Of a DNA stretch of 64,000 nt, positions 1 to 64,000 are shown in pieces. This DNA comes from Bacteroidales bacterium (GTDB lineage: Bacteria; Bacteroidota; Bacteroidia; Bacteroidales; UBA932). Position 1 is the stretch's first letter; each line of letters begins with the position of its first letter. The notes under the pieces were generated by a model. That model saw only the letters and a program-made list of their open reading frames with translations. It ran no database searches and was not told the DNA's origin. The stretch spans positions 1 through 64,000 of the forward strand of contig JAGAKR010000015.1 in NCBI GenBank assembly GCA_017625535.1, written 5' to 3'. Both the position numbers and the translations under genes were made by a program.

Positions 1-1692
1 AGAGAATTCTCTTGTATAAAGGCTCTGCAGGCTGTCCAATGTGCCGTATTTCACCTCACCCTCCTCCGCATTTATCTGTGGGGCAGCCCCCTCCATTTCG
101 TATGCGCTGTGGTTGGTAAAGATGCTCCGGCAGTTGCCGCTGGTCATACCGTCTGCCCCTACATAAAGGGCTACATTGTGGTACTCCCTGTTCTCAACGG
201 CATTCATAAGGTTTATCTGTTCCTCCCCCCTGTTGTAGACTATTCCCTCACGCACAAGATACATTGGGTTTATCAGGCGGGGGTCCTTGGGATTCCCCGT
301 TGGGTCAAACAGCACAGTACTGCCATCCTTCAGGGTTATATGCAGCACTACCGCATTCAGGGCCCCTACGGAAATTCCCCCATTGTACAGATGCCCTTTG
401 TCCCTGCTCTTGAGCATTACCATACGGGGCTTGAAACCGGCCCTGTCCAATGTCTTCCAGGCTATGGCACAGATATCCACATTGCTGCCGGATTTGCTGT
501 TATATACATCCTTGAAATTGTTTATGTACATCCCAGCATCCTTGGAAGCAAGGGTTATATCATTGCGGATATGGGCACAGATCATCTGCACCTTGTCATA
601 ATCCGGTATGGAAAGGTTCAGGACAGAATCTGTATAATCCCTGTAGAAATCCTGCGGGAAAAATATCCTTCTTCCAAAATGCCCGCTGTTGTAAAGGATT
701 CCGCTTACATCTGTCCAACTTTCTGAATAATTGTAGTTCCCTGTAATCCCCATATTTCCTGCACTGGATTTCATCTCAATATTCCGCCCCTTAAGGTCAA
801 ACTCCACTGATGCCCTGTATTTTTGCGGATTAATGACATACTTGTACTCTGTATCCCCCAGAGGCATCAGCCCAGTTGCCGAAAATGTCATTTTCCTAAG
901 TTCCCTGTCTGTATATGCCGGCTTTATCCCCCCGGTATTTATAATCTTTTCTGTATGCTTGCTTATTGAATAATGCTTTCTTGGAACAATGGCTCTCTGC
1001 ATAATCTTGCATACCCCTCCCGGCTGTTCAACAAAAACAATATCCTCATTCCCAATCAGGTTATGACCAAACCTGTAGTCGGCAAAATGTGTCACCTCCA
1101 GAACACTCTCCATTACCGGTATATCCTCCTGAAAAATCCACTTTGGGAATACTATATCCTCCCCCACCCCATATTTTGTAATGAAGCCGAATGCCATAAA
1201 GAAATTCTTGCCTTTTGGGGAATCATACCCACGCTCATAATACTCAGGAAACATTCCGGAGATTTCATATCTGATATTGATGGTATCTCCGGGAGCCACA
1301 TCAGGTACTGTAAACCGTTTCTCCCATCTGTTCACATCGGTACGGACATCCACAATGCACTCCCTTGGCATCTTCCTCTCCACCGGCCTGCCCTTATCAT
1401 CCACAGCACCGTTGCCCACAGTAACTTTTATGCCTCCTACCCTCTCTGTATACTCCATAAACCTGTAGTATGGTATGGTTACAGATGCATATTTAATACC
1501 CTCTTCAGTATTTATCCTTATTTTCCGGTTGTATGATTTAATTACAAAAACATTTCCCAGAGAAGCATCCATAGCATACCTTGCCCCGTTATACAGCACA
1601 ACGGCGCAGGATGTATCACTGGAGATTCCACCTGCAACAGAAGAAAACGGCAGAATCAGGAAAAGCAACATTCCCCAAATCTTGAACCTCAT
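1..1692 (-). CDS. Secreted DUF3857/transglutaminase-like protein (C-terminus beyond window)
   Basis: The reverse strand is open without a stop from the ATG at 1692 to the window edge (564 codons), so the protein is cut at its C-terminus. It begins with a hydrophobic signal peptide (about residues 1-21). The first ~200 residues fit the DUF3857 pattern: a beta-rich segment with a D-x-x-G-R-P-V turn and a PDVAPGDTI-type strand. Around residues 390-470 lies a transglutaminase-like stretch (VDICAIAWKTLDRAGFKPRMV) and then a D-P-T-G segment. Such proteins in Bacteroidetes are exported and their substrates are mostly unknown. The start is supported by an unusually good Shine-Dalgarno (AAGGAGGG) 7 nt upstream, overlapping the stop of the preceding TonB_C gene, so the three minus-strand genes here look like one operon. 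Family call is from pattern recognition. Confidence 0.8.
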   Translation of the reverse strand, partial: MRFKIWGMLLFLILPFSSVAGGISSDTSCAVVLYNGARYAMDASLGNVFVIKSYNRKIRINTEEGIKYASVTIPYYRFMEYTERVGGIKVTVGNGAVDDKGRPVERKMPRECIVDVRTDVNRWEKRFTVPDVAPGDTINIRYEISGMFPEYYERGYDSPKGKNFFMAFGFITKYGVGEDIVFPKWIFQEDIPVMESVLEVTHFADYRFGHNLIGNEDIVFVEQPGGVCKIMQRAIVPRKHYSISKHTEKIINTGGIKPAYTDRELRKMTFSATGLMPLGDTEYKYVINPQKYRASVEFDLKGRNIEMKSSAGNMGITGNYNYSESWTDVSGILYNSGHFGRRIFFPQDFYRDYTDSVLNLSIPDYDKVQMICAHIRNDITLASKDAGMYINNFKDVYNSKSGSNVDICAIAWKTLDRAGFKPRMVMLKSRDKGHLYNGGISVGALNAVVLHITLKDGSTVLFDPTGNPKDPRLINPMYLVREGIVYNRGEEQINLMNAVENREYHNVALYVGADGMTSGNCRSIFTNHSAYEMEGAAPQINAEEGEVKYGTLDSLQSLYTREFS

Positions 1693-1704
1693 AATTTTCC
1701 CTCC

Positions 1705-2481
1705 TTAATTTTTGCTGAACGAAATCTTTACATTATATGACACCTTAACCGGCCTGCCCCACTTGGTTGCAGGAATCCACCGTGGAGATGATGAGACAAC
1801 CCTCAGGGCCTCCTCATTGAGGGCGGCAGCCGCAGCCCGTTTCTCCTTTTTGCCGAACGACACCCCTCTGAAAATTTTCACATTATTCAGATACCCCTCC
1901 TCAGTAATGTCAAAAGTAAGGTACACATCCCCCTCAGCCCCCACACGCATAGCCTCCTTAGGGTATCTTATATTCTCTGCAATCCAGGTCATGAAATTTC
2001 CGTTCCCGTTATGGCTGAAACGGGCGTGTACAAGAGGACCTGAATCATCTGTCTTTTTTGCAATCCTGAAAACCACCGGCTGCACAAACTCCACATTCAC
2101 CTTCCTGCCGTTCATTGTAACCGGCTCCCAGGCAGGGGATGAAGAGACCACCCTCACCGCCTCCGCATCAAGGAGCGGGTGCACACCCTTAATCACCTCC
2201 ACATCCGAAACCTTCCCCTCAGTTGTAATGATGAACTGCACCACCACCTTCCCCGTTATATTCTGCCTGAGCGCCTCCTGCGGATAATCTATCTGCATAC
2301 TGCACCAGAGGCTGAAATTGTCTGCAGGCTTGTGCATAAATGTAATCGGCTTGTCAAATGTTGTGTCGTACATCATTGGTATTGTATCATACACAGGGGC
2401 AAGCCTCTGGGCACGCGCTCCCAAAGCAAATCCAAAAAGAAGAGCGGACACCATTGTAATATATTTTGCAACTCTTCCCAT
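1705..2481 (-). CDS. Exported protein with two tandem TonB C-terminal domains
   Basis: 258 residues with a signal peptide (about 1-24, ending ALGARAQ). Two TonB_C-type domains follow, at about 62-140 and 165-256. Each has the Y-P-x-E-A opening, the G-x-V-x-x-x-F-x-I-x-x-x-G core and a V-V-S-S-S-P-x-W-x-P motif near its end. There is no proline-rich spanner, and the only hydrophobic helix looks like a cleavable signal, so this is unlikely to be a classical ExbBD-energised TonB. It may instead be a periplasmic protein that binds an envelope partner through its TonB_C folds. It starts 1 nt after the stop of the LuxR-type gene and ends 12 nt before the DUF3857 gene, so co-expression is very likely. 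The function is not known. Confidence 0.85.
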   Translation of the reverse strand: MGRVAKYITMVSALLFGFALGARAQRLAPVYDTIPMMYDTTFDKPITFMHKPADNFSLWCSMQIDYPQEALRQNITGKVVVQFIITTEGKVSDVEVIKGVHPLLDAEAVRVVSSSPAWEPVTMNGRKVNVEFVQPVVFRIAKKTDDSGPLVHARFSHNGNGNFMTWIAENIRYPKEAMRVGAEGDVYLTFDITEEGYLNNVKIFRGVSFGKKEKRAAAAALNEEALRVVSSSPRWIPATKWGRPVKVSYNVKISFSKN

Positions 2482-2482
2482 A

Positions 2483-3169
2483 TTATCTGCCGTTTAGAAT
2501 TTTAAGTTTCCTGCTGTATCTGCCATAATGAGGGGAATCCTTAAGCTTACCCCTTATCTTGGTCTTTATTGCCCTTACCCCATTGTCCGACACCCCCAAC
2601 TGCAGGGCAATCTCCTGGGTGGAGAACCCCTCCTCCACCAATATGAGCACTATCTTCTCCCTAACCCCCAAACTTGGAAAATCCTTAAGGAAAGGGTACC
2701 TGCGGGCAAACTCCGCATCATTTACAATCTCCACAAACCCAATCTTGGAAAGCCTCTTCACATCATCAATCGCCGCCTGGAATTCCTCATATAATTTTCC
2801 CGACAATTTTATCCCCTTTGCACTGAGATTGTTCACCCTCTCTGTAAAATAAGGCACTGCGGCAGCCTGCTGCCTGAGCAGCCTGTTGGCCAGATCACCG
2901 CTGCGCATCTTCTCCCTGTGACGCCTTACAAGATAAATCACAACAAGCACAGACAACACAAACAGGCACACAAGCATCACCGCCAGAACGGTGTTCTGCC
3001 TCTGTGCATCCTCCAGCCTCACCACCACGGAATCCAGTTCATACCGGTACACCATAATGGTTTCCAGAGAATCAATTTTTCCTGTCAATGCCTGTTCCAC
3101 AATAACGCAATATTTACCTGTAACAAATTTACAAAATAACGTATATAAAACCTCCCGCATAGGGCCCAA
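2483..3169 (-). CDS. Membrane-anchored LuxR-type HTH regulator
   Basis: Up to 228 residues. One strong transmembrane helix lies at about 61-80, followed by a basic stop-transfer (RRHREK), a cytoplasmic helical linker, and a C-terminal GerE/LuxR-like helix-turn-helix (about 165-200, with GFSTQEIALQLGVSDNGVRAIKTK as the recognisable part in two helices). In Bacteroidetes this TM-plus-HTH layout usually follows a periplasmic TPR sensor; here only ~60 residues precede the membrane helix and an in-frame TAG blocks extension, so the sensor is short or lost. The longest frame begins at TTG 3169; ATG at 3160 or the ATG about 38 codons in are alternatives. It is first of three tightly packed genes and probably controls this operon or itself. 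Confidence 0.75.
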   Translation of the reverse strand: MGPMREVLYTLFCKFVTGKYCVIVEQALTGKIDSLETIMVYRYELDSVVVRLEDAQRQNTVLAVMLVCLFVLSVLVVIYLVRRHREKMRSGDLANRLLRQQAAAVPYFTERVNNLSAKGIKLSGKLYEEFQAAIDDVKRLSKIGFVEIVNDAEFARRYPFLKDFPSLGVREKIVLILVEEGFSTQEIALQLGVSDNGVRAIKTKIRGKLKDSPHYGRYSRKLKILNGR

Positions 3170-3342
3170 GTGCCGGCAGTTGCCCCTTGATATACCTGAT
3201 GTCCAAGCACTTGCCTACCCTTTGTTGCGCAGCCTAAATATGGATTCATTTCCACTTTATGGTTCTCATTTTATGGAAATGGAAATCTTTTGATTATTTT
3301 TGGTTGGGATTTTACGGAACAGTCCAATAATTTTCAGAAGAT
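3170..3342. promoter_or_regulatory. Divergent promoter region between the LuxR-type operon and ruvA
   Basis: A 173-bp AT-rich gap between divergent genes that must hold promoters for both. A TATTTTTG sequence at 3295-3302 fits the Bacteroidetes -7 element (TAnnTTTG) for ruvA, but I see no well-spaced -33 TTG. Nothing else stands out. Confidence 0.35.
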
Positions 3343-3933
3343 ATGTACACTTACATAAAGGGGGAGCTTACGGAGATTACTCCAACAGCCGCAACAATTG
3401 AGAACAACGGAATAGGGTACGAACTGCAGATTTCGCTGCAGACTTTTGCAGAGATTCAGGGGCTCAGGGATGTGATGCTTTATATCCACCACCACATAAG
3501 GGAAGATGTGGAGATGTGGTACGGTTTTGCCACAAAGGAGGAGCGTAGCATCTTCAGGATGCTCATAGAGGTTAATGGCATTGGCCCAAATACAGCCAGG
3601 ATGATGCTCTCTTCAATGAACAGCACAGAGATAAAGACCGCAATCATAAGCGGAGATGTAAACCGCATAAAGAGCATAAAGGGTATTGGCATAAAGACCG
3701 CCCAAAGGGTTATAATAGACCTCAAGGACAAGATTGCCAAAGGGGGCGAGGATGTTTCTTCCGCTTTGTTTGTTCAGGAAACCACTTCTGCAAATATGGA
3801 GGAGGCACTTTCTGCCCTTGTTATGCTTGGTTTTGCCAAATCAGCAGCCGAAAAAGTGCTTAAATCGGTGTACAAGGAGAATCCTCAATACACTCTGGAG
3901 GAACTTATAAAATTCTCACTAAAAAGGCTGTAA
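3343..3933 (+). CDS. ruvA: Holliday junction branch migration protein RuvA
   Basis: 196 residues, the normal length. RuvA binds the four-way Holliday junction as a tetramer and loads the RuvB motor. The N-terminal OB-fold begins MYTYIKGELTEITPT. Two helix-hairpin-helix motifs follow at about 75-90 (VNGIGPNTARMML) and 111-126 (IKGIGIKTAQRVI). The C-terminal domain that contacts RuvB (LVMLGFAKSAAEKVL) is intact. The partner ruvB is not adjacent but lies 20 kb downstream at 23.4-24.4 kb, a split common in Bacteroidetes. Confidence 0.97.
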   Translation: MYTYIKGELTEITPTAATIENNGIGYELQISLQTFAEIQGLRDVMLYIHHHIREDVEMWYGFATKEERSIFRMLIEVNGIGPNTARMMLSSMNSTEIKTAIISGDVNRIKSIKGIGIKTAQRVIIDLKDKIAKGGEDVSSALFVQETTSANMEEALSALVMLGFAKSAAEKVLKSVYKENPQYTLEELIKFSLKRL

Positions 3934-3948
3934 TTTAAAATAATTTGA

Positions 3949-3956
3949 TACATTTG
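3949..3956 (+). promoter_or_regulatory. Putative -7 promoter element of gcvH
   Basis: TACATTTG matches the Bacteroidetes TAnnTTTG element and lies 33 nt before the gcvH ATG. No convincing -33 element is visible. It suggests gcvH is transcribed independently of ruvA. Confidence 0.45.
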
Positions 3957-3989
3957 TGAACTGATAATTTTTTAAACAATAGATATACT

Positions 3990-4370
3990 ATGAATACTCC
4001 TACAAATCTAAAGTACTCTAAAGACCACGAGTGGGTTAAAGTAGAGGGCAACGTTGCAACTATCGGTATTACAGACTTCGCACAGAGCCAGCTTGGTGAC
4101 ATCGTTTTCGTTGACATCCAGACTGAGGGTGAGGACCTTGAGGCAGGTGAGGTATTTGGTGCAATTGAGGCTGTTAAAACTGTTGCTGACGGTCTTATGC
4201 CAGTTTCAGGTAAAGTTATTGAGGTTAACGCAGACCTTGAGGGTGCTCCAGAGTCAGTTAACTCAGATCCATACGGTGCAGGTTGGATGATTAAAGTTGA
4301 GATGAGCAACCCTGCAGAGGTTGACGATCTTCTTGATGCTGCAACTTACGAGGCAGAGTGCTGCAAATAA
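3990..4370 (+). CDS. gcvH: Glycine cleavage system H protein
   Basis: 126 residues, full length. H protein carries the lipoyl arm that shuttles the aminomethyl group between the P, T and L proteins of glycine cleavage. The lipoylation site is Lys63 in GAIEAVKTV, and the N-terminal [13 protein letters not shown] signature is typical. Codon use is strongly biased (GTT, GCA, CTT, AAC) compared with neighbours, which points to high expression. No gcvT or gcvP lies nearby. An intrinsic terminator follows at 4394-4419. Confidence 0.97.
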
Positions 4371-4393
4371 TCCTTTGCACTGAACTCTTATGG

Positions 4394-4419
4394 GCCGGCT
4401 CCTGAAGCCGGCTTTTTTT
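4394..4419 (+). terminator. Intrinsic terminator after gcvH
   Basis: GCCGGCT / AGCCGGC stem of 7 bp with a 5-nt loop, followed by seven T residues. It ends the gcvH transcript just before the promoter of the next gene. Confidence 0.85.
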
Positions 4420-4436
4420 GTTTGGTATCATTGTTG

Positions 4437-4444
4437 TACATTTG
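4437..4444 (+). promoter_or_regulatory. Putative -7 promoter element of the secreted protein gene at 4468
   Basis: TACATTTG matches TAnnTTTG, 23 nt before the ATG at 4468. A TTTG at 4417-4420, within the T-run of the gcvH terminator, sits about 20 nt upstream in start-to-start distance and could act as the -33 element. Confidence 0.5.
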
Positions 4445-4467
4445 TCGGGATAAAAATACCCTTGATT

Positions 4468-5709
4468 ATGAAACTTAAAGATATTCTTGTTGGGGCAGGC
4501 ATTGCTGCATTTGTGTGTGTGGCCGCTTCCCCTATCTCAGCCCAGACAAAGGCAGAGACAAAACTGTATAATACTGCCATAAGCAAAGGAGACCTTAAAA
4601 GTGCCAACAAGTTCCTGGCAAAGTTCCCCCAATCCGTTTATGCCCCAAAAATCCAGAGGCTGAAGGATTCCATTGTGTTCCACTCCTTGGATGCAAATGA
4701 CGTTACTGCGTACATCTCTTTTGTGGAGCAGAACCCCAAATCTTATTTCCGTACCCAGGCAAACAGCAAAATTGCAGAACTGAACAGGAGCGGGATTGAT
4801 GATGCCCAGGCTATGGAGATTGCCCTTGGTGCCGGGCTGCAGAGGGAGAAGGTTCTTGTTGCAAAAGGGGTGAAGAACCGCAACAGAGAGAATGTGGTTG
4901 CCGTACTTGCACCGGAAGGGGGCTTCTACAAGATTGCTGTCATTTCACAGAATGGAGACAATTGGGAGATTTCAAATACATTGCAGGAGCAGGTTTACAC
5001 CAACGACTCCGAGCTTGCAGAGTTTGCAGTGCTTCCCGGCGCCGAGGCCGTAACCATAAACGGTGCACAGCACCTCTCTTTCTGCTATACCAACAGCAGC
5101 AACAAGGCAGACAAAAGGAGCAGGATTCCAAACAATAACTGCGAACTTGCAGCCAACCTCTACTCATTGGATGACAACTCCATCTACAATGTCCTTTTCA
5201 GCGGCCGGATGGAGAACGGCACCCTATATGGCAGCACAATGGAATCTGCCCAGAGCGGACTTATGGCCAACCCTCAGCAGGCATATCTGCTAAGGCAGCT
5301 GAAAGGTATGGAGAGCCTCAAACCATACGAAAAGGAGCGTTTCCGCACCCAGGAGACCATCCAATGGTGGTATGAGAATAACCCACAAAACGCAGGCAAT
5401 CTGCAGTTCGGCATTATTCCAGACAGTTCCGAACTTGCTGCCAGATTTAAGGAATACAAAGAGAAAGAGACTGTAGGACAATATGTTGTATCTATGTTTG
5501 ACATCTGCCACAACACTGTTGTTGTAGTGTACAACAAGACAGACAAGGTTTATTCACTTGCCCTCTGCCAGCCTGTTCCACAGAGCGATAAAGATTTGGA
5601 ACTCAACACTTTCTACGGAGAAAAAGGGAATACACTGGTATTGTATTATTACCAGGGAAAGAACGCCATAAAGAAAAGGCTTAACCTGGGAAGCAAGAGG
5701 ATGTATTAA
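4468..5709 (+). CDS. Secreted protein of unknown function
   Basis: 413 residues from the ATG at 4468. A longer reading from 4390 would run back through the gcvH terminator and the promoter, so it is rejected. A signal peptide is clear (MKLKDILVGAGIAAFVCVAA, cleavage near ISAQ). Residues about 25-110 look helical and repeat-like (ISKGDLKSANKFLAKFPQSVY, then a second NPKSYFRTQANSKIAEL unit), resembling short TPR-type hairpins. The rest looks beta-rich and has no family I recognise. It stands alone between the gcvH terminator and a GC-rich repeat region. It is a real gene by its signal peptide, promoter and neighbour-like codon use. Confidence 0.75.
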   Translation: MKLKDILVGAGIAAFVCVAASPISAQTKAETKLYNTAISKGDLKSANKFLAKFPQSVYAPKIQRLKDSIVFHSLDANDVTAYISFVEQNPKSYFRTQANSKIAELNRSGIDDAQAMEIALGAGLQREKVLVAKGVKNRNRENVVAVLAPEGGFYKIAVISQNGDNWEISNTLQEQVYTNDSELAEFAVLPGAEAVTINGAQHLSFCYTNSSNKADKRSRIPNNNCELAANLYSLDDNSIYNVLFSGRMENGTLYGSTMESAQSGLMANPQQAYLLRQLKGMESLKPYEKERFRTQETIQWWYENNPQNAGNLQFGIIPDSSELAARFKEYKEKETVGQYVVSMFDICHNTVVVVYNKTDKVYSLALCQPVPQSDKDLELNTFYGEKGNTLVLYYYQGKNAIKKRLNLGSKRMY

Positions 5710-5722
5710 TTGGATTGTGTGG

Positions 5723-5836
5723 GGCCGGGAGCCGCACCCTGCGTGAGCAGTAGACCATAACAAGGCAACTGCAGTTGCCCGGCGGAGGCCGTGTAACACG
5801 GAAGGCCGGGAGCCGCACCCTGCGTGAGCAGTAGAC
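5723..5836. repeat. Two exact 33-bp GC-rich direct repeats with palindromic spacer
   Basis: The same 33-bp unit (starting GGCCGGGAGCCGCACCCTGC, ending GAGCAGTAGAC) occurs at 5723-5755 and 5804-5836, 81 bp apart start to start. Each copy contains a CTGC-gtga-GCAG hairpin. The 48-bp spacer contains the palindrome GGCAACTGCAGTTGCC (5764-5779) and a CCGTGTaACACGG inverted repeat. The block is much more GC-rich than its surroundings. It is non-coding and resembles a REP/BIME-like intergenic repeat pair. Confidence 0.8.
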
Positions 5837-5840
5837 AAAG

Positions 5841-5880
5841 AACCGCCATCTGGAGTTTCAAGACTCGCAAGATGGCGGTT
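5841..5880 (+). terminator. Inverted repeat, possible terminator
   Basis: AACCGCCATC and GATGGCGGTT form a perfect 10-bp stem around a 20-nt loop, with a mixed T-rich tail (TCTGTTAT). It follows the direct-repeat block and could end the transcript of the 4468 gene; the weak tail makes this uncertain. Confidence 0.45.
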
Positions 5881-5951
5881 TCTGTTATAAGTGTGTGACT
5901 TCAAATTTATATAAAATTTGTCACATATACATAAAAGTATCCAAAAGTATA

Positions 5952-5959
5952 TAAATTTG
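5952..5959 (+). promoter_or_regulatory. Putative -7 promoter element of the threonine aldolase gene
   Basis: TAAATTTG matches TAnnTTTG, 24 nt before the ATG at 5984, in a very AT-rich stretch. No well-spaced -33 TTG is obvious. Confidence 0.4.
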
Positions 5960-5983
5960 TAAGCAACAAATTCAGTACCACTT

Positions 5984-7072
5984 ATGAAACACAGTTTTGG
6001 GAGTGACAACCACTCAGGAGTGCATCCTGCAATTATGGAGGCAATCCAAAAAGAAAACAACAATTTTGCTACAGCCTACGGGGAAGACCAGTACACAAAA
6101 AGTGTCCTTGGCAAACTTGAAAATCTCCTTGGCGGAAACTGTACAGCACTCTTTGTATTCAACGGCACAGGTGCCAATATAGTATCACTGCAGGGATTCC
6201 TCAAGAGTTACAACTCAGTTCTGGCCCCTGTAACAGCGCATATAAATGTGGATGAATGCGGCGCAGTAGAAAAAGTTGCAGCATCCCGCATAATTCCGCT
6301 TGAGGCTCCAAATGGAAAAGTATCACCAGCAGAGGTTAAGAAAGGACTTACAGGATTCGGTTTCCAGCACCACGCACAACCAAGAATCCTCTCCATTTCA
6401 CAGCCTACAGAATTGGGTACAAATTATACTCCCGATGAAATAAAGGAACTTGCAGAACTTATGCACAGCCACGGCTGCTACCTGCACGTGGACGGCTCCA
6501 GAATCTCAAATGCAGCCGAATCACTGGGAATGCCAATAAAGGAGTTCATTGCCGATTGCGGCGTGGATGTGCTCTCTTTCGGAGGTACAAAGAACGGTCT
6601 CCTTATGGGCGAGGCTGTGGTTGTATTCCACAGGCCGGAAAACACCCGCCCGGGACAGGATGGGCTCCCAATGAACCACGTTAATATGGAGGCTGCCAAA
6701 ACCCTGCAATATTACAGGAAACAGACTACCCAACTATACTCAAAAAGCAGGTTCATTGCAGCACAGTTTGAGGCATATCTGAACGATGATCTCTACCTGA
6801 AACTTGCAGGACAATCCAATGCTATGGCAAAATATCTGGCAGAATCACTGAAAGGGATTGATGAGGTTACCATCTCAAAAAGTGTAGACAGCAATGCAGT
6901 TTTTGCAATTATCCCAACTTGGCTTGGAGAAGAGCTGCACAAAAAACACTACTTCTATGTATGGGATGAAGAGACAAATGAAGTGCGCTGGATGTGCTCT
7001 TTCAATACCAGAAAAGAGGATATAGATGAGTTTGTAGCAGATGTAAAGGCAATAATTGCATCCCATAAATAA
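5984..7072 (+). CDS. ltaE: Low-specificity L-threonine aldolase (PLP enzyme)
   Basis: 362 residues. Members cleave L-threonine or L-allo-threonine to glycine and acetaldehyde. The start FGSDNHSGVHPAIMEAI and the ELGTNYTPDEI segment are typical of the beta-eliminating-lyase/threonine aldolase family. The PLP lysine is expected at Lys203 in SFGGTKNG, with the cofactor-binding Asp in HVDGSR (about 170). The preceding motif GTGANIVSLQ contacts PLP phosphate. An acetyltransferase gene begins 7 nt after the stop, so the two are likely co-transcribed. Glycine made here could feed the glycine cleavage H protein encoded 2 kb upstream, though that link is only inference. Confidence 0.9.
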   Translation: MKHSFGSDNHSGVHPAIMEAIQKENNNFATAYGEDQYTKSVLGKLENLLGGNCTALFVFNGTGANIVSLQGFLKSYNSVLAPVTAHINVDECGAVEKVAASRIIPLEAPNGKVSPAEVKKGLTGFGFQHHAQPRILSISQPTELGTNYTPDEIKELAELMHSHGCYLHVDGSRISNAAESLGMPIKEFIADCGVDVLSFGGTKNGLLMGEAVVVFHRPENTRPGQDGLPMNHVNMEAAKTLQYYRKQTTQLYSKSRFIAAQFEAYLNDDLYLKLAGQSNAMAKYLAESLKGIDEVTISKSVDSNAVFAIIPTWLGEELHKKHYFYVWDEETNEVRWMCSFNTRKEDIDEFVADVKAIIASHK

Positions 7073-7079
7073 TCTTGCA

Positions 7080-7805
7080 ATGGCAATAAAGACAGCTTCT
7101 GCAGAAAAGGATTTTCTTGGAATAAGAAAGATCTGGGAAGAGAGGTTTACAACAGACCCTATCTACCTGAATACAATATTTGAGAAAGTCTTCCCTCTCT
7201 GCAGAAGCTATGTTTTTTCTGGCGGAGAGGGTGAAATCCTCTCTGTAATCTCCCTTATGCCAATGAAATTCTATGCTCCGGAGATTTCCAGAACTGCTTC
7301 AGACGGCTATCTTAAAGGATATTATCTCTTTGGCGTGGCAACACTTGAAAAGGCAACAGGAAATCATCTTGCGGCAGCACTCATAGAGTACGCAAGCAGG
7401 CAATTGGCAATAGAAGGTTATGATTTCATATTTGAAAGACCTGCAAATCAAAGCTTAAACAATTATTATATAAAGTTGGGATTCTTAAAATCCCTTCCTA
7501 AGATTCCATATAGGTTCGCCATAGAGGAAATTACAGGTTCCACGGAGAACAATCATAGAAAATCACTCACAAAACTCCTTGCAGAGGCAGTTCTAAAGGC
7601 TATACGCATAGATTTTTGCAAAAGATTCGAATGGGCAGATACTGCAGTTTTAGAGGGATTGCTGGAGCTAGGAGAACTGTCTGAACATAACAAGAACTAC
7701 ACCCCAGCCCCAACAGAAGAAGAAACCTACATAGCAATCAAGGTGCTTTCAGAGGAAAAACCTGATACCTTTACAGGTGCATTCTTCTGTTTCCCGATGG
7801 AATAA
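7080..7805 (+). CDS. GNAT-family N-acetyltransferase
   Basis: 241 residues from the ATG at 7080; an ATG at 7056 would overlap the aldolase and adds nothing conserved. The N-terminal part (IRKIWEERF) and the acetyl-CoA binding section (YYLFGVATLEKATGNHLAAALIEYA in two pieces around residues 88-115, then NNYYIKLGF near 143) fit the GNAT fold found in many Bacteroidetes proteins. The C-terminal ~90 residues are not recognised. Substrate unknown. It is probably translationally coupled to the aldolase (7-nt gap). Confidence 0.75.
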   Translation: MAIKTASAEKDFLGIRKIWEERFTTDPIYLNTIFEKVFPLCRSYVFSGGEGEILSVISLMPMKFYAPEISRTASDGYLKGYYLFGVATLEKATGNHLAAALIEYASRQLAIEGYDFIFERPANQSLNNYYIKLGFLKSLPKIPYRFAIEEITGSTENNHRKSLTKLLAEAVLKAIRIDFCKRFEWADTAVLEGLLELGELSEHNKNYTPAPTEEETYIAIKVLSEEKPDTFTGAFFCFPME

Positions 7806-7830
7806 GAATTGATGCACCATAGAATAAAAT

Positions 7831-7872
7831 AAAAGGTCCTAACTTATTATTTACAAATAGTTAGGACCTTTT
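7831..7872. terminator. Bidirectional intrinsic terminator
   Basis: AAAAGGTCCTAACT pairs perfectly with AGTTAGGACCTTTT across a 14-nt loop, with A-run and T-run flanks on both sides. It lies between the convergent acetyltransferase and mnmG genes and can serve both. Confidence 0.85.
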
Positions 7873-7893
7873 TAGAATAACTTATCATACCCC

Positions 7894-7915
7894 AAATGTT
7901 CCACGTGGAACATTT
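7894..7915. other. parS: parS centromere-like site
   Basis: A perfect 22-bp palindrome whose 16-bp core is TGTTCCACGTGGAACA (7897-7912). This matches the consensus bacterial parS, TGTTNCACGTGNAACA, bound by ParB. It lies 3 bp beyond the mnmG stop, in the gap between convergent genes. parS sites cluster near the replication origin, and mnmG (gidA) is an origin-proximal gene in many bacteria. It is the only full match I found in the window. Confidence 0.88.
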
Positions 7916-7918
7916 ACT

Positions 7919-9928
7919 CTATCTACCAAAATAAACCAGCAAAACTGACACATCTGCAGGAGAAACACCTGGAATCCTTGATGCCTGGGCTATGGTTGTT
8001 GGGCGATGTTTCATCAATTTCTGCCTGCTTTCTATTGAAAGTGATGTCACCTTAAGGAAATCAAAATTGTCGGGAATAATAACATTCTCAAGTTTTAGGA
8101 TTTTGTCCGCAATCCTTTGCTCTCTTTGAATATATCCCCTGTATTTTACAGCAATCTCCACACTTTCCAAAACCTCATCTTCAAGGATAGATTCCGCTTG
8201 AGGAGTGAACCCTTCTACCGGAGTCTGGAAAGGAAGGGTAATGAAGTGCTCATCTCCGGCTCCTGAGTTGTTGAACCCTTTTGAAAGAGGACATTCATTT
8301 GACACATCTTGGATGGACTCCTCAATCAACCCTCCCTGAGGTATACACTCCAAAAGAGATTTGATTGAAATCTGTGGTCTGGACAAAAGTTCAGAGAGTC
8401 TCCTTTTTTGGGGAAGTGGAGATGAATTGTTTTTCTGAAGCCAGTCGTTGACATTGTCGGGATCTGCAGATGTGGAATCCAAGAAATTCTCAATTGAGGA
8501 AACTTTGGAGTACTTCATCTCAACAAGTCTCATTCTGTCTGCAGAAACAAGGCCAATACTATAGCCTTTCTTTGTAAGTCGCAAATCTGCATTGTCCTGT
8601 CTCAACAAGATTCTATATTCTGCTCTTGAAGTAAACATTCTATATGGTTCATCCACACCTTTGGTTACAAGATCATCAATGAGCACACCAATATATGCTT
8701 CATCCCTCCTGAGAACAAAAGGCTCTTTCCCATCAATTGCCAGTGCTGCATTTATTCCTGCCATCAGACCTTGGGCAGCCGCCTCTTCATAACCGGTTGT
8801 ACCATTAACCTGGCCGGCAAGGTAAAGTCCTTTTAAAGCCTTGCTCTCCAGAGTATGCTTCAATTGTGTTGGGGGAAAATAATCATACTCTACAGCGTAT
8901 GCAGGTCTGAAGATTTCAACCTCTTCCATACCTTTAATATTACGCAGCGCCTCCATCTGCACATTGAATGGAAGCGAAGATGAGAAACCTTGAAGATAAT
9001 ACTCATATGTATTCCATCCTTCAGGTTCCAAAAACAACTGGTGTGTATCTTTACCTTCAAAAGTCTTCAGCTTGTCTTCTATGCTTGGACAATATCTTGG
9101 ACCAATGCCATGAATCTTCCCGGAGAAAAGAGGTGAGTCCTTGAATCCCCCTTTCAAAATCTCATGAACTGTTGGATTGGTGTGGACCATATAACAGCTC
9201 ATCTGTGCAACTCCATTTTGAATTGGTGAAGGTACATTAAGGAAAGTGAATCTTGCAGGAGACGGATCTCCCGGTTGCCTTTCCAGTTTTGTAAAATCAA
9301 TAGACCTTGCATCAATCCTTGGAGGAGTACCGGTCTTCATCCTTCCATATTCAATGCCTAAAGAATGCAACTGTTCTGTTACTTCATATGATGACAACTC
9401 CCCTACTCTGCCCCCCTCTGTAGTCTCTTTTCCAATAAATAATTTGCCGTTAAGAAACGTTCCTGCCGTAATGATTACCGTGCGGGCTTCAAATATTGCA
9501 CCCAAAACCGTTGAAACTCCTTTAACGCACTCTTTTTCAATGATTAACGAATTAACAACATCTTGCCATACAGAAAGATTTTCTGTATTCTCCAATATAT
9601 ACCTCCAATTGAAGGAATAATAGACTCTGTCACATTGGGCTCTCGGGCTCCACATTGCAGGACCTTTGGAGCGGTTGAGCATCCTGAACTGTATTGTGCT
9701 TGCATCAGTAACAAGACCGGAACACCCTCCCAAGGCATCTATCTCTCTCACAATCTGGCCTTTTGCAATACCTCCTATTGCCGGATTGCACGACATCTGG
9801 GCAATTTTGTTCATATCCATAGTAATGAGCAAAGTCTTTTTACCCATTTTGGCGGCAGCAGCAGCAGCTTCACACCCGGCATGTCCGGCACCCACAACTA
9901 TAACATCATATACCGAAGCCATAATCAC
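7919..9928 (-). CDS. mnmG: tRNA uridine-5-carboxymethylaminomethyl modification enzyme MnmG
   Basis: 669 residues (667 if the second ATG is used). MnmG, with MnmE, modifies U34 of several tRNAs using FAD and a folate donor. The N-terminal FAD-binding motif is [37 protein letters not shown] and [10 protein letters not shown] are family signatures. The protein is about 40 residues longer than usual: extra sequence with low conservation sits in the C-terminal helical region, between the [10 protein letters not shown] segment and [11 protein letters not shown]. It overlaps ybeY by 4 nt (ATGA). MnmE is not in the window. Confidence 0.96.
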
Positions 9929-10353
9929 CCGCGTAAAATTTCTTCAAGTTCAAGCAAAGCAGAATTCTCAGCATCCCTCATTTCCTTAATATCCTCATCA
10001 GAATGGTCATCCAAACCGCAAAGATGCAGGACACCGTGAATTATAACCCTGTGGAGCTCAACATCAAAATCCTGTGAATACTCTTCAGCATTTGCCTTTA
10101 CCGTATCTATACTGATATATAACTCACCGTTGATATAATCATCCTCACAATAATCAAAAGTTATGATATCGGTATAATAGTCGTGCGAAAGGAATTGCAT
10201 GTTTATTTCAAGTATGGACGGATCATCACAAAGAATGACATTGATGTCCCCTACCCTCCTGTCATATTTTTGGACAACAGATTTTATCCACTTCTTTAAC
10301 AATAATTTGTGCTTGAGATTAAATTTGATGTCCTTATTGAAAAATCTGACCAT
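9925..10353 (-). CDS. ybeY: Endoribonuclease YbeY (rRNA maturation)
   Basis: 142 residues. YbeY is a single-strand endoribonuclease acting in 16S rRNA maturation and ribosome quality control. The zinc site is visible as [12 protein letters not shown] (about residues 107-118), the expected H-G-x-L-H-L-x-G-x-D-H pattern with one extra residue before the last His. It lies first in a two-gene leftward unit with mnmG, overlapping its start by 4 nt, so translation is likely coupled. Confidence 0.93.
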
Positions 10354-10381
10354 AAAATTTATTAATGTTGAGAAAAGTTAA

Positions 10382-10389
10382 TAACTTTG
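10382..10389 (+). promoter_or_regulatory. Putative -7 promoter element of mdh
   Basis: TAACTTTG matches TAnnTTTG, about 62 nt before the mdh ATG. A GTTG at 10367-10370 is closer than the usual -33 spacing. Confidence 0.45.
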
Positions 10390-10451
10390 CTATGTTCTAG
10401 CGCAAAGCTACAACTTAGAAATCAAAAATTAAAACCTTTAAAATAATTATT

Positions 10452-11399
10452 ATGGCTAAAGTAAGTGTTATTGGCGCCGGTAACGTAGGTGCTACTTGTG
10501 CAAACGCTATGTTGCACATGAAATTCTGCTCAGAGATTGTCCTTCTTGACATCAAAGAGGGTGTATCGGAGGGTAAAGCAATGGATATGATGCAGACAGC
10601 AAACCTTTACAAATTTGACACAAAAGTTACAGGCGTAACTAATGACTACAAAGCTACAGCTAATTCAGACGTAGTTGTTGTAACTTCAGGTCTGCCTAGA
10701 AAACCTGGTATGACAAGAGAGGAACTTATAGGTGTAAACGCAGGTATCGTAAGCAGCGTTGTTGAGAATGTTCTTAAATTCTCTCCTAAAGCAATCCTTG
10801 TAATCGTTTCAAACCCTATGGACCCTATGACATACCTTACTCTTAAGAAGACCGGTCTTCCTAAGAACAGAGTTATCGGTATGGGTGGTATACTTGACAG
10901 CAGCCGCTTCCAGTATTTCTTGAGCAAAGCTCTTAAAGCTCCAGCAAGCGACATTGAAGGTATGGTAATCGGCGGACACGGCGACACTACAATGATTCCT
11001 CTTATCAGATTTGCAAACTACAGAGGCGTTCCAGTACAGGAGTTGCTTTCAAAGAAAGTGGCAGAGCAGGTTGTAGCTGACACAATGGTTGGCGGTGCAA
11101 CCCTTACAAAACTTCTCGGCACTTCAGCTTGGTATGCTCCAGGTGCTTCAGCAGCAGTTCTTGTAAAATCAATCGTAATGGACGAGAAGAAAGTTTACCC
11201 TTGCTGCGTAGCATTGGACGGCGAGTACGGTCAGGAGGATATCTGTATTGGAGTTCCTGCAGTAATCGGCAAAAAAGGTTGCGAGAAAGTTGTAAAATAC
11301 AAACTTAACGCAGAGGAGATGGCATTGTTTGAGAAGAGCGCTGCCGCTACAAGAAAAACAAACAACATCCTTTATGAGATGAATATCCTTCAGAAATAA
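10452..11399 (+). CDS. mdh: Malate dehydrogenase
   Basis: 315 residues. It interconverts malate and oxaloacetate with NAD in the reductive/oxidative TCA branches. The dinucleotide motif is VIGAGNVGATCA and the NAD-selecting acidic residue is in LLDIKEG. The active-site loop GLPRKPGM carries the Arg that marks malate rather than lactate specificity; the substrate Arg is in LDSSRF and the catalytic His in GGHGD. Codon bias is strong, consistent with high expression. It is monocistronic, with its own promoter and terminator. In fermenting Bacteroidales it would supply the fumarate/succinate branch, whose reductase subunits are encoded at 15.7-18.5 kb. Confidence 0.96.
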   Translation: MAKVSVIGAGNVGATCANAMLHMKFCSEIVLLDIKEGVSEGKAMDMMQTANLYKFDTKVTGVTNDYKATANSDVVVVTSGLPRKPGMTREELIGVNAGIVSSVVENVLKFSPKAILVIVSNPMDPMTYLTLKKTGLPKNRVIGMGGILDSSRFQYFLSKALKAPASDIEGMVIGGHGDTTMIPLIRFANYRGVPVQELLSKKVAEQVVADTMVGGATLTKLLGTSAWYAPGASAAVLVKSIVMDEKKVYPCCVALDGEYGQEDICIGVPAVIGKKGCEKVVKYKLNAEEMALFEKSAAATRKTNNILYEMNILQK

Positions 11400-11431
11400 T
11401 CATAAGGACAAAAGCTCTCAAAACAAGTGAT

Positions 11432-11475
11432 AAAATATGGGTTTTTGTAGTTCAAAACTATAAAAACCCTATTTT
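11432..11475 (+). terminator. Intrinsic terminator after mdh
   Basis: A 14-bp stem (GGGTTTTTGTAGTT with AACTATAAAAACCC, one G-U pair) with a 3-nt loop, flanked by AAAATA and ATTTTA, so it can work in both directions. Confidence 0.8.
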
Positions 11476-11626
11476 ATTAACATAATGAAACAAGAAAAGT
11501 ATAAAATTAATGCGCTGTAAATGTGTTGGTTATAAAATCCAGTGATAATTTATTAACAAAATTTATATGATTTTGTAAATAATTTACTAATTTTACAACC
11601 GCTTTATACACGAAATACGTAACAAA
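11476..11626 (+). promoter_or_regulatory. AT-rich leader of the TonB gene
   Basis: About 150 bp of AT-rich DNA after the mdh terminator. It must contain the TonB promoter; TAATTTTA near 11588 is one mismatch from TAnnTTTG. No other structure is seen. Confidence 0.3.
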
Positions 11627-12325
11627 ATGGAAATAAAGAAATCACCAAAAGCCAACTTAGAGAACAAGAAATTCATGTTCATGGAGGTAGGACTAATTGT
11701 AGCATTGCTAATGGTCCTGGGCGCATTTGAATGGAGTACAACAGAGACTTCAGTAAGTATCCTTGAGGAAGAAGTAGCAGTAGTAATTGAGGAAGAGCAG
11801 GTTCCTATTACACAGGAAGAGCAGCTCCCTCCACCAGAAGTGCCAAAAGAGCCAGTGATGTCAGACGTTATTGACATCGTGGACGATGACATCAAAGTAG
11901 AGGACAACTTCCTTATTTCAACAGAGGATGATGCGTCTCTTGGAGTTGAGATCAAAGATTACGTTGTAGAGCAGCAGGAGGAAGAGGTTGTTGAGGAAGA
12001 GGAGATTCCTTTCGCAGTTGTAGAGCAGAAACCTACATTCCAGGGCAAAGATCCAAACCCTGGTTTTACAAAATGGGTATTCTCAAAAATCGTTTATCCT
12101 GAGATTGCAAAAGAGAATGGTGTACAGGGTCGTGTAACCCTACAGTTTACAATCGATACAGACGGTAGCGTTAGAAACGTAAAAGTACTTAGAGGTGTAG
12201 ACTCATCATTGGATAAAGAGGCTGTAAGAGTTGTATCAAGCTCTCCAAAATGGCAGCCAGGTATGCAGAGAAACAAACCTGTAAAGGTTAAATATACTTT
12301 CCCTGTAGTATTCCAGTTGAGATAA
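11627..12325 (+). CDS. tonB: TonB family energy-transducing protein
   Basis: 232 residues with classical TonB architecture: short basic N-terminus, one uncleaved membrane helix (about 17-35), a Glu/Pro-rich acidic spacer (about 45-135, repeated EEE and PPPEVPKEP), and a C-terminal TonB_C domain (about 140-232) with YPEIAKENGVQGRVTLQFTI and VVSSSPKWQPG. It links proton-motive force from ExbBD to outer-membrane TonB-dependent receptors. No exbB or exbD is adjacent. The spacer is far more acidic than enterobacterial TonB but typical for Bacteroidetes. A terminator follows. Confidence 0.9.
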   Translation: MEIKKSPKANLENKKFMFMEVGLIVALLMVLGAFEWSTTETSVSILEEEVAVVIEEEQVPITQEEQLPPPEVPKEPVMSDVIDIVDDDIKVEDNFLISTEDDASLGVEIKDYVVEQQEEEVVEEEEIPFAVVEQKPTFQGKDPNPGFTKWVFSKIVYPEIAKENGVQGRVTLQFTIDTDGSVRNVKVLRGVDSSLDKEAVRVVSSSPKWQPGMQRNKPVKVKYTFPVVFQLR

Positions 12326-12344
12326 CATTAACAGAAACAAATAA

Positions 12345-12374
12345 AAAGGCTGCCCTGACGGGTAGCCTTTTTTT
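12345..12374 (+). terminator. Intrinsic terminator after tonB
   Basis: AAAGGCTGCCC pairs with GGGTAGCCTTT (one G-U pair) over a 4-nt loop, followed by a T-run. Confidence 0.85.
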
Positions 12375-12388
12375 ATGGGAAAATTCAC

Positions 12389-12396
12389 TATATTTG
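12389..12396 (+). promoter_or_regulatory. Putative -7 promoter element of the alpha/beta hydrolase gene
   Basis: TATATTTG matches TAnnTTTG, 21 nt before the ATG at 12418. Confidence 0.45.
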
Positions 12397-12417
12397 TATA
12401 CTTGATTATCTGAGAAT

Positions 12418-13209
12418 ATGGAATATTTTGCAATTTCTAACGGCATACCGGTACATATACTGGACACCAAAAAAGGTGATGAAACTATTCTTCTGCTGCA
12501 CGGATATCTTGAAACACTGTATATTTTCAACGAACTTATAGAGATTCTGGAGAAGAAATACAGAATAATAGCCATTGATCTTCCGGGACACGGCCTCAGC
12601 GGATCCCACAAAGAGACAAACAGTATGGAATTCAGTGCATCCATATGTGCAGATATACTAAAAAAGAGCGGTATAGAGAAAGCATATATTGCAGGTCACT
12701 CTATGGGTGGATATGTTGCCCAAAACTGCGTAAAATCATTCCCGGAAATGTTCAAGGGGATAATACTGCTCAACTCAACACCTTTTGCGGATTCACCTGA
12801 GAAACGGGAAGACAGGAAGAGGGAGATAGACCTTATACTCAGTGCAAAACTCGGGCATCTTGCATCTTTGAGCATACCAAAAATGTATGCTCCTTCAAAC
12901 CTGAGAAAGTTTGACGAAAAGATAGAAGAAACCGTGGAAATTACCGAAACCCACGACCCTAAAGGTATAGTTGCAAGTATAAAGGGAATGATGGAGAGGG
13001 TTGAGACAAAAGAGGTACTCTCAAAGACAGAAAAGGTGATGCTTATATTCGGTACCGAAGACAAGTTCATTACAGAGGAAACACGTGAAAAATTGATTTC
13101 AGAGTTTCCAAGTGCAAAAAGCGTTGTAATACCCGAGACAGGGCACAACTCATTCATTGAGGCTCCTGAAAAGGTTTCAGAAGCCCTTGATGAATTTATC
13201 GGGAAATAG
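12418..13209 (+). CDS. Alpha/beta-fold hydrolase
   Basis: 263 residues. The oxyanion region LLHGYLET, the nucleophile elbow GHSMGGY (Ser about residue 98), the acid in FGTEDKF and the catalytic His in ETGHNSFIEAPE give a complete catalytic triad in the usual order. No signal peptide, so it is cytoplasmic. Substrate cannot be told; the size and motifs fit esterase/lactonase/haloperoxidase-like members. It has its own promoter and converges on hflX with a 2-nt gap. Confidence 0.88.
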   Translation: MEYFAISNGIPVHILDTKKGDETILLLHGYLETLYIFNELIEILEKKYRIIAIDLPGHGLSGSHKETNSMEFSASICADILKKSGIEKAYIAGHSMGGYVAQNCVKSFPEMFKGIILLNSTPFADSPEKREDRKREIDLILSAKLGHLASLSIPKMYAPSNLRKFDEKIEETVEITETHDPKGIVASIKGMMERVETKEVLSKTEKVMLIFGTEDKFITEETREKLISEFPSAKSVVIPETGHNSFIEAPEKVSEALDEFIGK

Positions 13210-13211
13210 AA

Positions 13212-14375
13212 TTACCAAAGGAAATTGTCAAAAGGATATCTTCCGGCATGTATCTCCGCAACCATCTTGTAAAGATCGTTGCGGAGTTTGTCTATATGCA
13301 TCTTCTCTTTTGCCGAAATGAATATTGCAGGAGTGTTTTCCTTATACATCCAGGAATTCTTGAGTTCTTCCAATGAGTAGTTCTCCCTCTTTTTCGGGCC
13401 AAGGTCAAATTCATCCTGCTCTATATATTTATAGGCATCTATCTTATTGAAAACCATAAAGGTAGGCTTTTCTCCCGCTCCAATTTCCTGAAGAGTGTTC
13501 TTTACTACCTTTATCTGCTCCTCAAAGTTGGGGTGGGAGATATCAACCACATGCATAAGGATATCAGCCTCCCTTACTTCATCAAGGGTGCTCTTGAACG
13601 ACTCAACCAACTGGTGGGGCAATTTCCTTATGAAACCTACAGTATCACTCAGAAGGAAAGGTACGTTTTCAATTACAACCTTACGGACAGTTGTATCAAG
13701 TGTTGCAAACAGTTTGTTCTCTGCAAAAACCTCACTTTTTGCCAACAGGTTCATCAATGTACTTTTACCCACATTGGTATAGCCTACAAGAGAAATCCTC
13801 ACCATATTGCCTCTGTTTCCTCTCTGGGAAGCCATCTGCTTGTCTATCTTCTTCAACTGGTCCTTAAGGCGGCTTATCTTGTCAAGGATTATACGGCGGT
13901 CAGTCTCAATCTGTGACTCACCCGGACCTCTCATACCAATACCGCCCCTTTGCCTCTCCAAGTGGGTCCACATTCTGGTAAGCCTGGGCAAAAGGTACTG
14001 GTACTGTGCCAGTTCCACTTGTGTTTTAGCGTATGCTGTCTTTGCCCTCTGGGCAAAAATGTCAAGTATCAAATTTGTCCTGTCAAGGATCCTGCACTCA
14101 AGTTCCCTCTCAAGATTCCTCAACTGTGAAGGGGAGAGTTCATCATCAAAAATCACAAGACCTATTTCATTCTCTACAATATAGGCCTTTATCTCCTCAA
14201 GTTTGCCGGTTCCAACATATGTCTTGGAATTTGGCCTGTCAACCCTCTGTACAAATCTCTTTTCTCCAACAGCACCGGCAGTCTCTGCCAGGAACTGCAG
14301 CTCATCAAGATATTCATTTACCTGCTCCTCTGTATTTGCAGGGGTTATGACACTTACAAAAATTGCTCTCTCCAT
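13212..14375 (-). CDS. hflX: Ribosome-associated GTPase HflX
   Basis: 387 residues. HflX is a ribosome-splitting GTPase active under stress. The N-terminal HflX domain includes VGTGKLEEI and the glycine-rich GGIGMRGPGESQIETDRR linker. The G domain shows GYTNVGKSTL (G1), DTTVRKV (G2 region), DTVGFIRKLP (G3, where Ile rather than Gln follows Phe, as in HflX) and NKID (G4). The start at 14375 is preceded by a TACTTTTG promoter element on the minus strand. Confidence 0.95.
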   Translation of the reverse strand: MERAIFVSVITPANTEEQVNEYLDELQFLAETAGAVGEKRFVQRVDRPNSKTYVGTGKLEEIKAYIVENEIGLVIFDDELSPSQLRNLERELECRILDRTNLILDIFAQRAKTAYAKTQVELAQYQYLLPRLTRMWTHLERQRGGIGMRGPGESQIETDRRIILDKISRLKDQLKKIDKQMASQRGNRGNMVRISLVGYTNVGKSTLMNLLAKSEVFAENKLFATLDTTVRKVVIENVPFLLSDTVGFIRKLPHQLVESFKSTLDEVREADILMHVVDISHPNFEEQIKVVKNTLQEIGAGEKPTFMVFNKIDAYKYIEQDEFDLGPKKRENYSLEELKNSWMYKENTPAIFISAKEKMHIDKLRNDLYKMVAEIHAGRYPFDNFLW

Positions 14376-14407
14376 AAAATAATTTTCGTCCTTTTACTTA
14401 ATATCTA

Positions 14408-14428
14408 CAAAAGTAAAAACTATATTTG
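14408..14428. promoter_or_regulatory. Back-to-back promoter elements for hflX and the P1 peptidase
   Basis: TACTTTTG on the minus strand (14408-14415) and TATATTTG on the plus strand (14421-14428) both match TAnnTTTG and lie only 5 bp apart between the two divergent genes. If both are used, the polymerases would compete for the same DNA. No clear -33 TTG is seen for either. Confidence 0.45.
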
Positions 14429-14451
14429 TACTAACATAAAACTAACACGCT

Positions 14452-15585
14452 ATGAGAATGAAAAAAATAACAATTGTTGCTCTTTCATTTATACTTGGAC
14501 TCTGCGCCCAGGATGCTGCAGCCCAAAAGAAAACCCTCAGGGAGCACGGTTTTCCAATTGGAATATTTGATACTGGAAAAAACAATGCAATCACAGATGT
14601 ACCAGGCGTAACTGTGGGCCAGGTTACCTGTATTGAGGGTGACAGCATACGTACCGGTGTAACTGCAATAATCCCTCATCAGGGAAATATTTTCAGGAAC
14701 AAGATACCTGCAGCAATCTATGCAGGCAACGGGTTCGGAAAACTTGCAGGAGTAACACAGGTTCAGGAACTGGGAAACATAGAAACCCCTATAGTGCTTA
14801 CCAACACCCTCAACGTTGCTGCCGGCATAGAGGGTCTTATCTCATACACACTCCAGCAGCCTGGCAATGAGAATGTCCGCTCTGTAAACGCTGTAGTAGG
14901 TGAAACAAATGACGGAGGCCTCAACAAAATCCAGCAGAGATATGTAACTCCACAGATTGTACTTCAGGCCCTTGCAAATGCAAAACCAGGGCCGGTTGAG
15001 CAGGGTTGTGTAGGTGCCGGTACAGGTACTGTTGCATTCAATTTCAAAGGCGGTATAGGAACATCTTCAAGAGTTCTTCCAAAATCTCTGGGCGGCTATA
15101 CAATTGGTGTAATTGTACAGTCCAATTACGGCGGAATCCTTGAGATTGACGGAGTTCAGGTAGGGCAGAAACTTGGAGTTTTCTCTTATAAAAATGATAT
15201 CCCCCAGTCCAAATCTGCAGACGGTTCCTGTATGATGGTTGTAATTACCGATGCCCCTATTGACGCACGCAACCTTGAAAGAGTTGCCAAGAGGGCAATG
15301 ATGGGTCTGGCCAAGACAGGCGGCATTGCTTCAAACGGCAGCGGTGACTACGTAATTGCACTCTCTGTAGCACCTGAAAACCTTATAGATGACAGCAAGA
15401 AAATTCACACCCAGACATTGCTGGACAACGGCCAGATGTCACCAATCTTTGCAGCAACAATAGAGGCAACAGCAGAGGCCCTGTGGAATTCAATGTTTAT
15501 GGCAGAAACCACAAAAGGATACAAAGGATATACAGTGGAGGCCCTGCCTGTAGAGAAAGTGCTTGAAATGCTCAAAAACAGGTAA
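14452..15585 (+). CDS. Secreted P1-family (DmpA-like) peptidase
   Basis: 377 residues with a signal peptide (about 1-25, ending QDAAAQ). The body fits the S58/DmpA aminopeptidase family: ITDVPGVTVGQVTC near the start, NAVVGETNDGGLN and GCVGAGTGT in the middle, and the serine region GIASNGSGDYVIALS near residue 300. In characterised members, autocleavage exposes an N-terminal Ser nucleophile and the enzymes release N-terminal residues, often D-amino acids or beta-peptides. Export suggests action on periplasmic peptides. It stands alone with its own promoter and terminator. Substrate is unknown. Confidence 0.88.
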   Translation: MRMKKITIVALSFILGLCAQDAAAQKKTLREHGFPIGIFDTGKNNAITDVPGVTVGQVTCIEGDSIRTGVTAIIPHQGNIFRNKIPAAIYAGNGFGKLAGVTQVQELGNIETPIVLTNTLNVAAGIEGLISYTLQQPGNENVRSVNAVVGETNDGGLNKIQQRYVTPQIVLQALANAKPGPVEQGCVGAGTGTVAFNFKGGIGTSSRVLPKSLGGYTIGVIVQSNYGGILEIDGVQVGQKLGVFSYKNDIPQSKSADGSCMMVVITDAPIDARNLERVAKRAMMGLAKTGGIASNGSGDYVIALSVAPENLIDDSKKIHTQTLLDNGQMSPIFAATIEATAEALWNSMFMAETTKGYKGYTVEALPVEKVLEMLKNR

Positions 15586-15608
15586 AACAAGCCAAATGAA
15601 ACATATAT

Positions 15609-15640
15609 GTCTGCTTCCCGACAGGGGGGCAGACTTTTTT
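15609..15640 (+). terminator. Intrinsic terminator after the P1 peptidase gene
   Basis: GTCTGCTTCCC pairs with GGGGGGCAGAC (two G-U pairs) over a 4-nt loop, then six T residues. Confidence 0.8.
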
Positions 15641-15661
15641 AATTCCTGGAAACAGAGCAAT

Positions 15662-15691
15662 AAAAAAAGGGGCCACAAACGTGGTCCCTTT
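15662..15691 (-). terminator. Intrinsic terminator after sdhB
   Basis: Read on the minus strand, an AAGGGACCAC / GTGGCCCCTT-type stem with a 4-nt loop is followed by a run of seven T residues. It lies 22 nt past the sdhB stop. Confidence 0.8.
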
Positions 15692-15713
15692 CTTCTTATA
15701 TATTGCAAAGCAG

Positions 15714-16493
15714 TTAGTCTTTAAGTTTTGCACACAAGAACTCTCTGTTAAGTCTTGCAATGTGGGCAACAGATACCTTTTTAGGGCACTCCATCTCACA
15801 GGCTCTTGTATTAGTACAAGCACCGAATCCCAACTCATCCATTTTTGCAACCATTGCTTTGGCACGTCTTGCACCCTCAACTCTACCCTGAGGAAGCAAA
15901 GCCAAAGAACTTACCCTTGCAGAAACAAACAACATTGCTGAACCGTTCTTACAAGTTGCAACACAAGCACCGCAACCTACGCAAGAAGCAGCATCCATAC
16001 TCTCATCTGCATCTTTCTTAGGAATAGGAATAGCGTTACCGTCCGGTACACCACCTGTGTTTACAGATACGAAACCGCCTGCCTGAAGAATCTTGTCAAA
16101 TGCAGTCCTGTCTACAACCAAGTCCTTGATTATAGGGAAACCTGCACTTCTCCAAGGCTCAATGGTAATGGTGTCACCATCTTTGAACTTACGCATATGC
16201 AACTGGCAAGTGGTAATCTCATTGTCAGGTCCATGAGCCCTACCGTTGATGTATAGTGAGCAGGCACCGCAGATACCCTCTCTACAGTCGTGGTCAAAGC
16301 TTACAGGGCCGCTGGCTTTACAGCCTTTGTTCACTGCTACAGGATCGATGTTCTCCTTTATCAACTGCTCGTTGAGGATATCCATCATCTCCAGGAATGA
16401 ACTGTCAGGGGAGATGTTCTTAACCTGATAGGTCTCAAAGTGTCCCTTCTCCTTAGCGTTTTTCTGACGCCAAACTTTTAATGTCAAATCCAT
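15714..16493 (-). CDS. sdhB: Succinate dehydrogenase/fumarate reductase iron-sulfur subunit
   Basis: 259 residues. This subunit carries electrons between the flavoprotein and the membrane cytochrome. The [2Fe-2S] site is [18 protein letters not shown] with a further Cys in TTCQLH. The second and third clusters are bound by [15 protein letters not shown] and a later [14 protein letters not shown]. It lies 15 nt downstream of sdhA in the same direction. In anaerobic Bacteroidales the complex usually works as fumarate reductase (then often called frdB). No cytochrome b subunit gene is next to it. Confidence 0.93.
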
Positions 16494-16508
16494 ATCTTGT
16501 ACTTTTTC

Positions 16509-18455
16509 TTAGTCTTTATAGTTTCTTGTTGATGGTTTTACAAACTCGTAGTTCAGAGGCTCCTTATGCAACTCTGGGGCAACATTCTCACCTTTGTATT
16601 CCCAAGCTGAAACATACATGAAGTTCTCGTCATCACGTTTTGTCTCACCGTCCTCGGTCTGCATCTCCTCACGGAAGTGTCCACCGCAAGACTCTCTTCT
16701 GTTAAGTGCATCCAATGCCATCAGTTCACCCATCTCAAGGAAGTCTGCAAGACGGAGGGCTTTCTCAAGTTCCTGGTTGAACTCACCGTTCTCACCGGCA
16801 ACGTAAACATTGCTCCAGAACTCTTTCTTAAGGTCTTTGATAAGCTCAAGGGCTTTCTTCAAACCTGCCTCATTTCTTGCCATTCCAACATAATCCCACA
16901 TAATAAGACCCAACTGTTTGTGGATATCATCAACTGATCTCTTTCCTTTGATAGCAAAAAGTTTGTTGATCTTCTCCTTTACAGCCTTCTCTGCCTCTGC
17001 AAATGCAGGGTGGTTGATATCTGTCTTAGGCTCCTGGATTTTATGTGAAAGGTAATCACCAATGGTATAAGGCAAAATGAAATAACCGTCAGCAAGACCC
17101 TGCATCAAAGCAGATGCACCAAGACGGTTTCCACCGTGGTCACTGAAGTTTGCCTCACCAATTGCATACAGACCAGGGATGGTTGTCTGCAGGTTGTAGT
17201 CTACCCAGATACCACCCATTGTGTAGTGGATTGCAGGGTAAATCATCATTGGCTCTTTATATGGATCTGTATCGGTAATCTTCTCATACATCTGGAAGAG
17301 GTTACCGTAACGCTGTGTAATTACATCTTTTCCAAGTCTATCAATTGCAGTCTTGAAATCGAGGAATACTGCAAGACCTGTCTCGTTTACACCGTAACCT
17401 GCGTCACAACGCTCTTTTGCTGCACGTGAAGCAACGTCGCGAGGTACAAGGTTACCGAATGCAGGATATCTTCTCTCCAAGTAGTAGTCTCTGTCTTCCT
17501 CAGCAATCTGAGAAGGTTTGATCTGTTTCTTCCTCAGTTTCTCAACATCCTCCATTTTCTTAGGTACCCAGATTCTACCGTCATTTCTCAATGACTCACT
17601 CATAAGGGTAAGCTTGCTCTGCTGTGTTCCGTGAACAGGGATACAGGTAGGGTGGATCTGTGCAAAACAAGGGTTTCCGAAGAATGCACCTTTCTTGTAG
17701 CACTGCCAAGCAGCAGAACCGTTGCTGTTCATTGCATTTGTAGAAAGGAAGAATACGTTTCCGTAACCGCCGGTTGCAATTACAACTGCGTGTGCACCGA
17801 ACCTCTCAATCTGTCCGTTCTGCAAGTTTCTTGCAATGATACCTTTAGCCTGGCCGTCAATTACAACAAGATCCAACATCTCATATCTTGGATATGACTT
17901 CACAGAACCCTTTGCAACAGCTCTGTTAAGTGCTGCGTAAGCACCCAAAAGCAACTGCTGTCCGGTTTGGCCTCTGGCATAGAATGTACGGCTTACCTGT
18001 GCACCACCGAATGAACGGTTATCCAACAATCCGCCGTAATCCCTTGCAAAAGGTACACCCTGTGCAACACACTGGTCAATGATATTGTTACTTACCTCGG
18101 CAAGACGGTATACGTTAGCCTCCCTTGCCCTGTAGTCACCACCTTTGATTGTGTCATAGAACAAACGGTAAACAGAGTCGTTGTCGTTTGTGTAGTTTTT
18201 TGCTGCATTGATACCACCCTGTGCGGCAATTGAGTGTGCACGTCTTGGTGAGTCACTGATGCAGAACACTTTTACATTATATCCTAGTTCGCCCAATGAA
18301 GCAGCAGCAGCGGCACCGCCCAAGCCTGTGCCTATTACTATGATTTCTAGTTTGCGCTTATTAGCCGGACTAACTACGCGAATTTGAGCCTTGTGCTTTG
18401 TCCACTTTTCAGCCAAAGGCCCTTCTGGAATTTGTGATAATAATTTTTCGGCCAT
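16509..18455 (-). CDS. sdhA: Succinate dehydrogenase/fumarate reductase flavoprotein subunit
   Basis: 648 residues from the ATG at 18455 ([13 protein letters not shown]); the longer frame from 18512 adds an unconserved stretch. The FAD-binding motif is [19 protein letters not shown], the flavin-attachment His lies in [11 protein letters not shown], and the active-site [22 protein letters not shown] and [12 protein letters not shown] blocks are present. The form resembles the type-B enzymes of Bacteroidetes and Epsilonproteobacteria, which pair with a single diheme cytochrome b. That subunit (sdhC/frdC), normally just upstream, is missing here: the 159 bp upstream are non-coding and the next gene is divergent. 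Confidence 0.95.
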
Positions 18456-18614
18456 TATTATGTTTTTTAAGTGTACTTTTAGTCCAATTAAATTTTCTAC
18501 AATTTTAGTCACTTTTTATCAAATAACCAATTATTATCAAATAATTATTGACAAACCTTCCTCCAATTCACATTTTTAGTATCTTAGTATTTTAAAACTA
18601 TAAATCACGGCACT
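18456..18614. promoter_or_regulatory. Divergent promoter region of sdhA and the DUF4251-like gene
   Basis: A very AT-rich gap containing ATTATCAAATAA-type repeats. A TAAAATTG on the minus strand near 18510 is one mismatch from TAnnTTTG. No gene is present here, including no sdhC remnant. Confidence 0.3.
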
Positions 18615-19163
18615 ATGAAAGTTTTGTTTTTGCTCGTTTTGTCACTGCTGCTCATCAACGGCTCCTCATTTGCGCAGGATAAAGGGAAAAAGGAGAGCCG
18701 TAGCGAACGTAAATCACGTGAACTTCTTGCAGTAAAGAACTGCCTGGACAAAGACAGTATTGTAATACAGATAGACAAGATACGTCCATCGTTCGTTTCT
18801 AATGTGAATGTACAATCATATTACGGCTATACCGGCCATGTGCTCAAACTCATAGACAACAAGTTTTCCTGCAACTTCATCTACATAGGGGAGGCCCCTA
18901 CTGCAATGATGGGGGAGGAGATGCTTTCAATATATGCCAAAGAGCAGCACCAGCCTTTTGCAAAAAAATATGATCCCAAAAAGAAGATAACTTATTATTA
19001 TCTGCGGTTCAGGAACGAAAGCGAAGATAACAAAGCCGAATGGGAATGCTTTATGGAGATACAGAACAACGGGGAGACCCATATACAGATGCAGACCAAA
19101 GAACTGAATCCTATGATATATTCCGGATTCCTCGACACCGAAAACATTTATGGCAACAAATAA
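18615..19163 (+). CDS. Exported DUF4251-like protein
   Basis: 182 residues with a signal peptide (about 1-20, ending SSFAQ). The order of strands (NFIYIGEAPTAMMGEEM, then ITYYYLRFRN, then ECFMEIQNNGETHIQM and MIYSGFLD) resembles the Bacteroidetes DUF4251 family, which has no known function. The match is by pattern only. The next gene, a hexosaminidase, starts 11 nt downstream, so they are likely co-transcribed. Confidence 0.6.
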   Translation: MKVLFLLVLSLLLINGSSFAQDKGKKESRSERKSRELLAVKNCLDKDSIVIQIDKIRPSFVSNVNVQSYYGYTGHVLKLIDNKFSCNFIYIGEAPTAMMGEEMLSIYAKEQHQPFAKKYDPKKKITYYYLRFRNESEDNKAEWECFMEIQNNGETHIQMQTKELNPMIYSGFLDTENIYGNK

Positions 19164-19174
19164 CAACAATACTT

Positions 19175-21385
19175 ATGAATTTTAGAAATGCTTTTGCAGG
19201 TGCCATTGTATCACTTGCATTATTTACCGGATGTGCACAGAAAAATAGTGTGGACATCATTCCTCTGCCACAGCAGATGACTGTAAACAGCGGCAGTTTT
19301 ACTTTGGACAACAATGTTTCAATTGCGGGCAATTCACAGTTTGAAATTGACCTTCTTAAGGAGAAACTCTCCACAGCAGCAGGCATCGTCCTGAAAGATG
19401 CCGGAGAAGGTGGAAGAATCATAGAAATAAATGTAGACCCAGGCGCAGGGACAAAAAAAGAGGGTTATATTCTTGATGTAACTCCCGACAAAATTACAAT
19501 TGCAGCCTCAGACAAGGCAGGTGCATTCTATGGTGTGCAGACCCTGATGCAGCTGATGCCGCCTGCAATTTATGGTAAAGCACAGGGAGGGGAAAATTGG
19601 AGCATCCCTTGTGTCTCAATACAGGACTGGCCAAGATTCGGCTACAGGGGTGCAGGACTTGATGTTTCAAGGACATTCTTCCCTCTGGAAACAATATATG
19701 ACATGCTGGACTGGATTTCTTACCATAAACTGAACAAATTCCACTGGCATATTACAGATGACAACGGATGGAGGATTGAGATAAAGAAATATCCGCTCCT
19801 TACAGAAAAGGGAGCCTGGAGGGGACCGGATGAGGTTCTTCCACCTTCATATGGCTCAGGCAACAAGAGATACGGCGGATTCTATACCCAGGAAGAGATA
19901 AAGGAGGTAATAAAATATGCCGTTGACAGGAATATTGAGATAATTCCAGAAATAGACCTTCCAGGACACAGCAAGGCTGTTATTGCCTGCTACCCTGAAG
20001 TTGGTTGTACAAATGTGGACAAGACAATGAGTGTGAACGGAGAGGTGAACAATGTATGGTGTGTGGGAAATGAGAAGACCTACACAATGATTGACAACAT
20101 TGTTGCCGAACTTGCAGCACTTTTCCCTTCTGAAAAACTGCACCTTGGAGGTGATGAGGTAAATATGGACAACTGGAAAAACTGTCCTCATTGCCAGGCA
20201 TTCATGAAGAAGATGGGTATGAAGGAGGAGATTGAACTCCAGAACTATTTTGTAAGGAGAATGGAGAAGATTGCAGCCAAATACGGCAAAGTTCTGGTAG
20301 GCTGGGATGAGATAAGGAAAGGGGGTGACCTTGAACCTTCTACAATAGTTTACGGATGGGCTTCAATGAAGAGCGGTGCAGAGGCTGTAAGAAAAGGACA
20401 GCGTACTGTATTCCTTCCAGCACAGTATTGTTATATGGATATGAAACAGTCCAAATATGAGAGGGGACATAACTGGGCCGCTATAGTTACATTGGACAGC
20501 ACATACAAGCTTGATCCTATAAATATGAATGACTTTACTCCTGAACAGGAGGAACTTGTACTTGGAGTACAGGCCAATCTGTGGTGTGAGCTTCTTGACA
20601 GGCCTGCTAGATTCCTTGAATACCAGTATTTCCCAAGGCTTTGCGCTTTGGCCGAGACAGCCTGGACACAGCCTGAACTTAAGGATTATGACAATTTCTG
20701 GAACAGGATTACCGCTTCCCATTATGACAGGATGTACAATATGGGCATAAAATTCAGGATGCCGTTCCCAGAAGTTGTATATGAAAACAATACCCTTAAA
20801 GTAACTTCTCCGTATGAAGGGGCTGAAATAAGGTATACAACAGATGCAACTGAACCTACCCTCTCTTCCGATATATGGAAAGGTGACATAAAGACAGATG
20901 AGCCTGAAAAATACAGATTTGCCACATTCTACAAGGATTTCAACCAGAGCATTGCAGTTGGCGCATCAAACATTGATCCGTATCACTATCTCACACCTGA
21001 AGTTTCAATTGAAAGTTCATACAAGGAGTCTGAAACTGCCAAAGGATTCCCTATGGCCAACATAACTTCATATGATATGGGCAAATACTGGAGAATAAAC
21101 AGAAGGTCAGATGCAGGTGATTTTGTACTTTATACATTCAAAGAACCTGTAGAGTGCGGCAAGATTACCGTAGAGACAGGTGTTCCAGGCATTACATTCT
21201 ACAGTTGCACTGAGGGACACGTGGAGTACTCTTATGATGGAGAAAACTTCATCAAAGGTGATGATTTTGTATACGGAATTGCCACAATAAAGCCTGAAGA
21301 AAAGGTAAAGGCTGTAAAAGTAGTGTTTACAGGTATGTCGGATGCACTCATTACAGCATTCCAGAATTTGAGGATAGAGAAATAA
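19175..21385 (+). CDS. Beta-N-acetylhexosaminidase lipoprotein (GH20)
   Basis: 736 residues from the ATG at 19175; the frame extends to 19040 but would overlap the previous gene and lose the lipoprotein signal. The signal ends LFTGC, giving lipidated Cys20. A GH20b-type N-terminal domain (IIPLPQQMTVNSG...) is followed by the catalytic barrel with the Asp-Glu pair in HLGGDEVNMDNW and the preceding HWHITDDNGWRIEI. A chitobiase C-terminal-like domain (about 545-610) and a discoidin-like C-terminal domain (about 625-736) follow. It would remove terminal GlcNAc/GalNAc from host or dietary glycans at the cell surface or periplasm. Its stop overlaps the next start (TAATG). Confidence 0.94.
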   Translation: MNFRNAFAGAIVSLALFTGCAQKNSVDIIPLPQQMTVNSGSFTLDNNVSIAGNSQFEIDLLKEKLSTAAGIVLKDAGEGGRIIEINVDPGAGTKKEGYILDVTPDKITIAASDKAGAFYGVQTLMQLMPPAIYGKAQGGENWSIPCVSIQDWPRFGYRGAGLDVSRTFFPLETIYDMLDWISYHKLNKFHWHITDDNGWRIEIKKYPLLTEKGAWRGPDEVLPPSYGSGNKRYGGFYTQEEIKEVIKYAVDRNIEIIPEIDLPGHSKAVIACYPEVGCTNVDKTMSVNGEVNNVWCVGNEKTYTMIDNIVAELAALFPSEKLHLGGDEVNMDNWKNCPHCQAFMKKMGMKEEIELQNYFVRRMEKIAAKYGKVLVGWDEIRKGGDLEPSTIVYGWASMKSGAEAVRKGQRTVFLPAQYCYMDMKQSKYERGHNWAAIVTLDSTYKLDPINMNDFTPEQEELVLGVQANLWCELLDRPARFLEYQYFPRLCALAETAWTQPELKDYDNFWNRITASHYDRMYNMGIKFRMPFPEVVYENNTLKVTSPYEGAEIRYTTDATEPTLSSDIWKGDIKTDEPEKYRFATFYKDFNQSIAVGASNIDPYHYLTPEVSIESSYKESETAKGFPMANITSYDMGKYWRINRRSDAGDFVLYTFKEPVECGKITVETGVPGITFYSCTEGHVEYSYDGENFIKGDDFVYGIATIKPEEKVKAVKVVFTGMSDALITAFQNLRIEK

Positions 21386-22107
21386 TGTTTCCTGGAAAAA
21401 TAATACATAAAGAGAGTTATAAGGTAAATCCTTTGTTTGCAGACCTGCAAGGTTTCATAAAGGATTTGCCTTATAATTACAACAGGATGGGAAAAACCAT
21501 CTACAAAGGGAGGAATGAACTTAAGGAGATTGAATACGGCGGGGTATGTATGGTAATAAAGAGTTTCCGCATTCCAAACCTTATAAACAGGATTGCATAT
21601 GGCCTGTTCCGTCCTTCAAAGGCAAAACGTTCATATGATTATGCCAACCTTATACTTGAAAAAGGGATAGGTACACCACTTCCTGTAGGTTATTATACCT
21701 GCAGAAGATGGTTCCTTTTCAGTGAAAGCTACTATGCATGTCTAAAGTCTGAATGCCCAAATACATATAAGGATTTGATTAACGGCAAATTTCCTGGAAC
21801 TGAAAAAATTGTAAGGGCAATTGCATCACTTACCGCACATATACATAAAAACAATATGCTGCACAAAGACTACTCCAGAGGAAATATCCTTTTTAAAGAT
21901 ACTCCCAGCGGTGTAAAACTTGAAATAATAGACCTTAACCGTATAAGGTTCCATAAAATTGGAATGGAAGAGGGATGCCGTAATTTTGAAAGATTGCCCG
22001 GCACAGACCAGATGACAAGGTGGATGGCCCAGGAATATGCCTCCAAAATGGGTTATAATCCCGATGAATGTTTTAAAATAATGAATTCCTGTAAGGAAAA
22101 GGTATAA
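21385..22107 (+). CDS. Kdo/WaaP-family lipopolysaccharide kinase-like protein
   Basis: 240 residues. A protein-kinase-like fold is indicated by the catalytic loop MLHKDYSRGNILF (H-x-D-x-x-x-x-N) at about 157-169 and the metal-binding Asp in IIDLNRIRF. Members phosphorylate Kdo or heptose of the LPS core at the inner-membrane face. The ATG overlaps the hexosaminidase stop by 1 nt, so translation is coupled, although a functional link between the two products is not evident. Alternative: a small aminoglycoside/choline-kinase-like enzyme. A terminator follows. Confidence 0.78.
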   Translation: MFPGKIIHKESYKVNPLFADLQGFIKDLPYNYNRMGKTIYKGRNELKEIEYGGVCMVIKSFRIPNLINRIAYGLFRPSKAKRSYDYANLILEKGIGTPLPVGYYTCRRWFLFSESYYACLKSECPNTYKDLINGKFPGTEKIVRAIASLTAHIHKNNMLHKDYSRGNILFKDTPSGVKLEIIDLNRIRFHKIGMEEGCRNFERLPGTDQMTRWMAQEYASKMGYNPDECFKIMNSCKEKV

Positions 22108-22109
22108 GA

Positions 22110-22142
22110 AAACCCGGAAGAAACAAATATCTTCCGGGTTTG
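22110..22142. terminator. Bidirectional intrinsic terminator
   Basis: AACCCGGAAGA pairs perfectly with TCTTCCGGGTT over an 8-nt loop, with A-rich and T-rich flanks, between convergent genes. Confidence 0.85.
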
Positions 22143-22158
22143 ATCTTTATTGTAATAA

Positions 22159-23340
22159 TTAGAATATCACTTTCTCTACAAAATCATATACAGGCTTCAA
22201 ATCTGCCGCTGTAGCTTTACCCTCCCTTATTTTCTCAATGATAGGATTGGCACTCTCAAATACACCATTCTCTACCTTTACTGCAGGAGTCATATATTTC
22301 TCAATTGCATAATAGTTGAGATATTTGTTTCCATTGCCTCTGGTGATAGGGAAAATCTCTTTCTTGTTCTTAAGTACCCAATCACACATTCTTGCATTTT
22401 CTGTACCCTCTGCTGTCATAAATGAAGGGATATTCTCACCATTTGCAACCATAAGAGGTACTGCAACACCAATAGGTGCATAACCCAAAATTGTCCACAT
22501 TACTGTATTTGCAGGATTCTCACCTTTCTCAACTCCCTCTACCACTATTGAACAACTTGTAGATTTTCTTGGAATGAAATCCTGGTCCATGAACCAGCCG
22601 TTGCATTTTGCCACAAGATCACAATCTTTGTTAAGGTCAATACCAAGTACTGAATGATAGAAAGAACGTGAAAGGTTCTGGAAAATCCATTTAGGGGTAA
22701 TCTCACCGTTTCTGCCTATTTGCTCTTTCATTATTTTTTCTGCAGTTGTATATCTTACATAACCCATACCGTCATCCAGTCTTCCGGTATAAGAGTGGTT
22801 TGTATAAATAAGATAACCCTGAGGTGCAATTTTAGGGTCATTCACATCTATTTTTGTCCAACTTCCATTGTTTACCTCATAATAAGCAGCTCCACCTTCA
22901 GCATCTATTACACCAAAATTGGCCTCTACTCCCATAGGTCTCTTGTATTTGTCGAGCATTTTCTCAAAATCTGCCAATGTACGGCAGGTAGCAAGTGCCT
23001 TGTACATTACAACACCCTCTTTATCCATCTGGTCTGAAGGTACATCATCATTCTTAAGATTATATGAAGCTGTATTCATAATGGAAAAACCTACCTCATT
23101 TGTACCTGTCCAAGCCTCCTGTTTCATTGCATCAGGAGAATTAATAAGTGCATAGAAAGAGTATTTCTCACCTTTGAAGAATTTTACTTTATTGTTCAAC
23201 TCACCGGTATCCCTGTGTTTCCATAAAAGTGGTTTTCCGTTAGGAGTAGCCTTGCCTGTTATGATTGCAGATGTACAGGCTATGATGTCTGTAGAAAGCA
23301 ACAATGCAATTGCAATAACTGCGAAAAATAGTTTTTTCAT
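22159..23340 (-). CDS. Secreted C45-type Ntn hydrolase
   Basis: 393 residues. A signal peptide ends just before Cys22 (TDIIA-CTSAIITG), which would become the N-terminal nucleophile as in penicillin/choloylglycine/acyl-CoA:6-APA acyltransferase-type Ntn hydrolases. Supporting motifs are LLWKHRDTGELNN, EVGFSIMNTASYNL and the ANFGVIDAEGGAAYYEV region. Such enzymes hydrolyse or transfer amide-linked acyl groups; the substrate here is unknown. ruvB lies 41 nt upstream in the same direction and may be co-transcribed with it. Confidence 0.8.
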   Translation of the reverse strand: MKKLFFAVIAIALLLSTDIIACTSAIITGKATPNGKPLLWKHRDTGELNNKVKFFKGEKYSFYALINSPDAMKQEAWTGTNEVGFSIMNTASYNLKNDDVPSDQMDKEGVVMYKALATCRTLADFEKMLDKYKRPMGVEANFGVIDAEGGAAYYEVNNGSWTKIDVNDPKIAPQGYLIYTNHSYTGRLDDGMGYVRYTTAEKIMKEQIGRNGEITPKWIFQNLSRSFYHSVLGIDLNKDCDLVAKCNGWFMDQDFIPRKSTSCSIVVEGVEKGENPANTVMWTILGYAPIGVAVPLMVANGENIPSFMTAEGTENARMCDWVLKNKKEIFPITRGNGNKYLNYYAIEKYMTPAVKVENGVFESANPIIEKIREGKATAADLKPVYDFVEKVIF

Positions 23341-23381
23341 AAATATTTGTGTGTATTATAAGTTTTTAATGGTTCAAAGTG

Positions 23382-24410
23382 CTAAAATAATGTATTTTCC
23401 GGTAAATACCTCTCCATACCCAAATGTTTGTATGCCAATTCTGTCACTTCCCTTCCCCTTGGAGTCCTGTTCAGGAACCCCTCCTTTATAAGGAAAGGCT
23501 CATAAACCTCTTCCAGAGTGCCTGGATCCTCACCTACAGCAGTTGCTATGGTATTTACACCTGCAGGGCCTCCCTTGAATTTTGTAATGATAGTATCAAG
23601 AATCTTGTTGTCCATAAGGTCAAGCCCCCTCTTGTCTATATTAAGGGCATCCAATGCATATCTGGTAATTGGAAGATCTATTCTGCCTGTACCTTCAACC
23701 TGGGCAAAATCCCTTACCCTGCGCAAAAGGGAATTGGCAATACGGGGCGTTCCGCGGCTCCTGCAGGCAATTTCCATAGCTGCCTGGGTATCTATCCCTA
23801 TATTGAGTATCCTTGCGCTCCTTTCCACTATTTTGCACAATACTTTAGAATCATAATATTCCAGATGGCACTGGATACCGAACCTCGCCCTCAAAGGGGA
23901 TGTAAGCAGTCCGCTTCTGGTAGTTGCCCCTACAAGTGTAAAAGGATTGAGTGATATCTGTACAGACCTTGCTCCAGGTCCCTTGTCAAGCATAATATCT
24001 ATCCTGTAATCCTCCATTGCAGAATAGAGGTATTCTTCCACAACAGGGGAAAGCCTGTGTATTTCATCTATAAAGAGCACATCCCCCTCATCCAGACTTG
24101 TAAGGAGTCCTGCAAGATCACCCGGTTTGTCAAGAATGGGACCTGAAGTAATCTTCATTGATACTCCAAGTTCATTTGCTATAATGTTTGCCAAAGTAGT
24201 CTTTCCAAGACCAGGAGGACCATGGAAAAGTACATGGTCCAAAGATTCACCCCTCTGCCTGGCAGCCTTTACAAATACCTTTAGATTCTTCAGTATCTTG
24301 TCCTGTCCGGAAAAATCTTCAAATTCCTTGGGCCTTATCACCCCTTCAATATCACCCTCTGATTGCATTACCGCTTTCCTGGGATCAAATTTTTTTTCAA
24401 AATCATTCAT
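23382..24410 (-). CDS. ruvB: Holliday junction branch migration ATPase RuvB
   Basis: 342 residues, full length. RuvB is the AAA+ motor driving branch migration with RuvA. Walker A is GPPGLGKTT (about residue 64), Walker B/sensor region FIDEIHRL, sensor 1 in [19 protein letters not shown], and the C-terminal winged helix contains [24 protein letters not shown] element on the minus strand (24415-24422) ends only 4 nt before the ATG, so the mRNA may be nearly leaderless. Confidence 0.96.
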
Positions 24411-24414
24411 AACA

Positions 24415-24422
24415 CAAATATA
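24415..24422 (-). promoter_or_regulatory. Putative -7 promoter element of ruvB
   Basis: TATATTTG on the minus strand, 4 nt before the ruvB start codon. Transcription would begin at or beside the ATG. Confidence 0.45.
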
Positions 24423-24809
24423 ATCTTTTTAAAAAAGAAAATTATTGTTGTTTGTTTATATTGTGTTGATATGTTGATAAAAATTCTTTTTAACATCCTT
24501 TTATATATATCAACAAGTTTTTAATACTTTATATTTTTGTAAACTCTTGGTTTCAAATGATATAATTTATTTTATAAACATATGTTGAAAAATCATCCAT
24601 ATATTTTCAACAATTAAAACCTGTTGAAAACCATATTGGAAAATAATTGTGAAATTTTCCTTCAAGTTGATTGTTTTAAGGTTAAAAGTTTTATCTATCA
24701 AAAAATTCCTAACTGCAATGCACATCTTTTAAAAAGTTTTCAAAAGAGTTATCAATAGTTATTAAAGTGTTTTCAACACTTATTTTTGGCTATTGTCAAT
24801 AACTTGGAT

Positions 24810-24817
24810 TAATTTTG
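24810..24817 (+). promoter_or_regulatory. Putative -7 promoter element of mfd
   Basis: TAATTTTG matches TAnnTTTG, 8 nt before the ATG at 24826, with a TTG at 24793-24795 upstream. The transcript would have almost no leader. Confidence 0.45.
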
Positions 24818-24825
24818 CATTGCAT

Positions 24826-27800
24826 ATGAAAAATGAGAATCCTTTAAATTCTTTCTGTTCCCAGGATGCTTCTTTAAAATTAAAGGAACTCCTTGAGGAT
24901 AAAGAAATTGATATAATTGGTGCTGGAGGCCTTTATGGCTCTTCAAGGCCTCTTGTAATGTCTTCCCTTTTTAAAGAAGGTATAAATGTAGTGGTGATGG
25001 ACAATAGGGAAGAGGCCCAGTTTGCAGCCAATGACCTTTACAGTATGGCAGGGGAAGATAATGTTTTCTATTTCCCATGTTCATCAAACATTACGCAGGG
25101 GAGGATAAACACCATAAAGGATTCATCCCAGAAAGTTCAGCGCAGTGCAGCAATTAGCTCCATAAATTCCTGGTTCAACAGCGAAGATAAAAGTAAAAAA
25201 ATAATACTTGTTGCATATCCGGCATCAATTTATGAGAAAATTCCCAACAAGACAGTGTTGAAAGATAATCTGCTTAGGGTAAAGAGGGGAGAGAATGTTT
25301 CCCATGAATTCATAAAGGAGGTTCTGGTTGAGTATGGTTTTGAAAAGGTGGATTTTGTAGGTGAACCTGGGCAGTTTGCACTCAGGGGAGGTATAATAGA
25401 CATATTTTCATTTTCTTCAGACAAACCGTACAGGATAGATTTTTTTGGAAATGAGGTAGAGAGCATAAGGGAGTTTGACACCAATACTCAAAGATCTGTG
25501 GGGGAGAAGGAAGAAGTTGAAATTTTTCCTAACCTGTACAAAGAGGAGGGGGAAGAGGAGATTGGGTATGTTGATATTTTTGAATTTGTCGGGAAGAACA
25601 ACTGTACTGTATGGGTGAATGATTTCTCACTCCTTGCCGGGGATATTTACAAGGATGTGGTGGAGAATATGAGAAGGAACAAAATTGTTGCCTTCAATGG
25701 GGTTTCCGGGATTGAAGATGCCTCTGTGGAATTCAGGGTTTCCCCACAGCCTGCTTTCAACAAGAATTTTGACCTGCTCCTTTCAGATATAAACCAGAAG
25801 ATTTCTGAAGGGTATACAATATATATAAGCAGTGAAAACGGCAAACAGTTTGAAAGGCTAAGGAGCATTTTTGCCCACAACAGCGGTGATGATGAGAAAA
25901 AAGTTCCAAAATTCAATGAACTCAATTGTTCCATCCATACCGGATTTGTGGATACTGTAACCAAAATATGCCTTTATACAGACCACCAGATTTTTGACCG
26001 TTACCACAGGGTTAAGATAAAAAGGGAGGTTCCAAGGAGCGAGAGGCTTACACTCAATGAACTCAGCGCTTTTCAGATAGGAGATTATGTGGTGCATATA
26101 GACCACGGTGTGGGAATATTCGGAGGACTTGTAAAAACCAGGATAAACGGCAAGGTTCAGGAGGCAATAAAACTCATATATAAAGACAATGATGTAATTT
26201 TTGTCTCAATCCATGGTATACACAGAATTTCAAGATACAAGAGCAAGGAAGGGACACCTCCAAAAATATACAAACTTGGTACCGGGGCCTGGGAAAAACT
26301 GAAGAACCAGACAAAAAACAAGGTAAAGGATATAGCAAAGGACCTCATAAAATTGTATGCAGAGAGGAGGCAGGCAAAAGGTTTTTCTTTTTCTCCCGAC
26401 AGTTATCTGCAGCATGAACTTGAGGCATCCTTTATGTATGAGGATACCCCTGACCAGCTACGCACAACCCAGGCGGTAAAGGAGGATATGGAGAGGGATT
26501 ACCCTATGGACCGTCTGGTATGCGGGGATGTGGGATTCGGCAAAACTGAAATAGCAGTGAGGGCTGCATTCAAGGCGGCAACCGACAGCAAGCAGGTTGC
26601 CCTGCTGGTACCTACAACCATACTTGCTCTCCAGCATTACAAGACCTTCAAGAAAAGGCTCAAGAATTTCCCTTGCAACATAGAGTATATAAGCCGTCTG
26701 AAAACTGCAAAAGAGATAAAACAGATAGCGGAAAACCTCAAGAGCGGAAAAACAGATATAGTTATAGGTACGCACAGACTGCTCAACAAGGAGATACAGT
26801 TCAAGGATCTTGGACTCCTAATAATAGATGAGGAGCAGAAGTTTGGTGTTGCTGCAAAGGAGAGGCTCAGGCAGTTGAAACTCTCTGTAGACACACTCAC
26901 ACTTACAGCCACCCCAATACCTCGTACACTGCAGTTTTCACTGTTGGGAGCAAGGGACCTTTCAATTATAAATACCCCTCCGCCAAACAGGCTTCCTGTA
27001 CAGACAGAGATAATAGATTTCAATGAAGACCTTATAAGGGATGCCATAAACTATGAACTTGAAAGGGGGGGACAGATATACTTTGTACACAACAAAGTTG
27101 AGGATATTCTTGCAGTAGAGGATATAATAAGGAGAATATGTCCGGGGATAAAGACCTGTGTGGGACACGGCCAGATGGATCCAAAGGAACTTGAAGGGAA
27201 GATACTCGATTTTATGGCAGGCGATTATGACATCCTCATTGCCACCACAATAGTTGAAAACGGTATAGACATACCCAATGCCAACACCATAATAATAAAC
27301 CAGGCGCAGAACTTTGGATTAAGCGACCTGCACCAGTTGCGCGGCAGGGTAGGACGTTCCAACCAGAAGGCATTCTGCTACCTGATTGTACCTTCAATGG
27401 CGGCAATAACAGATGATGCACGCCGCAGGCTCAGGGCCATAGAGGCCTTCTCAGATCTTGGCAGCGGATTCAATATTGCAATGCAGGACCTGGATATACG
27501 AGGTGCAGGAAACCTTTTGGGCGGAGAGCAGAGCGGCTTTATTGCTGATATGGGATTTGAAACCTACCAGAGGATACTTGCAGAGGCATTTATGGAGATA
27601 AAGCAGGAAGAGGGATTGGCAGAATCTCCGCAGACCGGAAAAGGGATTCTCCTTAGAGAGGCAAAGAAAGGCATTAAAAATGAAGAGGTGTACAGGGAGG
27701 CCCTCCAGGGGAGCAGGGAACCTGAAACATTCATTACAGACTGTACAATTGATACAGATATGGAACTTCTCATTCCCGACAGTTACATCTCTCTTACCTC

Positions 27801-28203
27801 TGAAAAGATACGTCTCTACAAGGAATTGGATGCCATAACCAGTGAGGAACAACTGCAGAAATTTACGGAAGACCTCAGGGACAGATTCGGAGAAATGCCG
27901 GAGCAGCTGGTACAACTTACATATGTGGTAAGGCTCCGCAGGGAGGCAATAAAACTTGGTTTTGAAAGGATAGTAATGAAAAATAATGTTATGCTGGTAT
28001 ATTTTGTAAGCAACCAGCAGTCACTTTATTACACTACTCCGGTTTTTGCAAATATCCTCAATTATATAAATTCGCAACCAAAAAATATGTCCGTACAGGA
28101 GCAAAACAACAAATTATTGTTGAAAATCAAGGGTATTGATACAATAGAAAAAGGATACGATATTGTGTTTAAAATGAAAATGTCTATCTTTGCAGACTTG
28201 TAA
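24826..28203 (+). CDS. mfd: Transcription-repair coupling factor Mfd
   Basis: 1125 residues from the ATG at 24826; the frame opens at TTG 24793, but that codon falls upstream of the promoter-like element. Mfd removes RNA polymerase stalled at DNA damage and recruits UvrA. The N-terminal UvrB-homology region (FALRGGIIDIFSF) is followed by the RNA-polymerase interaction domain (IGDYVVHIDHGVGIFGGL) and the RecG-like translocase: Walker A GDVGFGKTEIA, DEEQKFG box, TATPIPRTLQ, and QLRGRVGRS. The C-terminal TRCF domain is intact. It lies beside ruvB, another repair gene, across the AT-rich gap. Confidence 0.97.
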   Translation: MKNENPLNSFCSQDASLKLKELLEDKEIDIIGAGGLYGSSRPLVMSSLFKEGINVVVMDNREEAQFAANDLYSMAGEDNVFYFPCSSNITQGRINTIKDSSQKVQRSAAISSINSWFNSEDKSKKIILVAYPASIYEKIPNKTVLKDNLLRVKRGENVSHEFIKEVLVEYGFEKVDFVGEPGQFALRGGIIDIFSFSSDKPYRIDFFGNEVESIREFDTNTQRSVGEKEEVEIFPNLYKEEGEEEIGYVDIFEFVGKNNCTVWVNDFSLLAGDIYKDVVENMRRNKIVAFNGVSGIEDASVEFRVSPQPAFNKNFDLLLSDINQKISEGYTIYISSENGKQFERLRSIFAHNSGDDEKKVPKFNELNCSIHTGFVDTVTKICLYTDHQIFDRYHRVKIKREVPRSERLTLNELSAFQIGDYVVHIDHGVGIFGGLVKTRINGKVQEAIKLIYKDNDVIFVSIHGIHRISRYKSKEGTPPKIYKLGTGAWEKLKNQTKNKVKDIAKDLIKLYAERRQAKGFSFSPDSYLQHELEASFMYEDTPDQLRTTQAVKEDMERDYPMDRLVCGDVGFGKTEIAVRAAFKAATDSKQVALLVPTTILALQHYKTFKKRLKNFPCNIEYISRLKTAKEIKQIAENLKSGKTDIVIGTHRLLNKEIQFKDLGLLIIDEEQKFGVAAKERLRQLKLSVDTLTLTATPIPRTLQFSLLGARDLSIINTPPPNRLPVQTEIIDFNEDLIRDAINYELERGGQIYFVHNKVEDILAVEDIIRRICPGIKTCVGHGQMDPKELEGKILDFMAGDYDILIATTIVENGIDIPNANTIIINQAQNFGLSDLHQLRGRVGRSNQKAFCYLIVPSMAAITDDARRRLRAIEAFSDLGSGFNIAMQDLDIRGAGNLLGGEQSGFIADMGFETYQRILAEAFMEIKQEEGLAESPQTGKGILLREAKKGIKNEEVYREALQGSREPETFITDCTIDTDMELLIPDSYISLTSEKIRLYKELDAITSEEQLQKFTEDLRDRFGEMPEQLVQLTYVVRLRREAIKLGFERIVMKNNVMLVYFVSNQQSLYYTTPVFANILNYINSQPKNMSVQEQNNKLLLKIKGIDTIEKGYDIVFKMKMSIFADL

Positions 28204-28215
28204 AAAGTTATACTG

Positions 28216-28953
28216 TTGGCAAATTTACTCATTGATATAGGCAATTCAAATTGCAAGATAGCATTTGAGCAGGAGGGGGAGTTGCGTGGAATATTGAAAA
28301 GTTCACAGGCAGATCTCCTTTCTTTCATACTTGAAGTCATTGGCGGGCAGCACTTTGATGTTATAGTCCTCTCAACAGTAAGGGAAGATGATCCTCAAAT
28401 GCAGGAGGCCCTTTCCAAAAAATGCGGGAGGCTTGTTGTAGTGGAGTCCGGTATGAAACTGCCTGTAGATATGGAATTCGGTTTCCCTGCAAAGGGACTT
28501 GGGGCAGACAGACTTGCTGCGGCACTTGCTGTGGCAATGCTTTTCCCGGGGAAGGACTGTATAAAATTTGACTTCGGTACAGCGCTTACCGTAGATTTTA
28601 TCAATAAAGGTAAAATTTTTTCGGGAGGGAACATTTCTCTGGGTATGCAGAGCAGATTCCGCGCCCTGAATACGTTTACAAAGCGTTTGCCAATGGTAAA
28701 GCCGGAAGGGGAAATTAAGGATTACGGTACAGATACCGTAGGTGCAATGACTTCCGGAGTAGTTTTAGGAATGATATTTGAAGTGGAAGGATATTTAAGG
28801 AAATATCCAGGCCATACAGCGGTTTTTACAGGAGGGGATTCTTTTTATTTTGCAGAAAAACTCAAAAGTTCCATCTTTGTAATTCCCAATTTGGTATTGG
28901 TGGGTTTGGCCCTTATAGCAGATTATTATGTACAACAGGAGATTGGAAATTAA
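28216..28953 (+). CDS. coaX: Type III pantothenate kinase
   Basis: 245 residues. It carries out the first step of coenzyme A synthesis. The N-terminal phosphate-binding motif is LLIDIGNSNCKIA, followed by GLGADRLAAALA and the FDFGTALTVDFI motif; GGNISLGMQSRFRAL is the pantothenate-site region. There is no ATG at the 5' end: the frame is the same as mfd, closed by the mfd stop, and only ATA, CTG or TTG are available, so TTG at 28216 (13 nt after mfd) is the best start. Its 3' end overlaps the next gene by 26 nt. Confidence 0.93.
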   Translation: MANLLIDIGNSNCKIAFEQEGELRGILKSSQADLLSFILEVIGGQHFDVIVLSTVREDDPQMQEALSKKCGRLVVVESGMKLPVDMEFGFPAKGLGADRLAAALAVAMLFPGKDCIKFDFGTALTVDFINKGKIFSGGNISLGMQSRFRALNTFTKRLPMVKPEGEIKDYGTDTVGAMTSGVVLGMIFEVEGYLRKYPGHTAVFTGGDSFYFAEKLKSSIFVIPNLVLVGLALIADYYVQQEIGN

Positions 28954-30232
28954 GTTTCTTATAGCAGCAATACTTGTGATTGCGTCTGTATCTGTTTCAA
29001 AAGCACAGACAACAGATGCCCTTGGCACATATACACCATATTCATTGTTCGGTATAGGTGACATTGAAAAGCAGGGTACAGCATTCAACAGAGGTATGGG
29101 TGGCATTGGAGTTGGTGTAAGGGACAACAGATTCATCAACTATGCGAATCCGGCATCAATTACAGAGAGGGATACACTCTCATTTATGTTGGATTTCGGA
29201 CTCAACCAGAAGAATTTCTACAATACTGACGGAGATGTTGAAAGCGGTTACAACACTGCCAATATGCAGAACATCATCTTTACAGCGCCATTGTACAAGA
29301 AATCTGCCCTTATAGTTGGAGTTACCCCTTACAGCAGTGTAGGATACAAGTTCCGTTCTGTAGAGACAGACAAGGAACTGGTTTCCAAATACGGCAACAT
29401 TGAGTATCAGAAATACGGTACAGGAAACATAAACCAGTTGTTTGTAGGTGCGGCAATGAACATTACAAAGAATTTCTCTTTGGGTGCCGAGTTCATATAT
29501 TATTTTGGTGCATTGAACAGATACAGCAATGTACTTTTCAGTTCAGATGCATCAACAAGGGACATCAATACCGGATGGGACTATGATATAAATGCAGTTT
29601 CCGGAAGGATTGGAGCACAGTACTTTGGAAACATTGCAGAAAATACCGTACTTACCATAGGTGCAACATACAGGATGGAGAGCAATCTCAGCGGTGATTA
29701 TACCAGATATGCATGTACAACATCCTCTTCGCAGATTGATACAGTTTCATTCTCTTCTACACCTGACTATAAGGTACAGATCCCTACAGAGTTTTCTGCA
29801 GGTTTCTCAATAAAGAAGAGGGACAAGTGGCTTGTAGGCTTTGATTATGTAAGGCAGGATTGGCAGGATTCATTCTTTGGGGAGACACCGGGTGTGGATT
29901 TCAAGCCTTCGGCAGCAAGTTCATTCAGGGCAGGTTTTGAGTATATACCAAACAGATATGATATAAGATATTATCTGAAGAGGGTTACATACAGGATAGG
30001 AGCATATTACGATCAGACATATGTGAATCTGAACGGCAGACAGGTGAATGCCGCAGGATTTACTCTGGGAATGTCAATGCCTATCTTCAGATGGTACAAT
30101 GCGCTCACCTGGTCTGTTGATCTTGGTCAGAGAGGTTCGTTGAAGGATGATATGGTAAAGGAGAATTATGTGCAGGTCAACATCAACTTCAATCTGCATG
30201 ATATGTGGTTCATCAAGAAGAGATATCAATAA
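28928..30232 (+). CDS. Outer-membrane beta-barrel protein
   Basis: 434 residues with a signal peptide (about 1-26, ending VSKAQ). Alternating aromatic/hydrophobic strands, many Tyr and Gly-rich turns and a typical barrel ending (YVQVNINFNLHDMWFIKKRYQ) indicate an outer-membrane barrel. The start TPYSLFGIGDIEKQGTAFNRGMGGIGVG resembles the FadL-like/PorV-type barrels of Bacteroidetes. No substrate can be given. It begins inside the end of coaX (26-nt overlap) and is followed by an exported TPR-like protein, lptC and ppiD, so the cluster looks devoted to envelope biogenesis. Confidence 0.78.
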   Translation: MYNRRLEIKFLIAAILVIASVSVSKAQTTDALGTYTPYSLFGIGDIEKQGTAFNRGMGGIGVGVRDNRFINYANPASITERDTLSFMLDFGLNQKNFYNTDGDVESGYNTANMQNIIFTAPLYKKSALIVGVTPYSSVGYKFRSVETDKELVSKYGNIEYQKYGTGNINQLFVGAAMNITKNFSLGAEFIYYFGALNRYSNVLFSSDASTRDINTGWDYDINAVSGRIGAQYFGNIAENTVLTIGATYRMESNLSGDYTRYACTTSSSQIDTVSFSSTPDYKVQIPTEFSAGFSIKKRDKWLVGFDYVRQDWQDSFFGETPGVDFKPSAASSFRAGFEYIPNRYDIRYYLKRVTYRIGAYYDQTYVNLNGRQVNAAGFTLGMSMPIFRWYNALTWSVDLGQRGSLKDDMVKENYVQVNINFNLHDMWFIKKRYQ

Positions 30233-30255
30233 TAAATAAACTTAACAGCAATATT

Positions 30256-31602
30256 ATGAAAAAATTGAACTTTTTCTTTACACTAGCCGTTGCTTTGTTC
30301 CTTGTTGGTACCATTCCTGCAAGTGCACAGGGTAAATACGGAAAAGACAGTGCTCAGTGCGTAAACTATCTGAATTTCTACAGGGATTTCCTTAAACAGT
30401 TCAGGGCTACCAAATCTGCAGGCAACTTGAACGAGGCAGCAAACCAGTGGAGAGGAGCATTCAAGACTTGTCCTCCAAAAGCAAGCCAGAATCTGTTCAT
30501 TGACGGAAGGACAATTTTCCAGAACCTTATCAGAAATGAGAAGAATGCAGAGGTAAGACAGGGACTTATTGATACCCTTATGCTTATCCACCAGACAAGA
30601 CAGGCAAACTATCCTAAGTACAAGGCTGCTGTAGCAGAGAACATTGCTTTTGATATGCTTTCATATTATGGCAATACAAACCCTGAGAAGGTTGTTGCAG
30701 CAATCAAGGATGTTGTTGCAATTTCAGGCAATAAGACAAAAGGTGACCTTTTGGTAGCATATATGCAGAAAGCATCTGATCTTTATCAGGCAGGCAAGAT
30801 GAAGGGAGAGGATATCCTTAAAGCATATACAGATTTCTCACCAATTATGGATGCACAGGTGGCTGCAAATCCTAATGAGGAGAACAAGACCAAGAGAGGT
30901 GCTTTTGAGAATGCATTTGTAACCAGCGGTGTTGCAACTTGCGACAACCTTGTGGCTGTATTCACTCCAAGATATGAGGCTGAGCCAAATAACATTGAGG
31001 TTGTAAAACCTATCGCAAGCCTTTTGGGAGCAGACAGCGTTTGTGTAAAATCAGACTTGTTCCTTAAAGCGGTAACTTCACTTCACCAGTTGGAGCCTTC
31101 ATACACATCTTCTTATCTTCTTTACAAATTGCATGCAAGTAAAGATAACGTTGATGAGGCTGTGAAATTCCTTGATGAGGCAATTGCAAGTGAGGAGTCA
31201 GATGCTGTTAAAGATGGCGAGCTTACTATGGAGTTGGCTGTTTATAACTTCAAAGTTGGCAGACACGCAAAAGCTGTTGCTGCTGCAAGAGAGGCTATAG
31301 AGAAAGATGCTTCACAGGGTGGTAAAGCTAACCTTTTGATGGCTAATATCTGGGCAGGTCAGAGATGTACTGCCAATGATATGGATAACAGAGCAAAATA
31401 TTGGGTTGCTATAGATTATCTGAACAAAGCTAAAGCAGCTGATGAGACTTTGGCAGAGGAGGCTAACAAGCTGATTGCACAGTACCGCCAGTACTTCCCT
31501 AAAACTGAGGATGCGTTTATGTATGACCTTACAGACGGCAAACCATATACCATTTCTTGTGGCGGTATGAGCGCAACCACTACTGTAAGAACAATAAAAT
31601 AA
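30256..31602 (+). CDS. Exported TPR-like protein, abundant
   Basis: 448 residues from the ATG at 30256 (signal peptide MKKLNFFFTLAVALFLVG..., cleavage after ASAQ); the longer frame begins inside the preceding barrel gene. The body is alpha-helical with degenerate TPR-type hairpins (for example SAGNLNEAANQWRGAFKTCP, and VGRHAKAVAAAREAIEKDAS followed by ANLLMANIWAG). Codon bias is strong, suggesting a highly expressed periplasmic or surface-layer protein. I do not recognise a named family. It lies 23 nt after the barrel gene and 10 nt before lptC, and may be an accessory to the barrel protein. Confidence 0.75.
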   Translation: MKKLNFFFTLAVALFLVGTIPASAQGKYGKDSAQCVNYLNFYRDFLKQFRATKSAGNLNEAANQWRGAFKTCPPKASQNLFIDGRTIFQNLIRNEKNAEVRQGLIDTLMLIHQTRQANYPKYKAAVAENIAFDMLSYYGNTNPEKVVAAIKDVVAISGNKTKGDLLVAYMQKASDLYQAGKMKGEDILKAYTDFSPIMDAQVAANPNEENKTKRGAFENAFVTSGVATCDNLVAVFTPRYEAEPNNIEVVKPIASLLGADSVCVKSDLFLKAVTSLHQLEPSYTSSYLLYKLHASKDNVDEAVKFLDEAIASEESDAVKDGELTMELAVYNFKVGRHAKAVAAAREAIEKDASQGGKANLLMANIWAGQRCTANDMDNRAKYWVAIDYLNKAKAADETLAEEANKLIAQYRQYFPKTEDAFMYDLTDGKPYTISCGGMSATTTVRTIK

Positions 31603-31612
31603 CATACTATAT

Positions 31613-32254
31613 ATGTATAGGGGTTATCCCGGCATAAAGAGATATATGGGCATGGTAGTAACCGCAATTGCGGTTACTACCTTTGTTATATCCTGCAAGG
31701 GCGGGGAAACGGAGCAGCCCCTTGATCTTTCCGCTCTTCCTGTGCAGACCGTACAGGGGATGAATGCTGTGCAGACAACAAACGGGATGCTGCAGATGAG
31801 GATGGAATCACCTTTGATGCAGAGGTTCGAGAATGATACAGTCTCTTACGAACTTTTCCCGGAGGGCTTTGATGTTTATGCCTATAATGAGAAAGGGGAA
31901 CTGGAGACCCAGATAAGGTCGGACATAGCAAAGCATACCACAACCAAGAAAAAGAAGGAGAGGTGGGAAGCTTTTGGCAATGTGGTTATAACAAATTTCA
32001 TAAAGGGTGAGAGGATGGAGACCGATACCCTTTATTGGGACAGGGACAAAGGGAAGATTCATACCCACTCCTTTGTAAAGATGTTCTCTCCAAGCGGCTA
32101 TATGCAGGGATATGGTATGGAGAGTGATGAGATGGCCAGGAATGCCCAGATTCGCAGGCCATTTGACAGTTATGGAATCATAAGCAGGGATTCCACAAAT
32201 AACGGATATATTGATACAGTCAATTTTATAGGACCTGCTTCAAATAGGAATTAG
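31613..32254 (+). CDS. lptC: LPS export protein LptC (lipoprotein form)
   Basis: 213 residues. LptC bridges the LptBFG transporter and the periplasmic LPS conduit. Here it has a lipoprotein signal with lipidated Cys28 (TTFVISC), as usual in Bacteroidetes where LptC is lipid-anchored. The jellyroll region contains ELFPEGFDVYAYNEKGELE, then IAKHTTTKKKKERWEAFGNVVI and ERMETDTLYWDRDKGKIHT, the core LptC signature. It ends 2 nt before the GldE-like gene. No lptA or lptB is adjacent. Confidence 0.88.
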   Translation: MYRGYPGIKRYMGMVVTAIAVTTFVISCKGGETEQPLDLSALPVQTVQGMNAVQTTNGMLQMRMESPLMQRFENDTVSYELFPEGFDVYAYNEKGELETQIRSDIAKHTTTKKKKERWEAFGNVVITNFIKGERMETDTLYWDRDKGKIHTHSFVKMFSPSGYMQGYGMESDEMARNAQIRRPFDSYGIISRDSTNNGYIDTVNFIGPASNRN

Positions 32255-32256
32255 AG

Positions 32257-33522
32257 ATGGGCGGCAATATTGCTATTACAATTCTTGCACTTGTTTTTTC
32301 AGCATTTTTTTCGGGGTACGAGATAGCGTTCCTCCAGGGAAACAAACTTAAGGTGGAACTTGACCGCAAACAGGGCAAAAGATACGCCCGCATTATGGAC
32401 AAGTTCATAAATAACCCGGAGAAACTCATTTCATGTCTGCTGGTTGGGAATAATGTTGCCATTGTAATATATGGTATGGCAATAGCGAAGATTCTTGATC
32501 CGCTTATAGCACGTTATATCACATCATCTGTAGGAGGTATTCTTGCCATTGATACCATTGTGGCAACCCTTATTGTGCTTATTACAGCGGAGTTTCTTCC
32601 AAAGGCAATGTGCAGGCTCAATCCAAATGGAATATTTTCTTCCCTGTATTGGCTGTTCATGTTGTTCTATTGGATTTTCTGGCCTGTGACATTTGTAACG
32701 GACAGGCTGTCGGGAAGAATAATGAGGCTTTTTGGTGTTAAGGCGGATGGGGAACATACTGCCAGATTGTTTGACAAGAGTGACTTGATGTATCTCTCAA
32801 CTGAGATTTCCGGCGATCCCGACCAGGAGAATGAACACGCGAATGATATGCTCATTTTCCAGAATGCACTCAATTTTTCTTCTGTAAAGGTGAGGGAGTG
32901 CATGATACCAAGGACAGAGATTGCGGCTCTTGACATCCAGGACCCAATTGAGGACCTTTGTAACCTTTTTGTGGAGCAGGGATACTCCAGGATTATGGTA
33001 TACAGGGAAAATATAGATGACATAATTGGTTATGTACACTCCAAGGACCTGCTCAAGGAGGGGGAGAAGAGGAGCATTGCGGAGCTGCTGCGTACGGTAA
33101 CATATGTTTCTGAGGAGATGAGCGCGCAGACACTGATGGCATATTTTACCAGGAACAGGCAGTCAATTGCAGTTGTGAGGGATGAGTATGGCGGTACAAG
33201 CGGCATAGTTACACTAGAGGATCTCATAGAGGAGATATTTGGAGATATAAATGATGAACTTGATGCAGATGAGTTCCTTGAGAAGAAGATTTCAGACAAT
33301 GAGTATCTGTTCTCGGCAAGGCTTGAGGTTGAGGAGATAAACAGGAAGTTTGAACTGGATCTTCCGGAGAGTGACGAATATGAGACTCTGGCAGGACTTA
33401 TAATGTATTACAATGAGAATATACCCAAGGAAAAAGAGATACTGCAGTTTGGAAAATACTCTTACACTATACTCAAAACAACGCGCAACAGGATTGAGAC
33501 AGTGAACGTGAGAGTGTTGTAA
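32257..33522 (+). CDS. CNNM/hemolysin-family membrane protein (GldE-like)
   Basis: 421 residues. An N-terminal DUF21/CNNM membrane domain with several helices (about 1-155, FSAFFSGYEIAFLQGNKLKVEL) is followed by two CBS domains (about 205-325, VRECMIPRTEIAALD and SIAVVRDEYGGTSGIVTLEDLIEEIFGDI) and a C-terminal CorC/HlyC transporter-associated domain (ARLEVEEINRKFELDLPES). Relatives transport or sense divalent cations; Bacteroidetes homologues include GldE. It is sandwiched between lptC (2-nt gap) and ppiD. Confidence 0.88.
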   Translation: MGGNIAITILALVFSAFFSGYEIAFLQGNKLKVELDRKQGKRYARIMDKFINNPEKLISCLLVGNNVAIVIYGMAIAKILDPLIARYITSSVGGILAIDTIVATLIVLITAEFLPKAMCRLNPNGIFSSLYWLFMLFYWIFWPVTFVTDRLSGRIMRLFGVKADGEHTARLFDKSDLMYLSTEISGDPDQENEHANDMLIFQNALNFSSVKVRECMIPRTEIAALDIQDPIEDLCNLFVEQGYSRIMVYRENIDDIIGYVHSKDLLKEGEKRSIAELLRTVTYVSEEMSAQTLMAYFTRNRQSIAVVRDEYGGTSGIVTLEDLIEEIFGDINDELDADEFLEKKISDNEYLFSARLEVEEINRKFELDLPESDEYETLAGLIMYYNENIPKEKEILQFGKYSYTILKTTRNRIETVNVRVL

Positions 33523-33532
33523 AAGCAGTTTT

Positions 33533-33565
33533 TTTGTTGTATTCTTCAGAAAATTACTATCTTCG
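33533..33565 (+). promoter_or_regulatory. Putative promoter of ppiD
   Basis: A TTTG at 33533-33536 and TATCTTCG (33558-33565, one mismatch to TAnnTTTG) with a 21-nt spacer precede the ppiD ATG by 37 nt. Confidence 0.4.
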
Positions 33566-33602
33566 CGCTTTACAAGAAAAAATCTTAAATTTATTATATA
33601 AA

Positions 33603-35690
33603 ATGGCAGTACTAGAAAAAATACGCGTAAAGATGGGAGCCTTCATTACCGCTCTCATCGCAATAGCGTTGTTATCGTTTGTTATTGACCCAAGCACACT
33701 TCAGAGTGCAATGTCAATGTTCTCATCAAAATACGATGTAGGATCAATTGGCGGTGAGGGTATAACTTATCAGGAGTATCAACAGAAAGTTGATTATTTT
33801 ACAAAAATCTATCAGATTTCATCAGGTACAACTTCATCTGATGAGCAGACTCAGGAGGCCATAAACAACACAGCATGGCAGAATGAGATTACCAACAGGG
33901 TATTGGTTCCTGCAATTGAGAGTGCAGGCATCACTTTGGGAGATGAGGAACTTTATGACCTTACCCAGGGTGCCAACATTTCACCTGTACTTATGTCTGA
34001 GGCTTCTTTCATAGGTGAGGACGGACAGTTCAGCAAACAGAGGGTTGTTGATTTTGTTCAGGCTATAGGACAGGATGCAAGCGGTCAGTTGGCAATGTAC
34101 TGGAATTTCCTTGAGGACAACATTGAGAAGGACCAGTTGTTTACAAAATACCTTTCATTGTTGGAGCACAGTACTTATATGAGCCCTGTTGAGTTGAACA
34201 AGGCAATTGCAAACAACAACACAACTTACAATGTAGATTTTGTTGTAAGACCTTTCGGTTTCTCTATAGATTCTACAATCACAGTTTCAAAACAGGAGGT
34301 TGCAGATTACTATGAGAAGAACAAGGAGAATTTCAAGCAGGTTGAGAGCAGGGACCTTGAGTATGTTGTATTTGAGGTTGTCCCTTCAGAGGCTGATCTT
34401 GAGGCTGCAAGAGAGGATTTTGATAAGACATACGGTGAGTTTGTTGCTGCAGAGAACGTGAAGAACTTCCTTGCAAGGAACTCAGATGCCCCTTTCAACC
34501 CTTACTTCTATAAAGAGGGTGACCTTAAGACAATTGCAACTGAGCTTGAGGATTTTGCTGCCAATGCAAAAGTTGGTGACGCTTTGGCTCCTTTCCAGCA
34601 GGAGAACACTTTCATTGCTGCAAAGGTTGTTGACATCAAACAGATGCCGGATTCAGTATTCGTAAAACACATACTTCTTCAGGGTGCAGATGAGGCTAAG
34701 GCTGACAGCCTTCTTAATGTTGCCAAGAAAGGCAATTTTGCTGAACTTGCAGCAGTTTGGTCTGCAGACAAGAACCCTAATGTTGCTGAGGCAGGTGACC
34801 TGGGCTGGATGACACAGCAGTATATGATTCCTGGTATGGAGTCTGTGCTTGATGCAAAGAAAGGTGATGTGTTCACACTCAAGACCCAGTACGGTACCCA
34901 CATTGTAAAGGTTACTGATGTTACCAAGGCTATGAAGAAGATGCAGGTTGCAATCCTTGTTAAAGAGGCTGTTGCAAGCAAGACAACTTATTCAGACTTC
35001 TATGCCAAGGCAAATGACATTGCTACCAAGAGCGAGGGTAGCATTGAGAAATTCAACGCTGCTGCAAAAGAGATGAACGTTCCTGTATATCCTGCAGTAA
35101 GGGTTCTTCCAGGTGCAAAGACTTTGGCAAACTACCAGCATACAAGAGAGATTTCAAGATGGGCAAATGAGAGCAAGATTGGTGATGTTTCACCTATCAT
35201 TACTGTAGACAACAAATACTTCTTTGTTGTTGCCCTTACAAATATCCACCCAGACGGTTATGCAGCATTGAACGAGGTTTACACAGATGTTGAGAACTTC
35301 CTTAAAGTGGAGAAGAAAGGCCAGAAAGTGGCTCAGGAGACAAAAGCTGCAATTGCAGGTGCTTCTACCATTGAGGCTGTTGCAGAGAAACTTGGTACAA
35401 CTGTTAGCAACCAGAGTGGTATTGCATTCTCTTCACTCACTTCACAGCAGTTGGATCCTAAATTCATAGGTGCTGTAGCAGGTTCACCTGAGAACACATT
35501 GGTTGGCCCTGTAGTTGGTGACATAGGAGTTTACTACTTTACAATCAAAGGTAAGGAGGTTGGTGCCTTCTACACAGAGGATGATGCAAAAGCAAGGAAC
35601 TCACAGATGTTTACAAGCATTTCACAAGTTATTCCTGTAATCCTTACAGAGGGTGCAGAGATTAAAGACGAGAGATACAAATTCTTCTAA
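33603..35690 (+). CDS. ppiD: Periplasmic folding chaperone/peptidyl-prolyl isomerase PpiD
   Basis: 695 residues from the ATG at 33603; the longer frame to 33534 runs through the promoter. A short cytoplasmic N-terminus and one membrane anchor (about 12-32) are followed by a SurA_N-like helical domain (IGGEGITYQEYQQKVDYF) and a PpiC rotamase domain at about 345-445 (SVFVKHILLQG, then GDLGWMTQQYMIPGME and LKTQYGTHIVKVTD). It assists folding of exported and outer-membrane proteins. Codon bias indicates high expression. It closes the mfd-coaX-barrel-lptC run and has its own terminator. Confidence 0.92.
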   Translation: MAVLEKIRVKMGAFITALIAIALLSFVIDPSTLQSAMSMFSSKYDVGSIGGEGITYQEYQQKVDYFTKIYQISSGTTSSDEQTQEAINNTAWQNEITNRVLVPAIESAGITLGDEELYDLTQGANISPVLMSEASFIGEDGQFSKQRVVDFVQAIGQDASGQLAMYWNFLEDNIEKDQLFTKYLSLLEHSTYMSPVELNKAIANNNTTYNVDFVVRPFGFSIDSTITVSKQEVADYYEKNKENFKQVESRDLEYVVFEVVPSEADLEAAREDFDKTYGEFVAAENVKNFLARNSDAPFNPYFYKEGDLKTIATELEDFAANAKVGDALAPFQQENTFIAAKVVDIKQMPDSVFVKHILLQGADEAKADSLLNVAKKGNFAELAAVWSADKNPNVAEAGDLGWMTQQYMIPGMESVLDAKKGDVFTLKTQYGTHIVKVTDVTKAMKKMQVAILVKEAVASKTTYSDFYAKANDIATKSEGSIEKFNAAAKEMNVPVYPAVRVLPGAKTLANYQHTREISRWANESKIGDVSPIITVDNKYFFVVALTNIHPDGYAALNEVYTDVENFLKVEKKGQKVAQETKAAIAGASTIEAVAEKLGTTVSNQSGIAFSSLTSQQLDPKFIGAVAGSPENTLVGPVVGDIGVYYFTIKGKEVGAFYTEDDAKARNSQMFTSISQVIPVILTEGAEIKDERYKFF

Positions 35691-35708
35691 CAGAAGAGAG
35701 AATATCAT

Positions 35709-35745
35709 AAAAAAGGGGATTCCATCAGGAGTCCCCTTTTTTTTT
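35709..35745 (+). terminator. Intrinsic terminator after ppiD
   Basis: AAAAGGGGATTCC pairs with GGAGTCCCCTTTT (one G-U pair) over a 4-nt loop, followed by nine or more T residues. Confidence 0.88.
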
Positions 35746-35769
35746 GTGGCAATGCAATAACGTGCGTAT

Positions 35770-35796
35770 AAAAAAGCCGGGTTGCAGCCCGGCTTG
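35770..35796 (-). terminator. Intrinsic terminator after ychF
   Basis: AAGCCGGG/CCCGGCTT stem of 8 bp; on the minus strand it is followed by TTTTTTATA. It lies 20 nt past the ychF stop. Confidence 0.85.
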
Positions 35797-35815
35797 TAAA
35801 AGTTCTGATCTCTCT

Positions 35816-36919
35816 TTATACATTGAAAAGGAAGTGCATTATGTCACCATCCTGAACCACATACTCCTTGCCCTCAACTCCAAGTTTTCCTGCTGCGCGG
35901 CAGGCAGCCTCTGAGCCGTAGTGTACGTAATCTTCATATTTTATAACCTCTGCACGGATAAATCCCCTCTCAAAATCTGAGTGGATTACACCTGCACAGG
36001 CAGGAGCCTTGTCGCCTTTGTTGTAGGTCCAGGCCCTCACCTCAGGAGCACCTGCTGTAAAATAAGTCTCCAGGTTAAGAAGTGCGTACGCGCTTCTGAT
36101 AAGCCTTACAACGCCTGATTTCTCAAGTCCAATCTCCTCAAGGAACATCTGGCGCTCCTCATAACTCTCCAGTTCGGCAATCTCAGACTCAATCTTGGCA
36201 GCAATCACAAGAATCTGTGCATTCTCCTCCTTAACTGCCTCCCTTACCTTCTCAACATACTCATTGCCATCCTTTGCGCTGTTTTCATCCACGTTGCACA
36301 CATACATCACAGGCTTGTTTGTAAGGAGGAACAGTTCGCGGGCAAGTTTCTCGTCCTCGGCATTGTCGAAGGTTACTGTACGGGCAGATTTACCCTGCTC
36401 AAGCACCTCCTTGTACCTTACAAGGATATCATAAAGTTTCTTGGCATTCTTGTCACCGCCGGTCTGTGCCTGTTTCTGAACTTTGGTTATACGGTTTTCA
36501 ACTGTCTCAAGGTCCTTCAACTGAAGTTCTGTGTCAATTATCTCCTTGTCCCTTACAGGATCTACTGAACCGTCTACGTGAACAATGTTAGGGTCATCAA
36601 AGCACCTTAACACGTGCAGGATTGCATCTGTCTCCCTTATGTTTGCCAGGAACTGGTTGCCCAATCCCTCACCTTTGCTGGCACCTTTAACAAGGCCGGC
36701 AATATCCACAATCTCCACGGTTGCCGGAACAACCCTCTGTGGTTTTACAAGTTTCTCCAGAACCTCCAGACGGTCGTCGGGAACAATTGTTGAGCCAATG
36801 TTAGGCTCTATGGTGCAGAAAGGGAAGTTTGCAGACTGTGCCTTTCCGGAACTTATACAATTAAAAAGTGTTGATTTGCCTACATTAGGCAGGCCCACTA
36901 TACCGCATCTCAATGCCAT
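35816..36919 (-). CDS. ychF: Ribosome-binding ATPase YchF (Obg family)
   Basis: 367 residues from the ATG at 36919 (MALRCGIVGLPNVGKSTLFN), the universal start for this family; the frame to 36949 is an upstream extension. Motifs: G1 GLPNVGKST, G3 DIAGLVKGASKGEGLGNQFL, and an NVDE in place of the usual NKxD, which gives YchF its ATP preference. The C-terminal TGS domain ends with the normal DGDIMHFLFNV. It acts on ribosomes and in stress responses. Confidence 0.97.
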   Translation of the reverse strand: MALRCGIVGLPNVGKSTLFNCISSGKAQSANFPFCTIEPNIGSTIVPDDRLEVLEKLVKPQRVVPATVEIVDIAGLVKGASKGEGLGNQFLANIRETDAILHVLRCFDDPNIVHVDGSVDPVRDKEIIDTELQLKDLETVENRITKVQKQAQTGGDKNAKKLYDILVRYKEVLEQGKSARTVTFDNAEDEKLARELFLLTNKPVMYVCNVDENSAKDGNEYVEKVREAVKEENAQILVIAAKIESEIAELESYEERQMFLEEIGLEKSGVVRLIRSAYALLNLETYFTAGAPEVRAWTYNKGDKAPACAGVIHSDFERGFIRAEVIKYEDYVHYGSEAACRAAGKLGVEGKEYVVQDGDIMHFLFNV

Positions 36920-36946
36920 ATTCCTGATTTTTTTGTTATTAGGCTG

Positions 36947-36977
36947 CAAAAATAAGGTAAATTTTACGCCACTGCAA
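36947..36977 (-). promoter_or_regulatory. Promoter of ychF
   Basis: On the minus strand a TTG (36977-36975) and TATTTTTG (36954-36947) are separated by 20 nt, matching the Bacteroidetes -33/-7 layout, 27 nt before the ATG. Confidence 0.55.
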
Positions 36978-37021
36978 GGAGAAAAAAAGTATTTCCCCTA
37001 TATTGCAGAAAAATAGGCCCT

Positions 37022-38014
37022 ATGAAAGAGATACTGCTGCTTCTTGTAATGTTCTGGAATGTTGAGAACTACTTTGATACATATGACAATCCCTCCACAA
37101 ATGATGAGGAGTTCACCCCAATGGGGGAGAACCATTGGAGCCGCAAAAAGTTTGAACAGAAAAGGGATGACATTGCCAAGACCATAATGCTGGCGGCAGA
37201 CCGGTACGGGGAGTTTCCTGCCCTGCTGGGCCTTTGTGAGGTGGAGAACAGGTATGTGCTGGAAGAACTGGTGGAGAACACCCCTCTAGCCAGAGTGGGG
37301 TACAAAATTATACATAAGGATTCTCCCGACAGCCGTGGAATAGATGCCGCCCTCCTCTACAGGGAGGAGACCTTTGCCCCTCTGGAAACAAAGTACCTTA
37401 AGGCAGATTTCCCCACAAGGGAGATACTCTACACCAAAGGGGTAATAAACAGGCTGGATACAGTGCATATACTGGTAAACCACTGGCCGTCCAAAAGCGG
37501 AGGTGAGAAGCAGTCTCTGCTGAAGAGGTATCAGGTTGCCAAGGTGGCCAGGCACCTTACAGACTCCATCCTGCAGTGCAACTCCAGGGCAAATATCCTC
37601 CTTATGGGGGATTTCAATGACACCCCGGATTCCCTCCCCCTTGAATATCTTGTTGCCCCGCAGGTGGACTCAGCCGGAAATGTTGCCACAGGGGCAAGGC
37701 TGGTGAATCTGGCACCATTTGCTGCAGGGGCAGACGGCACGTATAAATATCGGGAAGAGTGGAACACAATAGACCAGTTCATTGTATCTGAAAATCTTCT
37801 TCCCGATGATTCTTCCCTTATGCCCCAATGGATATTCTGCCGCAGGGAGATGGAGATTTTTGCCCCGGAATTCCTCCTGCAGCGCGACAACACCTATATG
37901 GGACTTAAAATGCGCCGCACCTACCAGGGCCCCCGCTATATGGGCGGAGTGAGCGACCATTTGCCAATCTTGCTGAAAATCTACACAGAAGATTCAGAAT
38001 ATACCCCCAATTAA
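37022..38014 (+). CDS. Endonuclease/exonuclease/phosphatase-family hydrolase
   Basis: 330 residues. The EEP fold is shown by MFWNVENYFD at the very start (Asn of the first motif), LGLCEVENRYVLEEL (metal-binding Glu), the VNHWPSKSGG loop, LLMGDFNDTPDS and the terminal SDHLPILL. The hydrophobic N-terminus is part of the first beta strand, so a signal peptide is doubtful. Members hydrolyse phosphodiesters or phosphomonoesters; the particular substrate cannot be told. It stands alone; downstream is a repeat-filled gap. Confidence 0.88.
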   Translation: MKEILLLLVMFWNVENYFDTYDNPSTNDEEFTPMGENHWSRKKFEQKRDDIAKTIMLAADRYGEFPALLGLCEVENRYVLEELVENTPLARVGYKIIHKDSPDSRGIDAALLYREETFAPLETKYLKADFPTREILYTKGVINRLDTVHILVNHWPSKSGGEKQSLLKRYQVAKVARHLTDSILQCNSRANILLMGDFNDTPDSLPLEYLVAPQVDSAGNVATGARLVNLAPFAAGADGTYKYREEWNTIDQFIVSENLLPDDSSLMPQWIFCRREMEIFAPEFLLQRDNTYMGLKMRRTYQGPRYMGGVSDHLPILLKIYTEDSEYTPN

Positions 38015-38015
38015 A

Positions 38016-38133
38016 TTTACAGATGTGTGTTTTAAAACTGGGTACGACGCAGTCTCCTCTGCTTCGTCATTTCGCAAGCGAAATAACTCGCAACCGTCGA
38101 ATGAGGTACCCAGTTTTAAAACACATCTGTAAA
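38016..38133. repeat. Long inverted repeat (palindromic element, copy 1)
   Basis: Arms at 38016-38045 and 38106-38133 are complementary except for a 2-nt insertion (outer motif TTTACAGATGTGTTTTAAAA, inner end CTGGGTAC). The interior holds GACGCAGTCTCCTCTG (38046-38061) and a small ATTTCGC-aa-GCGAAAT hairpin. The outer motif and the 16-bp interior sequence recur in the palindrome at 56683-56761, so this is a dispersed repeat family. It starts 2 nt after the EEP gene stop. Confidence 0.85.
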
Positions 38134-38140
38134 TAAAATG

Positions 38141-38350
38141 CATCCCTGATATTGAATGGAATGTGAAATGGGCTATGTGAATCCTGGAGCGGCGTAAGCA
38201 ATCATTACAGATGAGCCTACCGGCGAAGGCTTGTTTGAGACAACGTAGTTGTCGAGTTCCTGAGCCAGGCTCAGATGTAATGGATTGCAAGCCTTGCGGA
38301 AGGTCTGAACATAGCCCATTTACACGATGAATGAAATATCAGGGAAGATG
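38141..38350. repeat. 210-bp nested palindrome, highly structured
   Basis: The ends pair (CATCCCTGATATT at 38141 with AATATCAGGGAAGATG ending 38350). Further in, AATGGGCTATGT pairs with ACATAGCCCATT, GCAATC with GATTGC, CATTAC with GTAATG, and GAGCCT with AGGCTC. At the centre are a GACAAC-gta-GTTGTC hairpin and TGAGCCAGGCTCA. The whole block can fold into one long hairpin with small internal loops. No ORF of note. It may be a MITE-like element or structured RNA. Confidence 0.75.
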
Positions 38351-38421
38351 TATGAATTATTCCGGGGTATAATTATGATTTTCCCGGATGGCTCTCTATA
38401 TGATTTTTCAGGTAAATAATT

Positions 38422-38429
38422 TACCTTTG
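38422..38429 (+). promoter_or_regulatory. Putative -7 promoter element of thyA
   Basis: TACCTTTG matches TAnnTTTG, 25 nt before the thyA ATG. It lies outside the palindromic repeats. Confidence 0.45.
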
Positions 38430-38454
38430 CTATTTACAACAAAAAATTTTAGAA

Positions 38455-39249
38455 ATGAAACAGTATCTGGATCTGCTTGAGAAAATAATGGACGAGGGGG
38501 TGGTTAAGGGCGACCGTACGGGTACCGGAACAAAGAGCATTTTCGGGTACCAGATGAGGTTCAACCTCAATGAGGGGTTCCCTCTGCTCACCACCAAGAA
38601 GGTGCATCTTAAATCAATAATTTATGAACTGTTGTGGTTCATTAACGGAGATACAAACATAAAGTATCTCAATGACCATGGTGTAACAATCTGGGATGAG
38701 TGGGCAGATGAGAACGGTGAGTTGGGCCCGGTTTATGGTGCGCAGTGGAGGCATTGGAAAACTGCAGACGGCGGTGAGATAGACCAGCTGGCAAACCTTA
38801 TGGAGCAGTTGAAGAATAATCCGGATTCCAGAAGGCATATAATTTCTGCGTGGAATGTGGCACAGGTAGACAATATGGCTCTTCCTCCATGCCATTCACT
38901 TTTCCAGTTCTATGTGGCTGAAAACAGGCTTTCGTGCCAATTGTACCAGAGGAGTGCGGATGTGTTCCTTGGGGTGCCGTTCAACATTGCCTCATATGCA
39001 CTCTTTACAATGATGATTGCAAAGGTATGCGGTTATGAACTTGGGGATTTTGTACACACATTCGGAGATACACATATTTACCTGAACCATTTTGAGCAGG
39101 TGAAGACACAACTTTCACGTGAGCCGAGACCTCTTCCAAGGATGATCATCCACGGAGACCAGAAGGATATCTTCAGTTTCAAATATGAGGATTTTGAACT
39201 GGTGGACTACAACCCGCATCCTGTTATAAAGGCTCCGATTGCTGTATAA
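38455..39249 (+). CDS. thyA: Thymidylate synthase
   Basis: 264 residues, the usual length. It methylates dUMP to dTMP using methylene-tetrahydrofolate. The phosphate-binding [12 protein letters not shown] motif is near residue 20, the nucleophile is Cys146 in [14 protein letters not shown], and [17 protein letters not shown] and THIYLNH are conserved blocks. folA follows 69 nt downstream, the common thyA-folA pairing that regenerates the tetrahydrofolate oxidised here. Confidence 0.98.
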
Positions 39250-39318
39250 ATATTTTACAGAACCGGTGTGTGGATTTTTTACACTTATGCCGGCTTACAG
39301 ATTAAAAACAAGAACATT

Positions 39319-39831
39319 ATGCTTTCATTGATAGTGGCGGTGGCAGAGAATGGCGCAATAGGGCGCAACAATGAACTTCTCTGGCACATTTCAGAGGACC
39401 TCAAGTACTTCAAGAGTACAACTACAGGGCACCCTGTAATAATGGGGAGGAATACATACGAGTCCATTGGAAGGCCTCTTCCCGGGAGAAGGAACATTGT
39501 CCTTACGAGAGGTGAACTGCAGGTGCCTGCAATAAAGAACCCGCAGACAACATCGCTTGAGATTATCCGCTCTTTGGATGATGTCTACACTTTGGCTGCC
39601 GGTGATGAGGAGTTTTTTGTAATGGGTGGCGGGATGCTTTACAATGCAACTTTTGCAAAGGCGGACTACCTCTATCTTACAAAAATTTATGCGCAGGCAG
39701 AAGATGCAGATACTTTCTTCCCTCAGGTAAAAGATGAGGAGTGGGAAATTGTGAAAGAGGGGGAGATGCTGCACGATGATGAGAATGACATTGATTTTCA
39801 ATTTTTGGTATATAAAAGAAAGAATAAGTAG
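39319..39831 (+). CDS. folA: Dihydrofolate reductase
   Basis: 170 residues from the ATG at 39319 (MLSLIVAVAENGAIGRNNELLW), where the conserved first strand begins; the frame extends 17 codons upstream without conserved sequence. Active-site Asp lies in HISEDLKYFK, and the NADPH-binding blocks VIMGRNTYESIGRPLPGRRN and GGGMLYNATF are clear. It reduces dihydrofolate produced by ThyA, encoded just upstream. The next gene starts 3 nt after its stop. Confidence 0.96.
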   Translation: MLSLIVAVAENGAIGRNNELLWHISEDLKYFKSTTTGHPVIMGRNTYESIGRPLPGRRNIVLTRGELQVPAIKNPQTTSLEIIRSLDDVYTLAAGDEEFFVMGGGMLYNATFAKADYLYLTKIYAQAEDADTFFPQVKDEEWEIVKEGEMLHDDENDIDFQFLVYKRKNK

Positions 39832-39834
39832 AGT

Positions 39835-41175
39835 ATGGAAAAGCGTGACAGTTTTGCAAGCAGTTTTGGTGTCTTAGTTGCAATGGCTGGATCTGCAGTA
39901 GGTCTTGGAAACCTCTGGAGGTTTCCGTATCTGGTAGGTACCAATGGAGGTGCCGCATTTATAATCATTTATCTGGCCATAGTGTTCGTTCTGGCACTGC
40001 CAATTATGTATGCAGAGTTTACAGTGGGAAGACGTGCACAGTCCAATGTCTTTGGTGCATTCAAGAAATTGGCTCCGGGTTCAAAGTGGGGAATAATAGG
40101 AATTCTGGCAATAATATGCTGTATCCTTATAGTTTCATTCTATTCAGTTGTGGGCGGCTGGACATTGGATTATCTGGTGAAGGCGGTAATGGGCGAGTTT
40201 TCGTCGGGAAGAGAAGGGCTTGACGGCTTGTTTGCCCAGACTGTCTCTTCAAACTGGAGGCCTCTGCTGTTTATGCTCCTTTTTGTGGGGACATCTTCTG
40301 CGGTGTTGCTGGCAGGTGTGAAGGATGGTATTGAGAAATATTCAAAGGTACTTATGCCTCTGCTCTTCCTTATGGTTATAATTATAGCAGTGCGTTCTGT
40401 TACTTTGCCTGGTGCAGGTGCCGGACTGGATTTCCTTTTCAAGCCGGATTTCTCAAAAGTTACAGCAAATACTTTCCTTGATGCACTCGGTCAGGCTTTC
40501 TTCTCTCTGAGTGTTGGTTTCGGTATCATATTCACATACGCTTCATACGTGAACAAGAATGAGAACCTTATAAAGATGTCTGCACAGACTGCAGCAGCAG
40601 ACACCACTTTTGCAATCATTGCGGGCATTGCAATTATGCCGGCAGTATTTGCATTCGGCATTTCGCCAAGCCAGGGTCCGGGTCTTGTATTTGTAACCTT
40701 GCCTTATGTGTTTGCCCAGTTGCCTTTTGGTTCCGTATTGGCTGCAATATTCTTCTTTGTATTGTATGTTGCTGCGCTTACTTCTGCAATCTCATTGCTT
40801 GAAGTGGCTGTGGCGTATGTTATAGAGGAATTTAAGATAAACAGAAAGGCGGCGGTGCTCCTGGTTGTGGCAATTGTCCTTTTCCTTGGTACATTCTGCT
40901 CGCTTTCACAGGGACTTCTTGGGGATGTGAAGATATTCGGCAACAACATATTTGACCTGTTTGACAAGACAACCGCCAATATCCTCATACCTCTTGGGGC
41001 ATTGCTCATTGTATTGTTTGCAGGGTGGAGGATGAAGTGGAGCGATTTTGAAGATGAGATAACCAGCAGCGGAAAACACAGGATAAATCCTGTATACCTT
41101 AAGTTTATAAAATTCTCTGTAAGGTATCTTGCCCCTGTGGTTATTGCAGTAATTATGATAAGGACATTCATTTAA
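39835..41175 (+). CDS. Sodium-dependent transporter, SNF/NSS family (copy 1)
   Basis: 446 residues with about eleven to twelve membrane helices. The N-terminus MEKRDSFASSFGVLVAMAGSAVGLGNLWRFPYLVGTNGG contains the sodium- and substrate-site helix 1 of the LeuT/NSS family. Bacterial members import amino acids with sodium. The protein is very similar to the next gene product along its length, so the two arose by tandem duplication. Substrate unknown. It follows folA by 3 nt and may share its transcript. Confidence 0.92.
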   Translation: MEKRDSFASSFGVLVAMAGSAVGLGNLWRFPYLVGTNGGAAFIIIYLAIVFVLALPIMYAEFTVGRRAQSNVFGAFKKLAPGSKWGIIGILAIICCILIVSFYSVVGGWTLDYLVKAVMGEFSSGREGLDGLFAQTVSSNWRPLLFMLLFVGTSSAVLLAGVKDGIEKYSKVLMPLLFLMVIIIAVRSVTLPGAGAGLDFLFKPDFSKVTANTFLDALGQAFFSLSVGFGIIFTYASYVNKNENLIKMSAQTAAADTTFAIIAGIAIMPAVFAFGISPSQGPGLVFVTLPYVFAQLPFGSVLAAIFFFVLYVAALTSAISLLEVAVAYVIEEFKINRKAAVLLVVAIVLFLGTFCSLSQGLLGDVKIFGNNIFDLFDKTTANILIPLGALLIVLFAGWRMKWSDFEDEITSSGKHRINPVYLKFIKFSVRYLAPVVIAVIMIRTFI

Positions 41176-41188
41176 AGATAATAGTCTT

Positions 41189-42532
41189 ATGGCAAAAAGA
41201 GACAGTTTTGCAAGCGGATTGGGTGTGCTGGCGGCAATGGCCGGATCTGCAGTGGGTTTGGGAAACCTTTGGAGGTTCCCGTATCTGGTTGGTACCAACG
41301 GAGGCGCAGCCTTCATTATAATATACCTGGCATTTGTATTCCTTCTGGCGTTGCCAATAATGTATTCGGAGTTCATCATAGGACGAAGGAGCCAGGCAAA
41401 TGTATTTTCTGCCTATAAAGTGCTGGCACCCGGTACAAAATGGTGTACAGTGGGGCTCATTTATGTATTGGCATCTTTATTCATCATCTCTTTCTATTGT
41501 GTGGTGGGCGGATGGACAATAAACTATTTCTGGAAGGCAATAACATTCCAGTTCAGTGTGGCAGACACCTCTGTTCTTGGCAGCATGTTCAACAATACTG
41601 TAACTTCAAGTGTGGAGCCGCTTGTCTATATGCTCATATTCCTTGGAGCAACAGCCCTTATTGTTATGGCCGGCATTAAGGACGGAATTGAGAGGTACAC
41701 AAAGATTATGATGCCTGTGCTGTTCATCATTGTTGTGGTGGTTGCAATCCGTTCAATGACTCTGCCCGGTGCAGGTGCAGGATTGGAGTTCCTCTTCAAA
41801 CCGGATTTCTCCAAAGTTACCGGAAATACATTGTTGAATGCCCTTGGTCAGGCCTTCTTCTCATTGAGCATAGGTTGCGGTACAATAATGACATACGGTT
41901 CATATGTCAACAAAAAGGAGAACATAGCGGGGCTTTCGGCAGAGACCGCAATAACAGATACAACTTTTGCCATTATTGCAGGCCTTGCAATAATGCCTGC
42001 TGTATTTGCATTCGGCATTTCTCCTGCAGAGGGTCCCGGACTTGTATTTGTAACACTCCCATACATATTTGCCCAGCTTCCGTTTGGAGCATTCCTGGCA
42101 ATCCTGTTCTTCTTTATGTTGTTCATTGCAGCAATAACCTCTTCAATTTCGCAGCTGGAGGTTATAGTTTCATACCTTAAAGAGGAGTTCAACATGAGCC
42201 GTAAACTTGCAATTTTCCTCTCATTGGCGGTGATTGTAATTTTTGGAGTGCTTTGCTCATTGTCACAGGGTACATTGGCAGATGTAAAGATATTCGGGCT
42301 CAACTTCTTTGATTTCTTCGACCAGACCTCTGCCAACATCTTCCTCCCGTTGGGCGGATTCTTTGCAGTGATATTTGTGGGCTGGAAAATGAAGAAACCA
42401 GATGTGGTTGATGAGTTTACCAGCGGAGGAACACGCAAACTGAACAAGTTCTTTGTGAACTTCTCATATTATTCAATAAAGTATCTTGCACCTATAGTGG
42501 TGGCTGTGGTACTTATAAGCGGATTGATATAG
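41189..42532 (+). CDS. Sodium-dependent transporter, SNF/NSS family (copy 2)
   Basis: 447 residues, a tandem paralogue of the preceding gene with 13 nt between them. Helix 1 (LAAMAGSAVGLGNLWRFPYLVG), the LPGAGAGLEFLFKPDFSKVTGNTLLNALGQAFFSLS block and the ISPAEGPGLVFVTLPYIFAQLPFG block are shared almost word for word. The extracellular loop between helices 3 and 4 and the C-terminal tail differ most. Probably an amino-acid importer of different specificity. Confidence 0.92.
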   Translation: MAKRDSFASGLGVLAAMAGSAVGLGNLWRFPYLVGTNGGAAFIIIYLAFVFLLALPIMYSEFIIGRRSQANVFSAYKVLAPGTKWCTVGLIYVLASLFIISFYCVVGGWTINYFWKAITFQFSVADTSVLGSMFNNTVTSSVEPLVYMLIFLGATALIVMAGIKDGIERYTKIMMPVLFIIVVVVAIRSMTLPGAGAGLEFLFKPDFSKVTGNTLLNALGQAFFSLSIGCGTIMTYGSYVNKKENIAGLSAETAITDTTFAIIAGLAIMPAVFAFGISPAEGPGLVFVTLPYIFAQLPFGAFLAILFFFMLFIAAITSSISQLEVIVSYLKEEFNMSRKLAIFLSLAVIVIFGVLCSLSQGTLADVKIFGLNFFDFFDQTSANIFLPLGGFFAVIFVGWKMKKPDVVDEFTSGGTRKLNKFFVNFSYYSIKYLAPIVVAVVLISGLI

Positions 42533-42552
42533 ACTAAAAAATATTTGAAGGT

Positions 42553-43701
42553 ATGAAAAAACTATTCATTATTGCTGCCGCATTGGCAACTATGGTTGCC
42601 TGTACATCAAAAGAGCAGCAGTTCAACCAGGAGGTTGCTGCCATTATGGAGCGCAACAACAATGTGGGTCTTGCACTTGTAGCGGTAAATGACGGACAGG
42701 TGGTGCTCAATGAGAGATATGGAGTAAAGAATATTGAGACACAGGAGCCTATTGCAAAAGATGACATTTTCCGCATTGCGTCAATTTCAAAATCATTCAC
42801 TGCAACAGCAATCATGCAGTTGGTGGAGCAGGGTAAACTTAACCTGCAGCAGGATGTTTCGGAACTTGTAGGATTTAAGGTGAGGAATCCAAAATTCCCA
42901 GAGAAGGTGATTACTGTAGAGATGCTTCTATCGCATACTTCAAGTATGAACGATGCCAACGGCTATTTTACAATAAATGCAATCAACCCCGATTCTTCTG
43001 CAACCTGGCAGACAGCATGGAACTCATATGAGCCGGGTACAGGTTATGAGTATTGCAACCTTGGCTTCAACACCCTTGGAACAATCCTGGAGCGTGTAAG
43101 CGGTGAGAGATTTGACAAATACATTGTAAACCACATCCTTAATCCTATAGGAGTTTACGGTGGATATGAGGTTTTGAGCCTTGATTCAACAAAATTTGTA
43201 AACATCTATACCTGGGACGGTGAGAAACAGGAGTATATCCACAAGCCTGCAGCTTATGCAACAAGGGCAGAGGAGATTGAAAATTATGTATTCGGACACA
43301 GCACTGCAATTTTCTCACCTACAGGCGGTCTTAAAATTTCTCCACAGGATCTGGCAAAAGTTATGCAGATGCATATGAACCTGGGTACAACCCCAGAGGG
43401 TACACAGATTATCTCCAAAGAGAGTGCAGAGGCAATGCAGAGCATTGTTGCCCCTAAGACAGATGAGGGTGATGCATACGGCTACGCAATCCGCACTTCA
43501 AACCAGTTGTTGGACGGCCATACAATGATTGGCCACACCGGAAGCGCATACGGAGTTTATACTTCAATGTTCTGGGACAAGGACCGCAACTTTGGTTTTG
43601 TGGTTATGACCAACGGCTGCAACGGCAGATACGACAACAACTTTATGGCTATCCATAGGGAGTGCGTGGCAGCAATGCACAAGTATTTTGTACAGAAATA
43701 G
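42553..43701 (+). CDS. Serine hydrolase lipoprotein, class C beta-lactamase fold
   Basis: 382 residues. Lipoprotein signal with Cys17 (ATMVAC). The SxxK motif is Ser77-Ile-Ser-Lys80, the YxN motif is Tyr167-Cys-Asn169 (PGTGYEYCNLGF), and HTGSAYG near residue 335 serves as the third motif. Members include esterases, D-aminopeptidases and penicillin-binding-protein-like enzymes, so beta-lactam resistance should not be assumed. It begins 20 nt after the transporter gene. Confidence 0.88.
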   Translation: MKKLFIIAAALATMVACTSKEQQFNQEVAAIMERNNNVGLALVAVNDGQVVLNERYGVKNIETQEPIAKDDIFRIASISKSFTATAIMQLVEQGKLNLQQDVSELVGFKVRNPKFPEKVITVEMLLSHTSSMNDANGYFTINAINPDSSATWQTAWNSYEPGTGYEYCNLGFNTLGTILERVSGERFDKYIVNHILNPIGVYGGYEVLSLDSTKFVNIYTWDGEKQEYIHKPAAYATRAEEIENYVFGHSTAIFSPTGGLKISPQDLAKVMQMHMNLGTTPEGTQIISKESAEAMQSIVAPKTDEGDAYGYAIRTSNQLLDGHTMIGHTGSAYGVYTSMFWDKDRNFGFVVMTNGCNGRYDNNFMAIHRECVAAMHKYFVQK

Positions 43702-43727
43702 TTTTAAGATATGATGGGACTCGGGGC

Positions 43728-43746
43728 GGGGTACATTGTGTACCCC
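43728..43746 (+). terminator. Possible terminator hairpin after the serine hydrolase gene
   Basis: GGGGTAC-attgt-GTACCCC, a 7-bp perfect stem with a 5-nt loop; the following sequence is only moderately T-rich (TGTTTCC), so function is uncertain. Confidence 0.35.
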
Positions 43747-43793
43747 TGTTTCCGGGTTTCATTTGTTTATTTACAGGCAACAGGGTATTATAT

Positions 43794-45155
43794 ATGAAGA
43801 GGGCTCTTATAATTACATATTACTGGCCGCCGAGCGGTGGTTCAGGAGTGCAGCGTTGGCTCAAGTTTGCCAAATATCTTCCACAGTACGGATGGGAGCC
43901 GGTAATCTATACTCCGCTTAACCCGGAGGCAAATACTGTAGATGAAGCCCTGTTGAAGGACATTGTTCCCGGAACGGAGGTTATAAAGACAAAGATTTGG
44001 GAGCCGTACAGTTTCTATAAGGCCCTGTTCGGCGGCAGGAAGAACACTTCTGATGGGGGAAAACACATTAAGGCCAACATAATTGGCTCTGAGAACAAAT
44101 CCTTTACCCATAAACTCTCACTATTTATAAGGGGAAATTTCTTTATTCCCGATCCCCGCTGCTGGTGGATACGTCCGAGCATAAAATATCTGGTAAAATA
44201 TCTGAAGGAGCATCCTGTGGATGCAATAATAAGTACCGGCCCACCACACTCAATGCACCTGATAGCAAAAGGGGTTGCAAAAGCCACAGGCATCCGTTGG
44301 ATTGCAGATTTCAGGGATCCCTGGACAGAAATTTTTTACTTCAAGCATTTGAACCTGAGCAGTTGGGCTTACAGTAAGCATCGCCGCCTGGAGCAGAGTG
44401 TATTGGACAGTGCCGATGTTGTTACAGTTGTTTCCAAGAAGATGCAGGCAGATTTTGCCGCCCGTACAAAAACCCCAGTAGAGGTGGTTACCAACGGGTT
44501 TGACCACGAGGATTTCTTGTGTCAGGCTGTAGAGACCCAGAAGCAGACAAAACCTTATGCGGTGGAGAGATGTTTCAGCCTTGTGCACACAGGAATTTTT
44601 GTGGATAACGGCAATCCGGAATATTTGTGGGAAGCCCTTGGAGAGAAGGCCAATGAAGATCCGCAGTTCAAGGGAGATCTGCAGATAACTCTTATGGGGC
44701 AGGTGGATGATTCAATCCTGCAGGGTATAGCCAATGCAGGCCTGGAGGGCAATCTGCAGAATATGGGATACCGTCCCCATACGGAGGTTGTGCAGTGGCA
44801 GCAGCAGGCGCAGGTACTCCTTCTGCCACTTAGAAAAGAGCCTGAAGCGGCTGCAATCCTTACCGGCAAATTCTTTGAGTATCTGGCAAGCGGCCGGGAT
44901 ATTCTGGCATTTGGCCCTGTAGAGGGGGATCTGGCAAAGGCTTTGCAGGAGACAGGGAGCGGAACAATTGTGGATTTCCAGGATAAGGAGGCCACCCGCA
45001 GGGAGATTGACCGCCTTTACGGCAAGTTCCTGGAAGAAGGGGAGGCAGGAAATCATCGGGAAGAAAAAACTCTTTCCCCTGCTGTAATGAAATATTCCCG
45101 CAAACATCTTACGGGTGAAATGGTGAAATTATTTGAAAGAAATGAAAAATATTGA
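43794..45155 (+). CDS. Glycosyltransferase, GT4-like
   Basis: 453 residues from the ATG at 43794; the open frame reaches back into the serine hydrolase gene but the conserved start is MKRALIITYYWPPSGGSGVQRW. The GT-B fold is indicated by that first loop, IRWIADFRDPWTE, VTNGFDHEDF (start of the nucleotide-sugar domain) and the E-rich KFFEYLASGRDILAFGP segment. Bacteroidetes relatives act in surface polysaccharide or glycoprotein glycan synthesis. Its end overlaps the YfhO-like gene by 14 nt, which suggests that both serve the same glycan pathway. Confidence 0.87.
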   Translation: MKRALIITYYWPPSGGSGVQRWLKFAKYLPQYGWEPVIYTPLNPEANTVDEALLKDIVPGTEVIKTKIWEPYSFYKALFGGRKNTSDGGKHIKANIIGSENKSFTHKLSLFIRGNFFIPDPRCWWIRPSIKYLVKYLKEHPVDAIISTGPPHSMHLIAKGVAKATGIRWIADFRDPWTEIFYFKHLNLSSWAYSKHRRLEQSVLDSADVVTVVSKKMQADFAARTKTPVEVVTNGFDHEDFLCQAVETQKQTKPYAVERCFSLVHTGIFVDNGNPEYLWEALGEKANEDPQFKGDLQITLMGQVDDSILQGIANAGLEGNLQNMGYRPHTEVVQWQQQAQVLLLPLRKEPEAAAILTGKFFEYLASGRDILAFGPVEGDLAKALQETGSGTIVDFQDKEATRREIDRLYGKFLEEGEAGNHREEKTLSPAVMKYSRKHLTGEMVKLFERNEKY

Positions 45156-47721
45156 TTGGAAGAAGATTCTTAAGTATACTTTGCCTATCTTGGCATTTGT
45201 GGTAATTGCATACGGTTATGCCCCGCAGGTGCTGGAGGGGAAAATTGTGAACCAGAGCGACATTTCCAGTTGGGAGGGAATGGCCCACGAGATTCTTGTA
45301 TGGAACCACGACAATCCGGGAGAGCGTACATTGTGGACAAACTCAATGTTCAGTGGTATGCCTGCAACCAGCATCTCTGTAATTTATGAGGGTGATTTTA
45401 CACAATACCTCTATGACCTCTTCTTTACAGGGGCACGCCCGGCAAGTTATCTGCTCATAAGCCTGGTGGGAGGATTCCTCCTTATGCTGGCTTTCGGGTG
45501 CAATGTGTATCTGGCTTTCCTTGGAGCCATTGCCATAAGTTTCTGCTCGTATAATATGCAAATCATTCAGGTGGGGCACAACTCCAAGATGGTGGCAATT
45601 GCCTTTATGCCTTGGGTGTTGGCTGCGGTGGTTTATGCCTACCGCAAATGTGCCTTCTGGGGGGCATTGCTCTTTGCCTTTGCCCTCAGTTTCCAGATTA
45701 AGGCCAACCATCCGCAGATTACCTACTATCTGGCAATGATAATTGTGGGATACGGCATCTGGCAGTTGTGCAAGGCCATAAAAGAGAAGACTTTCCCAAA
45801 ATTCCTCCGTACCAGTGCAATTGTCCTTGTGGCAGGATTGCTTGGAATAGCAACAAATACAAACCACCTGTGGCCTACCTACGAATATGCCCAGCACACA
45901 ATGAGGGGTGGTACGGAACTTCTTCCCGATGATTCTTCTGCCGCTGAGCAGGAGGCATCTCCAGGCAAGAAGAGCCGCAAGGGACTTGACCTTGAATATG
46001 CAACCCAGTGGTCTTACGGCATAGAGGAGACAATGAACCTTATGATACCGAACTTCAACGGCGGTGCATCTGCAGGTGAACTGGACAGGAATTCCGATAC
46101 TTACAATGCCCTTAAGAAAGGGGGATACCAGGGGGCTGAGCAGATAATAAAACAGTTGCCTCTGTATTGGGGACCGCAGCCGTTTACTGCCGGACCTATG
46201 TATATGGGTGCTATAAGCATATTCCTCTTTGTACTTGGATTTTTTGTGCTGAGAGGGGGAATAAGATGGTGGATAGGGGGTGTCTCACTCCTTGCACTTA
46301 TGCTGGGATGGGGTTATCACCTTATGCCTGTTTCCGAGTTTTTCTTCAACTGGGCTCCTATGTACAACAAGTTCAGGACTGTTTCAATGATATTGGTTAT
46401 CCTGCAGGTCCTTATCCCTGTACTTGGAGTTGTAGCGGTAAATGAGATCCTTTTTGGAGAAGATTATGCGGGCAAGAAGCAGCGTGTACAGAAGGGATTG
46501 TATTGGGCACTGGGCCTCACTGCCGGAATTTCAGCCATGTTTGCAATTGTACCTTCCCTTGCCGGAAGTTTCATATCTTCCTCAGACGGCCAGTTGCCGG
46601 GAGAGATTGCAGTGGCATTGGCAGATGACAGGGCATCAATGCTCAGTTCGGATGCCTGGAGAAGCGTTTTCTTTATAGTTGCGGCATTTGTGGTTATTGT
46701 ATTGGCCTGGAGATTCAAAAAATTGAAACCTGCAACAGCCGCAATCATCCTTGCAGTGCTTGTGCTTGTGGATTTGTGGAGTGTGGACAAGAGATACCTC
46801 AATGAATCACATTTTGTAACCCGCAGGGAGTTCAGCAATGCCTTTGCAAAACGTCCGGTTGATGAGATAATACTCCAGGACAAGGATCCTCACTACAGGG
46901 TGCTTGATTTGAGCGTGAATACCTTCAATGATGCATACGTAAGTTACCACCACAAGACAATTGGAGGTTACAGCCCTGCAAAACTGCAGCGCTACCAGGA
47001 TCTTATAGAGAGGAACATCTCCCCTGAGATAGGTGCACTTGCAGCGCAGATGGGCAATATACAGACTATAGAGGATGCACAGAATGCACTCGGATACCTT
47101 CCTGTATTGAGTATGCTCAACACCAAGTATATAATTCTGGGAGGTTCTGTCCCTCCGGTAGAGAACAACTACAGATTGGGCAATGCCTGGTTTGTAAATG
47201 GTATAGTTCCGGCCGGCAATGCAAATGAAGAGATTGCCGCCCTCTCTGCAATAGACCCTGCACGCCAGGCTGTGATTGCTGAGGAGTTCATTCTGGGTAA
47301 TGATGCCCTGGGTGCACAGGTGGAGGCCATTGTGGCAGGACAGGGTGCGCAGGAGAATGCTGTTGCAGATATGTCTCTGAACAACTTCATTGAGTTGGAG
47401 AGTTATGATCCAAACAGGCTTGTATATAACTATTCAAGCAACAAACCTCAGATTACGTTGTTCAGTGAGGTGTATTACAACCCTGGTTGGGCGGCAACAA
47501 TTACCCCAGCAGCGGGAGGTGAGGCCCAGCCTCTGGAGATTTTCAGGGCAAACTGGATTCTCAGGGGTGCAGTAATCCCTGCAGGTGATTATAAAGTAGA
47601 ATTTACCTTCAACCCTCCTTGTTTTGAGAAGGGCGAGATGTACTCAAGGATTTCGTCGGGAATACTCATATTGTTGCTGCTTGGAGGATTTGGGGCAATG
47701 TTTATAAGAAAAAGGAAGTAG
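45142..47721 (+). CDS. YfhO-family membrane protein
   Basis: 859 residues from the ATG at 45142 (MKNIDWKKILKYTLPILAFVVIAY). Around a dozen membrane helices in the first ~540 residues, a large extracytoplasmic domain, then a final C-terminal helix (ISSGILILLLLGGFGAMFIRKRK). This matches the YfhO layout, a GT-C-like fold; Gram-positive members glycosylate lipoteichoic acid using lipid-linked sugars. The Bacteroidetes substrate is unknown. Translational overlap with the cytoplasmic glycosyltransferase upstream fits a lipid-linked sugar pathway, as inference. Confidence 0.85.
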   Translation: MKNIDWKKILKYTLPILAFVVIAYGYAPQVLEGKIVNQSDISSWEGMAHEILVWNHDNPGERTLWTNSMFSGMPATSISVIYEGDFTQYLYDLFFTGARPASYLLISLVGGFLLMLAFGCNVYLAFLGAIAISFCSYNMQIIQVGHNSKMVAIAFMPWVLAAVVYAYRKCAFWGALLFAFALSFQIKANHPQITYYLAMIIVGYGIWQLCKAIKEKTFPKFLRTSAIVLVAGLLGIATNTNHLWPTYEYAQHTMRGGTELLPDDSSAAEQEASPGKKSRKGLDLEYATQWSYGIEETMNLMIPNFNGGASAGELDRNSDTYNALKKGGYQGAEQIIKQLPLYWGPQPFTAGPMYMGAISIFLFVLGFFVLRGGIRWWIGGVSLLALMLGWGYHLMPVSEFFFNWAPMYNKFRTVSMILVILQVLIPVLGVVAVNEILFGEDYAGKKQRVQKGLYWALGLTAGISAMFAIVPSLAGSFISSSDGQLPGEIAVALADDRASMLSSDAWRSVFFIVAAFVVIVLAWRFKKLKPATAAIILAVLVLVDLWSVDKRYLNESHFVTRREFSNAFAKRPVDEIILQDKDPHYRVLDLSVNTFNDAYVSYHHKTIGGYSPAKLQRYQDLIERNISPEIGALAAQMGNIQTIEDAQNALGYLPVLSMLNTKYIILGGSVPPVENNYRLGNAWFVNGIVPAGNANEEIAALSAIDPARQAVIAEEFILGNDALGAQVEAIVAGQGAQENAVADMSLNNFIELESYDPNRLVYNYSSNKPQITLFSEVYYNPGWAATITPAAGGEAQPLEIFRANWILRGAVIPAGDYKVEFTFNPPCFEKGEMYSRISSGILILLLLGGFGAMFIRKRK

Positions 47722-47722
47722 T

Positions 47723-48658
47723 ATGAACAGAATTTGTGAACTTTTTGGAATAGAGCATCCAATCATTTCCGGTGGAATGGTGTGGTGCAGCGGATGGAGG
47801 CTTGCCTCTGCAGTGAGCCTCAACGGTGGCCTTGGCCTTATTGGGGCAGGTAGTATGCATCCCGACAACCTAAGACATCATATACAGTGCTGCAAGGATG
47901 CCCTGCGTGCCGGTGCACCAGGGAACCGCTATGGGAAAGATCTGCCTTTTGGAGTTAATGTGCCCCTTATGTATCCTCAGATAGATGAACTAATGAATAT
48001 TCTTGTGGAGGAAGGGGTGAAGATTGTATTTACTTCTGCCGGCAGCCCCAAGAAATGGACTCCGTTCCTTAAAGAGCATGGGATTACGGTTGTGCATGTT
48101 GTATCCAGCAGCGTATTTGCAAAGAAATGTGAGGAAGCCGGAGTGGATGCAGTGGTGGCAGAGGGGTTTGAGGCCGGCGGCCACAACGGACGTGAGGAGA
48201 CTACCACGCTTTGTCTGATTCCTGCAGTGCGTGAGGCTACCACTTTGCCGCTCATTGCTGCAGGTGGTGTGGCGTTGAAATGTCAGATAAAGGCTTGTGA
48301 GGCACTTGGTGCAGAGGGTGTGCAGATAGGAACACGTTTTGCGTTGAGTGCAGAGAGTTCTGCCCACGAAAACTTCAAGAAACACTGCCTTGGAATGCCT
48401 GAAGGTGCAACCAAACTCCTTCTTAAGAAACTTGCCCCTGCCCGCCTTGCATCAGGCAGTGAGTTCACCTCTACAGTGGCCCGGATGGAGGATGCCGGAG
48501 CATCCAAAGAGGAACTTGCCGCATACCTTGGCAAAGGGCGTGCCCGCAAAGGAATTTTTGAAGGGGACATTGATGAAGGGGAGATAGAGATAGGCCAGAT
48601 CTGCTCAATGGTTAAGGAGATTGAGACCGTAGAGCAGATAATGAAGAGTCTGGTGTAA
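47723..48658 (+). CDS. Nitronate monooxygenase/FabK-like FMN enzyme
   Basis: 311 residues, a TIM-barrel flavoprotein. The start ICELFGIEHPIISGGMVWCSGWRLASAVS, the FGVNVPLMYP strand, VVAEGFEAGGHNG (FMN phosphate region) and PLIAAGGVA followed by GAEGVQIGTRF are family hallmarks. It could be enoyl-ACP reductase II (FabK) or a nitronate monooxygenase; sequence alone does not settle this, though the GGHNG motif and length fit FabK well. It begins 1 nt after the YfhO-like gene and converges on the permease gene with a 2-nt gap. Confidence 0.85.
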   Translation: MNRICELFGIEHPIISGGMVWCSGWRLASAVSLNGGLGLIGAGSMHPDNLRHHIQCCKDALRAGAPGNRYGKDLPFGVNVPLMYPQIDELMNILVEEGVKIVFTSAGSPKKWTPFLKEHGITVVHVVSSSVFAKKCEEAGVDAVVAEGFEAGGHNGREETTTLCLIPAVREATTLPLIAAGGVALKCQIKACEALGAEGVQIGTRFALSAESSAHENFKKHCLGMPEGATKLLLKKLAPARLASGSEFTSTVARMEDAGASKEELAAYLGKGRARKGIFEGDIDEGEIEIGQICSMVKEIETVEQIMKSLV

Positions 48659-48660
48659 AA

Positions 48661-49959
48661 TCACTTGCTGTTTATTGCATCCACAGGATTCAGACTTGCC
48701 CCTACCCAGGCAGGGATGAGTCCTGCAAGGAGCCCTATGATTGTTGCAATTCCCACTCCCGACAATATATTCCCAATTGAAAGGGTGAATGTGAAACTTT
48801 CAGATTCCGGGATGAGCAGCACCCCAAGGAGCACCAGCATTATCCCTATTATACCGCCGGCAATGGCAAGCACTGCCGCCTCAACCAGGAACTGGGCCAT
48901 TATAACATATTTCTTGGCCCCAAGGGCTTTCTGGATACCTATTATGTTGGTACGCTCCTTTACACTTACAAACATTATGTTGGCTATGCCAAAGCCGCCT
49001 ATGAGGAGGGAGAATCCTGCAATCACCCATCCTACGGCATTTATCATAGAGAACACCTGCTGTACGGTATCCATTATGAATGACATTGTACTTACAGAGA
49101 AATTGTTCTTCTGCCCGGGGGCCAGGCGGCGGTGGGCACGCATAAGCATACGGAGTTCATCAACAAGGTCATCCTGTGATACCCCTGCCTGCGGACGGGC
49201 ATAAATTGAGTTGTCGGCCCAACGGAGGTTAACCATATATCTGCCAAAGTTCAGGGGTATAAAAACGGTGTTGTCCAAATCCCCCACACTTACCATACTT
49301 TCCCCCTGTTTCTCAATCACACCTATTATTGTTGCTGTTGTGGGGCCAATTTTCACCTTTTTCCCTACAGCCCCTCCATCTTCAAAAAGGGATGCTGCCA
49401 ATTCATATCCCATAACTGCCACAGCGGTGCCTCGCTGGGTTTCGTCGGGAGTAAAATAACGTCCCTGTCCCAATTCAAATTTGGTTATCTGATTGAAATT
49501 GTGGGTTATGCACCCCACTGTAGCACGGCTTACAGATTTGCGTCCGTACCTGAGGTTCTGGTTCGTAAAGATGGTGAAGCAGAAATCCTGGCCCAATTTT
49601 GAGTTGGCACTCAGGAATTTGTAATCTTCGTAAGTTGTATTGGGGCGGCGCATATATTCCCACCACTTGAACTCCTGGGCCATATCTGCATTTCCCTCTT
49701 CGTCCTCACCCATCATTGGCCATTGGTTAACCTGCACAATATCGCTTCCAAGACTTTCAAAACCTTTCCTCACATTCTCCTGCAAGGCATCTATGGCTGT
49801 AAAGATTGCCACAATTGAGAAGATGCCTATGCTTACTCCAAACAAAGAGAGGAATGTACGGAATTTGTCTCCCTGCAGCTGCGAGAAGGCAAAAGCCACA
49901 CTCTCCTTCAATAACTTTACAAAAATCACACTTTCGCGGTACAGTTTTCCAAGTGCCAT
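48661..49959 (-). CDS. MacB/FtsX-type ABC transporter permease
   Basis: 432 residues. One N-terminal membrane helix (SLFGVSIGIFSIVAIFTAI), a MacB-type periplasmic core domain of about 200 residues, and three C-terminal FtsX helices (VIAGFSLLIGGFGIANIMFVSVKERTNIIGIQKALGA is the signature region, in two parts). MacB-type permeases couple cytoplasmic ATP hydrolysis to movement of periplasmic substrates. No ATPase gene is adjacent. It lies 29 nt downstream of mutS, in the same direction. Confidence 0.88.
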   Translation of the reverse strand: MALGKLYRESVIFVKLLKESVAFAFSQLQGDKFRTFLSLFGVSIGIFSIVAIFTAIDALQENVRKGFESLGSDIVQVNQWPMMGEDEEGNADMAQEFKWWEYMRRPNTTYEDYKFLSANSKLGQDFCFTIFTNQNLRYGRKSVSRATVGCITHNFNQITKFELGQGRYFTPDETQRGTAVAVMGYELAASLFEDGGAVGKKVKIGPTTATIIGVIEKQGESMVSVGDLDNTVFIPLNFGRYMVNLRWADNSIYARPQAGVSQDDLVDELRMLMRAHRRLAPGQKNNFSVSTMSFIMDTVQQVFSMINAVGWVIAGFSLLIGGFGIANIMFVSVKERTNIIGIQKALGAKKYVIMAQFLVEAAVLAIAGGIIGIMLVLLGVLLIPESESFTFTLSIGNILSGVGIATIIGLLAGLIPAWVGASLNPVDAINSK

Positions 49960-49988
49960 AATCTTCCCCCCTCACACAATTATATTGT

Positions 49989-52661
49989 TTATTTCTTGAG
50001 TCCCAGTTTCTCCTTTAGTTTCCGTATAGCATCAAATGCATCCAGCGGAGACATGCTGTTTATGTCCATAGCCTTTATGCTGTCCCTCAAATCGCACAGT
50101 AGCGGATCCTCCAACTGAAAGAAAGACAACTGCAAATTGTCTGCCGCACTGCTCTTTTTCTTTTTGGAAGCCAAACCTTTTCCGGTCTTGCCAACTTCAG
50201 GTCCCTCTTTGGCTCCACCCAACTGTGTCCCCTCCTCCTTCTTCTCCAGCATATTCAATGTCCTCTGTGCCGAATCTATTACAGCCTGCGGCATACCGGC
50301 CATCCTGGCCACGTGTATACCAAAACTGTGTGCCACGCCACCAGGGCAGAGTTTCCTGAGGAAGATAACCCTGTTCTCCACCTCTTTTACAGATATATGC
50401 CAGTTCTTTACCCTTGGGTATATCTCTTCAAGTTCATTTAGTTCGTGATAGTGGGTTGCAAAAAGGGTCTTTGCCCTTTCACCCCTCTGATGTATATACT
50501 CCACAATTGCCCAGGCAATGGACATTCCGTCAAAAGTACTGGTACCGCGTCCTATCTCATCCAGCAGAATGAGCGACCTTTCTGAAAGGTTGTGCAGGAT
50601 GGTTGAGGTTTCTGTCATCTCCACCATAAAGGTTGACTCTCCACGGGAGATGTTGTCAGATGCCCCCACACGGGTGAATATCTTGTCTACATAACCTATT
50701 CTTGCACTTGCCGCCGGAACAAAACTTCCTATCTGGGCCATAAGCACTATAAGTGCAGTCTGACGCAACAGGGCACTCTTACCGGCCATATTCGGACCTG
50801 TAAGGATAATCACCTGCTGGGTGTCATTGTCAAGCATAATGTCATTGGCCACATACTCCTCACCCGGCTCCATAAGGGTTTCAATTACCGGATGCCTTCC
50901 CTGCTCTATCTCAATCCTGTATCCGTCATTCATCTGCGGACGGCAGTAATTGCGCTCTGCGGCAAGGCTTGCAAAACCTGCCAGACAATCCACCTGGGCC
51001 AGCGCAGCGCAACTCTGCTGTATCTGCGGAATCTCTTTCTGTATCCGCATCACCACCTGCTGGTAAATCTGCTGCTCAAGGGAAATGATCCTCTCCTCCG
51101 CCCCCAATATCTTCTCCTCATACTCCTTCAGTTCCTGGGTAATGTAGCGCTCCGCACTCACAAGGGTCTGCTTGCGTATCCACTCTGGTGGAACCTTGTC
51201 CTTATGGGTATTGCGTACCTCTATATAATATCCGAATACATTGTTGTAACTTATCTTAAGTGAAGGTATCCCGGTCCTTTCGCTCTCCCTCTGCTGCACC
51301 TGCAGCAGGTAATCCTTCCCGTGGCGGGCAATCTGCCTGAGATTGTCCAGTTCCTCATTAACCCCCTCTGCAATAATGTCCCCTTTACCAAATACATTCG
51401 CAGGCTCAGGCAACATATTCTTCCCGATAAATTCATACAATTCATTGAAGAGGATTATCTTCTCACCAAGTTCAGCAGCACTCCCCTCCAGTTCGGTACA
51501 GACACTTTTTATAGGCTCCATCTGTTCAAGTCCCCTCTTCAACTGCACAATCTCCCTTGGGGCAATTTTACCTGCTGCCGCACGGGAAATGATGCGTTCC
51601 AGATCGCCTATATTTGAAAGCCTATCCTGAATCTCCTCCACAGCACCCGGGTGTTCCACAAATGTCTCCACCACATTGTGCCTGTGCCCTATCTGTTCCA
51701 GGTCCTTGAGTGGCATTGAAAGCCAACTCCTCAGGAGCCTTGCCCCAAGAGGGGAAGAACACTTGTCCACAACATCCAGCAATGATGTACCCTCTCCTCC
51801 TGCCGATGACTGGAAAATCTCCAGATTGCGGAAAGTGAACCGGTCCATCCACACAAAACTGCTGCGGTCTATACGGGAAATTGAACACAGATGAGCCACA
51901 CCGGTATTCTGGTTCTGCTCCAGATAGAAAAGTATGGCGCCTGCGGCTGTTGTCCCAAGTGTGAGGTTCTCCACTCCAAAACCCTTGAGAGAGTTCAATC
52001 CGAACTGCTTTTTCAGTTTGTCCTCACAGGCCTGTGGAACAAAGGCCCACTCATCCATTGTGGAGATATAGTAATTGTTGCCGTAACGCTCGCGGAAACC
52101 GCATTGATACCCCTTCTGCAGGACAATCTCCTTTGGGGCAAAATTTGCCAGAAGCACCTCTATGTAATCAAGTGCCCCCTCCGCCACCTTGAATGTTCCG
52201 GTAGAGATGTCCAGAAATGCAACGCCCCCTTTGTCTCCCTTGAAATAGACAGCACCAAGCCAATTGTTCTCCTTCTGGCTCAGAAGCTGCTCACTGTATG
52301 CAATACCTGGGGTTACAAGTTCTGTAACTCCGCGCTTCACAATCTTTTTGGTGAGTTTGGGGTCTTCAAGCTGGTCACATACCGCCACCTTATAACCGGC
52401 CCTTACAAGTTTTGGGAGATAAGTCTCAATTGAGTGGTGGGGGAAACCGGCCAGTTCCACGTGCTGCGCAGAACCGTTTGCCCTTTTCGTAAGCACAATC
52501 CCCAGCACCTTGCTTGCAATTATTGCATCATCCCCGAATGTCTCATAGAAATCCCCCACACGGAAAAGCAGCAGGGCATCGGGATGCTGTGCCTTAACCT
52601 CAAAATACTGCTTCATCAGCGGGGTCTCAACTATCTTCTTCTTTTCGTTTGTTCCGGTCAT
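49989..52661 (-). CDS. mutS: DNA mismatch repair protein MutS
   Basis: 890 residues from the ATG at 52661; the frame opens at TTG 52685 but MTGTNEKKKIVETPLMKQYFE is the natural start. The mismatch-binding F-x-E motif is in LLFRVGDFYETFGDDA. The ABC-type ATPase shows Walker A GPNMAGKSALLRQ, the DEIGRGTSTFDG Walker B/signature and THYHEL. The C-terminal tail contains a Lys/Ser-rich linker before the tetramerisation segment. It recognises mismatches and recruits MutL (not in the window). Confidence 0.97.
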   Translation of the reverse strand: MTGTNEKKKIVETPLMKQYFEVKAQHPDALLLFRVGDFYETFGDDAIIASKVLGIVLTKRANGSAQHVELAGFPHHSIETYLPKLVRAGYKVAVCDQLEDPKLTKKIVKRGVTELVTPGIAYSEQLLSQKENNWLGAVYFKGDKGGVAFLDISTGTFKVAEGALDYIEVLLANFAPKEIVLQKGYQCGFRERYGNNYYISTMDEWAFVPQACEDKLKKQFGLNSLKGFGVENLTLGTTAAGAILFYLEQNQNTGVAHLCSISRIDRSSFVWMDRFTFRNLEIFQSSAGGEGTSLLDVVDKCSSPLGARLLRSWLSMPLKDLEQIGHRHNVVETFVEHPGAVEEIQDRLSNIGDLERIISRAAAGKIAPREIVQLKRGLEQMEPIKSVCTELEGSAAELGEKIILFNELYEFIGKNMLPEPANVFGKGDIIAEGVNEELDNLRQIARHGKDYLLQVQQRESERTGIPSLKISYNNVFGYYIEVRNTHKDKVPPEWIRKQTLVSAERYITQELKEYEEKILGAEERIISLEQQIYQQVVMRIQKEIPQIQQSCAALAQVDCLAGFASLAAERNYCRPQMNDGYRIEIEQGRHPVIETLMEPGEEYVANDIMLDNDTQQVIILTGPNMAGKSALLRQTALIVLMAQIGSFVPAASARIGYVDKIFTRVGASDNISRGESTFMVEMTETSTILHNLSERSLILLDEIGRGTSTFDGMSIAWAIVEYIHQRGERAKTLFATHYHELNELEEIYPRVKNWHISVKEVENRVIFLRKLCPGGVAHSFGIHVARMAGMPQAVIDSAQRTLNMLEKKEEGTQLGGAKEGPEVGKTGKGLASKKKKSSAADNLQLSFFQLEDPLLCDLRDSIKAMDINSMSPLDAFDAIRKLKEKLGLKK

Positions 52662-52787
52662 CTCATCAGTTTTGGTAACCAACAAAAATAAGAATTTTTT
52701 GGATTATACCCTTAATCAGAATTATTCGCATTTATGTATAAATTGATGAAAAATAACCGTTATAAAGCAACTTTTTCTTTTTCAGAA

Positions 52788-52890
52788 TTTGATTTTTTAG
52801 AAATAATTTTAATTTTGCGGGGGAAATGCATGGAAGTTTTGTTTCGCAAATCATTGATAAGACATCTGCCCCAACAGGTGTCTTTTCTTT
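52788..52890 (+). ncRNA. Candidate small RNA: promoter followed by terminator
   Basis: TTTG (52788-52791), an 18-nt spacer and TAATTTTG (52810-52817) form a good Bacteroidetes promoter. About 40 nt further, AAGACATCTG pairs with CAGGTGTCTT (one G-U pair, loop CCCCAA, 52859-52884), followed by a T-rich tail TTCTTTTT. A transcript of roughly 65 nt would start near 52824 and end near 52890. It could be a small RNA, or an attenuator leader for the small ORF downstream. No known RNA family is recognised. Confidence 0.4.
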
Positions 52891-53003
52891 TTAGGTTTAG
52901 CAGGAAAGGAAGTAGATTGAAAGCCCATGAAAAGTTTACAAGAAACAAATATCAATCCATGCAAATAAAAACTTTTTCAATTGGTTTTCTGTTTACTGTC
53001 AAA

Positions 53004-53105
53004 ATGGTATATCAGAAATTAGTCAAAGTAAGGTCCTATACTCGTACCAGAAATGGCAAAAAAGAAAAAGTCCGTAGTTATTATCGCAGATATTGGGGTA
53101 TCTAA
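53004..53105 (+). CDS. Possible small basic peptide
   Basis: 33 codons beginning MVYQKLVKVRSYTRTRN and ending with a second, similar VRSYYRRYWGI unit. The doubled V-R-S-Y-x-R pattern separated by a Lys-rich stretch looks like the short basic repeats seen in phage and DNA-associated proteins, so it may be a real small basic protein. The frame is open further upstream to 52734. A second ATG-led 27-codon frame (MAKKKKSVVIIADIG, from about 53053) overlaps it. Evidence is weak. Confidence 0.25.
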   Translation: MVYQKLVKVRSYTRTRNGKKEKVRSYYRRYWGI

Positions 53106-53159
53106 AATAATGTACAGACTTTTTTCCATACAATGACAGCCATTCTCCTTTCCTGCTTT

Positions 53160-54275
53160 TTACATCGTAATCATTGTAGCGCCGTAGCCGTATTCCTTGA
53201 ATGAGGCATCCTGCCATTTGCAGGCAGGGTATTTGGTCTTGAGCTCTGTGAGGATAGCCTTGCGTAGCACTCCGTCCCCTTTGCCGTGGATAAAGACAAT
53301 CCTCTGCCCTTTTTTGCGGAGAACCGCCTTCATGGCTTCATTGAATTTCTCCATCTGGTATTTGAGGATTGCAGTATTGTCCATCCCTGCAGTTGTCTCA
53401 AGCAATGCAGATGCGTGCAGATCCACCTCCAGAATACCTGTAGAGGAGGTCTTTATAAGTGCCTTTTCCTCCACCTCATCCTTTTTCCCTTTGGAAACCT
53501 CCACCCATCTGCCGTTGATGAATGCTTTTGCCCCCTCTTTTCTTCCCGATGAATTATTTCCTGCACCGCCTGCCGCAGAGGTTGCCGCCTCCCCCTGGAA
53601 CTTCTCCTTAAGGGCCTGTTTGAGCCTCTCATCCTCCTCGTTCTGGAGCAGCGGGAGTTCCTTTACATTTTCGTTTACCAAGGTGATGATGTAAGATTTG
53701 TCGGGAGTATAATCATTCTCTTTGTACATCCCGTCCTTGAGGAGGTTCATGGGGTCAAGGATAAAATCTTTCTCTATTGTGGGTTTGAGGGCAGCCGGGG
53801 CAATTTTCTTTATTCCTGTTCCCCTTTTGAACGGGATTGCCCTTACGAGTACCCTCTTGGAGAAATCATTCAGTTCCTCGCGCCCGAACTTGAACATCTC
53901 CTTGCGCTCGTATGGGAGGATTTCTCCTGCATATAGGGTAAAGTATTCTGCAGGTGCACCGGCACTGCGGTTGCCGTTACTTACTGTGTATGTTACAAGA
54001 ATGCTGTAATTGCACTCATTTGCAATTGAGCATACGAAACCGGCTCCGGCCTTTGTATATGCCAGGGCAATGTTCAGTTTCTCACCGTCTTTTGTCTGTA
54101 TGTTCTTCTTTTCGCTGGCAACCACATTCTCCTCAACCACCACGCATTCCCTCTCGGGAACGGGTATCTCAAACCCCTCCTCATCCTCTACCGTTACCCA
54201 GCCTTTTTTGCTGAATCCAACCACTATGCCGCCACCTGTCTGGTTAAGGAAGCGGACTTTGTCTCCTATTTTCAT
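53160..54275 (-). CDS. DUF2027 and Smr domain protein
   Basis: 371 residues from the ATG at 54275, chosen for the strong Shine-Dalgarno AAGGAGCG just upstream; the frame extends to 54305. The N-terminal KOW/tudor-like segment (MKIGDKVRFLNQTGGGIVVGF) and middle beta domain match Bacteroidetes DUF2027 proteins. The C-terminal Smr domain (about 285-371) has VDLHASALLE in place of the usual LDLHG and the HGKGDGVLRKAI motif. Smr domains nick DNA or RNA structures; MutS2 carries one. Placement near mutS is suggestive, but a repair role is inference. Confidence 0.88.
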   Translation of the reverse strand: MKIGDKVRFLNQTGGGIVVGFSKKGWVTVEDEEGFEIPVPERECVVVEENVVASEKKNIQTKDGEKLNIALAYTKAGAGFVCSIANECNYSILVTYTVSNGNRSAGAPAEYFTLYAGEILPYERKEMFKFGREELNDFSKRVLVRAIPFKRGTGIKKIAPAALKPTIEKDFILDPMNLLKDGMYKENDYTPDKSYIITLVNENVKELPLLQNEEDERLKQALKEKFQGEAATSAAGGAGNNSSGRKEGAKAFINGRWVEVSKGKKDEVEEKALIKTSSTGILEVDLHASALLETTAGMDNTAILKYQMEKFNEAMKAVLRKKGQRIVFIHGKGDGVLRKAILTELKTKYPACKWQDASFKEYGYGATMITM

Positions 54276-54302
54276 TTTCGCTCCTTTTTTCTTTACCGGA
54301 TA

Positions 54303-54344
54303 CAAAAACTGCGCCCTGCAGGTAATCTGGAAGGCGCAGCTTTT
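54303..54344 (-). terminator. Intrinsic terminator after yqeY
   Basis: CTGCGCC and GGCGCAG form a 7-bp stem extended by A/T pairs over a 17-nt loop; on the minus strand it is followed by TTTTTG. It lies 13 nt past the yqeY stop and upstream of the Smr gene. Confidence 0.65.
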
Positions 54345-54357
54345 GATTCTTTAATTT

Positions 54358-54801
54358 TTACAGCAGTTTCTTTACAAGTGCAGAAATTGCCTTTCCGTCA
54401 GCCTTGCCTGCAAGTGCCTTGGTGGCTGTACCCATCACCTTGCCCATATCCTGCGGGCCGGTTGCACCAACCTGGGCAATTATTTTCTTAAGTTCAGCCT
54501 CAAGCTCCTCTTCCGAAAGCTGTTTTGGAAGGTAAACCTCCATTGCCGCAGCCTCTGCAAGCTCCTGTGCAGCCAGTTCCTCACGGTTCTGCTGTTTATA
54601 GATTTCTGCTGTCTCCTTGCGCTGTTTTACCAGTTTCTGTATAATCTTTACCACTGCCTCATCTGCAATGCTCTCCGAGCCGTCTGCAGTTTTGGCAAGC
54701 AGGATGGCAGCCTTTATTGCCCTCAAAGACTCCAGGCGGGTCTTCTCTTTGGCAAGCATTGCCGCTTTAATGTCCTGCTGTATTTGTTGTTCCATGCTCA
54801 T
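54358..54801 (-). CDS. GatB/YqeY domain protein
   Basis: 147 residues. The whole protein is one YqeY domain: IQQDIKAAMLAKEKTRLESLRAIKAAILLAKT at the start and PQDMGKVMGTATKALAGKADGKAISALVKKLL at the end. The domain also occurs at the C-terminus of GatB and in some glutaminyl-tRNA synthetases, where it contacts tRNA. The free form has no firmly assigned role. It starts 2 nt after the aspS stop, so it is co-transcribed with a tRNA synthetase gene, which fits a tRNA-linked task. Confidence 0.92.
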   Translation of the reverse strand: MSMEQQIQQDIKAAMLAKEKTRLESLRAIKAAILLAKTADGSESIADEAVVKIIQKLVKQRKETAEIYKQQNREELAAQELAEAAAMEVYLPKQLSEEELEAELKKIIAQVGATGPQDMGKVMGTATKALAGKADGKAISALVKKLL

Positions 54802-54803
54802 AT

Positions 54804-56570
54804 TCAGTCCTCCTTTTTTGCTGTACTTACAAGGAAAAGCTCCTCCATCTGTGCATTGTCAATCTTGCTTGGAGCATCCAGCATAACATCGCGTCCCATA
54901 TTGTTTTTAGGGAATGCAATGTAATCCCTGATGGTCTCCTGCCCGCCGAACAATGAGCAGAAGCGGTCGAAGCCGAATGCAATTCCTCCGTGAGGAGGTG
55001 CACCGTATTTGAATGCGTTTATAATAAAGCCAAAGCGGTAGTCTGCATCCTCTTTGCTGAAGCCAAGAACCTCAAACATACGCTCCTGAACTTTTGAGTC
55101 GTGTATCCTTATTGAGCCTCCGCCCACCTCTGTACCGTTAAGAACAAAGTCATATGCGTTTGCGTTCACTTTCTCCAGATCCTCTTTCTTGTTGCTGAAG
55201 AATTTATCCATATCTTCAGGTTTTGGAGCGGTGAATGGATGGTGCATTGCGTAGAATCTCTGGGTCTCATCATCCCACTCCAAAAGAGGGAAGTCACATA
55301 CCCATAGAGGAGCGTAAACTGAGTTGTCCCTCAAGCCAAGACGGTTACCCATCTCAAGACGCAATGTTCCAAGGGCACCCTGCATCTTCTTCTTGTCGCC
55401 GCTGAGCATAAGGATAAGGTCACCCTCCTGTGCCCCAATCTTGTCTGCAACTGCCTTCAACTGCTCAGGGGTGTAGAACTTGTCAATTGAAGATTTTATG
55501 CCGTCTGCATTAAGTTTTATGTAAACAAGCCCTTTTGCACCTACCTGAGGGCGTTTTACCCACTCGGTAAGTTCATCCAACTGTTTTCTGGTATATCCTG
55601 CACAACCTTTAGCCACAATTGCACCAATGTACTCTGCAGTGTCAAATACAGAGAAGCCGTTGCCTTGGAGCAATGAGGTTACGGTGTTCATCTTCATGTC
55701 AAAACGGATATCAGGTTTGTCTGAACCGTAGTACTCCATTGCATCTGCGTATGAGATTCTTGGGAATGCCTCTGTAAACTCTTTGCCAAGGACATTCTTG
55801 AACAGGGCCTTTGCAAGTCCCTCAAATGTGTTGAGGACATCCTCCCTCTCCACAAAAGACATCTCGCAGTCTATCTGGGTAAACTCTGGCTGGCGGTCTG
55901 CACGCAAATCCTCATCACGGAAGCAGCGTACAATCTGGAAATATTTGTCATAACCTGCAACCATCAGCAGCTGTTTGAAGGTCTGCGGGCTCTGAGGCAA
56001 TGCATAGAACTCACCAGGGTTCATACGGCTTGGAACCACAAAGTCCCTTGCACCCTCAGGAGTGGATTTAATTAGATATGGGGTCTCAATCTCCATAAAT
56101 CCTACGTTGCTCAGGTAATTCCTTACCTCGTGGGCCATTCTGTGTCTTAGTTCCAAAGCCCTTTTAAGAGGCGCACGGCGCAAATCAAGGTATCTGTACT
56201 GTGCCCTCAACTCCTCGCCACCGTCTGTATTCTCCTCAATTGTAAAAGGAGGGGTAACTGCCGCATTAAGCACAGTTACATCAGAAAGCTGTATCTCAAT
56301 CTCACCTGTCTCTATCTTGTTGTTTTTGCTCTGTCTCTCAATTACGGTACCTTTGGCCTGGATAACCCACTCCCTTCCCATCTTCTCCACAAGGTCATTG
56401 ACCTCCTTGTTGTGCTCATCAGCCACAAGCTGTGTAATACCATAACGGTCCCTCAAATCAATGAAATTGAGTGAACCCATTTTGCGTACTCTCTGTACCC
56501 ATCCGGCCAAAGTAACCTGTTGGCCTACATTTGCTATGCGGAGCTCCCCGCAAGTGTGTGTTCTGTACAT
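54804..56570 (-). CDS. aspS: Aspartyl-tRNA synthetase
   Basis: 588 residues, the bacterial type. N-terminal OB-fold anticodon domain ([26 protein letters not shown]), class II motif 2 ([20 protein letters not shown]), the inserted GAD domain (about 285-420), and motif 3 ([13 protein letters not shown]) near the C-terminus, ending in the usual [22 protein letters not shown] element on the minus strand (56628-56635) is a plausible promoter, about 57 nt before the start. yqeY follows 2 nt downstream. Confidence 0.97.
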
Positions 56571-56627
56571 ATATGTAGAATTTTAATATTTTTCCCTCTG
56601 TATACTGCCCACAGGCAGACTAACTTA

Positions 56628-56635
56628 CAAAGGTA
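56628..56635 (-). promoter_or_regulatory. Putative -7 promoter element of aspS
   Basis: TACCTTTG on the minus strand matches TAnnTTTG, 57 nt before the aspS start codon. No clear -33 TTG is visible. Confidence 0.4.
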
Positions 56636-56682
56636 ATAAAATTTGCGGTGGATTTTTTATTCCTGCGTAAAGATTTGCAGTG

Positions 56683-56761
56683 GTACAGATGTGTTTTTTA
56701 GAGTTGTGGATGACGCAGCAGAGGAGACTGCGTCATCCACAACTTAAAAAAACATCTGTAC
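56683..56761. repeat. Long inverted repeat (palindromic element, copy 2)
   Basis: Arms at 56683-56718 and 56728-56761 are nearly perfectly complementary (GTACAGATGT ... GTTGTGGATGACGCAG) around a 9-nt loop. The outer ACAGATGTGTTTT motif and the 16-mer CAGAGGAGACTGCGTC (56719-56734; reverse complement found at 38046-38061) are shared with the palindrome at 38016. It lies between the divergent aspS and rsmA promoters. Confidence 0.85.
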
Positions 56762-56796
56762 AAGACATAGCAGGTGTAAAAAATCCCTAAAAGTTT

Positions 56797-56804
56797 TACC
56801 TTTG
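56797..56804 (+). promoter_or_regulatory. Putative -7 promoter element of rsmA
   Basis: TACCTTTG matches TAnnTTTG and ends 5 nt before the rsmA ATG, so the transcript should start at or next to the start codon. Confidence 0.45.
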
Positions 56805-56809
56805 TACTT

Positions 56810-57652
56810 ATGGCAACACAATATGGAGTTAAGGCAAAAAAGGGGTTGGGACAACACTTTTTGGCAGATGAATCAATAGCACGGAGGATAGTTGAGGGGC
56901 TTATTCTTCCCGACAAATCTTCAGATGACCTGTCGGGAGAAAAACTGCAGCAGCTTCAGGTGCTGGAGATAGGCCCGGGAACAGGGGTGCTCACCAAGTA
57001 TATGCTGCAGAATCCGCAGATAAAACTGGAGGTGTGTGAGATTGATACAGAGTCAATTGAATATCTGCAGAAAACCTATCCACAGATGCTTTACTCACTG
57101 CAGCAAAGGGATTTCCTGCAGGTGCCGCTGGAGAAGATCTTCAGTGGGGAGTTTGCCGTAATTGGCAACTTTCCTTACAACATTTCCTCACAAATTTTCT
57201 TTAAAGTGCTGGATTACAAGGAGTCAATCCCGCAGGTTGTGTGTATGTTGCAGAAAGAGGTTGCGGAGCGTCTTGCCAGCGGCCCGGGCAACAAATCATA
57301 TGGCATCCTTTCCGTATTGTTGCAGGCCTGGTACAACATAGAATACCTGTTTACAGTGCCTGAACACGTGTTTGTACCCCCTCCAAAAGTAAAGAGCGGT
57401 GTGATACGCCTTACCCGCAACGGCCGCACATCACTTGGATGTGATGAGGTGCTGTTCAAGAAAGTGGTGAAAACCTGCTTCAACCAGCGCCGCAAAACCA
57501 TCCGCAACTCCATAAAACCCATAATGGCAGAACTGGGCAAAAATTTTACTCCAGACAACACACCGGAGGCCCTTGCCCACCTGTTTGAATTGAGACCCGA
57601 GCAACTCTCGGTGGAACAGTTTGTGGAATTGACATTGCTGATAAGCAAATAA
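56810..57652 (+). CDS. rsmA: 16S rRNA dimethyladenosine transferase RsmA (KsgA)
   Basis: 280 residues. It dimethylates A1518 and A1519 of 16S rRNA with S-adenosylmethionine. The start KAKKGLGQHFLADESIARRIV, the SAM-binding VLEIGPGTGVLTKYML, the catalytic GNFPYNISSQIFFKVLD (N-x-P-Y) and FVPPPKVKSGVIRL are all canonical. No methionine further in could serve as start, so the ATG at 56810 stands even though the promoter-like element is only 5 nt away. Confidence 0.97.
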   Translation: MATQYGVKAKKGLGQHFLADESIARRIVEGLILPDKSSDDLSGEKLQQLQVLEIGPGTGVLTKYMLQNPQIKLEVCEIDTESIEYLQKTYPQMLYSLQQRDFLQVPLEKIFSGEFAVIGNFPYNISSQIFFKVLDYKESIPQVVCMLQKEVAERLASGPGNKSYGILSVLLQAWYNIEYLFTVPEHVFVPPPKVKSGVIRLTRNGRTSLGCDEVLFKKVVKTCFNQRRKTIRNSIKPIMAELGKNFTPDNTPEALAHLFELRPEQLSVEQFVELTLLISK

Positions 57653-57657
57653 GGAAA

Positions 57658-57689
57658 ACGGGCACAAAATCATTGGATTCTGTGCCCGT
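57658..57689. terminator. Hairpin between convergent rsmA and mrp
   Basis: ACGGGCACA pairs perfectly with TGTGCCCGT, and the 14-nt loop can pair again internally (AATC/GATT). Flanking U-tracts are short in both directions, so it is a likely but not strong bidirectional terminator. Confidence 0.6.
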
Positions 57690-57711
57690 AACATTTAAAC
57701 TCAAAAGCAGT

Positions 57712-58878
57712 TTACAGCGCTTTGGCAATCTCTACAAATGCGTCAAAGATTGGGCCGGCGCTAACTGCAGCAGGGATACCCTCGTCTCCGCACTCGCGGA
57801 TGCCCTGTACCAGCGGAATCTGGCCAAGGAGGGGAACATTGTATTTCTCTGCCATTCTCTTGCCGCCGTCTTTTCCAAAAATGTAGTATTTGTTTTCCGG
57901 AAGTTCGGCAGGGGTGAACCACGCCATGTTCTCCACAAGTCCGTAGATTGGCTTGTTGATGTCTTTGTTGCGGAACATATTTATCCCCTTCTCCACATCT
58001 GCCAATGCTACAGCCTGAGGGGTGGTAACTATAATTGCTCCATTCAACGGAATGTCGTGCACCATGCTTATATGGATGTCACCTGTTCCCGGAGGAAGGT
58101 CAAGCAAAAGGAAGTCAAGTTCGCCCCATTTTACCTGCAGGGTCATCTGCTTAAGGGCATTGCAGGCCATTGCACCCCTCCAGATGAGGGCCTGTTCAGG
58201 TTTTGCAAAATACCCTATAGACATCCATTTTACACCAAACTTCTCTACAGGAATAATCAGTTCCCCTACGGTCTTGCCGTGAGGGTTTCTTCCCATAGGG
58301 TTGCCCGAAGCATCCTGGTCTTCAATTGCAGCCTCACCGTGGTCTGTGTATCCGTCTTCATAAATGAACTCCACATCGGGAACCTCACCCTCTGTGCCGG
58401 TCATTTTAGGAATTGAAGGGCCGTAGACATCTGCATCTGCAAGTCCCACCTTGTAGCCCATTTTGGCAAGGGTGATGGCGAGGTTAACGGAAACTGTAGA
58501 TTTGCCCACACCACCTTTGCCTGAGGCAATGGCAATTATCTTCTCTACCGGTTCAAGCTGTTCCTGGCCCAACTCAAGTTTCTTGGCCTTCTTGGGAGCC
58601 GAACCCTCGCGCACCATCTCAATGATGCTCACTTTGGTACCGGGCCACTCGGAGCATATTGCCTCCTCGCAGGCTTTCTTCAGAGAACCGGCAAGGGCAT
58701 CGGGGCTCTTGAATACAAGTTTGAATTTAACCTTGCAGCTGCCGGGAATTTCATTCCCCACAGCATCTTTAAGGGGCTCAATCTTAAGATCTTCCACAAG
58801 CCCCAATTCTGTAATGCTCTTATCAAAAGCAGGGTGGATTACTCCACCCAGCTTTTCAAGAATTTTCTCAGTTGTCAT
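57712..58878 (-). CDS. mrp: Mrp/NBP35-family iron-sulfur carrier ATPase
   Basis: 388 residues. N-terminal MIP18/DUF59 domain (about 1-90) and a ParA-like ATPase with the deviant Walker [19 protein letters not shown], then [14 protein letters not shown], and the Walker [16 protein letters not shown]. Members hold and transfer iron-sulfur clusters. The CxxC pair seen in many Mrp proteins is not evident near the C-terminus (the region reads [21 protein letters not shown], where others have CxxC), so cluster binding may differ. It lies 5 nt downstream of the S46 peptidase gene. Confidence 0.92.
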
Positions 58879-58883
58879 TTCAA

Positions 58884-60968
58884 TTATCTAACTATATTCA
58901 TCTCATCCAACAGGTAACCTGCATCGCCGTATTTGTCAATGATGAACAATACGTAACGTACATCCACGTTGATGCAGCGCTGAAGGCTTGGCTCAAAGAT
59001 AACGTCACCGCTCATTGCCTCCCAGTTGCCGTCAAATGCAAGACCTATGAGTTCGCCTTTGTCATTCAATACAGGAGAACCTGAGTTACCGCCGGTAATG
59101 TCACCGTTACATAGGAAGCATACAGGCATTTTGCCGTTCTCAAGGCCGTACTCGCCAAAGTCCTTGTTTTTCCATAGGGTCTTGAGTTTCTCAGGAACTA
59201 CAAACTCCCAGTTGTCTGGATCCTCTTTCTCCATAACGCCGTCCAAAGTTGTAACGTAATCATAGATTACCGCATCTTTAGGTGAGTAAGGGAGAACCTT
59301 GCTGTAAGTAAGACGCATTGTAGAGTTTGCATCAGGATATGAAGCGTTGTCACCCATCATCTCAAGGTTACCGGCAACGTATGCCTTTTTAGCCTTGTTT
59401 ATTATGGCTGCACTCTCCATCATCTTAGGCATAACTTTCTCAGATATTGCGCGTACATCTGCACCTATCACAGCTGTAATGTCCTTGCTCAAATCTGTAC
59501 CCGCTGCAACTGCCGCATCATATTTCTCCTGGCTTGTGTATGGAGATGTCTCAAACATGTTGTCTACAAATGCATCAATGCTGCCGCCAAACTCCTTGTC
59601 TATTGTTGCAAAGAATGCAGGGTGGTATTTAGGGTCAACCTTCTCCCTGTAGATTGCAATCATCTTCTTTGCAAGTTTGCGGTCTGTATCTACAGAGTAG
59701 TCTTTGAAGAAAGCTTTAAGTCCGCCAGGCCTTTTTGCCATCATAGGGGCCCTTACAAGCTCAATGCTTGACAATGACTCGTTAAGATATCTTGTTACAT
59801 ATGCAACTTCAGCCCTCTCTTTAATGGCATTGTTTATAGTCTCAACAGCATTGCCATATTTCTCAACACGTTTTGGATCTGCAGCAACCCACTCGTTGAA
59901 AGCCTTCTCCTCAGCAGCCCTGCGCTCTACAACGTTAAGTTTGCCGAAAGTCTCGTTCATGCCAATCCATTTCTTCCAGCCGTTTGAAGAACCTGAATAT
60001 TTGCTTGAGTACTGGATCCTCACTTTTGGATCAGCCTCCATATCGGCCATCCAGATCTTCTGTTTCTCACCACGTACATAAATGCTTATAGCATTGTTTA
60101 TGTTCTGGGTCTCTTTAGCCTCCTCGCTGCTCATAAAGCGGGTGGTACGGCCAGGGAAACCAATGATCATTGCATAATCATTCTCCTTTACACCCTTCAA
60201 AGAGATTTTCAAAGACTGTTTTGGAGTGTAAGGAACGTTGTCCTCAGAGTACTCTGCAGGGTTATTGTTCTTGTCTGCATAAACCCTGAACACAGAGAAG
60301 TCACCTGTATGTCTTGGCCACATCCAGTTGTCTGTATCAGCACCGAATTTTCCGATTGATGAAGGGGGAGCACCTACAAAACGGATATCCTTGAAAGTTC
60401 TGCTGGTAATGAGCAGATACATGTTGTCGTTGTAGAAAGAGGTAACTCTTGCAGTAAGTGTAGGATCTGCCTTGGTAGCCTCAGCTTTGATCTTCTCAAC
60501 CTCCTTGTCCCAACGTTTCTTGTAGTCAGCCTCATCCTTTGCTTTTGCAACAGCCTTGTTAAGACGCTCGGTAACATCCACAAACTTGTCTATGAAAGTT
60601 ACTGAAAGTCCCTGTGCAGGAAGCTCCTCAGAAAGGTTCTTTGCCCAGTAGCCGTCTTTAAGGTAATCGTGCTCAACAGAGCTCAATTTCTGGATTGCAC
60701 CGTAACCGCAGTGGTGGTTGGTGAACAACAGACCTTTGTCTGAAACAATCTCACCTGTACAGCCACCGCCAAAATGCACAATTGCATCTTTCAAGCTGCT
60801 GTTGTTGATGCTGTAAATATCCTCTGCAGTAAGTTTGCATCCCATCTCCTGCATTTTCTTGATGTTCAATTTCTCCAACAAAGGAAGAAGCCACATACCC
60901 TCGTCAGCCTTTACAGGCATAGAACCGAACATAATGGCGAGGGCCAATAATAAACTTAGTTTTTTCAT
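58884..60968 (-). CDS. S46-family dipeptidyl-peptidase (DPP7-like)
   Basis: 694 residues with a signal peptide (about 1-21, ending MPVKA). S46 enzymes are periplasmic serine exopeptidases that release dipeptides for anaerobic peptide feeding. Catalytic His86 lies in [11 protein letters not shown], and the nucleophile Ser in [14 protein letters not shown] near residue 630. The [11 protein letters not shown] segment after it has Gly where DPP11 has Arg, which by my reading indicates the DPP7 type with preference for hydrophobic P1 residues over acidic ones. It is followed 5 nt later by mrp. A good promoter (61006-61037) precedes it. Confidence 0.93.
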
Positions 60969-61005
60969 AAAAATATCTATATTTAAGAATTATTCCTTAA
61001 CCCCA

Positions 61006-61037
61006 CAAAAATAACAAAATGGCAACTCAAAACCAAA
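61006..61037 (-). promoter_or_regulatory. Promoter of the S46 peptidase gene
   Basis: On the minus strand TTTG (61037-61034), a 20-nt spacer and TATTTTTG (61013-61006) match the Bacteroidetes promoter layout, 37 nt before the start. The -33 part lies within the first codons of the divergent glycerate kinase gene. Confidence 0.55.
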
Positions 61038-62227
61038 CAGTGCACAAAATCCTCATTGCTCCCGACAAATTCAAGGGCTCCCTCACCTCTGCCCAGGCTG
61101 CCCAGGCCATAAGGAAGGGGATAGAGGAGAAATATTCCCTTCCCTGCAGAAAATTGGAATTCCGCATCATTGAGATTGCAGACGGTGGGGACGGCAGCCT
61201 GGAGGTGCTGCATAAGAAACTTCCCGGTTCCAGGGTTGTTGGAGTACCGGGGCATAATCCTGTCGGGAAGAGTGTGACATCAGATATATTGTTGTACACT
61301 CTGCCCAAGAAAGGGGATGAGGCTGGTTTATGCGCCTTTATAGAGATGGCAAAGGTTTCAGGTCTGGAAATGCTCACAAAAGAGGAGCGCAATCCGTTGA
61401 ACACCACCACATACGGGATGGGAGAGGCAATAAGGGGGGCCATTGCCCACGGGGCAACACAGATTACCCTCTCAATAGGGGGAAGTGCCACAAATGACGG
61501 GGGTGCAGGTATGCTGCAGGCTCTTGGATACAGGTTCCTGGATGCAGCAGGAGAGGAGATACCATCTCCAATTTGCGGAGGGGATCTGGGAAAGGTGGCT
61601 TCAGTGGAGGTGCCTGTTGGCCGGAAAGACGGAGGGAATGGCAAAGCGTTGCAGGGAATAACATTTAAAGTGATATGTGATGTAACCAACCCGCTTCTCG
61701 GCCCTCAGGGTGCCACTGCGGTATATGGTCCTCAGAAAGGGGCAGATGCACAGGCCCTTAAGATTCTGGAGGCCGGGATGGCAAATTATGCGGCTGTGGC
61801 TGAAAAATCTCTGGATGTTCTGCAGGAGTGCAAGGAGTATCCCGGTGCAGGTGCGGCTGGGGGAGTGGGATATGCAGGTCTGGCACTCCTTGATGCGGAA
61901 CTCATCCCTGGCTGGAAATTCTTTGCAGAGATTACATCATTGGAGGAGAGTGTGCAGTGGGCTGATTTTGTAATTACAGGGGAGGGGAGCCTGGATTCCC
62001 AGAGCCTGAGCGGAAAAGTGGTGAGCGGAGTGCTCAACCTTGCCGCCAAATACAACAAACCTGCGGCAATCTTTTGCGGTGTGAGCAAACTTACCCGGGC
62101 AGAATTGGGAGATGTCCGCTGCTACAGCATTGCTTCACTCGGCCATCCTCTTGAGGTCTGTATGCGTGATGCCGCCACATTGCTGCAGCAATTGGTAAAT
62201 AATGACGACGTCATTATTTCCAATTAG
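61019..62227 (+). CDS. Glycerate kinase, GlxK type
   Basis: 402 residues. Converts glycerate to 2- or 3-phosphoglycerate. Type I glycerate kinase motifs are clear: ILIAPDKFKGSLTSAQAAQAIRKG at the start, FRIIEIADGGDGSLEVL, LSIGGSATNDGGAGMLQALGY, and VITGEGSLDSQSLSGK near the C-terminus. No glyoxylate-pathway genes surround it. Its start overlaps the S46 promoter on the other strand. Confidence 0.93.
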   Translation: MATQNQTVHKILIAPDKFKGSLTSAQAAQAIRKGIEEKYSLPCRKLEFRIIEIADGGDGSLEVLHKKLPGSRVVGVPGHNPVGKSVTSDILLYTLPKKGDEAGLCAFIEMAKVSGLEMLTKEERNPLNTTTYGMGEAIRGAIAHGATQITLSIGGSATNDGGAGMLQALGYRFLDAAGEEIPSPICGGDLGKVASVEVPVGRKDGGNGKALQGITFKVICDVTNPLLGPQGATAVYGPQKGADAQALKILEAGMANYAAVAEKSLDVLQECKEYPGAGAAGGVGYAGLALLDAELIPGWKFFAEITSLEESVQWADFVITGEGSLDSQSLSGKVVSGVLNLAAKYNKPAAIFCGVSKLTRAELGDVRCYSIASLGHPLEVCMRDAATLLQQLVNNDDVIISN

Positions 62228-62244
62228 CTGATTTACAATAGTGT

Positions 62245-62862
62245 TTAAAAAAGAGTGGGGTCTTCCAGCAGTTTGTAGCTCAATCTGTGGTGTGGGGTTA
62301 TGCCGTATTTTTCAATGGCGGCGCGGTGCTCGCGGGTAGGGTAGGCCATGTTGCGGTCCCATCCGTATTGGGGGTATTCAGCGGCAATTTTGAGCATATA
62401 TTCATCCCTGTAGGTTTTGGCCAGGACAGATGCGGCTGCAATGCTGGCATAGGTGGCGTCTCCCTTTACCACGCAGGTGTGGGGGATGTCTCCGTATTTG
62501 TAGAAGCGGTTGCCGTCTACAAGGATTCTGTGCGGGCGTATCTTCAACTGGTCCAGGGCACCGTGCATTCCTTTTATTGAGGCTTTGAGAATGTTTATGC
62601 TGTCTATCTCTTGCGGGGATATTGCGCATACGCCCCAGGCAAGGGCTTCCTGCTCAATTATGGGGCGGAGCTGTTCCCTCTGTCTGGCGGAAAGTTGTTT
62701 GGAATCGTTTAGCAGGGGGTGGTAAAAATCTTTGGGAAGTATTACGGCCGCGGCATATACAGGCCCGGCAAGACATCCGCGTCCTGCCTCGTCGCATCCC
62801 GCTTCAAAGCCGTCGGGAAGCATATAGGGCAACAATGATTTTTTCTCCTTACTGCTTTTCAT
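62245..62862 (-). CDS. rnhB: Ribonuclease HII
   Basis: 205 residues. It cuts RNA-DNA hybrids and removes misincorporated ribonucleotides. Metal-binding residues lie in [22 protein letters not shown] (Asp-Glu pair), ILVDGNRFY and [23 protein letters not shown]. The C-terminus ([17 protein letters not shown], then [10 protein letters not shown]) is typical. It converges on the glycerate kinase gene with a 17-nt gap and follows the XRE gene by 39 nt. Confidence 0.96.
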
Positions 62863-62901
62863 TGCTGCAAAAATACTCTTTTAAATGTTATGGGGAAGGG
62901 G

Positions 62902-63258
62902 TTATTTTGCCTTTTTTGTGTAAGAACTGTTTTTCTCGTTCAGGATGTCTATGCACTGCATAAGTGCGGCAATCTCATCCTTAAGGGATTGGATATTGTT
63001 TTCATATGTTTTCCGCTCAATGTCGGGAAGTGACATTCCGGCTTCAAAATCATCGTCCAATACGAGTTCTTCTGGGGTAACATTCAAGGCTTGTGCAATC
63101 TCCCAGATACGCCTGCTTACAAGCAATGTGGGCCCCCTCTCAATTTTCCTGTATGAATTGAGCGACATCCCCAACTTGTTGGCCATCTCTTCCTGGGAGA
63201 TACCTTTCCTGCGTCTAGTCTCGTATATCTTGTCTTTTATTGAGCCATTGTCTTTCAT
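62902..63258 (-). CDS. XRE-family regulator with coiled-coil tail
   Basis: 118 residues. N-terminal HTH_3 domain (about 8-65: IYETRRRKGISQEEMANKLGMSLNSYRKIERG, in two helices around the turn). The C-terminal ~45 residues (YENNIQSLKDEIAALMQCIDILNEKN) form a likely coiled coil for dimerisation. It is transcribed divergently from the EF-G paralogue, and a perfect inverted repeat (63302-63324) lies between them, so it is a good candidate regulator of itself and of that gene. A TATTTTTG element (63264-63271, minus strand) ends 5 nt before the start. Confidence 0.9.
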   Translation of the reverse strand: MKDNGSIKDKIYETRRRKGISQEEMANKLGMSLNSYRKIERGPTLLVSRRIWEIAQALNVTPEELVLDDDFEAGMSLPDIERKTYENNIQSLKDEIAALMQCIDILNEKNSSYTKKAK

Positions 63259-63263
63259 AACAA

Positions 63264-63271
63264 CAAAAATA
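63264..63271 (-). promoter_or_regulatory. Putative -7 promoter element of the XRE gene
   Basis: TATTTTTG on the minus strand matches TAnnTTTG and ends 5 nt before the start codon, giving a nearly leaderless transcript. Confidence 0.4.
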
Positions 63272-63301
63272 TAGCCAGAAAAGATGTATTATGGGACCCC
63301 T

Positions 63302-63324
63302 TAAGGTGTTAAAATAACACCTTA
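63302..63324. promoter_or_regulatory. Perfect inverted repeat, candidate operator
   Basis: TAAGGTGTTA-aaa-TAACACCTTA: two perfect 10-bp arms separated by 3 bp. It lies 43 bp upstream of the XRE start and 22 bp upstream of the EF-G promoter. The symmetry and spacing suit a dimeric HTH repressor, and the short loop with no T-run in either direction argues against a terminator. Confidence 0.65.
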
Positions 63325-63346
63325 TAGATGTAATAATTTACAATGT

Positions 63347-63378
63347 GTTGCATCTTAGAAAAATAATCTTTAAATTTG
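63347..63378 (+). promoter_or_regulatory. Promoter of the EF-G paralogue gene
   Basis: GTTG (63347-63350), a 20-nt spacer and TAAATTTG (63371-63378) match the Bacteroidetes -33/-7 pattern; the leader would be about 58 nt. Confidence 0.55.
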
Positions 63379-63442
63379 GAATCGCTTTTTTTAAAAACCG
63401 ACAAGTAATTAAATTAAAACACTTTAAATACTATTTAAACAA

Positions 63443-64000
63443 ATGAAAACATACAATACCAGTAATGTGCGTAATGTGGTGCTGTTGGGTAGTTCCAAAT
63501 CGGGAAAAACCACATTTGCCGAGACAATGATGTTCGAGGGTAAGGTCATTGAGAGAAGAGGTACAATTGAGGGTAAGAACACTATGAGTGACAATACCGA
63601 GATTGAGCAGATTTACCAGAGGTCAATATATTCAACACTTTTGTACACTGAGTTCCTTGATACAAAATTCAATATCATTGATACCCCGGGTTCAGACGAC
63701 TTCGTAGGTGGTGTGTATTCTGCATTCTCAGTTGCAGAGAACGGTATCCTTCTTGTAAATGCAACTCAGGGTGTTGAGGTTGGTACAGAGATTTTTGCAC
63801 GCCACGCTGTGAAACACCAGAAACCTCTTATCATTGCCGTTAACCAGCTCGACAGCGAGAAACAGGACTGGCAGGCTACAATAGATTCATTGAAGGCTAC
63901 TTTCGGAAATAAGGTTGTACTTGTACAGTATCCTGTAAACCCAGGTCCTGATTTTGACACTTTCATTGACGTTTTGAAGATGAAGATGTACAAGTTCAAG
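63443..64000 (+). CDS. EF-G paralogue (EF-G2 type) with altered GTPase site, C-terminus beyond window
   Basis: The first 186 codons of a translational GTPase, open to the window edge. The P-loop is LLGSSKSGKTTFAE (canonical GHVDAGKTT), the switch I RGIT is replaced (IYQRSIYSTL), the G3 motif reads DTPGSDDFVGG instead of DTPGHVDF so the catalytic His is absent, and G4 reads NQLD instead of NKxD. The same substitutions occur, as I recall, in Bacteroides EF-G2, which is reported to support translocation without GTP hydrolysis and to matter in the gut. Codon bias is strong, suggesting abundant product. Domains II-V cannot be checked. Confidence 0.88.
   Translation, partial: MKTYNTSNVRNVVLLGSSKSGKTTFAETMMFEGKVIERRGTIEGKNTMSDNTEIEQIYQRSIYSTLLYTEFLDTKFNIIDTPGSDDFVGGVYSAFSVAENGILLVNATQGVEVGTEIFARHAVKHQKPLIIAVNQLDSEKQDWQATIDSLKATFGNKVVLVQYPVNPGPDFDTFIDVLKMKMYKFK

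Follow-up and report, generated by a model that had tools for sequence, protein, structure and literature searches.

Does an elongation factor G (EF-G) paralogue that has lost the catalytic histidine of its G domain still work by hydrolysing GTP, and what controls the gene that encodes it? The question is raised by the end of a 64,000-nt stretch of DNA (the window, i.e., the whole stretch analysed) from a Bacteroidales bacterium of the UBA932 lineage (GCA_017625535.1, contig JAGAKR010000015.1; genome G000 here), where a single open frame leaves the window at its end:

63443..64000, + strand: first 186 of the 717 codons of fusA2, encoding EF-G2 (open frame, NF058620 match, tree, and dN/dS)

The full gene (G000:C9:63443-65596, or L005:3443-5596) is intact, encoding 717 aa without an internal stop, and Pfam models of the EF-G domains matched the full protein, the domain IV match being split into two pieces. 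The protein carries GSSKSGKTT at residues 16-24, DTPGSDDF at 80-87, and NQLD at 134-137, and its switch I has QRSI at the place of canonical EF-G's RGIT. All three motifs, as well as the absence of RGIT, had been read correctly in a first-pass annotation made from the DNA. Because GKTT, DxPG, and a Ser replacing the Mg-binding Thr are kept, GTP binding by EF-G2 is expected. The canonical signatures against which these motifs had been set (GHVDAGKTT, DTPGHVDF, NKxD, and RGIT) can be compared with a canonical EF-G from the same genome:

L006:5550-7667 (G000:C11): canonical fusA, 705 aa, directly after rpsL and rpsG (TIGR00484, 1021.4 bits)

This protein has RGIT, DTPGHVDF, and NKMD as listed, while its P-loop reads AHIDAGKTT, not exactly GHVDAGKTT. 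The gene lies in an rpsL-rpsG-fusA operon and is the second, canonical fusA that the annotation had proposed to look for elsewhere in the genome. Two further observations concern translation genes. First, the EF-Tu gene appeared as two partial matches (G000:C1:1-846 and G000:C17:93776-94348), one of them at a contig end, which is probably an assembly break. Second, in seven genomes of other Bacteroidales families, picked because both genes are close on one contig (L205-L211, from G072, G065, G091, G089, G066, G096, and G080), fusA2 is divergent to and adjoins the rpsL-rpsG-fusA operon, at about 0.1-3.7 kb; this may be an older arrangement, since left by the window's lineage.

The family to which the window protein belongs was evident from profile scores and phylogeny. 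Against NCBIfam NF058620 (EFG2_Bacteroid), the full protein scored 1186 bits over residues 1-716 (cut-off 1000), and against the canonical EF-G model TIGR00484 it scored 509.4 bits, below the cut-off of 659.4, with the PGH, NKxD, and RGIT motifs changed. In a maximum-likelihood tree of 62 rows, which held no Tet proteins and no Mycobacterium smegmatis EF-G2 and had a long branch flagged at L077, a branch with 100/100 support split off the eight canonical EF-Gs, and PDB chain 7uvp and the window protein shared a 40-row clade (100/100). The tree, a check that the annotation had proposed for the full gene, rules out that the gene encodes a canonical EF-G or arose by recent duplication of fusA, and together with the NF058620 score it bears out the call of a Bacteroides-type EF-G2. 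The nearest solved chain was PDB 7uvp/8dmf (718 aa, an end-to-end match), which we take to be Bacteroides thetaiotaomicron EF-G2. This chain shares GSSxSGKTT, PGSDDF, NQLD, and the domain IV extension with the window protein and differs in switch I (GYSV there, QRSI here). More generally, B. thetaiotaomicron EF-G2 (fusA2, BT_2167) belongs to the same family and clade, and its genome likewise has a canonical fusA. In Margus et al. 2011 (PMC3150367), an absent RGITI marks the EFG II group, of which YGYSV is the Bacteroidetes form. The window protein resembles that Bacteroidetes sub-subgroup in lacking RGITI, in keeping Ser in G2, and in being a paralogue outside the str operon, whereas its G2 has QRSI instead of the YGYSV consensus, and its residue 25, after the P-loop, is Phe where Leu is given for 99% and stands in our 37-row consensus.

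The loss of the PGH His recurs throughout the aligned sequences. In an alignment of 140 EF-G2-type rows (137 distinct), His was found at the PGH position in 0/134 Bacteroidota rows with a residue there and, on recount, in 0/140 rows overall. The 88 rows labelled by hand as Bacteroidales (the window protein and 7uvp among them) have Ser (56), Ala (25), Leu (4), or Met (3) at this position, the 48 rows labelled by hand as others have Tyr (17), Leu (15), Thr (8), Phe (5), Pro (1), or a gap (2), and a Candidatus Electronema row from another phylum has Asp. Domain IV is lengthened at residues 508-543, where the stretch is 36-37 aa in all 88 Bacteroidales-labelled rows (36 in the window protein), about 28 residues longer than the canonical form. 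Of the other rows, 47/48 have 27-28 aa there, the exception being a 39%-identical protein with 7 aa; canonical EF-G and Electronema both have 8 aa. Those other rows include L079, named for the Bacteroidales genus Lentimicrobium, with a gap at the His position and a 27-aa domain IV stretch. Since they are found across the aligned rows, the loss of the His and the longer domain IV are traits of the family and not of this gene, and a changed G domain is to be expected in a protein family described already. That no Bacteroidota EF-G2 row in this alignment has the PGH His, and that almost all have a lengthened domain IV, points to an old change in the GTPase and not to a trait of gut Bacteroides.

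The family is also common among the genomes searched. EF-G2 exceeded the NF058620 cut-off in 95 of 100 Bacteroidales genomes (the window's own included), the exceptions being G033, G045, G063, G067, and G076. The G067 gene is split over two contigs, and the other four may be true losses, since G063 and G076 are 98-99% complete. In a sample of 198 genomes from across the phylum, the window's own among them, nine of the matches listed were over the cut-off and many more genomes had full-length matches below it, and one of 14 named control genomes had EF-G2 over the cut-off.

Fixed in the EF-G2 family and encoded by a gene with a dN/dS of 0.021-0.059 against each of eight close relatives compared, the motif changes are more than chance, and the conservation across the whole family rules out a chance motif match. 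fusA2 is under purifying selection. Its codon usage was scored by CAI against nine ribosomal-protein genes (own CAI 0.626-0.823), yielding 0.738 for fusA2, 0.790 for fusA, 0.505 for lepA, and 0.567 for typA. As background, the 41 ORFs of the window that reach 200 aa or more, which are mechanical calls and not annotated genes, had a mean of 0.535 (SD 0.117), and three of these ORFs exceeded fusA2. The strong codon bias noted in the annotation was thus confirmed; such usage, near that of ribosomal-protein genes, is consistent with strong expression, if only some of the time. Together, the dN/dS values and the codon usage rule out a decaying paralogue.

Because the loss of the His is family-wide and domain IV is longer, the window protein is best read as the orthologue of B. 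thetaiotaomicron EF-G2, which reportedly translocates with no hydrolysis of GTP and would serve slow synthesis when energy is short; we place the probability of this reading at about 0.87. EF-G2 would bind the ribosome, probably with GTP, and would drive tRNA-mRNA translocation by this binding and its domain IV, with the GTP unhydrolysed, and protein synthesis would thereby continue slowly when energy is short. For the window protein, the absence of GTPase, the translocation activity, and the starvation role are predicted from the orthologue, and the case for a lost GTPase lies in the orthology, not in the His by itself. In Han et al. (EMBO J, 2023), translocation by Bacteroides EF-G2 is reported to be slow and to proceed with no GTPase activity, and a region of 26 residues found only in EF-G2 is reportedly why that activity is missing. 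Judging by its size, our domain IV stretch would be this published region. Of the papers that cite this work, one says that EF-G2 of Bacteroides "enables GTP-independent translation" (PMC10294740), and another describes an EF-G paralogue by which translocation is catalyzed "without GTP hydrolysis" (PMC12775393).

The annotation's argument from the missing His to poor or absent GTP hydrolysis goes too far, the His alone being a weak basis, because Thermus thermophilus EF-G-2, likewise without the PGH His, hydrolyses GTP. PMC3832671 describes that factor as a ribosome-dependent GTPase, and this, the retained GKTT, DxPG, and Ser at the Mg-binding position, and the NKxD lysine present in 20/48 non-Bacteroidales-labelled rows would fit an EF-G2 that keeps a useful ribosome-dependent GTPase, its altered motifs tuning rather than abolishing hydrolysis. 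We regard this as improbable, given that 87/88 Bacteroidales-labelled rows have lost the lysine, that all 88 have the long domain IV stretch, and that the tested orthologue is reported without GTPase in the citing papers. Less probable still is that EF-G2 here serves in ribosome recycling, or in some other task on the ribosome, instead of translocation, like mitochondrial or Borrelia EF-G2. EF-G paralogues of other groups do have split functions (PMC3832671, in part), but the window protein lies in the Bacteroidales EF-G2 clade with 7uvp, and the Bacteroides member is reported, in the citing papers, to translocate. A further paralogue in the same source, M. smegmatis EF-G2, is similar in being a divergent EF-G paralogue with no ribosome-dependent GTPase seen, and differs in belonging to another phylum and in performing neither EF-G role under the conditions tested (PMC3832671, in part). 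Finally, the depositors' label on the closest solved chain would make this a tetracycline ribosomal protection protein, a reading that is extremely improbable and ruled out as far as sequence can show, because the window protein scored 111.7 bits against the TetQ model (cut-off 1425) and 112.6 bits against the TetM model (cut-off 1420) while exceeding the cut-off of the EF-G2 model, as the annotation's reading requires. That label, tetracycline resistance protein TetQ, stands on 7uvp_A/8dmf although the sequence marks the chain as an EF-G2; among the literature matches listed, the codes 7UVP and 8DMF occurred with other subjects only.

With EF-G2 as a GTP-independent translocase favored, how might its gene be controlled? 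In PMC6989115, fusA2 of B. thetaiotaomicron is the gene most strongly induced via BT4338 (Cur) on carbon limitation, with Cur acting through a 22-bp site, and BT4338 is placed in the Crp family (PMC3878776, in part). In the window's genome (88.6% complete), PF00027 (cNMP-binding) had no match and PF13545 (HTH_Crp_2) none over its cut-off of 27 bits, with one match at 21 bits. Across the genus, PF00027 was undetected in 33/39 genomes (own included; many incomplete), as it was in 9/21 other genomes of the family and 2/40 genomes of other families. No Cur-like site was found upstream of the window's fusA2, where the best core match has three mismatches. The Cur-like core ATGTT-N4-AACAT (at most one mismatch) was found upstream of fusA2 in 7/9 Bacteroidaceae-like loci and 0/42 window-side loci, with about 0.04 in shuffles, in a post hoc comparison (such sites had already been seen in the DNA) between groups hand-picked from signature and similarity, with 5/9 Bacteroidaceae-like loci beside 7uvp in the tree, 50/101 upstream regions in neither group, and L087, which has no upstream DNA, omitted. 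At two mismatches, the window-side loci had 10 matches, which is at chance (shuffle fraction 0.276). The Cur control of Bacteroides fusA2 cannot be transferred to the window's genome.

The DNA upstream of the window's fusA2 has other features:

62902..63258, - strand: divergent HTH (XRE-type) protein of 118 aa, candidate fusA2 regulator (PF01381 HTH_3, 47.8 bits, cut-off 23)

63302..63324, no strand: perfect 23-bp palindrome TAAGGTGTTA-AAA-TAACACCTTA, candidate operator, between fusA2 and the divergent HTH gene

63371..63378, + strand: TAAATTTG, which fits the Bacteroidota -7 box TAnnTTTG, candidate fusA2 promoter

TAnnTTTG, the consensus of the Bacteroidota -7 box, occurs within 150 nt upstream of fusA2 in 77/101 loci (0.11 in shuffles). 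The divergent regulator mentioned in the annotation is present as a gene and would be a regulator by position and domain. B. thetaiotaomicron has a Cur site for EF-G2, whereas here we detected no Cur-like site or Crp-family gene and found the divergent HTH gene and palindrome. The palindrome is the sole match within two mismatches in the window (0.04 expected) and the sole perfect match in the 2.18-Mb assembly, where no second perfect site pointed to a regulon. At two mismatches, a reversed-pattern control had more matches in the assembly (seven per strand) than the real pattern (three per strand), so nothing can be built on the imperfect sites. The palindrome finds no support as an element conserved in the family, most relatives being without it; its half-site GGTGTTA alone recurs, in the window and in the intergenic regions of 5/8 relatives examined (L008, L009, L010, L011, and L017), which have an HTH homologue 56-81% identical. 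The half-site is absent from the intergenic regions of L012, L013, and L014, in which the HTH homologue is more distant.

A related HTH gene lies on the opposite strand, no more than about 2.1 kb upstream of fusA2, in 14/57 regions from the family (9/37 in the genus, 5/20 elsewhere), a count that left out G033 and G045 (no EF-G2 over the cut-off) and used an HTH profile built from matches at loci overlapping the genomes later searched with it. With this count, and 25/108 loci, the HTH gene was rejected as a general fusA2 partner; it also finds no support as a one-for-one substitute for Crp, since G010, G046, G047, G049, and G053 have both and many genomes have neither. The HTH-fusA2 arrangement is real, though patchy among relatives, with the regulatory role a candidate one. 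From the sequence only, we infer that fusA2 may be controlled by the adjacent HTH protein via the palindrome, and not by Cur.

EF-G2 is an already known family, and what looks new is the control of fusA2. This control has apparently been rewired in an uncultured Bacteroidales lineage, the named relatives of which, among those compared here, are mostly gut bacteria of deer, cattle, goats, and yaks. A literature search with limited terms found no description of the HTH gene, the palindrome, or the absent Cur control; among the matches listed, none mentioned EF-G2, and fusA2 appeared in the context of vesicle proteins. Given that fusA2 shares the codon preferences of ribosomal-protein genes, EF-G2 may be abundant and in routine use in this lineage. 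That it has been freed from Cur and is run in part of the lineage by a divergent HTH switch with a single operator, as a routine abundant factor, is a speculative proposal that we consider unlikely as a whole; if true, much of the everyday translocation in this lineage would be done without GTP hydrolysis.

A different palindrome, ATATAAACGTTTATAT, lies about 20 nt before the fusA2 start in ten related rumen-type loci (L043, L044, L047, L048, L049, L050, L054, L060, L071, and L083), with variants in L046 and L051, and is possibly another operator or leader element.
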